Shown here: in pieces, positions 1 through 64,000 of the stretch | Layout of the letters: every line of letters begins with the position of its first letter | Numbering within the stretch: position 1 is the first letter of the stretch | From: Scatophagus argus | Taxonomy: Eukaryota > Chordata > Actinopteri > Scatophagidae | Assembly: GCF_020382885.2 (NCBI RefSeq) | Contig: NC_058497.1 | Coordinates: 20,886,330-20,950,329 of the forward strand | Direction of reading: 5' to 3' | Length of the DNA: 64,000 nt | Translations under genes and position numbers: made by a program | The notes under the pieces: model-generated | What the model was told of the DNA's origin: nothing | Databases searched by the model: none | Seen by the model: the letters and a program-made list of their open reading frames with translations, nothing else

Positions 1-1477
1 ACAGTGGATAAAAGAACCTTAGTTTGACAAAAACAACAAGTAACCAACATAAGTCTCGTCTACTCCGTCTAGCTGATGTACATCACAGCATTTAGTCTCA
101 TGTTTCAAAGACCCGCGTCTCCTAAACAGCCAGGTGATACAAAGAGCCACTTGTGTGGATAGTAAAGGTCATAAAGTTGACTGCAAGTTCAACAAACAAC
201 TCATCTCCCCTCCTTTAGCATAAAGACAGGAATGTCATGCAATCATGTGTAAACGTCTGTCACTGGGATTTCAAAAGACACTGTTCTTATGGCCAAACCC
301 AATGCAACTACAATATGTCAAGGTATCCCTGCTTAACTTAAATAATTACAATTATAGAAGCAAAACATCAGCAATAAAACATCACTTCATTGTGACTTTA
401 TAGACAATTTGATGGCTCTATTGGTGTTTAAAAAAAAAATCCTGAGCTGAGAAGAAGCTGGGGTTCAGTATCCTTTAAAGGAGTAAGAGGAGACAGTGCT
501 CGCTGAAAAGCACATTCTGAACATTCCTTCAAGTCTTAACAGGACTCGAAAAGTTAGATTTTTCTTATAACCTTCAATTATTCCTTGTGATCTTCCCAGT
601 TTCTTATATGCATTTGGATCTATTTGTATTCCTTATTTGAATAAAACATTTATTTTAGATTATTTAATCATTAAAGCAGTAATGTATTGATGCCTTTCAG
701 GCCAGAATACACCAGGTGTCTGCATGAAATATCCAGTGTCACAAGAGAATACCGCAATACTGCAGACACACATCAGTCATAACTCATTCATTCATTTTTG
801 GGACAAATTTAGTGCAACACTCATTGGCTGTTATGGCCCTGATCAGAATGTATTGAGCTCGATGTACCATTCAGACCACACAAACCATACTCAGACCTTT
901 AGAATATAACAACAGAACGACGCACCTAAATGAGCTGTGATACTCAGTAGCATTTGTTACTGAGATTAGTGCCTGTCTGCTATTGTTTGGTAAAAACTGG
1001 TCTAATGAATGGAAAAGCACTCACCCATATCCATACCAATGACTTTGATCAGCACTGCTCAAAGCAAGGCTTGCTGCTTTTATCCCAACAGTTTAGAAAG
1101 GCTGTAATACATTAGCCATCAACCCAAAATACACTTGTACTTGGATAACTGTTTTGTCCCTTTGAAAAGTCTGTGTGGAAACGCATGTTAAAGCAACAAA
1201 TAGTGACTGAAAATGTAGAAAACACTGCAATTGGAAGTTAGCTTGCAAATGAAATGCTGTGTTGCAACTGACTCTTAAGTCAGATGTTAAAGCTTCTGAA
1301 TAAAACACGTCTCGGGCTAAAAATGACTGACATGTTGCTCATGGTTGTCAAAAACGATTAAACATCATTCAAACTCTTCAAAAGGCATACCAGTCACTCA
1401 CAAACACATCTGGGTTATATAAATGTTGTCTTTTAATCAAACAGTTAAAGTCAAAGTCTTTTTAATAAGCCATTTTA

Positions 1478-1479
<2 letters not shown>

Positions 1480-1515
<36 letters not shown>
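1480..1515. repeat. (CA)n microsatellite
   Basis: Uninterrupted CA dinucleotide run of about 35 bp in stim1 intronic sequence. A short TATC run follows at about 1673-1690. Confidence 0.95.
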
Positions 1516-1517
<2 letters not shown>

Positions 1518-1961
1518 CTCCCCCTGCCACAACCTGCCTGGACTGTGTTATACTGTCACCATTTTTGGTCTTATCCTGTTTTTAACACTATTTATTTAGG
1601 GTGATTTTTCTTAATGAGTGGAAGAATTTTTTGATTTATATATATGAACTTTTCCCCAGGGGGTGAACAGAGTATCTATCTATCTATCTACGACAGAGTC
1701 GAGTAACACAGGTCAATTATCTACCGTTATTTGTCTAAAGGCTACCACAAAACTATTGAGACCGACAGGATTTCCTGGAGGCCACTTCCTTTAAGTGAAT
1801 GCCTGCTTCAGATAACAGCAGAAGAAGTAGACTTCTGTGAAATAATGCTTTAACCTTCATTGAAAAGTGCTTGGGTTCTATTTCACACAGCAAAGGCCTT
1901 ATAAGTAACGACTGAGGCTGTTGAGTGACACTGTATTTGAAGGTGAACGTATAACACAGAC

Positions 1962-2166
1962 ATGACACCTGTCACGAACATGATATATGTTTTATGAATG
2001 TTTATGACTTGTCATTCTGTCAATAAACCACAATGTCCATTAAAGACAACATAACACACCAAAGTGCACTTAATCACACTTAACAACAAACGTTGCTAAA
2101 GACTAGTTGATGTTCATGACAGGTGTCATATATGTCTTGTAACACTTCTTTAAATAAAGTGGTGCC
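1962..2166. repeat. Small inverted-repeat element (MITE-like)
   Basis: A 19 bp arm at 1962-1980 is matched in reverse complement at 2111-2129 with one mismatch. The right side runs on into a tail ending in AAAGTGGTGCCA, resembling a tail seen again near 50575. I infer a short non-autonomous DNA element; the family is not assigned. Confidence 0.45.
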
Positions 2167-2632
2167 AGCTCAAATTCAAGGTTGTTAGTCAGTTTGAATT
2201 ATCTTAGCTAATATCAATGAATGCATCAATTGGTCTTACATATTTAAGTTCACAGTAGAATGCTGCTGCAACAGAGAAAAGAGAAAACTTCCTGGCTTTT
2301 TTCCCTGTTTGAGGCTAACCGCTTGTGTTAAGAATATTTCATTGCACATTCAACACTGGCAAAGCAGCGTTTCAAGTTCAACACTGGCTGTTAGTTTTGA
2401 GGGTGATAATTAGAACTCAAAATACTCGTGAGTTAAAGTTAGCTTCAAGCAAATTCGAGTGTTTGAAATCTACACTGCAGAAAACAGTGAGTATAGATGT
2501 ACTTGTTTGATGCTCAAAAGTTCTAATTTGAAGTATGTTTTATGTGAAAAAATAAAACTAATACCATGTGTACAAAATACAATACTTGCACAGTGTAACA
2601 GTTTGTTGTGTGGGTGGTGGGAAAAACCCTCA

Positions 2633-13886
<11,254 letters not shown>

Positions 13887-13898
13887 GACTGGTGTATA
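13887..13898 (-). other. stim1: stim1 5' UTR part of first coding exon
   Basis: Twelve bases between a pyrimidine-rich acceptor (AG at 13899-13900) and the start codon. The acceptor shows that an upstream non-coding exon exists. Confidence 0.7.
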
Positions 13899-14651
13899 CT
13901 GAAAAGAAGTGAGCAGATGCCGTTGTAAATTCATGTAATTCTTGCATAACGATTTTGTAATATTTCTGTATGGGTTAATCATTTAAACATAACTGTCATA
14001 AATAAAATAATATAGCTACTTTGTCTCTTAGAGCATATGACATTCTAGTAAGGAGAGGAATTAACGACTTTAAGAGCACACCGAGAAATGAGATCCCCTG
14101 CAGTAACTGCAGACACATAGTATCACTTCTCAAGTATCTCTTCTTCTTCCTGAATGAATGAACGTAACGCACTCGTTAGCTTGCTAATACCTGGCTTTGG
14201 CTAAAGAAGCCCGTAAAATCCCTATTTTGCCTGTCTAGCTGTGCTATGGTGTTCTTGGCGGGTATGTTTGCAAGCACATGTCACTTAAAGGAGAAAAATA
14301 ATAGGATTAAGAAAAGTACTGGTGACTGGAGGTCTGACAAGCCCAGATGAGCTAGCTACACACCTCGGCTAACTCGGAAATTAAGTGAAATATCCGACAA
14401 AGGGGGGAGTGACACTAAAGAGCCCTCACACTAACGCTTCAGTGTTTAATCAGTTTGTGTCAGTGTCGACGGGTTTTTGTTTTTTTTACGGATGTACGTT
14501 AGCCACCGTTGACGTTTAGCTAACAACAAGACACCGCAAGTCACACAAGGGGCGTCAATAAAGAGCAACTGTAATTTTAGCTAGGCTAGATGGTAATGTT
14601 AACGTTACTACTGGAACACCGTGATGATAAATAACAAAATAATAAAGTTAC

Positions 14652-14830
14652 CTGTCATGTATCAGGACTGGTAGATCTGTAGTTTCAACTCTGCGTTAAC
14701 ATTGCAGCAGATGTCTGGTCACCTGGAGCTGAAGCACGGCGAACTTCACTCCTGTTAAAAAAAGGTCTCGGTCTTTCCCCCGACAGACTGAACCGAAAAA
14801 GCCGCAGAATGTGGACAGACAGTTCGCTTT
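14652..14830 (-). other. stim1: Probable non-coding first exon and promoter region of stim1
   Basis: On the minus strand a sequence ending CATGACAG is followed by GTAACT, a plausible donor that pairs with the acceptor at 13899. The upper limit is a guess because no TATA box or defined start was seen. The short ATG in this exon opens no long frame. Confidence 0.5.
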
Positions 14831-14839
14831 TCTCCCTCT

Positions 14840-15793
14840 ACACTACAGACTCCCTTGTTATCATCAGCAAGTGTCGCCCCCTAACGTCTGGAGTGTAAAC
14901 TGAATATCGCGTACAATAAGTTACTGAAGTGTGCCATCTACCGGATTGTTTAAGCCACCACACTGGAACACAAGGACCAAAAATTTGTTAAAGAACAATT
15001 AATCGATTAGACCTTTCGGTATGCAGACTATCTGTCATTAGAGCTGGACACAGGTGTAAATACTGCTGCCATCTGGTCCATGTTCACTGGTTATATCTCT
15101 TATTCTGGTTGTTTTTATATTTATATAGTGTTATTTTTATATTTACAGCATTAGTATTGTAGGTTTTGGGCTTATACCGGGACCAGGGAAGCTAATTTCG
15201 CTCCACCTCATGTTTCTACATGTGTGAAATGACAATAAAGCTCCTTGAATCCTTAATGTTGGCTTCATTACATGATAATATGGTCATTTTCAAAAATACT
15301 GTTTAACACATTAGTTGTAAATTATAATCAAAAACCAACAAATTACCTTTTGAAGGTTTTTTTTTTGACAAATCTGAAGAGCTTTGTCTGATATGAAATA
15401 ATCAAACTAATAAAAAAGTTAACTTCGTTCCACTGTGTTCCAATGTTTTACTTGTGATTTTTCATACATTTGACATATTGCAGTGTATCAGGAAACTCAC
15501 CAACCACCTCTGTCTGCCATTAGTCTGTGCTCTCTGTATGTGTGAGGGACTTTTGTAGTCATTAACTGACTTAAACAGCAGAACTTTCTGAATGGTATGA
15601 AAACGCTCTAAATAGCAGTGTCAGTGTTTCTATGTGTGGACCCTATCTGAGACTCAAAAGATTCAAAGCCCACAATTTCACTCCCTCCAAAATAATTTAC
15701 AGACATTCCCCTTTATATGTATATCGAAATGAAAGTCAAATGTGTTTGAAAAAAAATTTTTTACTTTGGCACACATACAGTATGACCATACAT
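14840..15793. other. Intergenic, stim1 promoter side to pgap2 3' end
   Basis: About 1 kb between stim1 and pgap2, which share the minus strand. The part at about 15080-15255 ends GAAATGACAATAAAGCTCC, resembling the 3' end of a fish non-LTR retrotransposon. The remainder is AT-rich and unremarkable. Confidence 0.5.
15080..15255 (+). repeat. Possible LINE 3' tail
   Basis: A stretch ending AATTTCGCTCCACCTCATG, then TGTGTGAAATGACAATAAAG, resembles the terminal UTR of fish LINEs. A similar tail occurs at 30345-30510. No coding part is attached. Confidence 0.35.
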
Positions 15794-15799
15794 TTTATT
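15794..15799 (-). terminator. pgap2: Possible pgap2 polyadenylation signal
   Basis: AATAAA on the minus strand, about 270 bases past the pgap2 stop codon. It is the only good hexamer I noticed in the right place; the region is AT-rich, so chance is possible. Confidence 0.35.
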
Positions 15800-16068
15800 A
15801 TAAAAAAAATTTAAATTTTACATTACACAAAATAAAATATACACCAAAAAAAATGCACTTTGCACTGAATAAAGACCATAGACCATACAGCAGCACGTGT
15901 GCATATCTCTTGTTCCGACATCTACACTTTCTAAGGACTTCAGAGCCATCGTCATGGAAATATATGGAAAAGGCCTTCATCCCACTCTTCCTCCATGGCA
16001 GGATCAAGGCTGTTAGGATCAGGGGGTTGAGTGTTTGTACATTTAGCACTTAATCCTGGAGTTTCTAG

Positions 16069-17386
16069 TCAGAAGTCTTTATCTTCAGTGGACGAAACGA
16101 CCATGACCTCCCGGCTCTTGAAGTCCCACACTGCTGTGAGATGGAAGGCCATGTTGGAGAAAACAACTAGATACTCAAACAGGGCAAAAAGTGTATAACC
16201 TGTGAAAAGAAGAAACAGGGGGAAATGATAGACAAATGTTTATTTCTAGTTAAGGACCCTTAAGGATGAAACAAAAAATAAAGCTGATTTAATACTTACT
16301 CCCTGACTCACAGTACATGTTGTGTTTCCAATAAAAGAATCCGGCAAAAGCACAGAAGGATACGTTGAGAAGTAAGAAACGTACCTTCCAGTGGTGAGAC
16401 TTGGCATCCTGTAAAGAAAAAAAAAACCAGCAATACTGAATTGGATAGAAATAGTGACGCGTGTTTTCAGTCTGCAGTGTGTGAGCTGGCATTTCTTACC
16501 TCAGGACTTAGTGAATACTTCTTAATGGCCTTCCATAAATGGCAGGTTATCAGCATGTAAATAAGGGAACTGATGATGAAGAGGACAAAGCCTTCCTTAT
16601 GTACAACTGAAGAGCAAAATATACAAAGAGAGAAGGAGATTTGGTGAGCAAACCACAGTAAGCGCAATAATCAAGTGCAAGTCATACGACAAACAGCTGA
16701 AAATCTGCTGTTCATTATTTTTACTACACTAATGTAAGATTCTTTATTTTGCTGAATAGATGATGAAGAGCTTAGAATAGAAATTAAGCTTTTCATAAAC
16801 CATTAAAACACATCTCACAACATCTCCACTTGGACCCAAAAAAAGCTCCAGTAAAAGCGCACTTAAATATGGATCACTCACAGTATGTTTCACTGGACGA
16901 TACGTATGTGAGCAGCAAGAGGCCCAGGTTCTCTGAAACAGAAAAGGCCAGGCTCAAGCAGCTGAGCGGACTCTCGGGGAACCTTGAGGCAAAACGTGTT
17001 TTGTAAAACCTGAAGTAGGTAAACGCCACCAGTAACCTTGGGGCTGAGTGCAGTCCGATGCAGAACCGCCATATGTGGCACTCAGGACTAAGACTTATTG
17101 AGGCACTGATAGATGGCAGGTAATTAGGAACCTGAAAACACACAATAATGATTTAGTGTAACTTCAAAAATGTATGTGGCCTTAAAAGAAGAATATGAAA
17201 CCAAGACATTACCTGGCAGTGTGTCCCAGTGGAGTCCTCAAAATGAAAAACAGAGGATATGACGACACAAGTTATTAGTCCAAACAGTGGCAGAGACACA
17301 GTGCCCAAAACAAAGGTGGTGAACGATATCCTGATCACCAGGGGCCTCTCATGCCCCAGGATATTTGAGCCTTGTAGCATCTTGGT
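16069..17386 (-). CDS. pgap2: Post-GPI attachment to proteins 2 (complete)
   Basis: PGAP2 (FRAG1) is a multi-pass Golgi membrane protein needed for fatty-acid remodelling of GPI anchors. Exons in transcript order: 17213-17386 (ATG at 17378-17380), 16882-17131, 16500-16606, 16300-16408, 16069-16199 (stop at 16069-16071). All junctions are GT/AG and phases agree, giving 254 residues, the length of the common human form. Recognisable pieces are VFHFEDSTGTHC, VPNYLPS, WRFCIGLHSAPRLLVAF, LTYVSSSE, WKHNMYCESG and NMAFHLTAVWDF. Several hydrophobic segments fit a multi-spanning topology. The start ATG follows an acceptor by six bases. The gene lies upstream of stim1 on the same strand and head to head with chrna10, as expected for this conserved block. 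No damage is seen. Confidence 0.95.
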
Positions 17387-17597
17387 CTGAAACAGTGAAA
17401 AAAGTCCTATTTAAAAACAAGTCAAGCACATCTTGCAAAAGCAGGCAGATGAAATGTATGATGAATAGCTTTGTCCATGTCAACACTGTAGGCTAGGCTA
17501 CATCCGAATATAAATAATGAGATCGGTAATTATCTGGGGACATTTTACTATATGCATATACTGAACACTTCGAGTCTGAGACACGAAATCAACCTAC

Positions 17598-17900
17598 CTG
17601 CACAAGGTGTACTGTCCACCAAACCGCACGCACGAGGCTGCTCAATAACTACGCTATTACAATGTCAACCTGTCAGGCTGCAGGATGGACCAGCACATAC
17701 ACCCATGGTGCAAACAGCTGAGGATCATCCAGCCATTTCGTATTCCTGCGAGATTTTTTACATGTGCCAAATTTTATCCGAAGGCTCCCAGAAGATGACA
17801 ATAAGACCGCAGATGCAGCTTCTTCCTGGGGCAGCCGAGAGCCGGAGGAAAATTCAGCGCAGGGACAACATCAGCACCCGGAAGAGAAAGCGAGCAGAGG
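17598..17900 (-). other. pgap2: Probable pgap2 non-coding first exon, GC-rich
   Basis: On the minus strand GTGCAG is followed by GTAGGT, a good donor that can pair with the acceptor just before the pgap2 start codon. The region up to about 17950 is richer in G+C and CpG than its surroundings, as expected for a promoter-proximal exon. The upper boundary is uncertain. Confidence 0.45.
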
Positions 17901-18380
17901 AGCGCGTTGAGCTGCCGCGTCTAAGCGGTGCAGCCTGTCAAACATGAAGCACCGCAGCAGAGAAGTCATGTTAATTAATGGTTAAAATTAGCTGCAGTGT
18001 AAAAACAAAAAGCGCAAATGAGGGTTTATTGCTTGACTGAGGAGGATGAGGCCGGGAGCTCTCTCAGGTGCTGCACCGGAACAAAAGATCGACTTTTGCT
18101 TTCCCATTTTATTTTATTTTTCCCCCATAAACCCATCCAGTCAAATCCACATCCTACTGTACATGTGCGTGATGGGTTTGACATGTGGCTGCTGCCCCGC
18201 CTCTCTTTCCTCTCTCAGTATCATCTGTGCACTTGATGGTCTTGCGCATCTCGCAGACACAACAGCCTCCAACTGCTTTTGCTGTCAGATTCATTTTCTT
18301 TCCATTTTCTTCTCTGTTTTTATTTATTTTTATTTTTTTTATGGAATGAAACTGCACAGCGTAGCTCCAGTGTTCCTCGG
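17900..18380. promoter_or_regulatory. Shared intergenic region between pgap2 and chrna10
   Basis: The start codons of the two divergent genes are only 1.0 kb apart and the probable first exons are closer still, so this stretch must contain both promoters. No TATA box or named factor site is claimed. Confidence 0.5.
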
Positions 18381-21300
18381 ATGGAAATAATTTGTTTCAG
18401 CAACATGAAACGATGGAGAATCCAAACTGCATACCTCTTGCTTCTGAGTGTCAGTATTTTGCCAAGTAAGTTTGCATTTATTTTTATTTACTTCGTGTGA
18501 AATCTAAAATGTTGATATCAGAATCAGAATTCCTTTATTTATCCTTTATTTGATAGGGTATAAACAATGTTTTTTCAGAGATTCTGATACAACATTTGCA
18601 TGAAACATCGAGGTTCATTTTATTAATATTTTGTGTATCATCGGTTTCTCTTCACATTCCCAGTCCTCTTCTAGGCGAGCTCTTACCCAGAAACTTGAAG
18701 CCAGTTGTTGAGGGATTTGCTTTCATCATAATCCCACAGCCCTTCTTTGTATCCGAGGCTTTACTGAAAGTGTTTCAGGATTAACATCTGGCTGGGTCAC
18801 AAAATCCATTGTTGACAATAGAAACAAGCCCCAGTTAGAATATAAATTGTGCTTCAAGTGGCTTTGAAACGTGGCAAAATTCAATCTGGAAATGCTCTTC
18901 TGTTGAATAATTATCGACTGTCCTGCTTTCACAGCACAGGAATGTTTAGTCTCCCTGTCCCTCAGCTCTTTTTGAGACTCATATCTGTGGATTAACTGTT
19001 CAATCAACACATGCTAAAAGTTCAAATACACCGTCTGAACAGAGAAAGTCACTGCTGGTACATTATGGCAGATTTTCCTGATCCCTTTCTCGAGCTTTAT
19101 AGAAGGGCAAGCTAGCCTGACATCCCCTCTGTCCCCTCCCACCATCTGTCATGCGTTCACATTTTCTCTCTTTCTTCCCACGTCAGCATCCACGTCGCTG
19201 CATTTCCTATGAGTGTCCAGAAAATGGATTTTATCAAAAATGATCACATCAGAACACCATTTTAGCCAAACAGCCTGCTCATATTTTTCTATTTTCTTTT
19301 ACTTGAAAAAAAAAAAGTACAACATATGACTGTGATTTGTTTCTCTTCCTGTTTTAGCCTGTTGGTGTGCTCATGGGAAGTATGCTCAGAAGCTCCTGAA
19401 TGATTTATTCACCAACTACACCAGTGCACTGAGGCCTGTGGAGGACACAGACAACATACTGAATGTGACCCTGCAGGTTACACTGTCACAAATTATCGAT
19501 ATGGTAAAGAATAACACAGGGCGCACAAGTCGCCACCAACAGTCTGCGCAGATACCCACCCAGTGGCGTTAGACAAGTGATCTCATCTTTATTTTTTTTA
19601 TCTTGTTTTTGTTTTACCTGTGATGAGGCCCTGAGAGGCAAGTGAGAAAAAAAATAATGTGAAACAATAATGTGATCCATTTTTTCCAAGTCTGGTGTAA
19701 ATTGTTTTCTCTCCCGTGTTTGTGAAGAACAGGCGGGACAAAAACGTTTTTTTCCAGGGTGATCTTTAAACGTTACTCAGATCACTGTTGTGTCTTTCTA
19801 TTGGCCAAAAGCTTGTCAACACTGCAGATTAACACTGATTAAAATACATTTGAAGCCAAAAGGAAGACGTGACAGTAATATTTCACTGCACACACTGTGT
19901 AAGTGTATCTTGTGTTGTATGGAGAAATTAAACAATCCCGCCTCATAGAAATTGTTTAAACTCATTTGGAAGAGGAAATCCAAAGACTTCATTTACGTCC
20001 CTCATGGGATAACAAGGTGGGGGAGAGCAGGACTCCAACACTAGATACAGGAAAATATTGTGTTTTTGGTTGCTTTCCTGCAAGAAAACCATTTGTGACC
20101 TGCCATAGAAGTTAATTAATAACATTTGCTTATGTCTAGAGAAAACACATCTGGTCCTCATCATGTTTCCTTAGTAAATGAATTCGCTGTATGTTTTTCC
20201 TTACTTGCCTCTTGGGGCTTCCTGTATATGTCCCCTGTTGTTGCCACTTATTTCTATAATTTTCAATATTTCACAGGATGAGCGAAATCAAATTTTGACT
20301 GCATATTTATGGATACGGCAAGTGTGGGTAGATGCATACCTCAAATGGAATAAAGATGATTACGATGGACTCGATACCATCCGCATACCTAGTAGTTATG
20401 TATGGAGACCTGATATCGTCCTATATAACAAGTAGGTCGGACTGGTATTGGGTTGATCATTCAATTGTTATCCCAGCGTGGCTCCTGTTGATTAGTATAC
20501 AAGGCACAAGCTGAACATTCCTTGAAGCCTTTATTTATAGGAGTGTCCAGGCCTTTGTCTGCTCTTTATACACCAGTAACATATCTACTAATAATCCTGA
20601 CACAACAACACAAATGTAAATTTTACAATTAAAATCAAAGGTGCAACTTTTAGGAGACAGTGGAAGAGAGAGAAGGAAAGATGTAGGCCAGGGAGCAAGA
20701 ATTCCTACCAGTGCCTCTAATGACCTTACAATGAATATGATAAATAGGTAAGAACTAATACTATATACCAACTACATGCTTACACGCTAACACAAACACA
20801 TACTGGAAGGATATAAAATGCAGGCATAGCACTGAGGAAAGAGTACAACTCTTCTAAATGTGTTGACTCTTCCCTCGGTAGGTGTACTTGTGCCTTTGTA
20901 TCCTGATCAAGTTTATTCCTCACATCATTTCCCACCTTGTCTCTGCTCTTCGGAGATTCTTTAAAGGTATCCAAAACATCTACTTGCATTTCAGTGCTGA
21001 TGACCATTTCACTGGTCCCATGGACACCAACGTGGTGATCCGTCATGATGGCCTGATAATGTGGGATTCTCCAGCTATCACTAAGAGCTCCTGCAAAGTG
21101 GATGTGTCTTACTTCCCCTTCGATGCTCAGCAGTGCAGGTTCACATACGGCTCTTGGACCTACAATGGTAACCAGCTGGACATCCTGAATGCCCTGGAGA
21201 GTGCCGACCTGGCTGACCTGGTGGAAAATGTGGAGTGGGAGGTGCTGGGTATGCCGGCTAAGAAGAACGTTATTCTGTACGGCTGCTGTGCTGATCCTTA

Positions 21301-22920
21301 CCCCGATGTGACCTACACACTGAAACTGAAGAGGAAAGCGTCTTTCTATGTCTTCAACTTGCTCATACCGTGTGTGATGATCTCTTTCTTGGCTCCGCTG
21401 GGCTTCTACCTGCCTGCTGACTCTGGAGAGAAGGTGTCTTTGGGTGTCACCGTGATGCTGGCGCTCACTGTCTTTCAGCTGTTGGTTGCAGAGATCATGC
21501 CGCCCTCTGAGAATGTGCCACTTATTGGTGAGGACAGTAAAATCGGGTCAAATCCCACCCTTTATTTATATGGCATTTTTCTAAACATGGTTACAGAGAG
21601 CTTCACAGAAAAGGAAGAGAAAGAAAAAACAGCAGTTTAAAACTGCACAGATAAAGAATGTTGCATACCAAGAGCTGAACGCTAAAACCTCATAATTTTT
21701 ATCTAAGAATTCATAAATGATGTCCTTTAAAAGAAAGTTTTACAGGAACATTTAAAAGATCATAATTACATAGCCTGTCTGATCTCAATAGGCTGAGTGT
21801 TCCACATTCTGGTAACTCTGCTTTTAGTCTCAAGCCAGAACAACCAGGGAGCACAAAGGCAAATAGGTGGATCAATAAATCTTTTATATAATTTGTGGAA
21901 AATCTATTTAAAATTTTAAAATCAATACAAAATAAAACAGGTAGCCAGTGTAAGTTGGCCAGAACAGGAGTTGCATGCTCATATTTGTTGGTGCCTTTTA
22001 AAATTTGCAATCGGAGTTGGATTGTAGCAGCGTTATAGTAGTCAAGGCTTGGAAACATAAAAGCATAGATAACTTTGTGCAAACCAGGGCAGCAGGGTAG
22101 ATGTCCCGCTGAGGAGACGCAGGTTGGAAACCAATTTTTGTTATGACTGTTGACTTCCCTGTCTATTTTCTTCTTATTATTTATTTATAATTATTATTAT
22201 TTCTTATGTTTTTCTTCAGGAAAGTATTACATTGCCACAATGACCATGATCACAGCCTCCACTGCCCTCACCATCTTCATCATGAACATACACCACTGTG
22301 GCCCGGATGCCAAGCCTGTTCCCAAGTGGGCCAAGAAAGTCATCCTGCAGTATATGGCCAGAATGTGTTTTGTTTATGAAGTTGGTGAGAATTGCATGTC
22401 ACCACCTCCAGAGAAACAAGAGCATCCGCTTGTAAAGAACAACAACTGCAACATGAACGGTCAGGCAGGACCATGCAGAGAGGAATGTGTCCTCAAATTT
22501 GAGAACGGACAAGAGACAGCGGGCTCCACGATTGCAGAGGAGAGAGAAGACACGGATCAGATGATGAGTCCGATAGGCTCAATGGGCAAGAACCCTACCA
22601 GCCACTACAGCACCTGGAAGAATGGCGTGTTCATGAGCATGGACTGTGGAGACTCTGTGGATCAGAGGAGATGCAGGAAGGGAGGTGTGAGCGAGGCAGA
22701 GAGGAAAGACAGGGAGGTTTCCTGCATCACCCACAGCAATGAGAGGCAGCTACTGCGTAACATTGAGTACATAGCCAACTGTTACAGAGACCAGAGGGCC
22801 ACACAGAAAAGGACTGGGGAGTGGAAGAAAGTAGCCAAAGTTTTAGATCGCTTCTTCATGTGGATATTTTTCATAATGGTGTTTTTCATGAGCCTTCTTA
22901 TCATGGGGAAAGCCATATAA
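18381..22920 (+). CDS. chrna10: Neuronal acetylcholine receptor subunit alpha-10 (complete, five exons)
   Basis: Pentameric ligand-gated cation channel subunit; with alpha-9 it forms the efferent receptor of hair cells. Exons: 18381-18465, 19358-19503, 20277-20431, 20995-21527, 22220-22920. Phases join to 539 residues without a stop. Visible: signal peptide; sequon N48; Cys-loop C162 to C176 with 13 residues between; vicinal Cys pair C226-C227 in GCCADPYPD, marking an alpha subunit; M1 to M3 (residues about 240-335, including [20 protein letters not shown] as M2); a long cytoplasmic loop; M4 ending in [25 protein letters not shown] is diagnostic of the alpha-9/alpha-10 group. Alpha-10 is preferred over alpha-9 because the neighbours pgap2 and stim1 flank CHRNA10 in human; fish alpha-10 is known to resemble alpha-9. 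A second in-frame ATG at 18405 could be the true start. Intron 4 contains a LINE fragment. A damaged second copy lies at 26.2-27.3 kb. Confidence 0.93.
18466..19357. other. chrna10 intron 1
   Basis: Intron with GTAAGT donor. The part from about 19107 to 19185 is repeated at 26212-26296 and marks the left limit of the tandem duplication. Confidence 0.75.
19504..20276. other. chrna10 intron 2
   Basis: AT-rich intron. Positions about 19926-20195 recur at 26298-26580 with roughly 5 percent difference, so this intron was inside the duplicated unit. No gene inside. Confidence 0.75.
20432..20994. other. chrna10 intron 3
   Basis: Intron between the exon ending VLYN and the exon encoding the Cys-loop. 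Donor GTAGGT, acceptor TTTCAG. Nothing else recognised. Confidence 0.7.
21545..22110 (-). repeat. LINE fragment in chrna10 intron 4
   Basis: The minus strand at 21711-22082 reads as the C-terminal end of a non-LTR reverse transcriptase: [13 protein letters not shown], then [20 protein letters not shown], then a degraded tail. The pattern of LDYxNA followed by LHWLPV is typical of fish CR1/L2/Rex-like elements. It is truncated at its 5' end and is a fossil within the intron, opposite in orientation to the host gene. Confidence 0.75.
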
Positions 22921-22987
22921 CTGCCAGCCTGAGAATTTGGTCTGAATGACACTGTTAATAGGTTTTACTAAATATCCTATTTTATCC

Positions 22988-22993
22988 AATAAA
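22988..22993 (+). terminator. chrna10: Probable chrna10 polyadenylation signal
   Basis: AATAAA about 70 bases after the chrna10 stop codon on the coding strand. Confidence 0.5.
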
Positions 22994-23556
22994 TTCATAA
23001 AAACACTCAGATTGTATTTTATCCAAACCTCTAATTGTCCATGTTGGAGGCCATGTTTCCACCCTTTTGGAGCCCTGTGAGTAGAAGTAGATCTTTGATA
23101 AAAAATTTTCAGTTTGAGTTTAAGATTGTTATTGTTAACAACTTACATGCTCCAACCGTTGTCCTATTGGCCGTGTGAAAGTTACAAAGCTCAGCCAAGA
23201 AACGGCTGAAAATCTATAGGAAAATGAAACATTTTTCTACCATTTTCTCTACTTCCATAATTTTGTGTTTATATTTTAAATAAAAAAAAAAACACATATA
23301 TATATTAATTTGTGTACATCAATGCATGTTTCTTTGTACCTTAAATGATCAGTCAAGGGATTCACAAAAGCAATATAAAAGTATCTTTCTTATTATTATT
23401 GTTGTTGTTATTATCTTTTTCAGCTATTTTGTCTCCAAAGCAGCTCTGAAACCATTTCATTATTTTACCTTTAAAGTACAAAAAGACACACACTGCAGGC
23501 TTTAGTTGTTAAGATTTTGCCCTGAAAACACTGAAGGGGCTCTAGATACTGTATTT
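22994..23556. other. Intergenic, downstream of chrna10
   Basis: AT-rich 3' flank of chrna10 with short AT and GTT runs; nothing else recognised. Confidence 0.6.
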
Positions 23557-23856
23557 CCATCCATCCATCCATTTTCTATACCGCTTATCCGTCAGGGTCG
23601 AGGAGGAGCTGGAGCCTATCCCAGCTGACTACGGGCGAGAGGCGGGGTACACCCTGGACTGGTCGCGAGTCAATTGCAGGGCCAACACACAAAGACAGAC
23701 AACCACACACTCTCACACTCACACCTAGGGGCAATATAGAGTAGCCAGTTAACCTAATGTGCATGTTTTTGGTATTGTGGGAGGAAGCTGGAATACCCGG
23801 AGAAAACCCACGCAGGCGACAGTGGGGCGACAGTGCTATCCACTGCCCTGCCGCCC
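23557..23856 (-). repeat. tRNA-derived SINE copy (minus orientation)
   Basis: Starts with CCATCCATCC and ATTTTCTATACCGCTTATCC and ends GCCGCCC, the reverse of the element best seen at 43724-44078. The tRNA-like head is mostly deleted here. Confidence 0.8.
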
Positions 23857-25019
23857 TACTGCATTTCCACAAGAAAAAAAACAAAGAAAATCTGGCTTTA
23901 TTTTATTAATTCAATCTAATTTAATTTATTAAAAACCACAGAAATAAATGAGCATGAGATATTAACTGATACTGTATGTGTGACAGTCTGGAGGTGGGAA
24001 ATGCAATTTTACTATCATGACTGTACAGAAAAGTCACTGTATGAAGAAAAATAACCAGGTAAGGTTCTGCAGGTAAAATCAGAACAAGAGACAACAACAG
24101 AAACTCACTAAGTCACATGGATTATCCGTTAAATCCCCACCAACATTTGCTCACATCTTGATGTGTATTATCTCTGGACTTCATGTTGCAAAAAGGGCCA
24201 TGACCTTTTAATCTTAGCCTAAAGTAAAACACAATACTTAATAAACAGATCTCTGTTTTGAATAAGGTTTTGGAAAATACAGACTATTGGAGGAATGTGC
24301 ACAGTCGAGGTCAGAAAGGTGAAAGTATTGCTTTATTTCAGATTGCAAAGCCTGCTGAGGCCACAGGATGACCTTTCATCAAGAGATCATATTGAGATTT
24401 TGTCGGAAAGAATGAACAAACAATAACATAAAAACAAACAGCTGTTAACTACAGATTCTGAATAGATATAAACAAAAAAATGAACATTTTAGGACCAAAC
24501 TTACAGTCTTATCCAAATGTGTGTACAATATTCTATACACAAGTAAAGAGTTGTATTTTTGTTCTGTAGAGAGAAACAGCACTGACAGCTTATTCAGACT
24601 TATACAGAATAATAAGCTGTTTACAATGAATATACTACACGAAATATCTGAATATTAAAATAATCCCTGCATTTCAGCGAAAACAAACACATGAACACGG
24701 TCTAATTGCATGCTCACATTCATTATTACAGCAATAGAGTGATTTTAGTGATTTTCATGAACACGACTGCCAGAGAAGTTGTTACTGTGGAAACAGCAGA
24801 CCTGAGACAACAGTAGATTAGCAGCCAATCTTGCATTTTCTCACTTGTTTGTTTTAGTTTTCAAAAAAATTCACTTACTTAAGCGTATATAAAGTTAATG
24901 TTTCAATTGAAACCGACTTCTGTGTTTAAAAATCTTTGTATTCCAGGCAGAGACAGATTCAGAACAGGTGTGACAAGTGAAAACAACTTACACACAGCAT
25001 GAACAGATGACAGAAAATA
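23857..25019. other. Intergenic, OR downstream flank
   Basis: Duplicated at 27668-28798 with scattered substitutions and small indels. No gene found. The equal 3' flanks of the two OR genes belong to the tandem duplication. Confidence 0.7.
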
Positions 25020-25955
25020 TTATGTTGGAGTCAATTTTCTTCTCAGTACGTGAATAATTCTGTTGCGTAATGACTTTGTTTGCATTCCATAAATGACTGG
25101 ATTTAAATTAGCAGGGACTACATGAAACAAAATGTATGCAATCTTCCTTAAATCCGGGTAATCTGGGAAACGATGCAATATGATTGTTAAAAACCCCGAC
25201 CAGAGCATGATGAGGTAAAGAACAAGATGGCTTGCACACGTCTGTAGAGCTTTGTTATTCAGCTCTCTGTTCTTCTTTATCCAGCAGATGAGAGCTATTC
25301 GGAAATAAGTGACGGCTATGCTTCCCATAGAGCAACTGAACAGCAGCACAGTGAAAAAGAGTCCATAGATGTTGTTGATGGACACATCCTCACAGGAAAG
25401 CTTGAACAGAGACGCGTTGTCACAGTAAGCATTTAGTATGACTGATCTGCACCGAGACAACCTCACTGTGAGCCCTATGAGAACAGACACGAGCAGCACC
25501 GACAGCCCCCACGCACCTGCTGACAGCCCGATCACAGTTTTAGTGGTCATTACTGAGCTGTACTTTAAGGGGTGACATATCGCCACATATCTGTCAATTG
25601 CCATTATGATGAGAATCATGTGCGAAGCCGATCCAAACGTGTGGCTGTAAAAGGCCTGAACCACACACTGGCTGTAGGTGATGAACCGCTCGGTTGAAAC
25701 GATGTGAGCCATCAGCTGAGGCAGAAGCACGGTGTTACCGATCACATCGTTGACGGACAGGTTGCAAAAAAGAATGTACATGGGCTGGTGCAGACTCTTC
25801 TCGGTGATGATAAGGAGGAGTACTCCAAAGTTAGAGAAAAGCAGGCAAAAGTAAACAAACAGCAGTAAGAAAAACAGCGGGTACATGAACTCTGGAGATA
25901 TGTCAAAGCCTTGGATCTCTATTATACCACCAGAAACTGTCATGTTGTTTTCCAT
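25020..25955 (-). CDS. Odorant receptor (duplicate A1)
   Basis: Intact intronless seven-transmembrane G-protein-coupled receptor of 311 residues, expected in the olfactory sensory neuron membrane. Visible OR marks: N-terminal sequon N4-M-T; MYILFCNLSVND in TM2; MAIDRYVAICHPLKYSSVMT at the end of TM3; ECL2 cysteines; KALQTCASHL before TM6; NPVIYGMQTKSL in TM7. The ATG is the only one that gives a normal N terminus. It differs from the copy at 28799-29734 in only seven residues, all in the last third. Subfamily is probably the fish delta-like group by its general look, but this was not tested. Ligand unknown. Confidence 0.95.
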   Translation of the reverse strand: MENNMTVSGGIIEIQGFDISPEFMYPLFFLLLFVYFCLLFSNFGVLLLIITEKSLHQPMYILFCNLSVNDVIGNTVLLPQLMAHIVSTERFITYSQCVVQAFYSHTFGSASHMILIIMAIDRYVAICHPLKYSSVMTTKTVIGLSAGAWGLSVLLVSVLIGLTVRLSRCRSVILNAYCDNASLFKLSCEDVSINNIYGLFFTVLLFSCSMGSIAVTYFRIALICWIKKNRELNNKALQTCASHLVLYLIMLWSGFLTIILHRFPDYPDLRKIAYILFHVVPANLNPVIYGMQTKSLRNRIIHVLRRKLTPT

Positions 25956-26211
25956 TCTGTTTCATTTGATGAAAAACATTAAACAGAAAAAATGTAGTAA
26001 AAAATAAAAAAAAATAAATCACGTTAAATTTTAAATGTGCACAATAACAGAACGCATGTAGTGAACAGTTCAGCTGGACCTGTTAACTGATTAAGTTCAG
26101 TATTCTTCTCCTGTAAGTACAAATGTTTCAATCATCTGAGCTCTTTTATCTTCAGCACAAGTGACATTTCACATTGATTCACTGCCCTCCCCATTAGAGA
26201 GCCAGCATTTC

Positions 26212-27323
26212 ATTGGCAAACTAGCCCGACATCCCCTCTGTCCCCTCCCACCCTCTGTCATGTATTCACATTTTCTCTCTTTCTTCCCACCTCAAAAGAG
26301 AAATTAAACAATCTCGCCTCATAGAAATTGTTTGAACTCATTTGGAAGAAGAAATCCAAAGATTTCATTTACGTGCCTCATGGGATAACAAGGTGGGGGA
26401 ATGCAGGACTCCAACACTAGATACAGGAAAATATTGTGTTTTTGGTTTCTTTCCTGCAAGAAAAATATTTGTGACTTGCCATAGAAGTTAATTAATAACA
26501 TTTACTTATGTCTAGAGAAAACACATCTGGTCCTCATCATGTTTCCTTAGTAAATGAATTTGCTGATGTGAATTCATTGTATGTTCTCGTCCGTAGTCAG
26601 CTGGAATAGGCTCCAGCCCCCCTGATGGATAAGCGGTATAGAAAATGGATGGATGGAGGTTAGTTGTATGTAAATGTCATTTCTAGGATTTCTAGGCTGC
26701 AAATGAAACCCATCTGGAAGAAAACATCAGATTTCATTAGTCCTGTTTAGAATATTTGGTTGTAGTGCGCTTCAGCTTCGCTGAAACGAGTGTTACAGCA
26801 GCAATTACCCCGAATTGTTTCACAGATGAAGAAAAAAAAAACATAAGAAACTTAGAAATATTATCCTGTTAGAAAGATTGTCCTTGTTAAGTCATAAACA
26901 GGAGTGAGAAAACAATTTAGGTCAGACTTCAGCCTTTCATTCTGGTGAAAATGGATCACCAGAATTTTCCTTACTTGGCTCTTGGGGCTTCCTGTATATG
27001 TCCCGTTGTTGACACTTATTTCTATAATTTTCACAGGATGAACGAAATCAAATTTTGACTGCATATTTATGGATACGGCAAGTGTGGGTAGATGCATACC
27101 TCAAATGGAATAAAGATGATTACGATGGACTCGATACCATCCGCATACCTAGTAGTTATGTATGGAGACCTGATATCGTCCTATATAACAAGTAGGTCGG
27201 ACTGGTATTGGGTTGATCATTCAGTTGTTTTCCCCCAGATGCCAAGTCTGTTTCCAAGTGGGCAAGAAAGTCATCCTGCAGTATATGGCTGGAATGTGTT
27301 TTGTTTATGAAGTTGGGGAGAAT
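26212..27323 (+). pseudogene. chrna10: chrna10 partial pseudogene
   Basis: Fragmented second copy of chrna10 from the tandem duplication. 26212-26580 equals intron sequence of the working gene; 27037-27191 is a copy of exon 3 with intact splice sites and, over 155 bases, one silent change that I could see; about 27237-27323 is a piece of exon 5 ([25 protein letters not shown] region) directly behind it, with substitutions and a frame break. Exons 1, 2 and 4, and with them the ligand-binding Cys-loop and channel segments, are missing. It cannot make a receptor. The break in exon 5 is occupied by the SINE palindrome. Confidence 0.9.
26590..26660 (+). repeat. SINE 3' fragment
   Basis: CCGTAGTCAGCTGGAATAGG through ATAAGCGGTATAGAAAATGG and a short ATGG tail: only the 3' end of the tRNA-derived SINE, in the damaged second unit. 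Confidence 0.75.
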
Positions 27324-27662
27324 GGGTGGCACGGTGGTGCAGTGGTTAGCACTGTCGCCTCATAGCAAGAGGGTTCCAGGTTCCAATCCCGGTCTGGCTT
27401 CTATGTGGAGTTTGCATGTTCTCCCTGTGCCAACACACAAAGACAGACAACCTCACACACACACCTAGGGGCAATACAGAGTAGCCAATAAACCTAATGT
27501 GCATGTTTTTGGTATTGTGGGAGGAAGCCGGAATACCTGGAGAAAACCCATGCAGGCACAGGGAGAACATGCAAACTCCACATAGAAGCCAGACCGGGAT
27601 TGGAACCTGGAACCCTCTTGCTATGAGGCGACAGTGCTAACCACTGCACCACTGTGCCGCCC
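27324..27662. repeat. SINE palindrome (head-to-head inverted SINE copies)
   Basis: The first 108 bp of the tRNA-derived SINE (27324-27431, plus) are repeated in reverse complement at 27555-27662 with about two mismatches, around a spacer of 123 bp that is itself SINE middle sequence in minus orientation. Both arms share private variants such as CCAATCCCGG in the B-box area, so one arm was copied from the other. Confidence 0.9.
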
Positions 27663-28798
27663 ATTCCGGGGGTGGGAAATGCAACTTTACTATCATGACT
27701 GTACAGAAAAGTCACTGTATGAAGAAAAATAACCAGGTAAGGTTCTGTAGCTAAAATCAGAACAAGAGACAACAACAGAAACTCACTGACTCACATGGAT
27801 TATCCATTAAATCCACACCAACATTTGCTCACATCTTGATGTGTATTATCTCTGGACTTCATGTTGCAAAAAGGGCCATGACCTTTTAATCTTAGCCTAA
27901 AGTAAAACACAATACTTAATAAACAGATCTCTGTTTTGAATCAGGTTTTGGAAAATACAGACTATTGGAGGAATGTGCACAGTCGAGGTCAGAAAGGTGG
28001 AAGTGTTGCTTTATTTCAGACTGCAAAGCCTGCTGAGGCCACAGGATGACCTTTCATCAAGAGATCATATTGAGATTTTGTCGGAAAGAATGAACAAACA
28101 ATAACATAAAAACAAACAGCTGTTAACTACAGATTCTGAATATATATAAACAAAAAAATGCACATTTTAGGACAAAACTTACAGTCTTATCCAAATGTGT
28201 GTACAATATTCTACACACAAGTAAAGAGTTGTATTTTTGTTCTGTAGAGAGAAACAGCACTGACAGCTTATTCAGACTTATACAGAATAATAAGCTGTTT
28301 ACAATAAATATACTACACAAAATATTTGAATGTTAAAATAATCCCTGCAATTCAGCGAAAACAAACACATGAACACGGTCTAATTGCATGCTCACATTCA
28401 TTATTACAGCAATAGAGTGATTTTAGTGATTTTCATGAACTTTGCGATCATCAACAGAGCACAAAAGCAGATCCTTGACTTTATAGTGTTTACGCACTAC
28501 ACGGCTGCCAGAGAAGTTGTTAATGTGGACACAGCAGACCTGAGACAACAACACAACATGTGTTATCAGTAGATTAACAGCCAATCTTGCATTTCCTCAC
28601 TTGTTTGCTTTAGTTTTCAAAAAAATTCACTTACTTAAGCGTATATAAAATTATCGTTTCAATTGAAACCGGCTTCTGTGTCTAAAAATCTTTGTATTCC
28701 AGACAGAGACAGATTCAGAACGGGTGTGACAAGTGAAAACAACTCCATATATGTTAGGTTCAGGCCTTACACACAGCATGAACAGATGACAGAAGATA

Positions 28799-29734
28799 TT
28801 ATGTTGGAGTCACTTTTCTTCTCAGTACGTGAATAATTCTGTTGTGTAATGACTTTGTTTGCATTCCATAAATGACTGGATTTAAATTAGCAGGGACTAC
28901 ATGAAACAAAATGGATGCAATCTTCCTTAAATCCGGGTAATCTGGGAAACGATGTAATATGATTGTGAAAATCCCCGACCAGAGCATGATGAGGTAAAGA
29001 ACAAGATGGCTTGCACACGTCTGTAGAGCTTTGTTATTCAGCTCTCTGTTCTTCTTTATCCAGCAGATGAGAGCTATTCGGAAATAAGTGACGCCTACGC
29101 TTCCCATAGAGCAACTGAACAGCAGCACAGTGAAAAAGAGTCCATAGATGTTGTTGATGGACACATCCTCACAGGAAAGCTTGAACAGAGACGCGTTGTC
29201 ACAGTAAGCATTTAGTATGACTGATCTGCACCGAGACAACCTCACTGTGAGCCCTATGAGAACAGACACGAGCAGCACCGACAGCCCCCACGCACCTGCT
29301 GACAGCCCGATCACAGTTTTAGTGGTCATTACTGAGCTGTACTTTAAGGGGTGACATATCGCCACATATCTGTCAATTGCCATTATGATGAGAATCATGT
29401 GCGAAGCCGATCCAAACGTGTGGCTGTAAAAGGCCTGAACCACACACTGGCTGTAGGTGATGAACCGCTCGGTTGAAACGATGTGAGCCATCAGCTGAGG
29501 CAGAAGCACGGTGTTACCGATCACATCGTTGACGGACAGGTTGCAAAAAAGAATGTACATGGGCTGGTGCAGACTCTTCTCGGTGATGATAAGGAGGAGT
29601 ACTCCAAAGTTAGAGAAAAGCAGGCAAAAGTAAACAAACAGCAGTAAGAAAAACAGCGGGTACATGAACTCTGGAGATATGTCAAAGCCTTGGATCTCTA
29701 TTATACCACCAGAAACTGTCATGTTGTTTTCCAT
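28799..29734 (-). CDS. Odorant receptor (duplicate A2)
   Basis: Intact 311-residue OR, product of the tandem duplication that also left the chrna10 fragments. Same motifs as A1: N4 sequon, MAIDRYVAICHPLKYSSVMT, KALQTCASHL, NPVIYGMQTKSL. It differs at the end of TM5, in TM6, before TM7 and at the tail (for example SVGVTYF against SIAVTYF, SGIFTIIL against SGFLTIIL, KVTPT against KLTPT). The N-terminal two thirds is identical to A1 at DNA level. Both copies are open, so both may be expressed. Confidence 0.95.
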   Translation of the reverse strand: MENNMTVSGGIIEIQGFDISPEFMYPLFFLLLFVYFCLLFSNFGVLLLIITEKSLHQPMYILFCNLSVNDVIGNTVLLPQLMAHIVSTERFITYSQCVVQAFYSHTFGSASHMILIIMAIDRYVAICHPLKYSSVMTTKTVIGLSAGAWGLSVLLVSVLIGLTVRLSRCRSVILNAYCDNASLFKLSCEDVSINNIYGLFFTVLLFSCSMGSVGVTYFRIALICWIKKNRELNNKALQTCASHLVLYLIMLWSGIFTIILHRFPDYPDLRKIASILFHVVPANLNPVIYGMQTKSLHNRIIHVLRRKVTPT

Positions 29735-30041
29735 TCTGTTTCATTTGATGAAAAACATAAAAAATGTAGTAAAAAATAAAAAAAAATAAATCACGTTAAA
29801 TTTTAAATATGCACAATAACAGAACGCATGTAGTGAACAGTTCAGCTGGATCTGTTAACCGATTATTTTCAGTATTCTTCTCCTGTAAGTACTAATGTTT
29901 CAATCATCTGAGCTCAAATGTGTTCTCTAACAGAAGGGACAGTCACATTGCAAGCATAAAGGTGCAGCATTTTCACTTTATATGCATTAAAGTGATGTGG
30001 ATGTTGATGTGGAAATAACACTGATCTGTTTGTTCTCCCAG

Positions 30042-30121
30042 ATGACAACACCTTGACTGTGGAGATGAAAATCCCGACTCAGCAGATAAATCTCGATCTC
30101 TTTTATCTTCAGCACGAGTGA
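30042..30121 (+). other. Orphan exon-like segment
   Basis: A good acceptor (TTTGTTCTCCCAG) is followed by 25 open codons starting D-D-N-T-L-T-V-E-M-K and ending H-E-stop. The first duplication unit keeps only the last part (about 26142-26165). I do not recognise the peptide; it may be a remnant terminal exon or chance. Confidence 0.25.
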
Positions 30122-30344
30122 CATTTCACATTGATTCACTGCCCTCCCCATTAGAGAGCCAGCATTTCATTAGCTACTTGAACTGTACATGTTCTCCATG
30201 TGTGAGCAAGGAAGTTTCATGTTAGACACATTTTGAAGAGTCCTGGACAAGTGAAGGATCAAAAAACCTCTGAGGTCAAAAGTCAGATCCCCCATTTTGG
30301 AGACTAAAGTCAGCCTATCCATAGACTAGTTATATAAAATATAT

Positions 30345-30510
30345 AACACTTCATCTGCACTTTACTGTTTTTGCTATTTATGTTATTTTTAATATATTCT
30401 CATAGTGACTGTGAATGTGACACGTTGCTATAAGAGAGAGGCAACCAAACGGAATTTCATTGCATTCTGTACAATAACAATAAAGCTTCTTTTTCTTCGT
30501 CTTCTCTCTT
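30345..30510 (+). repeat. Possible LINE 3' tail
   Basis: Sequence running to GGAATTTCATTGCATTCTGT and ACAATAACAATAAAGCTTC resembles a fish LINE 3' end. No coding part. Confidence 0.4.
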
Positions 30511-33178
30511 TGCCTCTTTCCAGTCATGCATATGACTCGTGTGTATGTGTGGCAGTTTTACTTTGAGTCAGTGTCCACCACAGCGTTATCACACAAGCAT
30601 TTTCAAAATAAGGGCAGCACTGAGGGAAAATTATATATGATGATTTGAATTGACTTTATTCACATTAAAAAGTTGAATCAGTGAAATAACCCAAATCTGA
30701 ACACAGACAATCATAATTTATATAGGACACAGAAATTTACACAAATGAAAACTTTATACTGTTTGGATGTGTACATACCACATAGGGGACCTTCATGATC
30801 AGAAAGAGTTACAGTGACACACACTCACACACACTGGGCCCTTAGGCCTTTCTTCAAAAACAAATGCTTACAATATAAACTTTAAAGCTCCTTAAAAGCC
30901 CAGTCAAAAAATGAATACTCGTCTCCATGCAATACAAAGGATTCACTTAAGGAAGCAAAAAAACATACAAACAAACAAAAAAACCCCAATAAAACAAAAC
31001 AAAAAACAAAACAAAGACAAAACACTGCAGTGGTTTCATGCTGAGCTGGGCAGGGTCTGTAACTGAAATTCACCCCATCTGAATGTGTTTTGGAAAAAAC
31101 CCATGCAAACAGCAAAAGAACATGTAAACTTTACCAAGAAAGATGCAGAGAGCAGGTTTGTACCCTGCACTTCTCTGTGAGGCGACAGCAGTATTCAATG
31201 AACCAAATTATTCTGATTGTTCAATTTTTGGACAGCAGAAGGACTACTGGAAGTAAATAGAGATTCAAATCAATTATCAAAGCAACTCACGGGTCCATCC
31301 TGACCATTTCTCTTGGGTGAGATGATTAGTTGTTCCTAATGTCCTAATGTCCTAACAGTCCTCTGTCCCTGTTCCCAAAGGCCTGTGACCACTTCACTTC
31401 CCTCTTTCAATTATTATCTTTCTTCTGGGACATACAGAAATGCCTGAGCAGCACAATTCCAACATATCATACATTTTTCTAATTGATAAAGCAATAGGAT
31501 AAATTAATTAAAACAAGCAAATTCATTATAAAACACAGTGGAAAGCCAAGACCATCTTGTGGTACTTTTACAACAACTGTGAACTTGATTTTTAAAAAAA
31601 AAAAAAAAAAAATGTTGTATATAATATATAATGACATATTTAATGATTAAAGCTAAAGAGTCAAATGTTTACAAGTTGTCATGGCACATGCCAGAGCCCA
31701 TCTTAGGTGTTATTAAACAGCAGTCTTCATTAGCAGAAAACAAGGAATCTCATTATCATCTGGAGGCTTTGCTCATTGTCCAGGGATTAATTACAACGTG
31801 AGACAGTTAATAACATGTCATCTAATTATATCTCCAAGGGACTCATTAATAAATGTGTTTTGACAGAGTACTGACACATCTAGCTGATGTAACTTTGCAG
31901 ATTTGTAGTATGTCTAGTTACATAATATTGTTGCAGTATCATGAATTTACTGGGCTAAATGTAATTTCCAGTATTCCTGTTGCTGTGTGATATCAGTAGG
32001 GCCTTTTCAAAGTAACAGTTTGAAGCACCACTCAGACCTTTGCTGCCTTGATGTAGGCCAAATGTGGCTTTGGATGTTATTAGAGTCCTCTTTTAAAACA
32101 ATGTCTGACTCTTTGGCTGGATTTCTAAATTTCAAACAGACACAATGTAGTTTTGACAGATTTGAAGTACTAAAGAATTATATAAAAAGTCCAGTTTCTT
32201 TTGATTGACTGGGCCACAGTGTATGGACCATGATGCATTCAGTAAATTTGGTAATTAAGAAAAACACAAACATGTTTACACCAGAAGTCCTGTTATTGAA
32301 AAGATTGAGGCCTAATTGTTAAGTCAAATAAAAGATAATCAAGTAAATAATCAACTAAGACTGACATTGACCTTCAAGCATTTCTCCAAGATTTAAAATT
32401 AAACCTAAACCTACATTCTGGTACTCCTTTGGATGGCATGTCCCACATAAATCATCAAAATACATCAAAACGGCATATTGTAAGAGAGATTTTGCTTCTT
32501 TTTTGTGTCTGGACTGAAGACATTTCGTCTTAAATAAGGCCAAGCATTTATCCACCCATTTGCTCTCTGTTTGAATACAGTTGGTTAATCAAATCAGCAA
32601 AGTCAGTGTCACATGGTGTAGGTGTTATAACACACTCATAATGTTATAATGAAGGTGATACATTATTCTCTTTTTGTTTTATCTGTGCATTTTAAACTGT
32701 TTGTCTATGTGTTTCTTTACATCTGTGGCCTGGTCCTGCAGTTACATGTTGTCATAATCTCATCTTGTTTGATCAATTCACTGGGAATTAATTGACTAAT
32801 TTGAGGGTAAATCTACAGTAAAGCCTTTAACACCATCACTAACTAACAACAATAATCCATAACTTTAGCTTTCCTTAAGCCTGATGTAACTGCAGTTTGA
32901 CTCCTTAGGTTTTTCCTTGTAGTGGGATTTCCGAACTTTATTGTCATAGTAATCCTGATATTTTTGCAAAGCCACTAACAATCCCAGAGGCAAAAGATGA
33001 CGTAACCAAGTTGTGCTTATGGCTATGGGAAAAAGAAATAAAGCAAGGAGGTCAGGGAAGCTCTCAACACTTTGTGCTTTGGTATTGACATGTTGTCTGG
33101 CTTGTGACTGCTTTAGACTTTTAATCATTTTCCAATAATGAAATTTCATTGCTGTTCTTCTCACTGATTTAAGTGCAA
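30511..33178. other. Intergenic, no gene seen
   Basis: AT-rich sequence with an 18-base A tract near 31592. Both strands were looked at; open frames are short and unlike known families. Confidence 0.6.
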
Positions 33179-34117
33179 ATGGAAAACTCTTCTTTCGGGT
33201 TCAGCTCCGAGTTAACCTTGGATCCTTTTGTCATTCCACCCGGAGGAAAGTATCCCATATTTTTTCTTGGTATTGTGATTTATGTTTTCAGCATATTTTG
33301 CAACATCATCTTGTTGACTTTGATCATTCTGAAGAAGAACCTTCACAAGCCCATGTATTTCATCCTGTTTAGTCTTCCCCTCAACGATCTGATTGGCATA
33401 ACTGCAATGCTACCAAAAGTACTTTCAGACATTGTTACAGAGACAAACAAGATTTACTATCCTCTCTGTGTTTTACAAGCATTCTTGCTTCACATGTACG
33501 GAGGTGGAATTTTGTTCATTCTCGCAGCAATGTCTTTTGATCGTTATACTGCCATCTGCATGCCGTTACGCTACAGCTCTATTATGACCCCCAGACTCAT
33601 TATCTGTATTATCTCTGTAGTTTGGGCTCTTGACTTTGTCTTGATTTTATTATTGTTCTCTTTACAGACCAGACTACCCAGGTGCAAATCTATTATTATG
33701 AATGTGTTCTGTGATAACCCATCACTACTGAAGCTCACATGTGGAAACACTATGGTCAATAATGTCATAGGTTTATTTAACACAGCCGTCATGCAAGTGT
33801 TAAGTGTGTCCATCCAGATGTTTTCCTATGTGAAGATACTGATCACGTGTGTGGTTTCAAAGAGGTCTGAAGCAAAGATTAAAGCTGTCAACACATGTGT
33901 TGCACAGTTGGTTATATTAGTCGTATTTGAGATTGCGGGAACTTTCACAATTTTATCTCACAGGTTCAAAAATGTCTCTGCTGACTTGCAAAAGATAATG
34001 GGCATGCTAATCTTTCTCGTACCTCCGCTTCTGAATCCAATCGTATACGGGCTGTATACAAGCGAAATACGAAACACTCTCCTAAGAGTCTTAAAAAGGA
34101 GAAGAGCGACCGTCTGA
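33179..34117 (+). CDS. Odorant receptor
   Basis: Intact intronless OR of 312 residues. I start it at the ATG at 33179, giving MENSSFGFSSE with a sequon at N3; the GTG two codons earlier is not needed. Motifs: MYFILFSLPLND (TM2), MSFDRYTAICMPLRYSSIMT (TM3 end), KAVNTCVAQL before TM6 (usual His replaced by Gln), NPIVYGLYTSEIR (TM7). A pyrimidine-rich stretch ending TTTAAG just before the start could be a splice acceptor for a leader exon. Same broad subfamily as the genes at 37121 and 41094. Confidence 0.93.
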   Translation: MENSSFGFSSELTLDPFVIPPGGKYPIFFLGIVIYVFSIFCNIILLTLIILKKNLHKPMYFILFSLPLNDLIGITAMLPKVLSDIVTETNKIYYPLCVLQAFLLHMYGGGILFILAAMSFDRYTAICMPLRYSSIMTPRLIICIISVVWALDFVLILLLFSLQTRLPRCKSIIMNVFCDNPSLLKLTCGNTMVNNVIGLFNTAVMQVLSVSIQMFSYVKILITCVVSKRSEAKIKAVNTCVAQLVILVVFEIAGTFTILSHRFKNVSADLQKIMGMLIFLVPPLLNPIVYGLYTSEIRNTLLRVLKRRRATV

Positions 34118-36000
34118 ATCTGTATGCAATGCTGCCAACTTTTTCATCATCATAATGCTGTGCGGTCTCTGGAAAATTCTGACAATTTAAGCAATATTGT
34201 GGAAAGAAAGTCAACTATGCATGGAACCATTACGAGCGCACGAACACAAACTACAACCATTTTCAGCAGTTCTCTCTGTATGGAAATGCTGTTTCCAGTG
34301 CAGGACAGAAGATTTTACATTGGATCTGAAGTGGGGTTTTTTTTGTTTTTTGCCAGTATGTTTTTTTCCTCAGTACAAGTAGTAAATTTAAACAGTTTTA
34401 GAAAAAAAAAATTAGCCCAGTCAATTATGTTGAGTCCAGTGAACCTGTGTGCATCAGGCTGTTATCATAAAATAAATAACATATTTGAGTATATATGCTT
34501 GTTACAGATTGGGAAAACTTACTTTTTCCTGTGATCGCTTCTTGTGTTTCTTTTTGTAGAGCATTTTGTGCTGTGAACAATTGTCTATATGTAATTTTAT
34601 TATATCCCACATGTTTAGCCTGTTCTTCACACTTGGTCAGACTTTGCATGTTCAAATATTGTTTTTCACAGGTTTTTCACCAGGTGTCTAAAATGCAACT
34701 TTACATGCATCAATCACACTTGTTGTTTTGGGTTGCTGAATCCAAAACAACAAAAAAAATGTATGATATATACAACATGTGCTGATGTTTGCTGTGTGGT
34801 CCATTAAAAAAATCTAAATATTCTGAAACAGATTTCATGTTAAGTCATTTAATAAAAATTTGCAACAAAACAACAACAAAAAAATGTAATTTTTGTGGCA
34901 TGTTAGATGTTAGATAGATATATTATTAAGAAGCTGCAGGAAGGCTATAAAACCAAAAAGATGTTGTAGTGAAATTCTTCCACTAATTTTGAGTTTAAAG
35001 GAGCAATAAATGATTCTGGAGAAAGATAATTGATTACTGAGTTTCACTGCAAAGCATTTTTAGCCCAAAGTTTTGATATTTGGTGAAGTGAATATAAGAC
35101 TCATCAACTATGTTTCTTCACAGTCGCTCACATACACTGACGTGCACACAGCCGACAGCTGAGAGGCTCAGACTACAGCAATGACAAAAGCGGTGTAAGG
35201 ACACTGTTTGCTCAGGATGTCATTTCTCTGCTATAGCTTTACAAAGACAAGATATCTAAAGAGTTGATTGCTGCTATATCAATGTTCAACTTCTCATATA
35301 TTTAACCTTTAATCTGTGCAAGCATTTCTGCCTGCTCCTCTTATTGCAGTTTACAATAACAGCACTTTTATATTTATAATGTGTCTTACTGAAGCACATG
35401 GTGAACTTTTGTTCTGTTCCAACAGTTTTCTGTGTTGGGAGATGTACTCTCCTGTCAGGGTATATCACGGTGACAGACAGGCTTGAAGGTACTATAAAAC
35501 TAAATGGCTAAGCAGTGTTCAGTTCATAAACACATTGAGTCATGTATCTGGATAGTTCAGAGTAAGTTTAAGTAAAACCAAAGGGGAAAAAAGACCTTAA
35601 GCACAGAGTTGTCACAATGTTAGACTTAATCATCATCCTACTGAAATTCTTAAGCTATTCTGTAGCATTCACTTGTCATTTAATTTGGAAGCCAAGATGG
35701 CACCCATTCATTTTTGTAAAAACTGCACTTCCAATGCATCGGCCAATTTTTCTGATTTCTTAATCTGGAATGCAATTTAGGCATGAGATGTTGGACAACC
35801 ACTGATCAAACTCAGCTATCCCATCCCACCTATCTGAGTGAATTTTGCTTTAGACTCAATTTTAACAGTTATCAGTCAAACTGACTGTTTGTTTAGTCCT
35901 AATTACTTACAGCCAGCAAAATATGAGGTCATACTTTGCAAAACATGACTTCGAACAATTTATAAAGATCTCCATCTCAAAGAAACTCTTTAACGTCAGT
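34118..36000. other. Intergenic, OR 3' flank
   Basis: Contains A-tracts and AT-rich sequence. The open frame right after the OR stop is untranslated flank by its composition. No supported feature. Confidence 0.55.
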
Positions 36001-36009
36001 CAATGAAGG

Positions 36010-36720
36010 ACATCAAGTCAAGTCAAGTGGTGTTTTTATTGCCATTTCAGCTGTTTACAGTAGTGCAGTGAACAGTGAAGTGACACAGTATTCATCAAAG
36101 GACCAGGTGCTACAGTACACTACATGAGAAGTTAAATACAACTTATGCATAACTATACTTAATGTAAACAATACAGACTATACATACTGCACAAAGAGCA
36201 TACGCAGTGCAAAAGAAAACAGTAAAGAAAAAAGGAGCAGCATTGTGGTTCTGTGTGGAATGTGTGAGACAGCCATAAAGTGCAGGTAAGTTAGACAGTT
36301 AATGCAATCAGTATAAACAGTATAAAATGCAGGTTGAGCAGTCATTGTGAACATTATGAGGTATAAAGTGTGGTTGTGTTGTGCGTCAGGCCGGCCTCTG
36401 AAAATTAAGGAGTCTTATGGCTTGAGGAAAGAAGCTGTTGCACAGTCTGCCTGTAAGAGCCCAGATAGCTTTCCTCAGCTTGCCCAGGAAGTGGAGCCGC
36501 TGCTGAGCTTTCTCCACAGTGGAGCGGGTGTTGAGGGCCCAGGTGAGGTTGAGGAATTTGGCGCTCTTCACTATCGCCACAGTGGAGCCGTTGATGTTCA
36601 GCAGAGAGTGCTGTTCTGAATCCACGACCATCTCTTTGGTCTTGTTGACATTCAGGTTGTTGACTTTGCACCAGTCTGTCAGTATTAACTGTGTTAACAT
36701 TTCAGTCTCTGGTATCCTAA
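36010..36720 (-). repeat. LINE reverse-transcriptase 3' fragment
   Basis: The minus strand reads LTDWCKVNNLNVNKTKEMVV, a (D/N)-rich linker, then QQRLHFLGKLRKAI and LCNSFFPQAIRLLNFQRP. This is the palm/thumb end of a non-LTR reverse transcriptase (LNVxKTKEMVVDF motif), with the 3' UTR lying at 36010-36350. Frame breaks are present. Tentatively CR1/L2/Rex-like. Confidence 0.8.
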
Positions 36721-36924
36721 ACAAAAGCTGTTTGGAAAATGCATTACATCATATATGTTTTCCTTACTGTATGTTTGTCTTGTTACAAAACCCCTCTGAG
36801 CTGCACTCTTGGGTCATATCACTGGTTACCATGTGCTTGGATGACTATAAGAGGCAGAGTCTTGAACATTATGTCTTATGACATGTTTGACTTGCGGGTG
36901 AGAAAGGATAACAAGTTGCCAAAG

Positions 36925-37018
36925 GTAAGATATCAGAAGCATGGCTGAATTTTTTCCTTCGAACAAAATCTCATATTATTCGCTTGTGATTGTGTTAACG
37001 TTTTTCTCTTTTTTTCAG
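36925..37018 (+). other. Predicted leader intron of OR at 37121
   Basis: AAAG followed by GTAAGA and, 94 bases on, a strong CTTTTTTTCAG acceptor, about 100 bases before the OR start codon. Inferred from splice signals only. Confidence 0.45.
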
Positions 37019-37120
37019 TTGAAAATTGTTCCTACATCAGTTGGCAAGAGATGACACGTTTTTCTGCAGAAGACACAACATTTACAAGAACAACTTTATA
37101 GTGTGCAGTACTGTACAGTT

Positions 37121-38062
37121 ATGTACACAAATTCATCTTCTGCACTTTTACTAACTCTGGAAACACTGAGTTTGTCTAATGCATATGTCTACCCAGCGTT
37201 TTTGTTTGGGACTTTGACATATCTACTTGTTATGTTTTGCAACTTGTTGATATTAACAACAATAGCCTTGACTAAAAAGTTACACAAGCCCATGTTTATC
37301 CTGCTCATCAACCTGCCCATTAGTGACATGGTGGGTGCTTCAGCTTTTTTCCCTCAGCTTCTTTTGAGCATTGTGACACAGAACAGGCAGATCTCCCATC
37401 CTGCATGTATCATTCAAGCTTTTCTGATTCATGTTTATGGTACAGGAAACCTGTTGATCTTGAGTGCCATGGCATATGACAGATATATTGCCATAAGTTG
37501 TCCTTTGAGGTATAATACCATCATGACTCTGCAGAACTTAGTAAGAATTATTATTTTGATATGGTTCATAAATTTCTCAATAATGGTTACGTTGTTTTTA
37601 TTGCTTGCACGGTTCAAAATTTGCAGGACGAATATAGTGGATTTGTTCTGCAACAATCCATCATTATTGAAACTGATCTGTGAGGACACCAGCGTGAACA
37701 ACTACTACGGAGTGGTTTTTATGATATTAATCCAAGGAGGACCGCTGGCTTTAATGATATTCACATATGCACAGATCCTACGAACGTGTGTTATGACTAA
37801 TCAGTCCAATGCCAGGAGAAAAGCTGTTCAGACGTGCAGCTCACATTTAATCGTTTACTTATTTCTACAGATCAATACTTTGTTTACGCTCATTGGCCAT
37901 CGAACTGAGAGTGTGTCCCCTTTTCTGAGAAGGACATTTGGTGCGTCAGTTTTAGTTTTCCCCCCGCTTTTGGACCCTATTATATATGGACTGAGAATCA
38001 AAGAACTCCGGGAATGCATAAAAATATTCCTAAAAAGAAATGCTGGTTCATCAAATGTGTAA
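37121..38062 (+). CDS. Odorant receptor with DPIIY in TM7
   Basis: Intact OR of 313 residues. The start is placed at the ATG at 37121 (MYTNSSSALLLT, sequon N4); an upstream in-frame GTG is not a credible start. Motifs: MFILLINLPISD (TM2), MAYDRYIAISCPLRYNTIMT (TM3 end; Ser where most ORs have Cys), RKAVQTCSSHL before TM6, and DPIIYGLRIKELR in TM7, with Asp instead of the usual Asn of NPxxY. Asp at this place is tolerated in many other rhodopsin-like receptors. Subfamily as neighbours, likely fish delta-like. Confidence 0.94.
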   Translation: MYTNSSSALLLTLETLSLSNAYVYPAFLFGTLTYLLVMFCNLLILTTIALTKKLHKPMFILLINLPISDMVGASAFFPQLLLSIVTQNRQISHPACIIQAFLIHVYGTGNLLILSAMAYDRYIAISCPLRYNTIMTLQNLVRIIILIWFINFSIMVTLFLLLARFKICRTNIVDLFCNNPSLLKLICEDTSVNNYYGVVFMILIQGGPLALMIFTYAQILRTCVMTNQSNARRKAVQTCSSHLIVYLFLQINTLFTLIGHRTESVSPFLRRTFGASVLVFPPLLDPIIYGLRIKELRECIKIFLKRNAGSSNV

Positions 38063-38522
38063 CCAGTTTTCAGTTTTGGTTAAATATTTTACATTCACAT
38101 GGGGAATTAAACAATTTTTTTTAAACTTATGTAATTGTACAGCTTAAACTAAGTCCCAAATCTCTATACGAAATATTTTTGATCTATGCTTTCAGTAGCA
38201 AGTTACATATTTCTTCATTTAATGATTATTTGTTTTGTGAATATGTAATCATTTAATCCTCACAATTATGTTGAAACGTGTTTCTGAGCATTTTAAAAAG
38301 AATGTTTTCAGTGCTGAAGGGATCCATCATTATTGTGACTAATTTCTTCATTTTCTCTCTCTCTCTCATATTGGTTCCTGTCATTTCCTATCATTTTATA
38401 AAAGTGACTTACAGTAGAATTGTGGAGAAATGACCTTGACTCTTTCATGTAATGCATAGTTGAACAAAATCATTATTATAAATAAAAGAAAGTTACAGCA
38501 CGCCCACATGCATCCGTATATG

Positions 38523-38876
38523 TCCATCCATCCATTTTCTATACCACTTATCTGTCAGAGTCGCAGGGGGGCTGGAGCCTATCCAAGTTGATCACGGGCG
38601 AAAGGCGGGGTTCACCCTGGACTGGTCGCCAGTCAATCGCAGGGCTGACACAGGAAGACAGACAACCACACACATCCACACTCACACCTAGGGGCAATGT
38701 AGAGTAGCCAATTAACCTAATGTGCATGTTTTTGGGACTGTGGGAGGACCCAGAGAAAACCCACGCAGGCACAGGGAGAACATGCATACTCCACACAGAA
38801 GAGCCCAGACCGGGATTCAAACCTGGAACCCTCTTGCTTTAAGGTGACAGTGCAAACTGCACCACTGTGCCGCCCC
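38523..38876 (-). repeat. tRNA-derived SINE, near full length
   Basis: Minus-orientation copy from CCATCCATCC at 38523 to GCCGCCCC at 38876, keeping both the head with A and B boxes and the tail. Confidence 0.85.
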
Positions 38877-39719
38877 ATGTCCATTTATGTATTATAAAAA
38901 TCAATTGTGCGTGTGGGTGGGTAGGTATGTTTATTTCCCAATAAAGCAGGTAAATTTAATCGCAAATTGTGGAAAATGTATGGTATGATGTGATTTGACA
39001 TTTTCTAATACCATATTTGCACATAACTAATATCGAAATGAAAAAGTGTGTGTCCCTTTTCCTGTGTTGCTGACAATGGAATAAAAGTAATTTCAATGGC
39101 AAATCTGACTTTGAGCCAAGTACTCTGTTATTTTGGTAAATGAAAAACTGGTTTAAAGAGCAAACAAATATCTGACATAAAATATAAGTATGAAAAATAA
39201 TTTGATATAAAAAAAATAAAAAGTACAAATGATTATTTATTTGAAATTCTTCTTCTTTAATTCCTTTCCTTTAGCAAACCAAAAGTGTTCGTCAATAGGA
39301 AATTCTTAGTGAAGTTGTTTAGTTAAGGAATGAATTTGGTTAATCGAATGAAAGTTGTCTGTAAATAAAAGCACGTTTATACATACCAAGATGTCTTGAA
39401 GCATTGAGGCTCTCTTTGGCTTCTCAGATTGATGTAAATGTAGAACATGAAATATGATCTCAGCTCACCACCTGTTGTAGCTGACATAGTGAGAGAAACA
39501 TTTTCTTTAGCCATCAGAAAAGAGAATTTGCAGGGTGAAGTGGCTAGTATTTAATGTCTGTATTGTTCGTGTCTGTTTTTTGTTCTCTTTCTTTTTGTGA
39601 CCTGTTTCCAGGTGACCAAGCTGGTGAGGGACATGGCATGGTTCTTGTATGTTTTTCCTCTCATGCCTGCAAACCCACAGGACTAATTGTTTCTACAAGG
39701 ATCATTGTGCATGACTTTG
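38877..39719. other. Intergenic, no gene seen
   Basis: AT-rich; nothing recognised before the LINE fragment that follows. Confidence 0.5.
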
Positions 39720-40200
39720 AATTCACAAAATCTACAGGTGGGCACAGGATCTTCTCAGGGGCAACTGTTGGACACACATGCTGCCCGTCCTCACCAGAAA
39801 AACTGGTCTATTGGATAAGCATGTTTGTGGATCAGCTACAGGACAGGTTCTCCTAGCAGAGTTGACCTGACTTTCTGTCTGACAGGAGGGAGCACATGAA
39901 GGTAGGACACATGTCTAACCCCAGACCATCAGCATTGAATCCCCCAAGGCTGGATTCTCCTCTGCTCTTCTCCCTTGTATACCAGTGACCGCAGTCATCA
40001 GAGATGAGTCCCCCTGCAGGTGGGAAACTGACCATCTGGTGATGTGCTGCAGCCAGGACAACCAGGAGCTCAGTGCTCTGAAGTCAGCGGAGATGGTAGA
40101 GGTTTTGCCAGTTGCTACTGTGGAGTCCTTCTGCTTTCGAGGCATCATCATCGTCAAGGACCTCATGAGTCTGACATCAGCTTGCCAATGACATGATGGT
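39720..40200 (+). repeat. LINE reverse-transcriptase fragment
   Basis: Across several frames the plus strand shows EKLVYWISMFVDQLQDRF, then PRLDSPLLFSLVYQ (normally PQGCVLSPLLFSLY), then LVMCCSQDNQELSALKSAEM (normally WC.xNxLxLNxxKTxEM). These are the fingers-palm-thumb signatures of a non-LTR reverse transcriptase. Many breaks; the catalytic aspartate motif is lost. Plus orientation, opposite to the one at 36010-36720. Confidence 0.7.
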
Positions 40201-40901
40201 TCACTCACTGCAATGACTGCAGATATTCTTTAAACTAATACTATGAACATTTCCACATTGCCTGCTTAGTATTTTGCACATTCCTGTATAATCTATATTT
40301 ATCTTTCTGATATGTTATTGTTAGCTAATTTTTTTATTTACTTTTGCTTTCATCTTTCTTTCTATTTTCTTTTCATATGTTTAATGTTATGCAGCAATAT
40401 ACCAAGACAAATTACTACTTTGGAAACTTACTTGGCAAAAACAAATTCTGATTGTGATTGACTTGTTAATAAGATAATGTAAACAATAATCACTGACATT
40501 TCTAACAATAATAATTTCTAACTAACTATGTTAATGTGTGGGTTGTAATCTCCCAAAGCCCTTGAAGTGTCATAACAATCTAAAGATCGATCTTAAGCCT
40601 AAGACTCAAGGGAATCGTCTGATGTTCAGCAAAAGTCATATAAAGCCATTAATCCTTCTCAACATCTTACCAGTTGGTCGTTGCCAGTATTGCTAGTGAC
40701 GATCCTCTTCATGTGTTATTGTGATATATTCAGCTTGCTCTCACTGTCCTCGCTGTATGTTTTCTTCCTGTAGTTTAAGTGGAGAACTATAAACACAACT
40801 GACTGTTGTTTATGTTCAGTATATGATATATGATGTGTCATATTTAAGTGTTGCGTATGTCTCAAAGTGAAGTGGCATGGACGTATTCAGGCTTTAATTA
40901 G
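40201..40901. other. Intergenic, no gene seen
   Basis: AT-rich upstream flank of the OR at 41094, ending in a possible leader exon. Confidence 0.5.
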
Positions 40902-41076
40902 GTAAGTCTGTACTGCACACTTTACACTGTATGTATGATAGGACTTTTTACATCACTGTTGCTTTTAGGTCTTTTCTTTTTTTCATGTCCTCCCTTGTCC
41001 TTGCTTGATTGATGTTATGTGTGAAATATTTGTGCTACTTAATAATTATTAATGATTTTTCCTTTAAACTTTATAG
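40902..41076 (+). other. Predicted leader intron of OR at 41094
   Basis: Donor TTAG/GTAAGT at 40902 and acceptor TTATAG at 41076, 17 bases before the start codon. If used, the upstream ATG at 41052 lies inside the intron. Confidence 0.5.
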
Positions 41077-41093
41077 GGTGGAAGAACATAAAT

Positions 41094-42029
41094 ATGGACA
41101 ATCTGTACAACAAGTCATCTGTTTTAACGCTAAATCGCTTTAATGTGCCCCCTGAAGCTGTCTTTCCTGCATTTCTTTTTGCTACTCTGAGTTACATGAT
41201 CATACTTTTCTGCAACCTTATTCTAATTCTCACCATTGCACTGAACAAATCCCTTCACCAGCCCATGTATCTAATTCTGCTGAACCTTCCTGTCAATGAC
41301 CTTGTAGGCTCCTCAGCAGTCTTCATGCAGGTCATCAAAGAAATACTGACAAACAGCAAGACAATGCAATACTCAGCTTGTGTAGCCCAAGCTTTTTTCA
41401 TCCACATCTATGCAGGAGGTGCGGTGTTTATTCTGACCGCCATGGCATATGACAGGTACATTGCCATATGCTGTCCTTTGAAATACAACACAGTCATGAC
41501 TAATGCTCACGTCATGAGTATAATCACAGCTCTGTGGATGAGTAATGTAGCTTTAACAGGTGTGCTTTTTTTCCTGCTCTTGCGCTTACCCCGCTGTCGA
41601 TCTGAACTTGCACACCCCTACTGTGATAATCCGTCTTTACTGTCTCTGGTCTGTGCCGACACAACCATCAATAACATTTATGGGCTTTTGTCAGTGGGTC
41701 TTACACAAGTGATAGCTAATGGGATGATTTTGTATACGTATCTCCAGATCCTTGTTGCATGCTTTAGATCCAAACAGTCAGACACAAAAGCCAAAGCTCT
41801 GCAGACTTGTGCTACACATCTGAGTGTTTTTCTACTGTTGGAGTGTCTTGGTCTTTTCACCATCATATCATACAGAATAAGAAACATTTCACCACATCTT
41901 AGACAATTCATGGGAATGTCAACATTGATTTTCCCCCCAACACTGAATCCAATCATTTATGGGCTGAAAACGAAAGAAATTCGAGTTAAACTATTGCATT
42001 TTTTAAAGACTAAAGTCCTTCCATCTTAA
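41094..42029 (+). CDS. Odorant receptor
   Basis: Intact OR of 311 residues from the ATG at 41094 (MDNLYNKSSV, sequon N6). The ATG at 41052 is in frame but would add an unusual N terminus and lies before a probable acceptor, so it is less likely. Motifs: MYLILLNLPVND (TM2), MAYDRYIAICCPLKYNTVMT (TM3 end), KALQTCATHL before TM6, NPIIYGLKTKEIR (TM7). Nearest relatives in the window are the ORs at 33179 and 37121. All expected cysteines are present and no break is seen. Confidence 0.94.
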   Translation: MDNLYNKSSVLTLNRFNVPPEAVFPAFLFATLSYMIILFCNLILILTIALNKSLHQPMYLILLNLPVNDLVGSSAVFMQVIKEILTNSKTMQYSACVAQAFFIHIYAGGAVFILTAMAYDRYIAICCPLKYNTVMTNAHVMSIITALWMSNVALTGVLFFLLLRLPRCRSELAHPYCDNPSLLSLVCADTTINNIYGLLSVGLTQVIANGMILYTYLQILVACFRSKQSDTKAKALQTCATHLSVFLLLECLGLFTIISYRIRNISPHLRQFMGMSTLIFPPTLNPIIYGLKTKEIRVKLLHFLKTKVLPS

Positions 42030-43723
42030 TGCAATGTCTGTGCTTTTATACGCAGTAAGCTATATCATACTAAATTGTGATATCATCTATGTTTCCCAAG
42101 TATAATGTTTATTTGTCTTGCTACCTTATAAATACATTTTCAGCTATAAAATCTCTTTACTTTCAGTAACATTAAAAAAAAGGTTTAGCTTTATATTCAT
42201 GAATATGTTATTAATTTTCAAAAAAACATGTGCAGTATGTTTTTAACAGTACTCAATTTTTGTCTAATTATGGTTCAAGGTGATGCAAAACAATTGCAGA
42301 CACTTGCTGGGCAAATAACTCACAATGCACAAAAAGCAATAGCACATGACCTCTGTGATGTGTATCAATTCTTTCTCCTCCAGCAGCTACTCCGAGTACA
42401 AACATTTTTTCTTTTTTACAAATAAATCATCAGTGTTTTATTTTTCAGTCAAATTGGATATTTCTCTTATCAAATATTGTGTGTTTATGCAGTGCATAGA
42501 GTTGTCAAAAAACAAGTTTCAGTAAAGCTACACATCACTACTGTTTTTGGCAGCTGATATGTTGTTTATATTCCCTAATTGTGTTCTTTTGCACAGGCTA
42601 AATAGTTGAACTTTAAAATGTTAACAGGTAACATGTAAATCCAGTGTCAAAATTTGCTGTGACCATGTAAAGTTTTTATGTTTGTCTTTCTCAAACTAAG
42701 GAATGATAAAAACAGTCAGTGAGGCACTGAAGAATATTAAATAAACAGGAAGTGAGAAAAATTAATTTTTACAGCCTGAATTCTGAGTTTCATGAGATTT
42801 TATGTGGTGCAACAGAAAAATAAAGAGAAAGAAACTGACTGAGCCATGAATTTAAAGACTTTGAGCAATCCATGCTGTCTACACACAATAATTAAAGACA
42901 TGAATGTGTATTTAAAGAGTGTAATATTACAAATAGAGAGCCGCTTGATGCACTGTGTGTTGAATATTGGGTTTTTTTTCACAAATATGAACAACAGATA
43001 ATAATTAGCTATTACACAAACTTCCATAACAAATTACAATCACTTCTTTATATTACTGAGTGTATTCTTGATGCAATTACAGCAGAGGGCACTATTGGTA
43101 CACACTACACTAATTCATAATAACAAGAAAGCACATGCATTTGTTCTCACACTTTATGGATGCATGGGATCCATTTTGTGTGATCAGCTGCCCTCTTGTG
43201 TCTTGTGAGGTGGGTAGACTGCAGACATATAGACCTGAACCACATGAAGCTAAGGTACCAGTCAGGTCTTAATGCGCCACAAAACCATCAATGAAGACTA
43301 AGCATAACAAAACAACAACAAGCTTTAGTACTCTCAAAGAAATTATGTGGCTATATGTGGATTCAGATATAACTGAAAGCATATAAAACTGAATCTGTGC
43401 TGTTTTACATTACAATTTGTTGACCGTTACATATGAGGAAAACAAACTAAACTAAACTGTGACCACCATTAATAAGGAACAACCACACTGTGAGCATCCT
43501 TGATGTGACAATTGTGACAAAATGAGCAGTTACACAAATGATTTTATCAAGACTTGAACAATGATAACTTTATACCAGTAATTAAGATATTTAGAAGGAC
43601 AGATGATCGAGTTTTGAAATACTAAGTGCCACAAGATTGAAATATTCATCCCAGTGGCAGTTTAATAATAACAACATGTACTTCACTGGTAATGCATATT
43701 TTGTATGGATATGCACTTCAGAG
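42030..43723. other. Intergenic, no gene seen
   Basis: AT-rich 3' flank of the OR, then unremarkable sequence up to the SINE. No supported frames. Confidence 0.6.
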
Positions 43724-44078
43724 CGGGTGGCACGGTGGTGCAGTGGTTAGCACTGTCGCCTCATAGCAAGAGGGTTCCAGGTTCGAATCCCGGTCTGGGC
43801 CCTTATGCCCTATGTGGAGTTTGCATGTTCTCCCTGTGCCTGCGTGGGTTTTCTCCGGGTACTCCGGGTTCTCCGGCTTCCTCCCACAATACCAAAAACA
43901 TGCACATTAGGTTAATTGGCTACTATACATTAGCCCTAGGTGTGAGTGTGAGAGTGTGTGGTTGTTTGTCTTTGTGTGTTGGCCCTGCGATTGACTGGCG
44001 ACCAGTCCAGGGTGCACCCCGCCTCTCGCCCGTAGTCAGCTGGGACCTTGACGGATAAGCGGTATAGAAAATGGATGG
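43724..44078 (+). repeat. Full-length tRNA-derived SINE with target-site duplication
   Basis: Head carries a perfect pol III A box (TGGTGCAGTGG) and B box (GGTTCGAATCC), then a body and a tail of ATGG repeats. A 13 bp direct repeat, ATGCACTTCAGAG, flanks it (43711-43723 and 44079-44091), showing insertion by target-primed retroposition. This is the best-preserved of about five copies in the window. Confidence 0.93.
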
Positions 44079-44091
44079 ATGCACTTCAGAG

Positions 44092-44640
44092 AAGGGACTG
44101 AGCTGGAGGTGGGTGGTAAGAAACAGGAAGAGATGGAATGCAAGCCTCACATCACCAAGAACAATATCAAGGGTCACTACAGCTGTGGAAACGTATTCGG
44201 TGGAGTGATGAATCAGGCCTTTCTGTATGGCAATCTGATGGGCAGGTCTGGGTTTCATGGATGCCAGGAGACTGTTACCTGCCTGATTGCACTGTGCCAA
44301 CTGTAAAGTTTGGTGGAGGAGGGATAATAGTATTTGTCAGGGTTTGGACTCGGCCCCTTAATTCCAGTGAAATGAAGGGAAATCTTAATGCTTCAGCATA
44401 CCAAGACATTTTGGACGATGCTTTGCTCCCAACTTTGTGGCACCAGTTTGTTGAAGCTCCATAAAGACATGATTGGATGAGTTTGGTGTGGAAGAACTTG
44501 ACTGACCTCAACCCCATCCAACACTTTTGGGATGAACTGGAACGGAAAGTGTGAGCCAGGCCTTTTGGTCCAACATCATTGACTGATCTCAGAAATGCAG
44601 AAATGATCCCAGAAGAATGTAATTTAAATATACATATGTG
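44092..44640 (+). mobile_element. Tc1-like transposon remnant
   Basis: Reading across frames shows RIRWSDESGLSVWQSDGQVW, then PTVKFGGGGIIV and LTDLNPIQHFWDELERKV, the D-D-E core region of a Tc1 transposase. The DNA-binding half and both inverted repeats are missing or unrecognisable, and frame breaks and a stop are present. It is clearly older than, and distinct from, the neighbouring complete element. Confidence 0.85.
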
Positions 44641-44660
44641 TGTGTGTGTATATATATATA

Positions 44661-46300
44661 CAGTGGTATGAAAAAGTTTGGACACCCCTGATCATTTTCA
44701 GGATTTTCCTTTATAAATCATTGGTTGTTCGGATCAGCAATTTCAGTTAAATATATCATATAGCAGACAAACACAGTGATATTTCAGAAGTGAAATGAAG
44801 TTTATAGGATTAACAGAAAGTGTGCAATAATTACTTAAACAACATTAGGCAGGTGCATAAATTTGGGCACCACAACAGAAAAATGACATCAATATTTCGT
44901 AGATCCTGCTTTTGCAGAAATAACAGCCTCTAAACGCTTCCTATAGCTTCCAATGAGGGTCTGGAGTCTGGTTGAAGGTATTTTTGACCATTCTTCTTTA
45001 CAAAAAATCTCCAGTTCAGTCAGGTTTGATGGTTTCCGAGCATGGACAGTCCGCTTTAAATCACACCACAGATTTTCAGTAATGTTCAGGTCTGGGGACT
45101 GAGATGGCCATTCCAGAACGTTGTAGTTGTTCCTCTGCATGAATGCCTTTGTAGAGTTTGAGCAGTGTTTGGGGTCGTTGTCTTGTTGAAGTATCCAGCC
45201 CCGGCGCAACTTCAACTTTGTCACTGATTCTTGAACATTGTTGGCAAGAATCTGCTGATACTGACTGGAATCCATGCGACCTTCAACTTTTACAAGATTG
45301 CCAGTACCTGCACTGGCCACACAGCCCCACAGCATGATGGAACCACCACCAAATTTTACTGTGGGTAGCAAGTGTTTGTCTTGGAATGCTGTGTTCTTCT
45401 TCCGCCATGCATACCGCCCCTTGTTATGTCCAAATAACTCAATTTCACATTCATCAGTCCACAGCACCTTATTCCAAAAGGAAGCTGGCTTGTCCAAATG
45501 TGCTTTAGCATACCTCAAGCGACTCTGTTTGTGGCATGTGCGTAGAAAAGGCTTCCGCCGCATTACTCTCCCATACAGCATCTCCTTGTGCAAAGTGCGC
45601 TGAATAGTTGAACGATGCACAGTGACACCATCTGCAGCAAGATCATGTTGTAGGTCTTTGGAGCTGGTCTCTGGGTTGAGTTTGACCGTTCTCACCATTC
45701 CTCGCCTCTGCTTATCAGAGATTTTTCTTGGCCTGCCACTCCGGGCCTTAACTAGGACTGTGCCTGTGGTCTTCCATTTCCTCACTATGTTCCTCACAGT
45801 GGAAACTGACAGCTTAAATCTCTGAGCCAGCTTTTTGTATCCTTCCCCTAAACCATGATGTTGGACAATCTTTGTTTTCAGGTCATTTGAGAGTTGTTTT
45901 GAGGCTCCCATGTTGCCACTCCTCAGAGAAGATGCAAAAGGGAGAACAACTTGCTACTGGCCACCTGAAATACCCTTTCTCATGATCGGATTCACCTGTG
46001 TATGTAGGTCAAGGGTCAATGAGCTTACCAAACAAACTTTGTGTTCCAATAATTAGTGCTAAAGGTACTCAAATCAATAAAACAACAAGGGTGCCCAAAT
46101 TTATGCACCTGCCTAATGTTGTTTAAGTAATTGTTGCACACTTTCTGTTAATCCTATAAACTTCATTTCACTTCTGAAATATCACTGTGTTTGTCTGCTA
46201 TATGATATATTTAACTGAAATTGCTGATACAAACAACCAATGATTTATAAAGGAAAATCCTGAAAATGATCAGGGGTGCCCAAACTTTTTCATACCACTG
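44661..46300 (-). mobile_element. Complete Tc1-like transposon (1.64 kb)
   Basis: Bounded by inverted repeats of about 211 bp (44661-44871 and 46090-46300), about 98 percent matched, each with an outer and an inner TTTGGxCACC direct repeat (IR/DR type). Both ends start CAGTGGTATGAAAAAG and abut TA, the expected target duplication, inside a TA/CA-rich tract. It encodes one full-length transposase. The well-matched ends point to a fairly recent insertion. Confidence 0.95.
44889..45911 (-). CDS. Tc1-family transposase, intact frame
   Basis: 340 residues, the usual length, single frame. N-terminal helix-turn-helix DNA-binding domain (about 1-55, then a second one about 75-115), GRPRK AT-hook-like linker at 59-63, basic stretch RKWK. 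Catalytic triad D153 (LWTDEC), D244 (QQDNDPKH) and E279 (TENLW), with 34 residues between the last two: DD34E. The glycine-rich box VKFGGGSIMLWG is at 185-196. The usual DLNPIENLW reads DLNITENLW here, an altered pair next to the catalytic Glu, so activity is uncertain. Acts on the inverted repeats of its own element. Confidence 0.95.
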   Translation of the reverse strand: MGASKQLSNDLKTKIVQHHGLGEGYKKLAQRFKLSVSTVRNIVRKWKTTGTVLVKARSGRPRKISDKQRRGMVRTVKLNPETSSKDLQHDLAADGVTVHRSTIQRTLHKEMLYGRVMRRKPFLRTCHKQSRLRYAKAHLDKPASFWNKVLWTDECEIELFGHNKGRYAWRKKNTAFQDKHLLPTVKFGGGSIMLWGCVASAGTGNLVKVEGRMDSSQYQQILANNVQESVTKLKLRRGWILQQDNDPKHCSNSTKAFMQRNNYNVLEWPSQSPDLNITENLWCDLKRTVHARKPSNLTELEIFCKEEWSKIPSTRLQTLIGSYRKRLEAVISAKAGSTKY

Positions 46301-46340
46301 TATATATGCACACACACACATATATATATATTATAAATAC

Positions 46341-46554
46341 ACACAGAGTCAGCCAAAATAATGTATACACACATCAGAAAAAGAAAAACATGCATAAATA
46401 TTTAATTTGTATAAGTACTTCTATACGTATAGATACCTCTTTCGAAGTTTGATCAAATTACAATACCACTGTGTACTGTTGTATGATGTTTTCCAAACAG
46501 ATGTCATTACCCTTTTATCTTGATGTGTGTATACATTATGTTGGCTGACTGTGT
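46341..46554. mobile_element. Short inverted-repeat element (MITE-like)
   Basis: Left end with GTCAGCC and ATAATGTATACACACATCA (46345 on) is mirrored by TGATGTGTGTATACATTATG and GGCTGACTGTG (46521-46552). About 35 bp arms with a couple of differences enclose about 145 bp of non-coding DNA, flanked by TA-rich sequence. Non-autonomous; parent family not known to me. Confidence 0.75.
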
Positions 46555-48582
46555 ATACAGTGTATTCCCTAGCTATGTCAACCAACCATGCACGACTATC
46601 TGAAATAATGTATTGTTAATTGCAGCTGTTCAACTGAAACTGTTTCAGATAAAATGTTTAGCAATTCATGAACCAATCTTAAAATTTCCCCACTGCGGGA
46701 CAAATTAAAACATATTTTGTCTTATCCTGTGCCTTGTACTTGTACTTCTTGTTTACCAGCATCAGATCAGTTGGTTGTTTGTATGTCATCACCCATCAGA
46801 GGATCTCTTCTCCCACTGAAGCAAGGTGAAAAAGCGAGGCACAACAATTCAGTATGTTGTGGTTACCAAAGCATGGTTACTGTTTCTTTCTTTAACTTTG
46901 CTCATTAGGTTAATGACTTATTTGTTTACAGAGTGTAGATAGGAAAGATGTGGTGCATTCAGCCCTCCAGAGTGATTCCACTTTGCTCTGGTAATGAACC
47001 TCAAAGGGTTTGGTGACACAGTGCAGTAAACAGCTAATGTTTTGTTTTGCAACATTTTCCAGCAGTAACATAGACATAGACAAGTGATCTGGTGAAAGTT
47101 AGAGTGGATACAAAAAGATATATGCTGTAGTGCATTAGCTAAAACAGCCAGTTATTGATTATTTATTATTATTGACCAGAGAATTGATTCTATAAACCAA
47201 AAATGTACATAATTTATTTCTGTAGTGCACTTTAAAACCTAAAGATACTCTGATTTCTCAGATTTCACCAACATTAGCAAACCACTGTGCTGGACTGTGA
47301 TAATAACTCAGGCCCTGAATCTAAATTCACAGTGAAGTGTATCCAGTTCCAAGAGTTAGACAATTACATTTCCACAACCAAACCCCAACGAACAACAATT
47401 TCACATATATATGACTGGAAGTCTATTGATTATGATGAAAGTGTGAGTGACTGAAGGTAGTTACTCCCACCTAACATTAAAGGTTTTTATTTTCAGTATT
47501 ATTTTCTGCTCTCCCACACTACACAGTTAAATGTTGATGACATTAATTAGTTTTACGAAACATAAAAATCAACTCAGTAATGACAGGGGAAGTATTCAAA
47601 TGAAAATAGCAATCCTGAAAATTAAAAATTGACCCTCTGACATAAAAGTCCTAAACTGAAGCATTCGCCTAAGTAAAGTATTATTTGCAAAATGTACTTT
47701 AAATGTTAAAACTAAAAGCACCCCTAGACTGATGCATGACATTGCTGGGTCATTACTGCTGATGGACTGCGTAAGTAGCATGTTACTGCAATAGCAGGCT
47801 GAGGTGGAGTTAACGCCATTTATTCTATTTCTATAATTTATGCTTATGACAATGTATTATCTAAGCTGATCTCGTTGTGCATATGATCATAACGTGTACT
47901 ACCTAACACTGTGAAGTAAATGTAGTGAGCAGTAAAAAGCACAATATTTTGAAGGAATATAAGTATAATTGTTTGAACTACTGCAAAGATGCTCGGTGTG
48001 TTGGAAAAGAGCTGTTTAAAACTCACTGGTGGATTCAAACTAAGTAGCCTATATTTATTTAGACCTGTACTTCAGCACAAATTTGATGTGCTTGTACTTT
48101 ACCTCTCTTTTCTTTTCATGGTACTTTTCTCTCCACTACATTTCATGGGGAGGGAATGAACTTTTCACTCTACTATAATTATTTGACAGTTTTATTTACT
48201 TAAGGCTTTAGGATGATAAAAGATGAACGTGATGCCACTTCGACACAGTTTTCCGAGGGGGCAGAAACAATTCTGATCATCACTGAAGTCAGTTTTCATG
48301 TTAAAATGTTTCATGGTTCCAGCTTCCAGCTGCTTTTCCTTTAAATGATTCTTCTAATACTTTTTTCATTTTGTGCTATTGGTCAAACAAAGTGAACACA
48401 CTGACAAGCACTGGGATGGGCGCGATTTGGACTCAGGACATAATGGGAATTTCTCACTCTTTTCAATTTCTAAAAACTAAACTGGACCATTAAGGGAGAA
48501 GATAATCAGATTTATTCATAATGAAAATCATCGTCAGTTGCAGTTTTGTACACAATTTAAATCAGCTCCACCTTAAATAAAT
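46555..48582. other. Intergenic, no gene seen
   Basis: About 2 kb of AT-rich DNA with no recognised gene or repeat. Confidence 0.55.
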
Positions 48583-48935
48583 GGGGGCAGATGCGGCCTA
48601 GAGGTTGGAGAAGCGGCTTGTGATCGGAGGGTCACCGGTTCGATTCCCCCACCGGACGGGCAGGAAAAATTTGGGTGTGGTGGAGTGATTAATGCGAAAA
48701 ACATGCCCCCCCGCTATTAGCCGGCTGATGTGCCCTTGAGCAAGGCACTTAACCCCCCAATATGCTCCCCGGGCGCTTGATGCTGCCCACTGCTCCTGTG
48801 TGTGTTTCACTGCATGTAATTTGCTGGGTTTTGCATGTGTGTTCAACTAAGGATGGGTCAAATGCAGAAGTCAAATTCAGTATGTGTATTTAAAAATATA
48901 TATACTGCCAATAAAAGTTGATTCTTCTTCTTCTT
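48583..48935 (+). repeat. tRNA-derived SINE, second family
   Basis: Starts GGGGGCAGATGCGGCC with A-box-like GCCTAGAGGTTGG and B box GGTTCGATTCC, a central TGCCCTTGAGCAAGGCAC motif common in fish SINEs, and a CTT tail. A short CTTAAATA repeat on both sides may be its target duplication. Distinct from the ATGG-tailed family. Confidence 0.8.
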
Positions 48936-49139
48936 AAATACAGTATGGAAAGCATTCCAACCCTAGTAGACAGAAATATTAATTATAGATCTGTAACTTT
49001 AGATTTCCACTGTATTCTTTCTTGCCTTAACTCTAGCTTTCCTTCTAATGTGTTTGACTCCGCCATTCATCACTTCACCACCAGGTACCCTCACTGTGTC
49101 CCCATGTGGTGGACACACATGTAAGTCATCCCTCATCTT

Positions 49140-50284
49140 GCCAGCTGCTTTTCCTCAAGATTAGTGGTTTAATGCTCTATAGTAGGCATTTTTATGACCA
49201 GGGTTTGTTTTGATATTTTCAAGTGTTACAATATAACCAGTTGTGTGAATCTAAAAGCAGAACAGACCCAGACAAGTGCCTCAAGAAATTTATTAATAAA
49301 ATACTAGGATGTGAGTAGGTGGGCAGCTGGGTGTCCTGGGAGTACAGGGGCAGAACTGAGAGCTGGAGAACTGAGCCGGACCAGACAGGAGAGCTGAATG
49401 GGGTAAAGCCAGGCGGAGTGAGTCCGTAGATCCAGGTTCTGAACAGGTGCAGAGGCAAGAGGTTTCCAGGTTTTACAGGGACAGGATAAAAGCAGAAATC
49501 AGGTCAGGAAGATCTGCAGACAAAAAGAACAAAGAATTAGCAAAAATATCTTCAAATTGACAGCACAAATCAAAACGCTGCAGCGAACTCAACTGATTAG
49601 CAGATTCTGCGCTCTGACAGCACAGTGGAGATGAAGCACAGATTTAAAACAGAGGTGATTGAAGATGGTTTGCAGCTTGCTGCCTGACACCCACACACCT
49701 GATCTCTCCTCTGTAATCAAGCACTCTCACACACACACAAAGAATCAGAAGACGAGACTGCAAGAGTGAAATTAATTTGGATTTTCATCATTTTTTTCTC
49801 ACCACACTAATATGTGAGCATCAGTATCCTATAGTATTTGTAAGATTTTGCTTTCTCTCTGGTTTAACTGGCAGTAGTTAATGATGCATTTTAATTAACG
49901 TTATCAGTACATGCCCTATTATAGGTACTTATATTTGTATACCAACTGCAAAGGAATACTATTACAATCAAATAGTGAAACTATTGTTCTAACTATATAC
50001 ACTGTATATAGAGAAATTGCAGTTATTATTATCATTATTATGTATTTCCCTCCCTATGTAATATGCTTCAAAATTAAAGGAATGATCATCGTGAAACGAA
50101 ATTTTTCCTTTGACCAGCAGCTGGCAGCACTGTCATTAGCGGTTTGCTGTCCTCAAACTGAGTGTGAAATGCTGTACCAATCTTGGTTCAGAAGAAAAAG
50201 CAGCTTTACTGGCAGTATGTTTTTTACATACACTGAATTTTCCCTCTGCGTTTAAACCATCTTTGGTTGAACACATATGCAACA
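49140..50284. other. Intergenic with possible unclassified repeat
   Basis: The part at about 49215-49760 has a purine-rich, repeat-like look (GAGCTGAATGGGG, GAGGTGATTGAAGATGG) unlike its AT-rich surroundings. I could not assign it to a family and did not find ends. No gene. Confidence 0.3.
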
Positions 50285-50420
50285 CCCAGCAGCACCCTGC
50301 AACTTACAAGCAGTGAACACACACACACACAGGAGCTGTGGGCTGCCATGTCAGAGGCCCAGGGAGCAATCAGGCGATTAGGTGCCTTGCTCAAGGACAT
50401 GTCAGACGTTAATAATTTAG
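50285..50420. repeat. SINE-like fragment
   Basis: CA run followed by GGCTGCCATGTCAGAGGC, then GGTGCCTTGCTCAAGGACAT, a motif shared by many fish SINEs. Only a fragment. Confidence 0.45.
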
Positions 50421-53032
50421 TTGTACTTTTATTTTGACAAGTTGTCTCCATTCTGTCTTCCACATTTGAGAGCGGGTGGCTATGAATGCTGTGTCATGTC
50501 TTACGAAACAGTCATGAATGATTTGTGAGCAATTTATGACAGTTGCTATGAATGTGTTATGTATTCACCCGTCAAGTAAAGTGGTAACGAAATGTCTCTG
50601 ATTTGATACAAAGATTCATATCCCCCTCAGGATGAATTGTGACTCTGTGACTTTTCCTTTCAAGCAATCATCAGGTTATTATTTTAGGTTCTAATGAGAT
50701 TTTAATTGTTCCGGTGCTTGGTTTATGGTATATGCTCAAAGCCCTGCTGTATCTACTGAGTGCAGCCTTATCAAGCAACCTGTGTGTCTCTTGGCCCTGT
50801 TATCTGTTATCTTGGAAGCTTATCCTGATTGTCTGTTCCAACATGTTGGGGTACACCCTAGGCAAGTCACCATCTATCACAACGATAACATATAGAACTA
50901 CATTTATATTAATGTAATTGTAATTAATGCAATTTAGCAAGTTCATCTAAACTGCATGTCTTCGTTCTACTGCATGGGAACAACACAGGACCACACAAAA
51001 AAGTTCTGAGTTTGACTGCTTTATTCAGCTTTTTATAACAAACATAATATTAACAAACCTAAATAGTTTTGGTAGTCTAACTATATCACTGTTTATGTGC
51101 AAGTAATGTAAAGTCTATTTACCAATAGTGTGTTCAGCTAAACATTTTACCATCAAAAAGTTTTGTCTTGTAGACTGAAGTGTTTTGTTTTGTTTTTCTT
51201 AGGCTGATGATACTCAGTGACAACATAAATGAGTTCCAAGAGGAAGGTAATTAATGTCTCATGTCAACAGTGGTCTCAAGTGTGTGATTAAAGTGTGTAT
51301 GTGTGACTGTAGGCCTCTGCATGTGTGTTGTGGTACCTCAGTGAATTGTCATTTCAAAACAGTCTTATGTAAGGTTGTTAACATAATTGCATATTTTTCT
51401 TTACATGTTCAAAACACTGCTGTCACATAGATCGTCCGTTGAACAAATTCTTTTCTGTACCTAATATTAGAAGTGTTCTCACTTTAATGTGTTGTTTAAT
51501 CGTGGATTGATATCTTAGTCAACTCCCATAGGTTTGCCAAAGTCAAAATATGAACAACAACAAAATGCAGTTTAGGAACCTCAGTACATATTTGTTAATG
51601 GAGGCCAGCACAGTGTGGTCCTGAACTGAACAGTTGAGTCCACACTGGACTACTGGACTCTGATTATCAAAATCACTCTTCATTGACTGTTTATATGGAG
51701 AAGTAATGAAAAATTCCAAAAATGCACATTTATTGGCATATTGCTTTTGTGCGGCCAAAAGTTAAAAAAAACAAAAAAACAAAACAACAAAATAAAATAA
51801 AATAAAAATAAAAGTTAAATTTAAAATATTAATCAAAAAACAAGTAGGCTAAGATTATTCATATGAGATCTTCACAGCAAAAGACATGATATGCTGACAC
51901 AAACAAATACGCAAAAAATGTGAAATTTGTAATATAATATACTAAAACGTAACAAAAGCAGGTCTTAACAAGAAGAACTTGAACTGGATTTGTTCTTTAA
52001 ATGTGTCTGCAGATCTTCAAGGGGCAGCGTTTAAAACTGGGCCGAAAGTGTTTGCAGTAGTCATCTTTGGCTGTAGCTATAGTTCAGATAGCCGTGGAGG
52101 TACCGGCCTGGTGGCTGACTGTGCTGTGTCTGGACCGCAACGTCGGACCAGCTTAACTGAGCTCTGCAGATTGAATATGACTGGGCACCAGACCGGGAGA
52201 CCAGCCGAGGCCACTTTGGCGACAGGGAACACAGAATGAAAATGGGACGTGACAGGGCAGGAAAGATTTGAAGTGGCAGAGAAGCAAGATATTGTTGGAC
52301 AGCAGCAGCAGACAAAAAGCCATGCTAAAATGATAACTTCTGCAAATAATACAGTGATAATAATAATAATAATAATAATAATACATGCAGAAATTGTCAC
52401 AGAATTTCATAAAATCCAAAGGACCAACCTGACATTTCACATTTATAATTTCTCTTTAATTGCTACACTGTGCACCATCCGTTCAGATGAAACACGTGCA
52501 GTGTGCTGGGAGACCACCATTAAACACTAGGGATATTAACACTTATTGCTCAGTATCAATTTAGGTACACATTGGGGCTTTTATTATGTAGTGCAGTGAT
52601 TTACTCCTGTGGGATTTTTTTTTTTACTATTAGCAACTGTTCAATTAATGATTGTTCCAATTAGCCTTCACTAGGCGAGTGTAGTCCCCACTTACTAATC
52701 TAATGTTAATTACTGTGGTAATTATTGTCTGAAAGTAGGATATTTTAACACCTACTGAGAAAAAAAGACAACAATGAGACATAAATTATTCTTCATTTAA
52801 TGTGTCTATTACAGAGTGATCAGTGGGATATTTGAGAGTATGGATGTCTTTAAATTTGATGAACAAACTTCTATTAGTGTGGTTTAGAGATATTAGAGTG
52901 ACAGGTTGTTTGTGATCCACAGAGAATAAAAACAGGTGGATGCCATTAGCGGTATAACTTGATAGGCCAGAGGAAGGGTTTTTAAGAGGCAAGTCAACAG
53001 GTCAGACTATGCTGCACTACTGTGTGAGAGAG
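50421..53032. other. Intergenic, upstream of second OR subfamily
   Basis: Contains a short tail resembling the one at 2135-2166 (near 50575), a TAA microsatellite at 52356, and a GC-richer patch near 52020-52250 that I do not recognise. No gene supported. Confidence 0.5.
52356..52383. repeat. (TAA)n microsatellite
   Basis: Pure TAA/AAT trinucleotide run of about 28 bp. Confidence 0.9.
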
Positions 53033-53217
53033 GTAAGTGTGGAGTTACTCACACTTTATTAATATGTAACACGGTTGACAGTGCAAGAAAATTAATCACA
53101 CTTTAGATAAATAATATTACATAAATATTATTATTGTTCAAATGTCTGAGATGATGTTAAAGTGTTTCTGGAATGGAATGGAATGTGTTATATTGCCAAC
53201 ATATTTGCTTTTCATAG
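53033..53217 (+). other. Predicted leader intron of OR at 53243
   Basis: Donor GAGAG/GTAAGT and acceptor TTTTCATAG, 25 bases before the start codon. A short non-coding exon is implied just upstream. Confidence 0.5.
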
Positions 53218-53242
53218 GTGATTCTGTAATTTCTACTTCATC

Positions 53243-54217
53243 ATGCAGGAGTTAAATCACAGCATTGTGACTGAATTTATCCTTACTGGATTCCCTGGGC
53301 TTCATCCAGAGTACCATGGCCTTGCCTCGGCTGTATTGTTCTTTGTTTATTTCTTAACAGTCACAGGCAATGCTGTAATTTTTTTTTTGTTTGCAACTGA
53401 CCGTAGCCTTCATAAGCCAATGTATTTCATAATTCTAAATCTGAGTGCATGCGACATTCTCTTCAGCACAACCACTTTACCTAAGATCATCAGCAAGTAC
53501 TGGTTTCAATCAGGGTCCATTTCATTCACGGCTTGCTTTGTCCAAATGTATTTTGTTCACTATCTTGGCTCAGTGAATTCCAACATTCTCTTCTTAATGG
53601 CTTTAGATAGGTATTTGGCCATCTGCCATCCTCTCAGATATCGACTTGTTTTTAAAGACTCCACTATCTGCATTCTCAGTTGTACAGCATGGATTGTTGC
53701 CAAAGCCGGCCCTTTGATGGTAGTTATTAGGGCGTACCCTCTTCCTTACTGTGCATCAAACATAATCAATCACTGCTACTGTGATCATATTGGTATAACA
53801 ATGCTGGCATGCACTAACAGGGCCCCTTATGGTGTTCCTGCTTTTGCGGTTGCAATGTGTACACTACTGGGACCTCTGGCTTTTATCATTTTCTCTTATT
53901 GCTCTATACTTATAACAGTGCTAAAGATGGCAAATTTAGAAGGTCGCCACAAAACTCTGTCCACTTGTAGTACTCAGCTGATTGTCATTTCACTCTATTA
54001 TTTACCCAGATGTCTTGTATATTTAGCCAGCAATGTTGGTATTACATTTCGTGAGGATGCACGAATTGTGATTATCATGTTGTATAGCCTTTGCCCCCCT
54101 ATGTTTAATCCATTTATATACTGTTTAAGGGCTAAAGACATGAAAGAAAGCCTGTGGAAGCGATTCAACAGATGTTCCATTTCACAAAAAGCACAAGTTT
54201 CAGCAATTAGTAACTGA
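53243..54217 (+). CDS. Odorant receptor, GFPGL subfamily
   Basis: Intact OR of 324 residues. N-terminal sequon N5; GFPGLHPEYHG, a motif typical of class I-like ORs; MYFIILNLSACD (TM2); MALDRYLAICHPLRYRLV (TM3 end); ECL2 with CASNIINHCYCDH; GRHKTLSTCSTQL before TM6; NPFIYCLRAKDMKESLW (TM7). It is the more distant relative of the pair at 57180 and 62208, from a clearly different branch than the receptors at 25-42 kb. Ligand unknown. Confidence 0.94.
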   Translation: MQELNHSIVTEFILTGFPGLHPEYHGLASAVLFFVYFLTVTGNAVIFFLFATDRSLHKPMYFIILNLSACDILFSTTTLPKIISKYWFQSGSISFTACFVQMYFVHYLGSVNSNILFLMALDRYLAICHPLRYRLVFKDSTICILSCTAWIVAKAGPLMVVIRAYPLPYCASNIINHCYCDHIGITMLACTNRAPYGVPAFAVAMCTLLGPLAFIIFSYCSILITVLKMANLEGRHKTLSTCSTQLIVISLYYLPRCLVYLASNVGITFREDARIVIIMLYSLCPPMFNPFIYCLRAKDMKESLWKRFNRCSISQKAQVSAISN

Positions 54218-54362
54218 GAAACTAATGCATTATTCAGTGTTTTGCCTTCCTTCTTAGTAGCCATCTCTTAGTAGCGTCTTTGTAGACTTAACTTTCATAA
54301 AATTACTGATTCTAATCAAACTGAAAGCCAAAGCTGTCTCAGTGTTAACCAATCAATTTAAG

Positions 54363-54382
54363 TCTATCTATCTATCTATCTG

Positions 54383-54480
<98 letters not shown>
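54363..54480. repeat. (TCTA)n microsatellite
   Basis: About 118 bp of nearly pure tetranucleotide repeat with one TGTC interruption, just downstream of an OR. Confidence 0.97.
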
Positions 54481-56129
54481 CAGTTAAAAATGTGTTTTAA
54501 TTCTTAGAGTGAGGCAAAAGGTTTTTTTTCTTCTATTATTCTGAAAATTGAGATGTTCTGTGAAATGTTAATAAAAACACAATTTATTCAGTCATTTCCC
54601 AACTTGTTTAAACTGTTTTGCTGTCTAAAACACAGAAGAAGCATTAATCCGTCTGGATCAGGCGTTATACTATCTGCATGCTGTTTTCAGTTGTGATTAT
54701 GTCAAAAAGGATAAGAAAATTATCACATTGTTTTATTTATTTACACAGTAAAACTTTTTTGGAATCAGGTTTGTCATTATTCCAACAATGTGCCGTGATT
54801 TCTGTTGCAGGGCACAAAGGCCACAACACAAAGTGTTGTGTAAAGTGTAAGTGTAAGTTAAGTGTTGCGTTCCTATTGATAGATTTATTACAGGAATAAC
54901 CTGTCAAGTTGTCATGTGATTTGTAGTGTATCATGTATTTTACTGAACAAAAGCAGATCCAAGTGCAACATACAGAATGAAGGTATGCTTCAAGCCTGTT
55001 TGTTGTATTTTTATTGCAAAATGAATTTAATAAAATATATAAGATATATGAAGATCATACGTTTGTTAAATTCTGTCCATTCATTTCTTACGTACTGAAC
55101 ATTATTCAGAGGACAAAATCATTGCAATGGCTGTCTAACACCATGTAGTAAAGAAAGAAAGAAAGAAAACCACATGCAGCAGAGGAGACACAGGCTTTGG
55201 AATCAGCTCGTCAGCACAGTTTGAGACAGATTAAAAGAAAACCAAGATATATAATAAATATAATAACAAATGTAATTAATATGCACTGTCTATCAGGGTC
55301 ATGCCATGGTTAGATTAGAATCAGAATTTATTCCATTAGAATCTGATTTTTTGTAATGGCAGTTACAGAGGTTGGATCAGCAGATGTGTTTGGAAAACAG
55401 TTGTACTTGAAAGGCTTTCAGAAAGGTGTCCAATACTCCAAAGTCCATCCATCCATTTTCTAGACTCCTCAAATCATCCACAATAAAAAAAACTTTTTTA
55501 TTTGTATGACTCAATTATGTTTTATCTATATGATTCCATTTCTAAAAGTGCTGTGATTACAGTGAAGGGACTACAGTCAGTAGTGTTTTATCCATTGCTC
55601 AGTGCAGGAGAGGCGAGTCATGTTTGTGGACTCCATGCTACTGTGTTGGTTGGCCAGGATACTACATCCTTTTTCTCATTTCACTGCTGTGCAGCTGAAA
55701 AACTGGATGTGAAGGGGCCCGCTCCTCCACCGCCTCAGACTGAAACCACTGTGGCTGTGGTATGCCAAGATAATCATCTCAATGTAAGGCCCTGGCAGCT
55801 TCATCCACACACGGCTGAATGCCTACCTGCTGAGATGTCCAGTTTCATCATTGGAGTCTGTGTGTTGCAATGGTCCAAAGAGTGGCCCTCACATCCTGAA
55901 CATCCACCTGAAGGCCGATGTGACTATAAATTGTTGTGTTGGTGCTCGAGGCTCTTTCTTGTCCCCCATTTGAGCTTTAACTGCGTCTGAAGATATGAAA
56001 TTTCTTTCATAAAAGACGGCACTGCCCCTTGCTTTGACCTCTGCAAAGCAATCTGCCTTCTTTATCTGTACATTCCTCTTGTACCCATTCCACTTTTTAC
56101 TTGTCAAGAGTTACTGTCACTTGTCACTT
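54481..56129. other. Intergenic, no gene supported
   Basis: Has a short GAAA run near 55150 and a SINE tail scrap near 55445 (CCATCCATCCATTTTCTA). The longest open frame (55502-55990) has no recognisable domain and unusual composition for a protein, so I leave it out. Confidence 0.45.
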
Positions 56130-56378
56130 TTATTGGTGCCTATATTGAGCAGGCTCAATGAACAACATCTCAGGTTTATCAGTATTTAGAGGCAGGACAA
56201 TGTGTCTCACAGCAGATAAACAGGCCTCGAGATAGCCAGTTCCAGCATTTACTAATTTAGGATCCACATCTGCCTTTATAAGCATGTACAACTGAGTATC
56301 ATCAGTGTAGCAGTGGAAATTAATTCCAAGGATATAATTTGGGGAAAAAAACATCAAATACAATTGCAGTTGTTTCAT
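56130..56378 (-). repeat. LINE reverse-transcriptase fragment
   Basis: Minus strand reads GINFHCYTDDTQLYMLIK, then LEACLSAVRHI and LPLNTDKPEMLFI. YTDD is the catalytic YxDD box and the rest is the palm region of a fish Rex/CR1-like reverse transcriptase. 83 codons only, truncated both ways. Confidence 0.85.
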
Positions 56379-57179
56379 ATTTTGTCATAATTAGAGCATG
56401 AATTGTTGAGTTATACCCGACAGTGACCTTGACCTTTGACCACTAAAGTTTGAGCAAAATATGTTTGTTTCTCCAAGTGGAGAGTTGTGACGAAGTTTGG
56501 GAAATTTCCGCAAGACATCACTAAAAGTTTGTGTTCATAAGAATGGAATGGCATGCTGGACAGACAACCTGAAAACATGATCATTCTGGCAGTGCAAACA
56601 AAATTAAATATGATAACAGAGAACATTTCATGCACATGCACAGTCATTTCCTCATTATTTCAATAAAAATGTAATCCAAGTATCACCCAAGTTGCTACAA
56701 AATGTATTTGCTAATGCAAAGTAAGTACATATGGACATAATTTTTAGGAGATGGCATTTAGGGAAATTTTCTGCCTCAGTTTCAAACATGCAAACTAATT
56801 TGAAAAGATGAAGGATTTCAAACTAAAATCTGTGCTTTATTGATTTCAGTTTCATCTCATATTCCCTGATTGATATAATTTGTTCTCTTGTTTTGTCAAT
56901 ACTGATGTTAGTTTCACCTAAGCTTTCAAAAAAGTTAAAAGTTAGAAGTTAGAGTCTGCATTGTTGTGTTGCTCAAGTTGAACTCACCATTGGACAGATA
57001 AAAAACCCCACATGACTCTGATTCACGTCATCATCGTTTGAGGAAAATAAAGTTGACAAAAGGCTGATATTACCTGGCATTGCAATGGGTTTTTGGACAC
57101 TGTCCAATAAGTGTTTTTAGCTTGCAAGTCTTTTATTTCACATCTTGGTTCTGATAGAATCTTATTGTAAACTTAAATT
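56379..57179. other. Intergenic, OR upstream flank
   Basis: AT-rich; no leader intron could be placed with confidence here. Confidence 0.45.
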
Positions 57180-58145
57180 ATGATTGCCAATGTCACAATG
57201 ATGAAAAGCTTTTCCATCCTTGGATTCCCCGGACTTTCATCGCAATATTATGGACCTGTGTCAGCTCTGCTTTTTTTCTTCTACCTTGCTATTTCAGTGG
57301 GAAATGTTTTCATTTTGGCATTTGTTCTATATGAGAAGTCCTTGCAAAAACCGACTTATCTGGTCTTTTGTCACCTGGCACTGAATGACTTAACTTTTGG
57401 CACCGTGACTCTCCCAAAGATCATATCAAAGTATTGGTTTGATGATAGCATTATTTCATTTTATGGGTGCTTCACACAGATGTTCTTTGTTCATTATTTA
57501 GGATCGGTGACGTCCTTCATCTTGTTGGTCATGGCTCTCGATCGATTTATTGCAATATGTATTCCACTGCGTTATCCTGTGCTAATTACAAACAACATCA
57601 TATCAGTGCTCTGTGGCTTTGCTTGGTTCATACCTCTACCTCTGATGGTAGCTGTCGTACTCCATGTCCTCACTTTACCTTTCTGTAAATCAAATGTCAT
57701 CGCTCAGTGCTATTGTGACCACATTTCTATAACAAGTCAGGCATGTGGTCAGGATGTTAAAATAGTTGCAGTCACTTCTCTGTGTGTGGCCATGTTTTGT
57801 CTTTTGGTCCCTCTTGCATTCATCTTGTTTTCCTACATTTCCATTATTGTGGTTATTATGAAAATGTCCAATGCTGCGGGCCGCAAGAAAACCTTATCAA
57901 CTTGCACCCCACAAATATTTATCACATGTCTTTTTTACCTACCCAGGTGTTTTGTTTATGTGGCTAATACTGTTGGATTTTCTTTCAGTTTAGATGTTCG
58001 CATTTTATTGATATTGTTGTACAGTCTTTTTCCTCCTGCTGTTAATCCCTTCATATATTGTTTCAAGACTCAGGATATCAAGCAGAGTTTGATAAAGAAG
58101 CTTAAAACAACTAGGATTGGAATAGAGGTTAAACTTTCATTATAA
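57180..58145 (+). CDS. Odorant receptor (duplicate B1)
   Basis: Intact OR of 321 residues. Sequon N4; GFPGLSSQYYG; ALNDLTFGTVTLPKIISKYW (TM2 to ECL1); MALDRFIAICIPLRYPVL (DRF instead of DRY); ECL2 CKSNVIAQCYCDHISITSQAC; GRKKTLSTCTPQ before TM6; NPFIYCFKTQDIKQSL (TM7). Nearly identical to the gene at 62208 apart from two short divergent islands, residues 153-170 and 197-203. Same strand and same branch as 53243. Confidence 0.95.
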   Translation: MIANVTMMKSFSILGFPGLSSQYYGPVSALLFFFYLAISVGNVFILAFVLYEKSLQKPTYLVFCHLALNDLTFGTVTLPKIISKYWFDDSIISFYGCFTQMFFVHYLGSVTSFILLVMALDRFIAICIPLRYPVLITNNIISVLCGFAWFIPLPLMVAVVLHVLTLPFCKSNVIAQCYCDHISITSQACGQDVKIVAVTSLCVAMFCLLVPLAFILFSYISIIVVIMKMSNAAGRKKTLSTCTPQIFITCLFYLPRCFVYVANTVGFSFSLDVRILLILLYSLFPPAVNPFIYCFKTQDIKQSLIKKLKTTRIGIEVKLSL

Positions 58146-58199
58146 TAATGAAATATGATGATTTTGTTGCCTTAATTTTCAAGAAATGTGACTGTACTA

Positions 58200-58375
58200 C
58201 TGTACTATAGAAAATGTTGTGCTTGCAGGTTTCATTACTGTGAAGCCTTTATTTTAAGAGTGATTTACTGCTTTTATTGATATTGTTTTACAGTCTTTTT
58301 CCTCCTGCTGTTAATCCCATCATATATTGTTTCAAGAAAAGATAAGAATAGAGATAAAACTTTCCTACTAATGTA
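58200..58375 (+). pseudogene. OR 3'-end remnant
   Basis: From about 58276 the sequence repeats the last part of the B-type OR: LFPPAVNPIIYCFK is readable, followed by a broken copy of the tail. The preceding 58200-58260 resembles the 3' flank of the gene at 62208 (near 63285). A scrap of a further OR copy. Confidence 0.75.
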
Positions 58376-58499
58376 AAACTAAGCAGATGAGGCAGGATGC
58401 ACACAATAAACCAACAGCAGGATTTATCAACTTGAACTTGGACTACAAATTTAACTCTTAATACTATTTTCCCGTGGCCAAATTTTAGTCTTGGCCTTC

Positions 58500-59640
58500 T
58501 TGTTCTTTGCGGCGCCAGAAACAGGCTTGACAAACTGTGAACTCGTCACCTGAACTCGTCAGAGGAGGACTCTGACGTGTTCAAGTGAGCGTGCTCCGTC
58601 ATTTCCGGTTTGTCGCACACTGCGCTAAGCGTTGCATTGTGGTGTTCTGCTCTGCTCTAGATTCTTAAGTTAAAGCTCTTTCGTTGTTGTCCATATTAGA
58701 GCTCATCTACACATTAAAAACTCACATTACTGTTGTTAAGCATTTGCCTCTATCTTATCACTTTAGCTTAAGCTTATAGCTCCATAAGTTGCACTTGGCT
58801 ATAGCCTCTCCTTCCTTCTCCCCCTCTGCTGCTCAGTCCTGCTCGGTGTGTCAAATGTTTAGTTATTCTTCCGCCTCCATTAGTGGTTGGTTGGTTAGGT
58901 TGGAGGCGAAGGTTAGCGATTTGGAATGTCGATTTGGAGCCACATAGCTTAGCCTTTAGCTCTCCTCCGACAACTCCCGAGCAGCCGGGAAACCAGGGCC
59001 GGTGGGTGACTGTTCGTAGAAGGCATAGCTTCAGACCAAAGCCCGCCGAGTGCTACCAACCACTTAACGTTTCTAATAGGTATTCCCCACTCGGCGACAC
59101 ACCCGCCAAGGAAGTGGGTCTCTCCATGGCCCTGCCTGGATCCTGCTGCTCCTGCTCTGCACTGTTCTCTCTATCCACCCTGTCTCTCCTCTCCCCCCTC
59201 TCCTTTCTCTCTCTATCCACCCTGTCTCTCCTTTCCCAATCTCCTTTCTCTCTCCATCTCCCTGTCTCTCCTCTCCCAATCTCCTTTCTCTCTCCATCTC
59301 CCTGTCTCTCCTCTCCCCCCTCTCCTTTCTCTCTCCATCTCCCTGTCTCTCCTCTCCCCCCTCTCCTTCCCAGCTGGTCGCAGCAGAAGGCCGTCTACAC
59401 TGAGTCTGGTTCTGCTCGAGGTTTCTGGCTGTTGAAAGGAAGTTTTTCCTCGCCACTGTAGCCAAATGCTTACTCAGTGTGGGGTTTTGCCCTGGGACCT
59501 GTTTCTGTTTGATTCTCTCTCTTTTTTTTTCTTTTTTTTTTTTTTTGAATGTGTTGTTTACACACCCGTAAAGTGTCTTGAGATAACTCTGTTATGAATT
59601 GGCACTTTAAATAAAACTGAATTGAATTGAAATGAATTAT
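58500..59640 (+). repeat. Composite non-LTR-like repeat with internal minisatellite
   Basis: The left part encodes WVTVRRRHSF and VSNRYSPLGDTPAKE, resembling the N-terminal ORF1 stretch of fish LINEs. The right part has CTCGAGGTTTCTGGCTG, then AAGTGTCTTGAGATAACTC and an ATTGA-rich tail, a known fish LINE-type 3' end. A minisatellite sits between. I infer an internally deleted retrotransposon copy; the family is uncertain. Confidence 0.55.
59160..59372. repeat. Polypyrimidine minisatellite
   Basis: Four to five units of about 45 bp built from CTCTCC, CTGTCTCTCC and CCATCTCC blocks; almost pure pyrimidine on this strand. It gives long open frames in both directions that are artefacts. Confidence 0.85.
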
Positions 59641-61849
59641 ATTTAGTCATCAGCTTCCATCTATGGCACTGAAAAGGACAACCTTTCAGACAAGGCTTGA
59701 TGGGCCAAAGGTGAACAGGTGAACTTTTGACAAAAATGTTTTTATCACATTTGTATCTCCTTGTATCTGTCTTTTCTACCTCAATAAAATATTATTAGGA
59801 CACAATCATCCCTGTCGTTTGATGTTTAAAAAATACATTCTTACCGGTAGGTCCTGCATTCTCTGCTACACTAATGTAATTCAAATTCTTTTCACAGTTT
59901 AAAGATTTCTAACAATTTTATAATTTCAAAAAGTCAAATGATTTCACCGTGGCAGACACTATCAGGTGAACACTGTGTCTTCATCTGATGGGAGATTTGT
60001 GTGTATATACATGTGGGAAAGGGAGAAATAGAAAAAGGAATGTTATTTTGTGTTATTTTGCAAAGAAATAAATAATGCTCCATAACTCACGCAGCCTCTC
60101 TGTAACAGTAACAAAGCGTCAGACTTGCTCTTTTCACTTATTTAATCTTTTTATATGACTTGTATTTATGCAGTGCTCATCACATCAAAGGTGAGATCAC
60201 CAAAACCTGCTGTCTTCTACATAAGTTTAGATGTCATTTTCTAGAGGCGTTCAACGCATGTACAAGCAAATCTTTAACACTGAATATTTATAACAGTGAA
60301 CAACCATTGTCAGCGGCTCAAACTGGATTTTTCAGTACAACAGTCTCAAATCAATACAGTCCCTTCCCAAAAGATAACAGATCTAAATAAGTTCTGAAAG
60401 GCAGTGTTCAGAAACTGGTCCTTAGAAGACATAGTCTGTGGCAGTGAAACTGTAGCTGAAATGCAATTTTCATTATACTGTAGTCCGTTTTTTTTTCGTT
60501 GTTTGTTTTTTTGGCACAGCTGTATATGTGTTTGGTGTGGACTGTTGCTTAGCGTCTGTTGCTGAATCATAGCTAACATTCCTTATACATAGTAAAACCA
60601 TGAATGTGCTGTCTAGACCTGGAAGTGATGGTGCTACTCAAAAATTGTTTCCCACATGGACCACATTATAAAAGAGACCTTTATAAAACTGTTGACAGGA
60701 TACCTTGAACTGTAAAACAAGGTCAAGGTCAAAAAGGTAATGAATATTTGATCCCCAGAGGTTTACTACTCATAATTAAATTTCCTTGAAGAGAGAAGCA
60801 TTTCAAAATGCTATATATGCTTTTATATCCTTACCATGTAAAGTCTATTTGCTGAGTGGGAGCTTTCAGGCAGGAGAAACATCACTTACCATATTCAGTG
60901 GGCCACATACACAAAAAGTAAACCGGGAAGCTAGGAAACTAGGAAAAGCAGTTTTCACTGGACTGAATAGGCATCTTCTGGTCTGTTAACTAGCTCTGTT
61001 ATACATCAACAGAAACTCATCTGGAACCACAGGGTTGTGAGAGAAGAACTGGTTCCAGAGCTAATGTCACAAGCCATATCAATATTTTCTTCTTAACACA
61101 GAAGGTAGGGCCAAAGAATGGATATAGACTAACATTACTCAGGGTAACAGGAAAATATTGCTAACATTATTAGGCATACAGTAAGAACTGCATTTTCAAT
61201 AACAGCATATAACCATATTGCATAATGTCACTGGGCCTCCAACTAATGACAGCTTATAATCTACTGAAAATTAAGCCATAACCTAATGAGTCTGTATTGT
61301 ACATGGTCAACAGAATAAGTCTGTACCTGCATGTAGCCAATGTTGACAATTAATGCGTTTTTTTTCTCAAACTTTAATGTTAACCACCAGATGAACATGA
61401 ATGACTAAGTCACCATTTTTATATAAATTTGTACCCATTTGTGCTGAAGTTATGCACATTTAAACTAATGTAATATTCTACAAAAAAAAAATAGGTATAG
61501 CACTGAACTGCTGAATTTATTGTTGCTATTTTGTCATGGTTAATAATTCTCAGTTATATGAGTTCAATGAGATCACAGTCAGAACAATCAGCTTTTCAAA
61601 ATCACTGATATGCAGTGAGAGGTAAACCAGAAAGAAACTAATTACAGGAAATCACATTTGGTCATGAGAGTGCCACAAAATCCTTTCTATGAAAGTGTGT
61701 TTGTAAGACTCAGCACTCCATGCTACCTTTTGAGATTCTTCTGAGATTTGACCCTTTGAGGATGTATGGTCAAACATCACATCGGAGCCAATATTAACTG
61801 TCACCCAGGCACTGCACTCACCTCTTAGCTGCTGAACTGCATCTCAAAG
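59641..61849. other. Intergenic, no gene seen
   Basis: AT-rich; short open frames only. No repeat family recognised. Confidence 0.55.
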
Positions 61850-62170
61850 GTACGACTCTTACCTGGACTATGAATGAAAAACTCTGCTAAACTGCTGAAC
61901 ACTGAATGACTGTCTTTGTCTATGTTGTTATATATTATATAATTTGTTAGGGAAATGTTTTGCCAAAACTTTGGATCTGATAGAATCTAATCAGGGAAAG
62001 AGAGAATAGTGCAATATGTAATTTCCCTCAGTGTTGCAAGTAATGTTTTAATCAATCATCATCATCATTAATATAATGATAATTTTCATGTATTTATAAA
62101 TGCAAAAATTGTTGTAAAGTGTTTTTTTGTAATAATCTGCATCTAATATATTTTGTCTACTGCTTTGCAG
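61850..62170 (+). other. Predicted leader intron of OR at 62208
   Basis: Donor CAAAG/GTACGA and acceptor TGCTTTGCAG, 37 bases before the start codon. Confidence 0.45.
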
Positions 62171-62207
62171 GGTTTTCTTCATCTTGGTGCTTTAGAAACA
62201 GGTAATA

Positions 62208-63176
62208 ATGATCTATATTAATGCCACAAAGATGAAAAGCTTCTCCATCCTCGGATTCCCTGGACTTTCACCACAATATTATGGACCTGTGTCAGCTCTG
62301 CTTTTTTTCTTCTACCTTGCTATTTCAGTGGGAAATATTTTCATTTTGGCATTTGTTCTATATGAGAAGTCCTTGCAAAAGCCAACTTATCTGGTCTTTT
62401 GTCACCTGGCACTGAATGACTTAACTTTTGGCACCGTGACTCTCCCAAAGATCATATCAAAGTATTGGTTTGATGATAGCATTATTTCATTTTATGGGTG
62501 CTTCACACAGATGTTCTTTGTTCATTATTTAGGATCGGTGACGTCCTTCATCTTGTTGGTCATGGCTCTCGATCGATTTATTGCAATATGTATTCCACTG
62601 CGTTATCCTGTGCTAATTACAAACAACATCATATCAGTGCTCTGTGGCTTTGCTTGGTTCATACCTGTGTCTTTGATGGTCACCATTCTTGTCCAAGCCA
62701 TTACTTTGCCTTTCTGTAGATCAAATGTCATCGCTCAGTGCTACTGTGACCACATTTCTATAACAAGTCAGGCATGTGGTCAGGATGTTAAAATTGTACA
62801 AGTAAATACTCTTTGTATGGCCATGTTTTGTCTTTTGGTCCCTCTTGCATTCATCTTGTTTTCCTACATTTCCATTATTGTGGTTATTATGAAAATGTCC
62901 AATGCTGCGGGCCGCAAGAAAACCTTATCAACTTGCACCCCACAAATATTTATCACATGTCTTTTTTACCTACCCAGGTGTTTTGTTTATGTGGCTAATA
63001 CTGTTGGATTTTCTTTCAGTTTAGATGTTCGCATTTTATTGATATTGTTGTACAGTCTTTTTCCTCCTGCTGTTAATCCCATCATATATTGTTTCAAGAC
63101 TCAGGATATCAAGCAGAGTTTGATAAAGAAGCTGAAAACAACTAGGATTGGAATAGAGGTTAAACTTTCATTATAA
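62208..63176 (+). CDS. Odorant receptor (duplicate B2)
   Basis: Intact OR of 322 residues, one longer than B1 at the N terminus (sequon N5). Same frame and motifs: GFPGLSPQYYG, MALDRFIAICIPLRYPVL, CRSNVIAQCYCDH, GRKKTLSTCTPQ, NPIIYCFKTQDIKQSL. It differs from B1 mainly in the end of TM4/start of ECL2 (FIPVSLMVTILVQAIT against FIPLPLMVAVVLHVLT) and at the start of TM5 (IVQVNTLCM against IVAVTSLCV). These are regions that shape the binding pocket in ORs, so the two may differ in ligand range. Confidence 0.95.
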   Translation: MIYINATKMKSFSILGFPGLSPQYYGPVSALLFFFYLAISVGNIFILAFVLYEKSLQKPTYLVFCHLALNDLTFGTVTLPKIISKYWFDDSIISFYGCFTQMFFVHYLGSVTSFILLVMALDRFIAICIPLRYPVLITNNIISVLCGFAWFIPVSLMVTILVQAITLPFCRSNVIAQCYCDHISITSQACGQDVKIVQVNTLCMAMFCLLVPLAFILFSYISIIVVIMKMSNAAGRKKTLSTCTPQIFITCLFYLPRCFVYVANTVGFSFSLDVRILLILLYSLFPPAVNPIIYCFKTQDIKQSLIKKLKTTRIGIEVKLSL

Positions 63177-64000
63177 TAATGAAATATTATGATTTTGTTG
63201 CCTTGATTTTCAAGAAATGTAGAATTTTTTTTAAAAGGTTAACATATTGTGATGGTATGTAAATTATATATTTTTTGTGTGTGTGCCTGTGGGTTTCATT
63301 ACCATAAAGCTTCTATTTCAGAGCAATTAATTTCATGTGTAACCGCTTTAGAAGTGCCACACTGTATATCGTACAATGGAAGTAATGAGCTAAAAGGAAG
63401 AGATAATACTGTACATTATCTGCTTTATGAAAGAACCTCAGATACCACAACTAAAGTCTTATTTTTACTAACAAACAAGGGTGTACTGGGGCTTAACAAT
63501 GTGAAAGGGCCCATGAGGCATAATAAAATAAAATTTACAGGGAAGAAAAAACTCCAGCTTTGTTTGTACATTTTTTTCTCCTTTTCTGGAGTTTGGATTA
63601 ACAGCAAAGTGTGACATGTGTCCTCACTTCATATGTATCTGCTCCGAAATGGAAAAAAAGCCTGGAGCCTTGGATTTAATAGCTCTCGTCAGTCACTTTG
63701 TTTCACATAAAACTCAGAAGAAGAAGTTTTAAAACTAGCAACAGACTTTAATACATGCTGTTATTGACTACAGTGATACCACAATGATCACATGATTACA
63801 GTGATTTGGAACAAGTCCATGGACACGGTCCATGTGCCTTGGAAGATTTCAGTGTTCTGACAAACTGGAGAAATTAGAAGTTAAATGTTATGTGTTTTAA
63901 AACAATTAACAGAGACTGCTGATGCTGGTCACCAACCCAAAGTGTTGGTGTTTGATCACCTGGGAATGAAACTCGACATTCAGCTAAATTTTTCCTTCAG
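63177..64000. other. Intergenic, right edge
   Basis: AT-rich 3' flank of the last OR. The first 30 bases are shared with the flank of the gene at 57180. No gene seen. Confidence 0.55.

Follow-up and report, generated by a model that had tools for sequence, protein, structure and literature searches.

Two odorant receptor genes of Scatophagus argus are nearly identical over most of their length and differ at one third of their bases in two short patches. How did this pattern arise, and is it connected with the odorant-binding pocket? The genes, B1 and B2, lie in a stretch of 64,000 nucleotides (the window), which is part of contig C5; the assembly comprises 48 contigs and 570.7 Mb. B1 (57180..58145, + strand) is an intact coding sequence in a single open frame (321 aa), and B2 (62208..63176, + strand) is likewise an intact open frame (322 aa). 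Both pass the cut-off of Pfam 7tm_4 (PF13853; 27 bits) with 178.2 bits for B1 (E 4e-52) and 178.6 bits for B2, over positions 3-277 of the 280 in the profile. They are vertebrate olfactory receptors, as the first-pass annotation had proposed. The top PDB matches of B1 are of the OR52c and OR51E2 types. The signature of OR51/OR52-type carboxylate receptors, given in an extract of PMC10703812 as Arg at 6.59 and Gly at 5.39, is absent from B1 and B2, which carry Thr at 6.59 and Ser/Thr at 5.39.

Distribution of the differences

B1 and B2 were compared at a fixed offset of 5031; the alignment is free of gaps from the fourth codon onward. The coding sequence (57189-58145) contains 40 differences, and these are clustered. 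A diverged 5′ margin (57189..57242; 7 of 54 bases differ) is followed by a homogenized tract L (57243..57635; 3 of 393), the last 282 bp of which (57354-57635) have no difference at all. Island 1 (57636..57689, codons 153-170; 62667..62720 in B2) covers the end of TM4 and the start of ECL2, with 18 of 54 bases changed. Tract M (57690..57761), which carries the cysteine part of ECL2, shows 1 difference in 72 bases. Island 2 (57762..57788, codons 195-203; 62793..62819 in B2) lies at the start of TM5, with 9 of 27 changed. Tract R (57789..58189; 4 of 401) reaches 44 bp beyond the stop codon, and its differences fall two in the coding sequence and two in the 3′ flank. All of these segments are given on the + strand. 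The widest gap between neighboring differences is 283, and the densest 54-bp window holds 18; the corresponding extremes in 20,000 shuffles are 277 and 13. The counts agree with the first-pass annotation, which had described 280 unchanged base pairs before 57636, about two changes in 390 bp after 57789, and islands with about one third of their bases replaced. The diverged 5′ margin, the poor match of the flanks, and the gene remnant downstream of B1 (both described below) were not part of that annotation.

Evidence for conversion between old loci

Silent and replacement changes were counted by the Nei-Gojobori method. In the two islands together, dS is 1.08 and dN is 0.30 (omega 0.28). In codons 59-152, 171-194, and 204-321, differences are present at 2 of 158 silent sites and 1 of 550 replacement sites. 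The contrast at silent sites between the islands and these homogenized codons is highly significant (Fisher P 1.6e-11). Because protein constraint cannot keep silent sites identical, the long tracts were homogenized; silent sites are as contrasted as replacements, so constraint on the protein is no explanation, and conversion between the paralogues homogenized the remainder. Positive selection without conversion was rejected on the same grounds. Differences in constraint alone were also rejected: B1 and its neighbor B4 are 25-38% apart where B1 and B2 are nearly identical. At the 5′ end, dS is 0.08 in codons 22-58 and 0.42 in codons 4-21, and this end is therefore a diverged margin.

Concordance runs were scored on sites polymorphic among B1, B2, B4, and B5, with 10,000 permutations. 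Two long concordant runs of 133 and 127 polymorphic sites were found (P 0 and 0.0001 of 10,000). A third run of 22 sites lies between the islands (codons 180-195). Its P value is 0.0004 when only codons 153-203 are shuffled and 0.9997 when the whole coding sequence is shuffled, a shuffle in which discordant sites are rare. Islands 1 and 2 are taken as two separate patches. The difference rates of tracts L, M, and R do not differ (chi-square P 0.86).

The loci are older than the homogenized tract, as is seen from their diverged flanks. Upstream, B1 and B2 share only short matches at chance level (the best within 1 kb spans 21 bp with E 0.008 and is not collinear). Downstream, 44 bp at 95% identity are followed by 52 aligned columns at 75% and by nothing more; at the threshold used for B1 and B2, no match to B4 was found in this downstream flank. 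B4 (65065-66024) and B5 (67051-68034) lie in the adjoining stretch, in coordinates continued from the window. A genome-wide DNA search with B1 hit at least four places, which are B1, B2, B4 (69%), and a gene remnant described below. No relative was found in viral contigs.

Within the islands, B1, B2, and B4 are about equally far apart. The distances in island 1 and island 2, respectively, are 0.33 and 0.33 for B1-B2, 0.35 and 0.52 for B1-B4, and 0.31 and 0.44 for B2-B4; in island 1, B4 is marginally nearer to B2 (0.315) than B1 is (0.333). Outside the islands, B1-B2 distances are 0.00-0.03 and B1-B4 distances 0.25-0.38, and in the 5′ margin the two values are 0.14 and 0.29. Of the 27 sites at which the islands differ, B4 shares the base of B1 at 8, shares that of B2 at 12, and has another base at 7 (binomial P 0.50), which places changes on both the B1 and the B2 lineages. 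O53 was tried as an outgroup and is too distant to polarize the changes (it agrees with B1 at 8, B2 at 5, and neither at 14); B4 was used instead.

The pair thus has permutation-significant tracts of silent-site identity on a diverged background, in loci that predate them, as expected of interlocus conversion. It also has a divergence peak that includes silent sites within a homogenized gene, as in the Innan/Teshima model. We consider it probable that B1 and B2 are old paralogues that were gene-converted except for two patches, which keep the old divergence. The two genes would be old tandem duplicates inside a fish odorant-receptor cluster. Interlocus conversion would have homogenized about 0.95 kb (57243-58189), either as one patchy event or as a few events of similar age, leaving unconverted the end of TM4 with the start of ECL2 and the start of TM5. 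These patches would retain divergence built up in both genes since about the split from B4. The explanation draws on the silent homogeneity outside the patches, the high silent divergence inside them, the diverged flanks, the changes on both lineages, and the failure to find a plausible living donor. The islands are most likely what conversion left of the old divergence, and we infer that conversion never reached them, as opposed to their having come back from a gene since lost or not on our list. Against the explanation stand the slightly smaller distance of B4 from B2 in island 1, the frequency of short-tract import in this genome (see below), and a gene list that may be incomplete. An equally old paralogue acting as donor would be expected to give identical three-way distances, and three separate homogenized tracts require several events or one patchy event.

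Gene conversion with two patches left out is strongly supported. The first-pass annotation had gone further and proposed that conversion spares, or selection keeps, the segments in contact with the ligand. That proposal is supported in part. Ligand contact as the cause does not follow from the islands themselves, given their omega and their placement relative to the predicted contacts (P 0.14-0.18, see below).

Ligand contacts and the escape of the patches

The patches may have escaped by chance patchiness or by selection against converted pockets, and to each of these we give somewhat less than an even chance. Under selection, B1 and B2 would bind different odorants, and haplotypes with a converted pocket would have been lost for that reason; this is a serious candidate that falls a little short of even. 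As ligand contacts we used those given in the OR52cs/OR51E2 study (extract of PMC10703812): 3.33, 3.36, 3.37, 4.57, 4.60, 45.52, 5.39, 5.46, 5.47, 6.55, and 6.59. These correspond to B1 codons 105, 108, 109, 156, 159, 181, 200, 207, 208, 260, and 264, respectively. The transfer of generic numbers to B1 was derived from an alignment, and the contacts of B1 and B2 are predicted ones. The islands cover three of the eleven predicted contact codons (4.57, 4.60, and 5.39), two of which differ in residue (V/I at 4.60 and S/T at 5.39), in line with selection. Against it, the other eight contacts lie outside the islands, and B1 and B2 are the same at the listed TM3, ECL2, and TM6 contacts. Randomly placed islands include three or more contacts in 14-18% of cases, and the probability that both hit a contact is 0.074. 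The low omega of the islands also speaks against selection, as does the fact that 12 of their 14 replacements are conservative (BLOSUM62 >= 0).

Alternatively, conversion may have been patchy in a neutral manner, tract ends and mismatch repair leaving two patches by chance, a reading that we hold to be possible and just under even. To a like degree it is conceivable that the patches are conspicuous because their segments are intrinsically the most diverged. The equal difference rates of tracts L, M, and R are in keeping with neutrality.

Islands in other receptor pairs

Other receptor pairs of the genome bear on this choice. The PF13853 survey found at least 137 places (138 of 286 candidates were scored, and the repertoire may be incomplete). 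We aligned 130 genes: 100 were retrieved as short pieces, 25 came from the search loci, and the others are B1, B2, B4, B5, and O53. Seven places were excluded: one gene of a second tandem pair in the window, pair A (C5:20911364), the stop-bearing C11:16688529, and five fragments. Pair A is therefore outside the pair survey. Disjoint nearest pairs numbered 51 at d < 0.2 (five of them identical) and 38 at 0 < d < 0.10. With an island defined as at least 6 differences in 24 bp, 21 of the 38 close pairs contain islands, 43 in all, with the B pair included.

When the B pair is set aside, 41 islands remain. Of these, 22 overlap a contact codon, where 10.4 are expected (none of 20,000 circular shifts gave as many as 22), in favor of selection; 19 of the 41 overlap no contact, in favor of neutrality. 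Among islands with at least two silent changes, the overlap is 18 of 33 (8.8 expected, P 0.0003). For the 41 islands, pS is 0.557 and omega 0.32, and outside them pS is 0.035, a contrast that is partly due to the way dense windows were picked. Contact islands have an omega of 0.46 and other islands one of 0.14; outside islands it is 0.37. One of the 41, in L129/L138 (codons 32-54, 45 of 69 bp), seems to be an artefact of reading frame or alignment in the group of L134/L135/L138, whose members are shortened; this island overlaps no contact and was kept.

The segments that form the B islands were also examined in the 37 other recent disjoint pairs. Replacements are raised there, as selection would have it (pooled 2.03, 0 of 5,000 shifts; pair mean 1.67, P 0.0048), but silent changes are not significantly so (pooled 1.29, P 0.105; pair mean 1.07, P 0.37). 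In codons 103-112 of TM3, both replacements and silent changes are raised in these pairs. Fourfold sites within four codons of a contact, where the amino acid is kept, give further support to selection: 48 of 947 (5.1%) differ, against 3.1% elsewhere, a ratio of 1.66 (P 0.0066; eight regions were tested, of which this is one). The ratio is 1.81 in 8 older pairs, but it is 1.44 in distant pairs too, so much of the excess is baseline. For the B segments, the fourfold ratio is 1.19 in recent pairs (P 0.28), which again fails to favor selection, 1.63 in the 8 older pairs (P 0.0275), and 1.28 in distant pairs (P 0.0035).

Fourfold divergence on the TM2 side (codons 55-94) was observed to be very low in the 8 older pairs, at 0.05-0.09 against about 0.40 at codons 155-214, and below average in distant pairs, at 0.26-0.37 against 0.48. 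It is as if conserved motifs were homogenized family-wide or silent sites were constrained there.

Two pairs repeat the anatomy of B, with islands at TM4/TM5 or at TM5. L018/L021 are 95% identical over 968 bp around the coding sequence with little collinear flank, and have islands at codons 154-162, 170-175, and 197-205. L047/L060 are 95% identical over 1005 bp, also with little collinear flank, and have an island at codons 189-206. L028/L032 have TM3, TM4, and TM5 islands in an alignment of 85% over 1.3 kb, which extends about 0.45 kb beyond the matched part of the gene. L018/L021 and L028/L032 resemble B in having islands at both TM4 and TM5, which counts against chance patchiness.

Four further genes of the repertoire, L029, L031, L030, and L048 (contig C14, 23268129-23286698), stand in tandem, each exactly 5,915 bp from the next. 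Over the compared codons L029, L031, and L030 show no difference, and L048 is 2.9% off, with a dense patch at codons 228-236.

Control for detection bias

Unconverted paralogues differ most at the contact segments, so that islands are easier to see there. As a control null, dense segments were taken from more diverged pairs as templates. The overlap of 22 of 41 then has P 0.51 with templates at d 0.12-0.22, 0.03 at 0.22-0.32, and 0.001 at 0.32-0.45. The nearest templates reproduce the observed overlap (21.6 expected), as neutral patchiness would, but the more distant ones fail to do so; those at d 0.12-0.22 are perhaps part-converted themselves. Contact enrichment is thus strong against shifting and depends on the template once detection bias is controlled.

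A private class of 10 islands without a close third gene was defined after the data were seen. Seven of these overlap the B segments, where 1.7 are expected (shift P 0.0004), which adds to the case for selection, and seven overlap a contact (P 0.0076). When the threshold of the class is set at 0.5 or 0.9, the overlap with the B segments is 8 of 16 (P 0.0022) or 6 of 7 (P 0.0004). The shared islands overlap the B segments in 6 of 31 cases, with 5.0 expected. Under the same three sets of templates, however, the private islands give P values of 0.65, 0.25, and 0.0009 for the B segments and 0.90, 0.19, and 0.03 for contacts.

Selection on the pocket therefore appears plausible and not proven, and by these sequence comparisons it would be about evenly balanced with neutral patchiness. 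A wider reading is doubtful, though conceivable: receptors here may consist of a frame homogenized by conversion and of pocket-side cassettes that are guarded from conversion or swapped between paralogues. The guarded cassettes would then be the TM4 end and TM5 start of B1/B2, L018/L021, L028/L032, and L047/L060, and the swapped ones would be the shared islands, an assignment that is equally tentative. That conversion and diversification of the pocket would go on side by side throughout the repertoire is likewise a speculative suggestion.

Pair A is a case on the other side. These tandem duplicated receptors (25020-25955 and 28799-29734, - strand) are 96-97% identical in their main aligned blocks, with one 142-bp block at 89%. 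They have no difference over codons 1-212 and 8 in codons 213-311 (at that rate, the chance of none in 636 bp is 2.7e-8). The difference-free stretch (25320-25979) begins about 25 bp before the start codon and continues to codon 212, and the main aligned blocks on its flanks differ by about 3-4%. It is probably a conversion tract that takes in the pocket-coding part, through TM3-TM5. Identity through this part counts against guarded pockets and against a general rule of pocket-side islands.

The search for a donor

B1 and B2 could also have been alike throughout, one of them later gaining two short tracts from a third paralogue. We consider such an import unlikely. It has precedent, since receptors often share short tracts with third genes here: of the 39 islands that are 6 codons or longer (the two of B are included, and neither is shared), 23 have a third gene nearer than half the pair distance, which makes short-tract import common in this genome. 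Codons 87-101 of L118 (45 bp) are identical to those of L090, and the two genes are 18% different elsewhere, which looks like a short-tract transfer. L136, a near-twin of L118, differs from it at one third of sites in the same codons. Similarly, L106 is 2% from L095 in codons 259-275 and 18% elsewhere. The gene remnant beside B1 carries a near-identical stretch of 66 bp, which would also fit with import.

For the B islands, however, no gene among the 128 others is close enough to be the donor. The nearest third gene in island 1 is B4, at 0.31 from B2, and in island 2 B4 and L125, at 0.44; the partner is at 0.33. A third gene much closer than the partner was thus not seen among these 128, a list that may be incomplete, and the B islands are not of the shared kind. 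Neither the genome-wide DNA search with B1 nor the window provided a donor, and a donor inside the window was rejected since island matches elsewhere are no better than those of shuffles. The changes on both lineages (8 against 12) also argue against import, though an equally old donor would look alike. A single imported tract of 153 bp would need to match at 71 of the 72 bases between the islands.

Assembly or read error as the source of the islands is very improbable: the identical 282- and 263-bp stretches that flank them could in principle let very short reads swap islands between the loci, but both frames are open, replacements are fewer than silent changes per site in the islands (Fisher P 0.014), at 20 of the 27 island sites B4 has the base of either B1 or B2, the window has no N in an assembly of so few contigs, and islands are present in 20 other receptor pairs.

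Comparison with known systems

Conversion that left out two patches, our preferred explanation, makes the B pair a new case of a known kind of divergence peak. The theory of a peak that selection keeps in converting duplicates is established and is exemplified by primate opsins (extracts of PMC3924837 and PMC3213168). The catarrhine red/green (L/M) opsins are, like the B pair, tandem GPCR genes homogenized by conversion, and their peak at the function-tuning exons is ascribed to selection against conversion. Gibbon L/M opsins also resemble the B islands in having fewer replacements than silent changes per site (same extracts). In the opsins, unlike the B pair, the tuning residues are known and orthologues were compared. 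The B peaks differ from the opsin exons in being 54 and 27 bp long inside one open frame.

In chemoreceptors, gene conversion is described as making mosaic OR/VR receptors or replacing one paralogue by another (review PMC1995454, citing Sharon et al. 1999); paired pocket-side islands such as those of B do not appear in the excerpted text. In the zebrafish OR repertoire, dN/dS is higher in TM1 and TM3-6 than in loops, with one site above 1 in each of TM3 and TM4 and two such sites in the third extracellular loop (extract of PMC1325023). That study, unlike ours of the B pair, is a repertoire-wide codon analysis; in this extract, conversion is mentioned only as something that may have contributed to the evolution of the family. 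Comparable to B, subfamily 9 of the channel catfish OlfC genes shows GENECONV events between its paralogues (extract of PMC6588630). These fish chemoreceptors are V2R-type, and genes with conversion were removed ahead of the selection test. Among the titles and abstract openings listed in searches for OR conversion, we found conversion of chemoreceptors and no paired pocket islands.

If selection guards the islands, they mark the segments that separate two otherwise near-identical receptors, and odorant-specificity chimaeras would be a means of testing this. Even if they are neutral, near-identity of fish receptor paralogues can be the result of recent homogenization of old genes, and the ages and dN/dS of such genes therefore need tract-aware analysis.

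Other elements of the window

A remnant of a third copy lies downstream of B1 (58248..58380, + strand). It consists of TM7 and the C-terminal end, with about 55 bp missing. Within it, 58272-58337 matches B2 at 65 of 66 bases and B1 at 64 of 66; the match is 12 of 24 just upstream and 25 of 32 in the diverged tail. Upstream of the receptors, 21020-21640 holds part of a gene for a subunit of a nicotinic acetylcholine receptor (alpha-7, and also alpha-9, are its best matches in the PDB). In mammals, CHRNA10 is located near class I OR genes. An ORF of 340 aa for a Tc1/Sleeping Beauty-type transposase (44889-45911, - strand) is situated within the receptor cluster. Between B1 and B2, about five pyrimidine-rich tandem units of 41 bp occupy 59166-59368.
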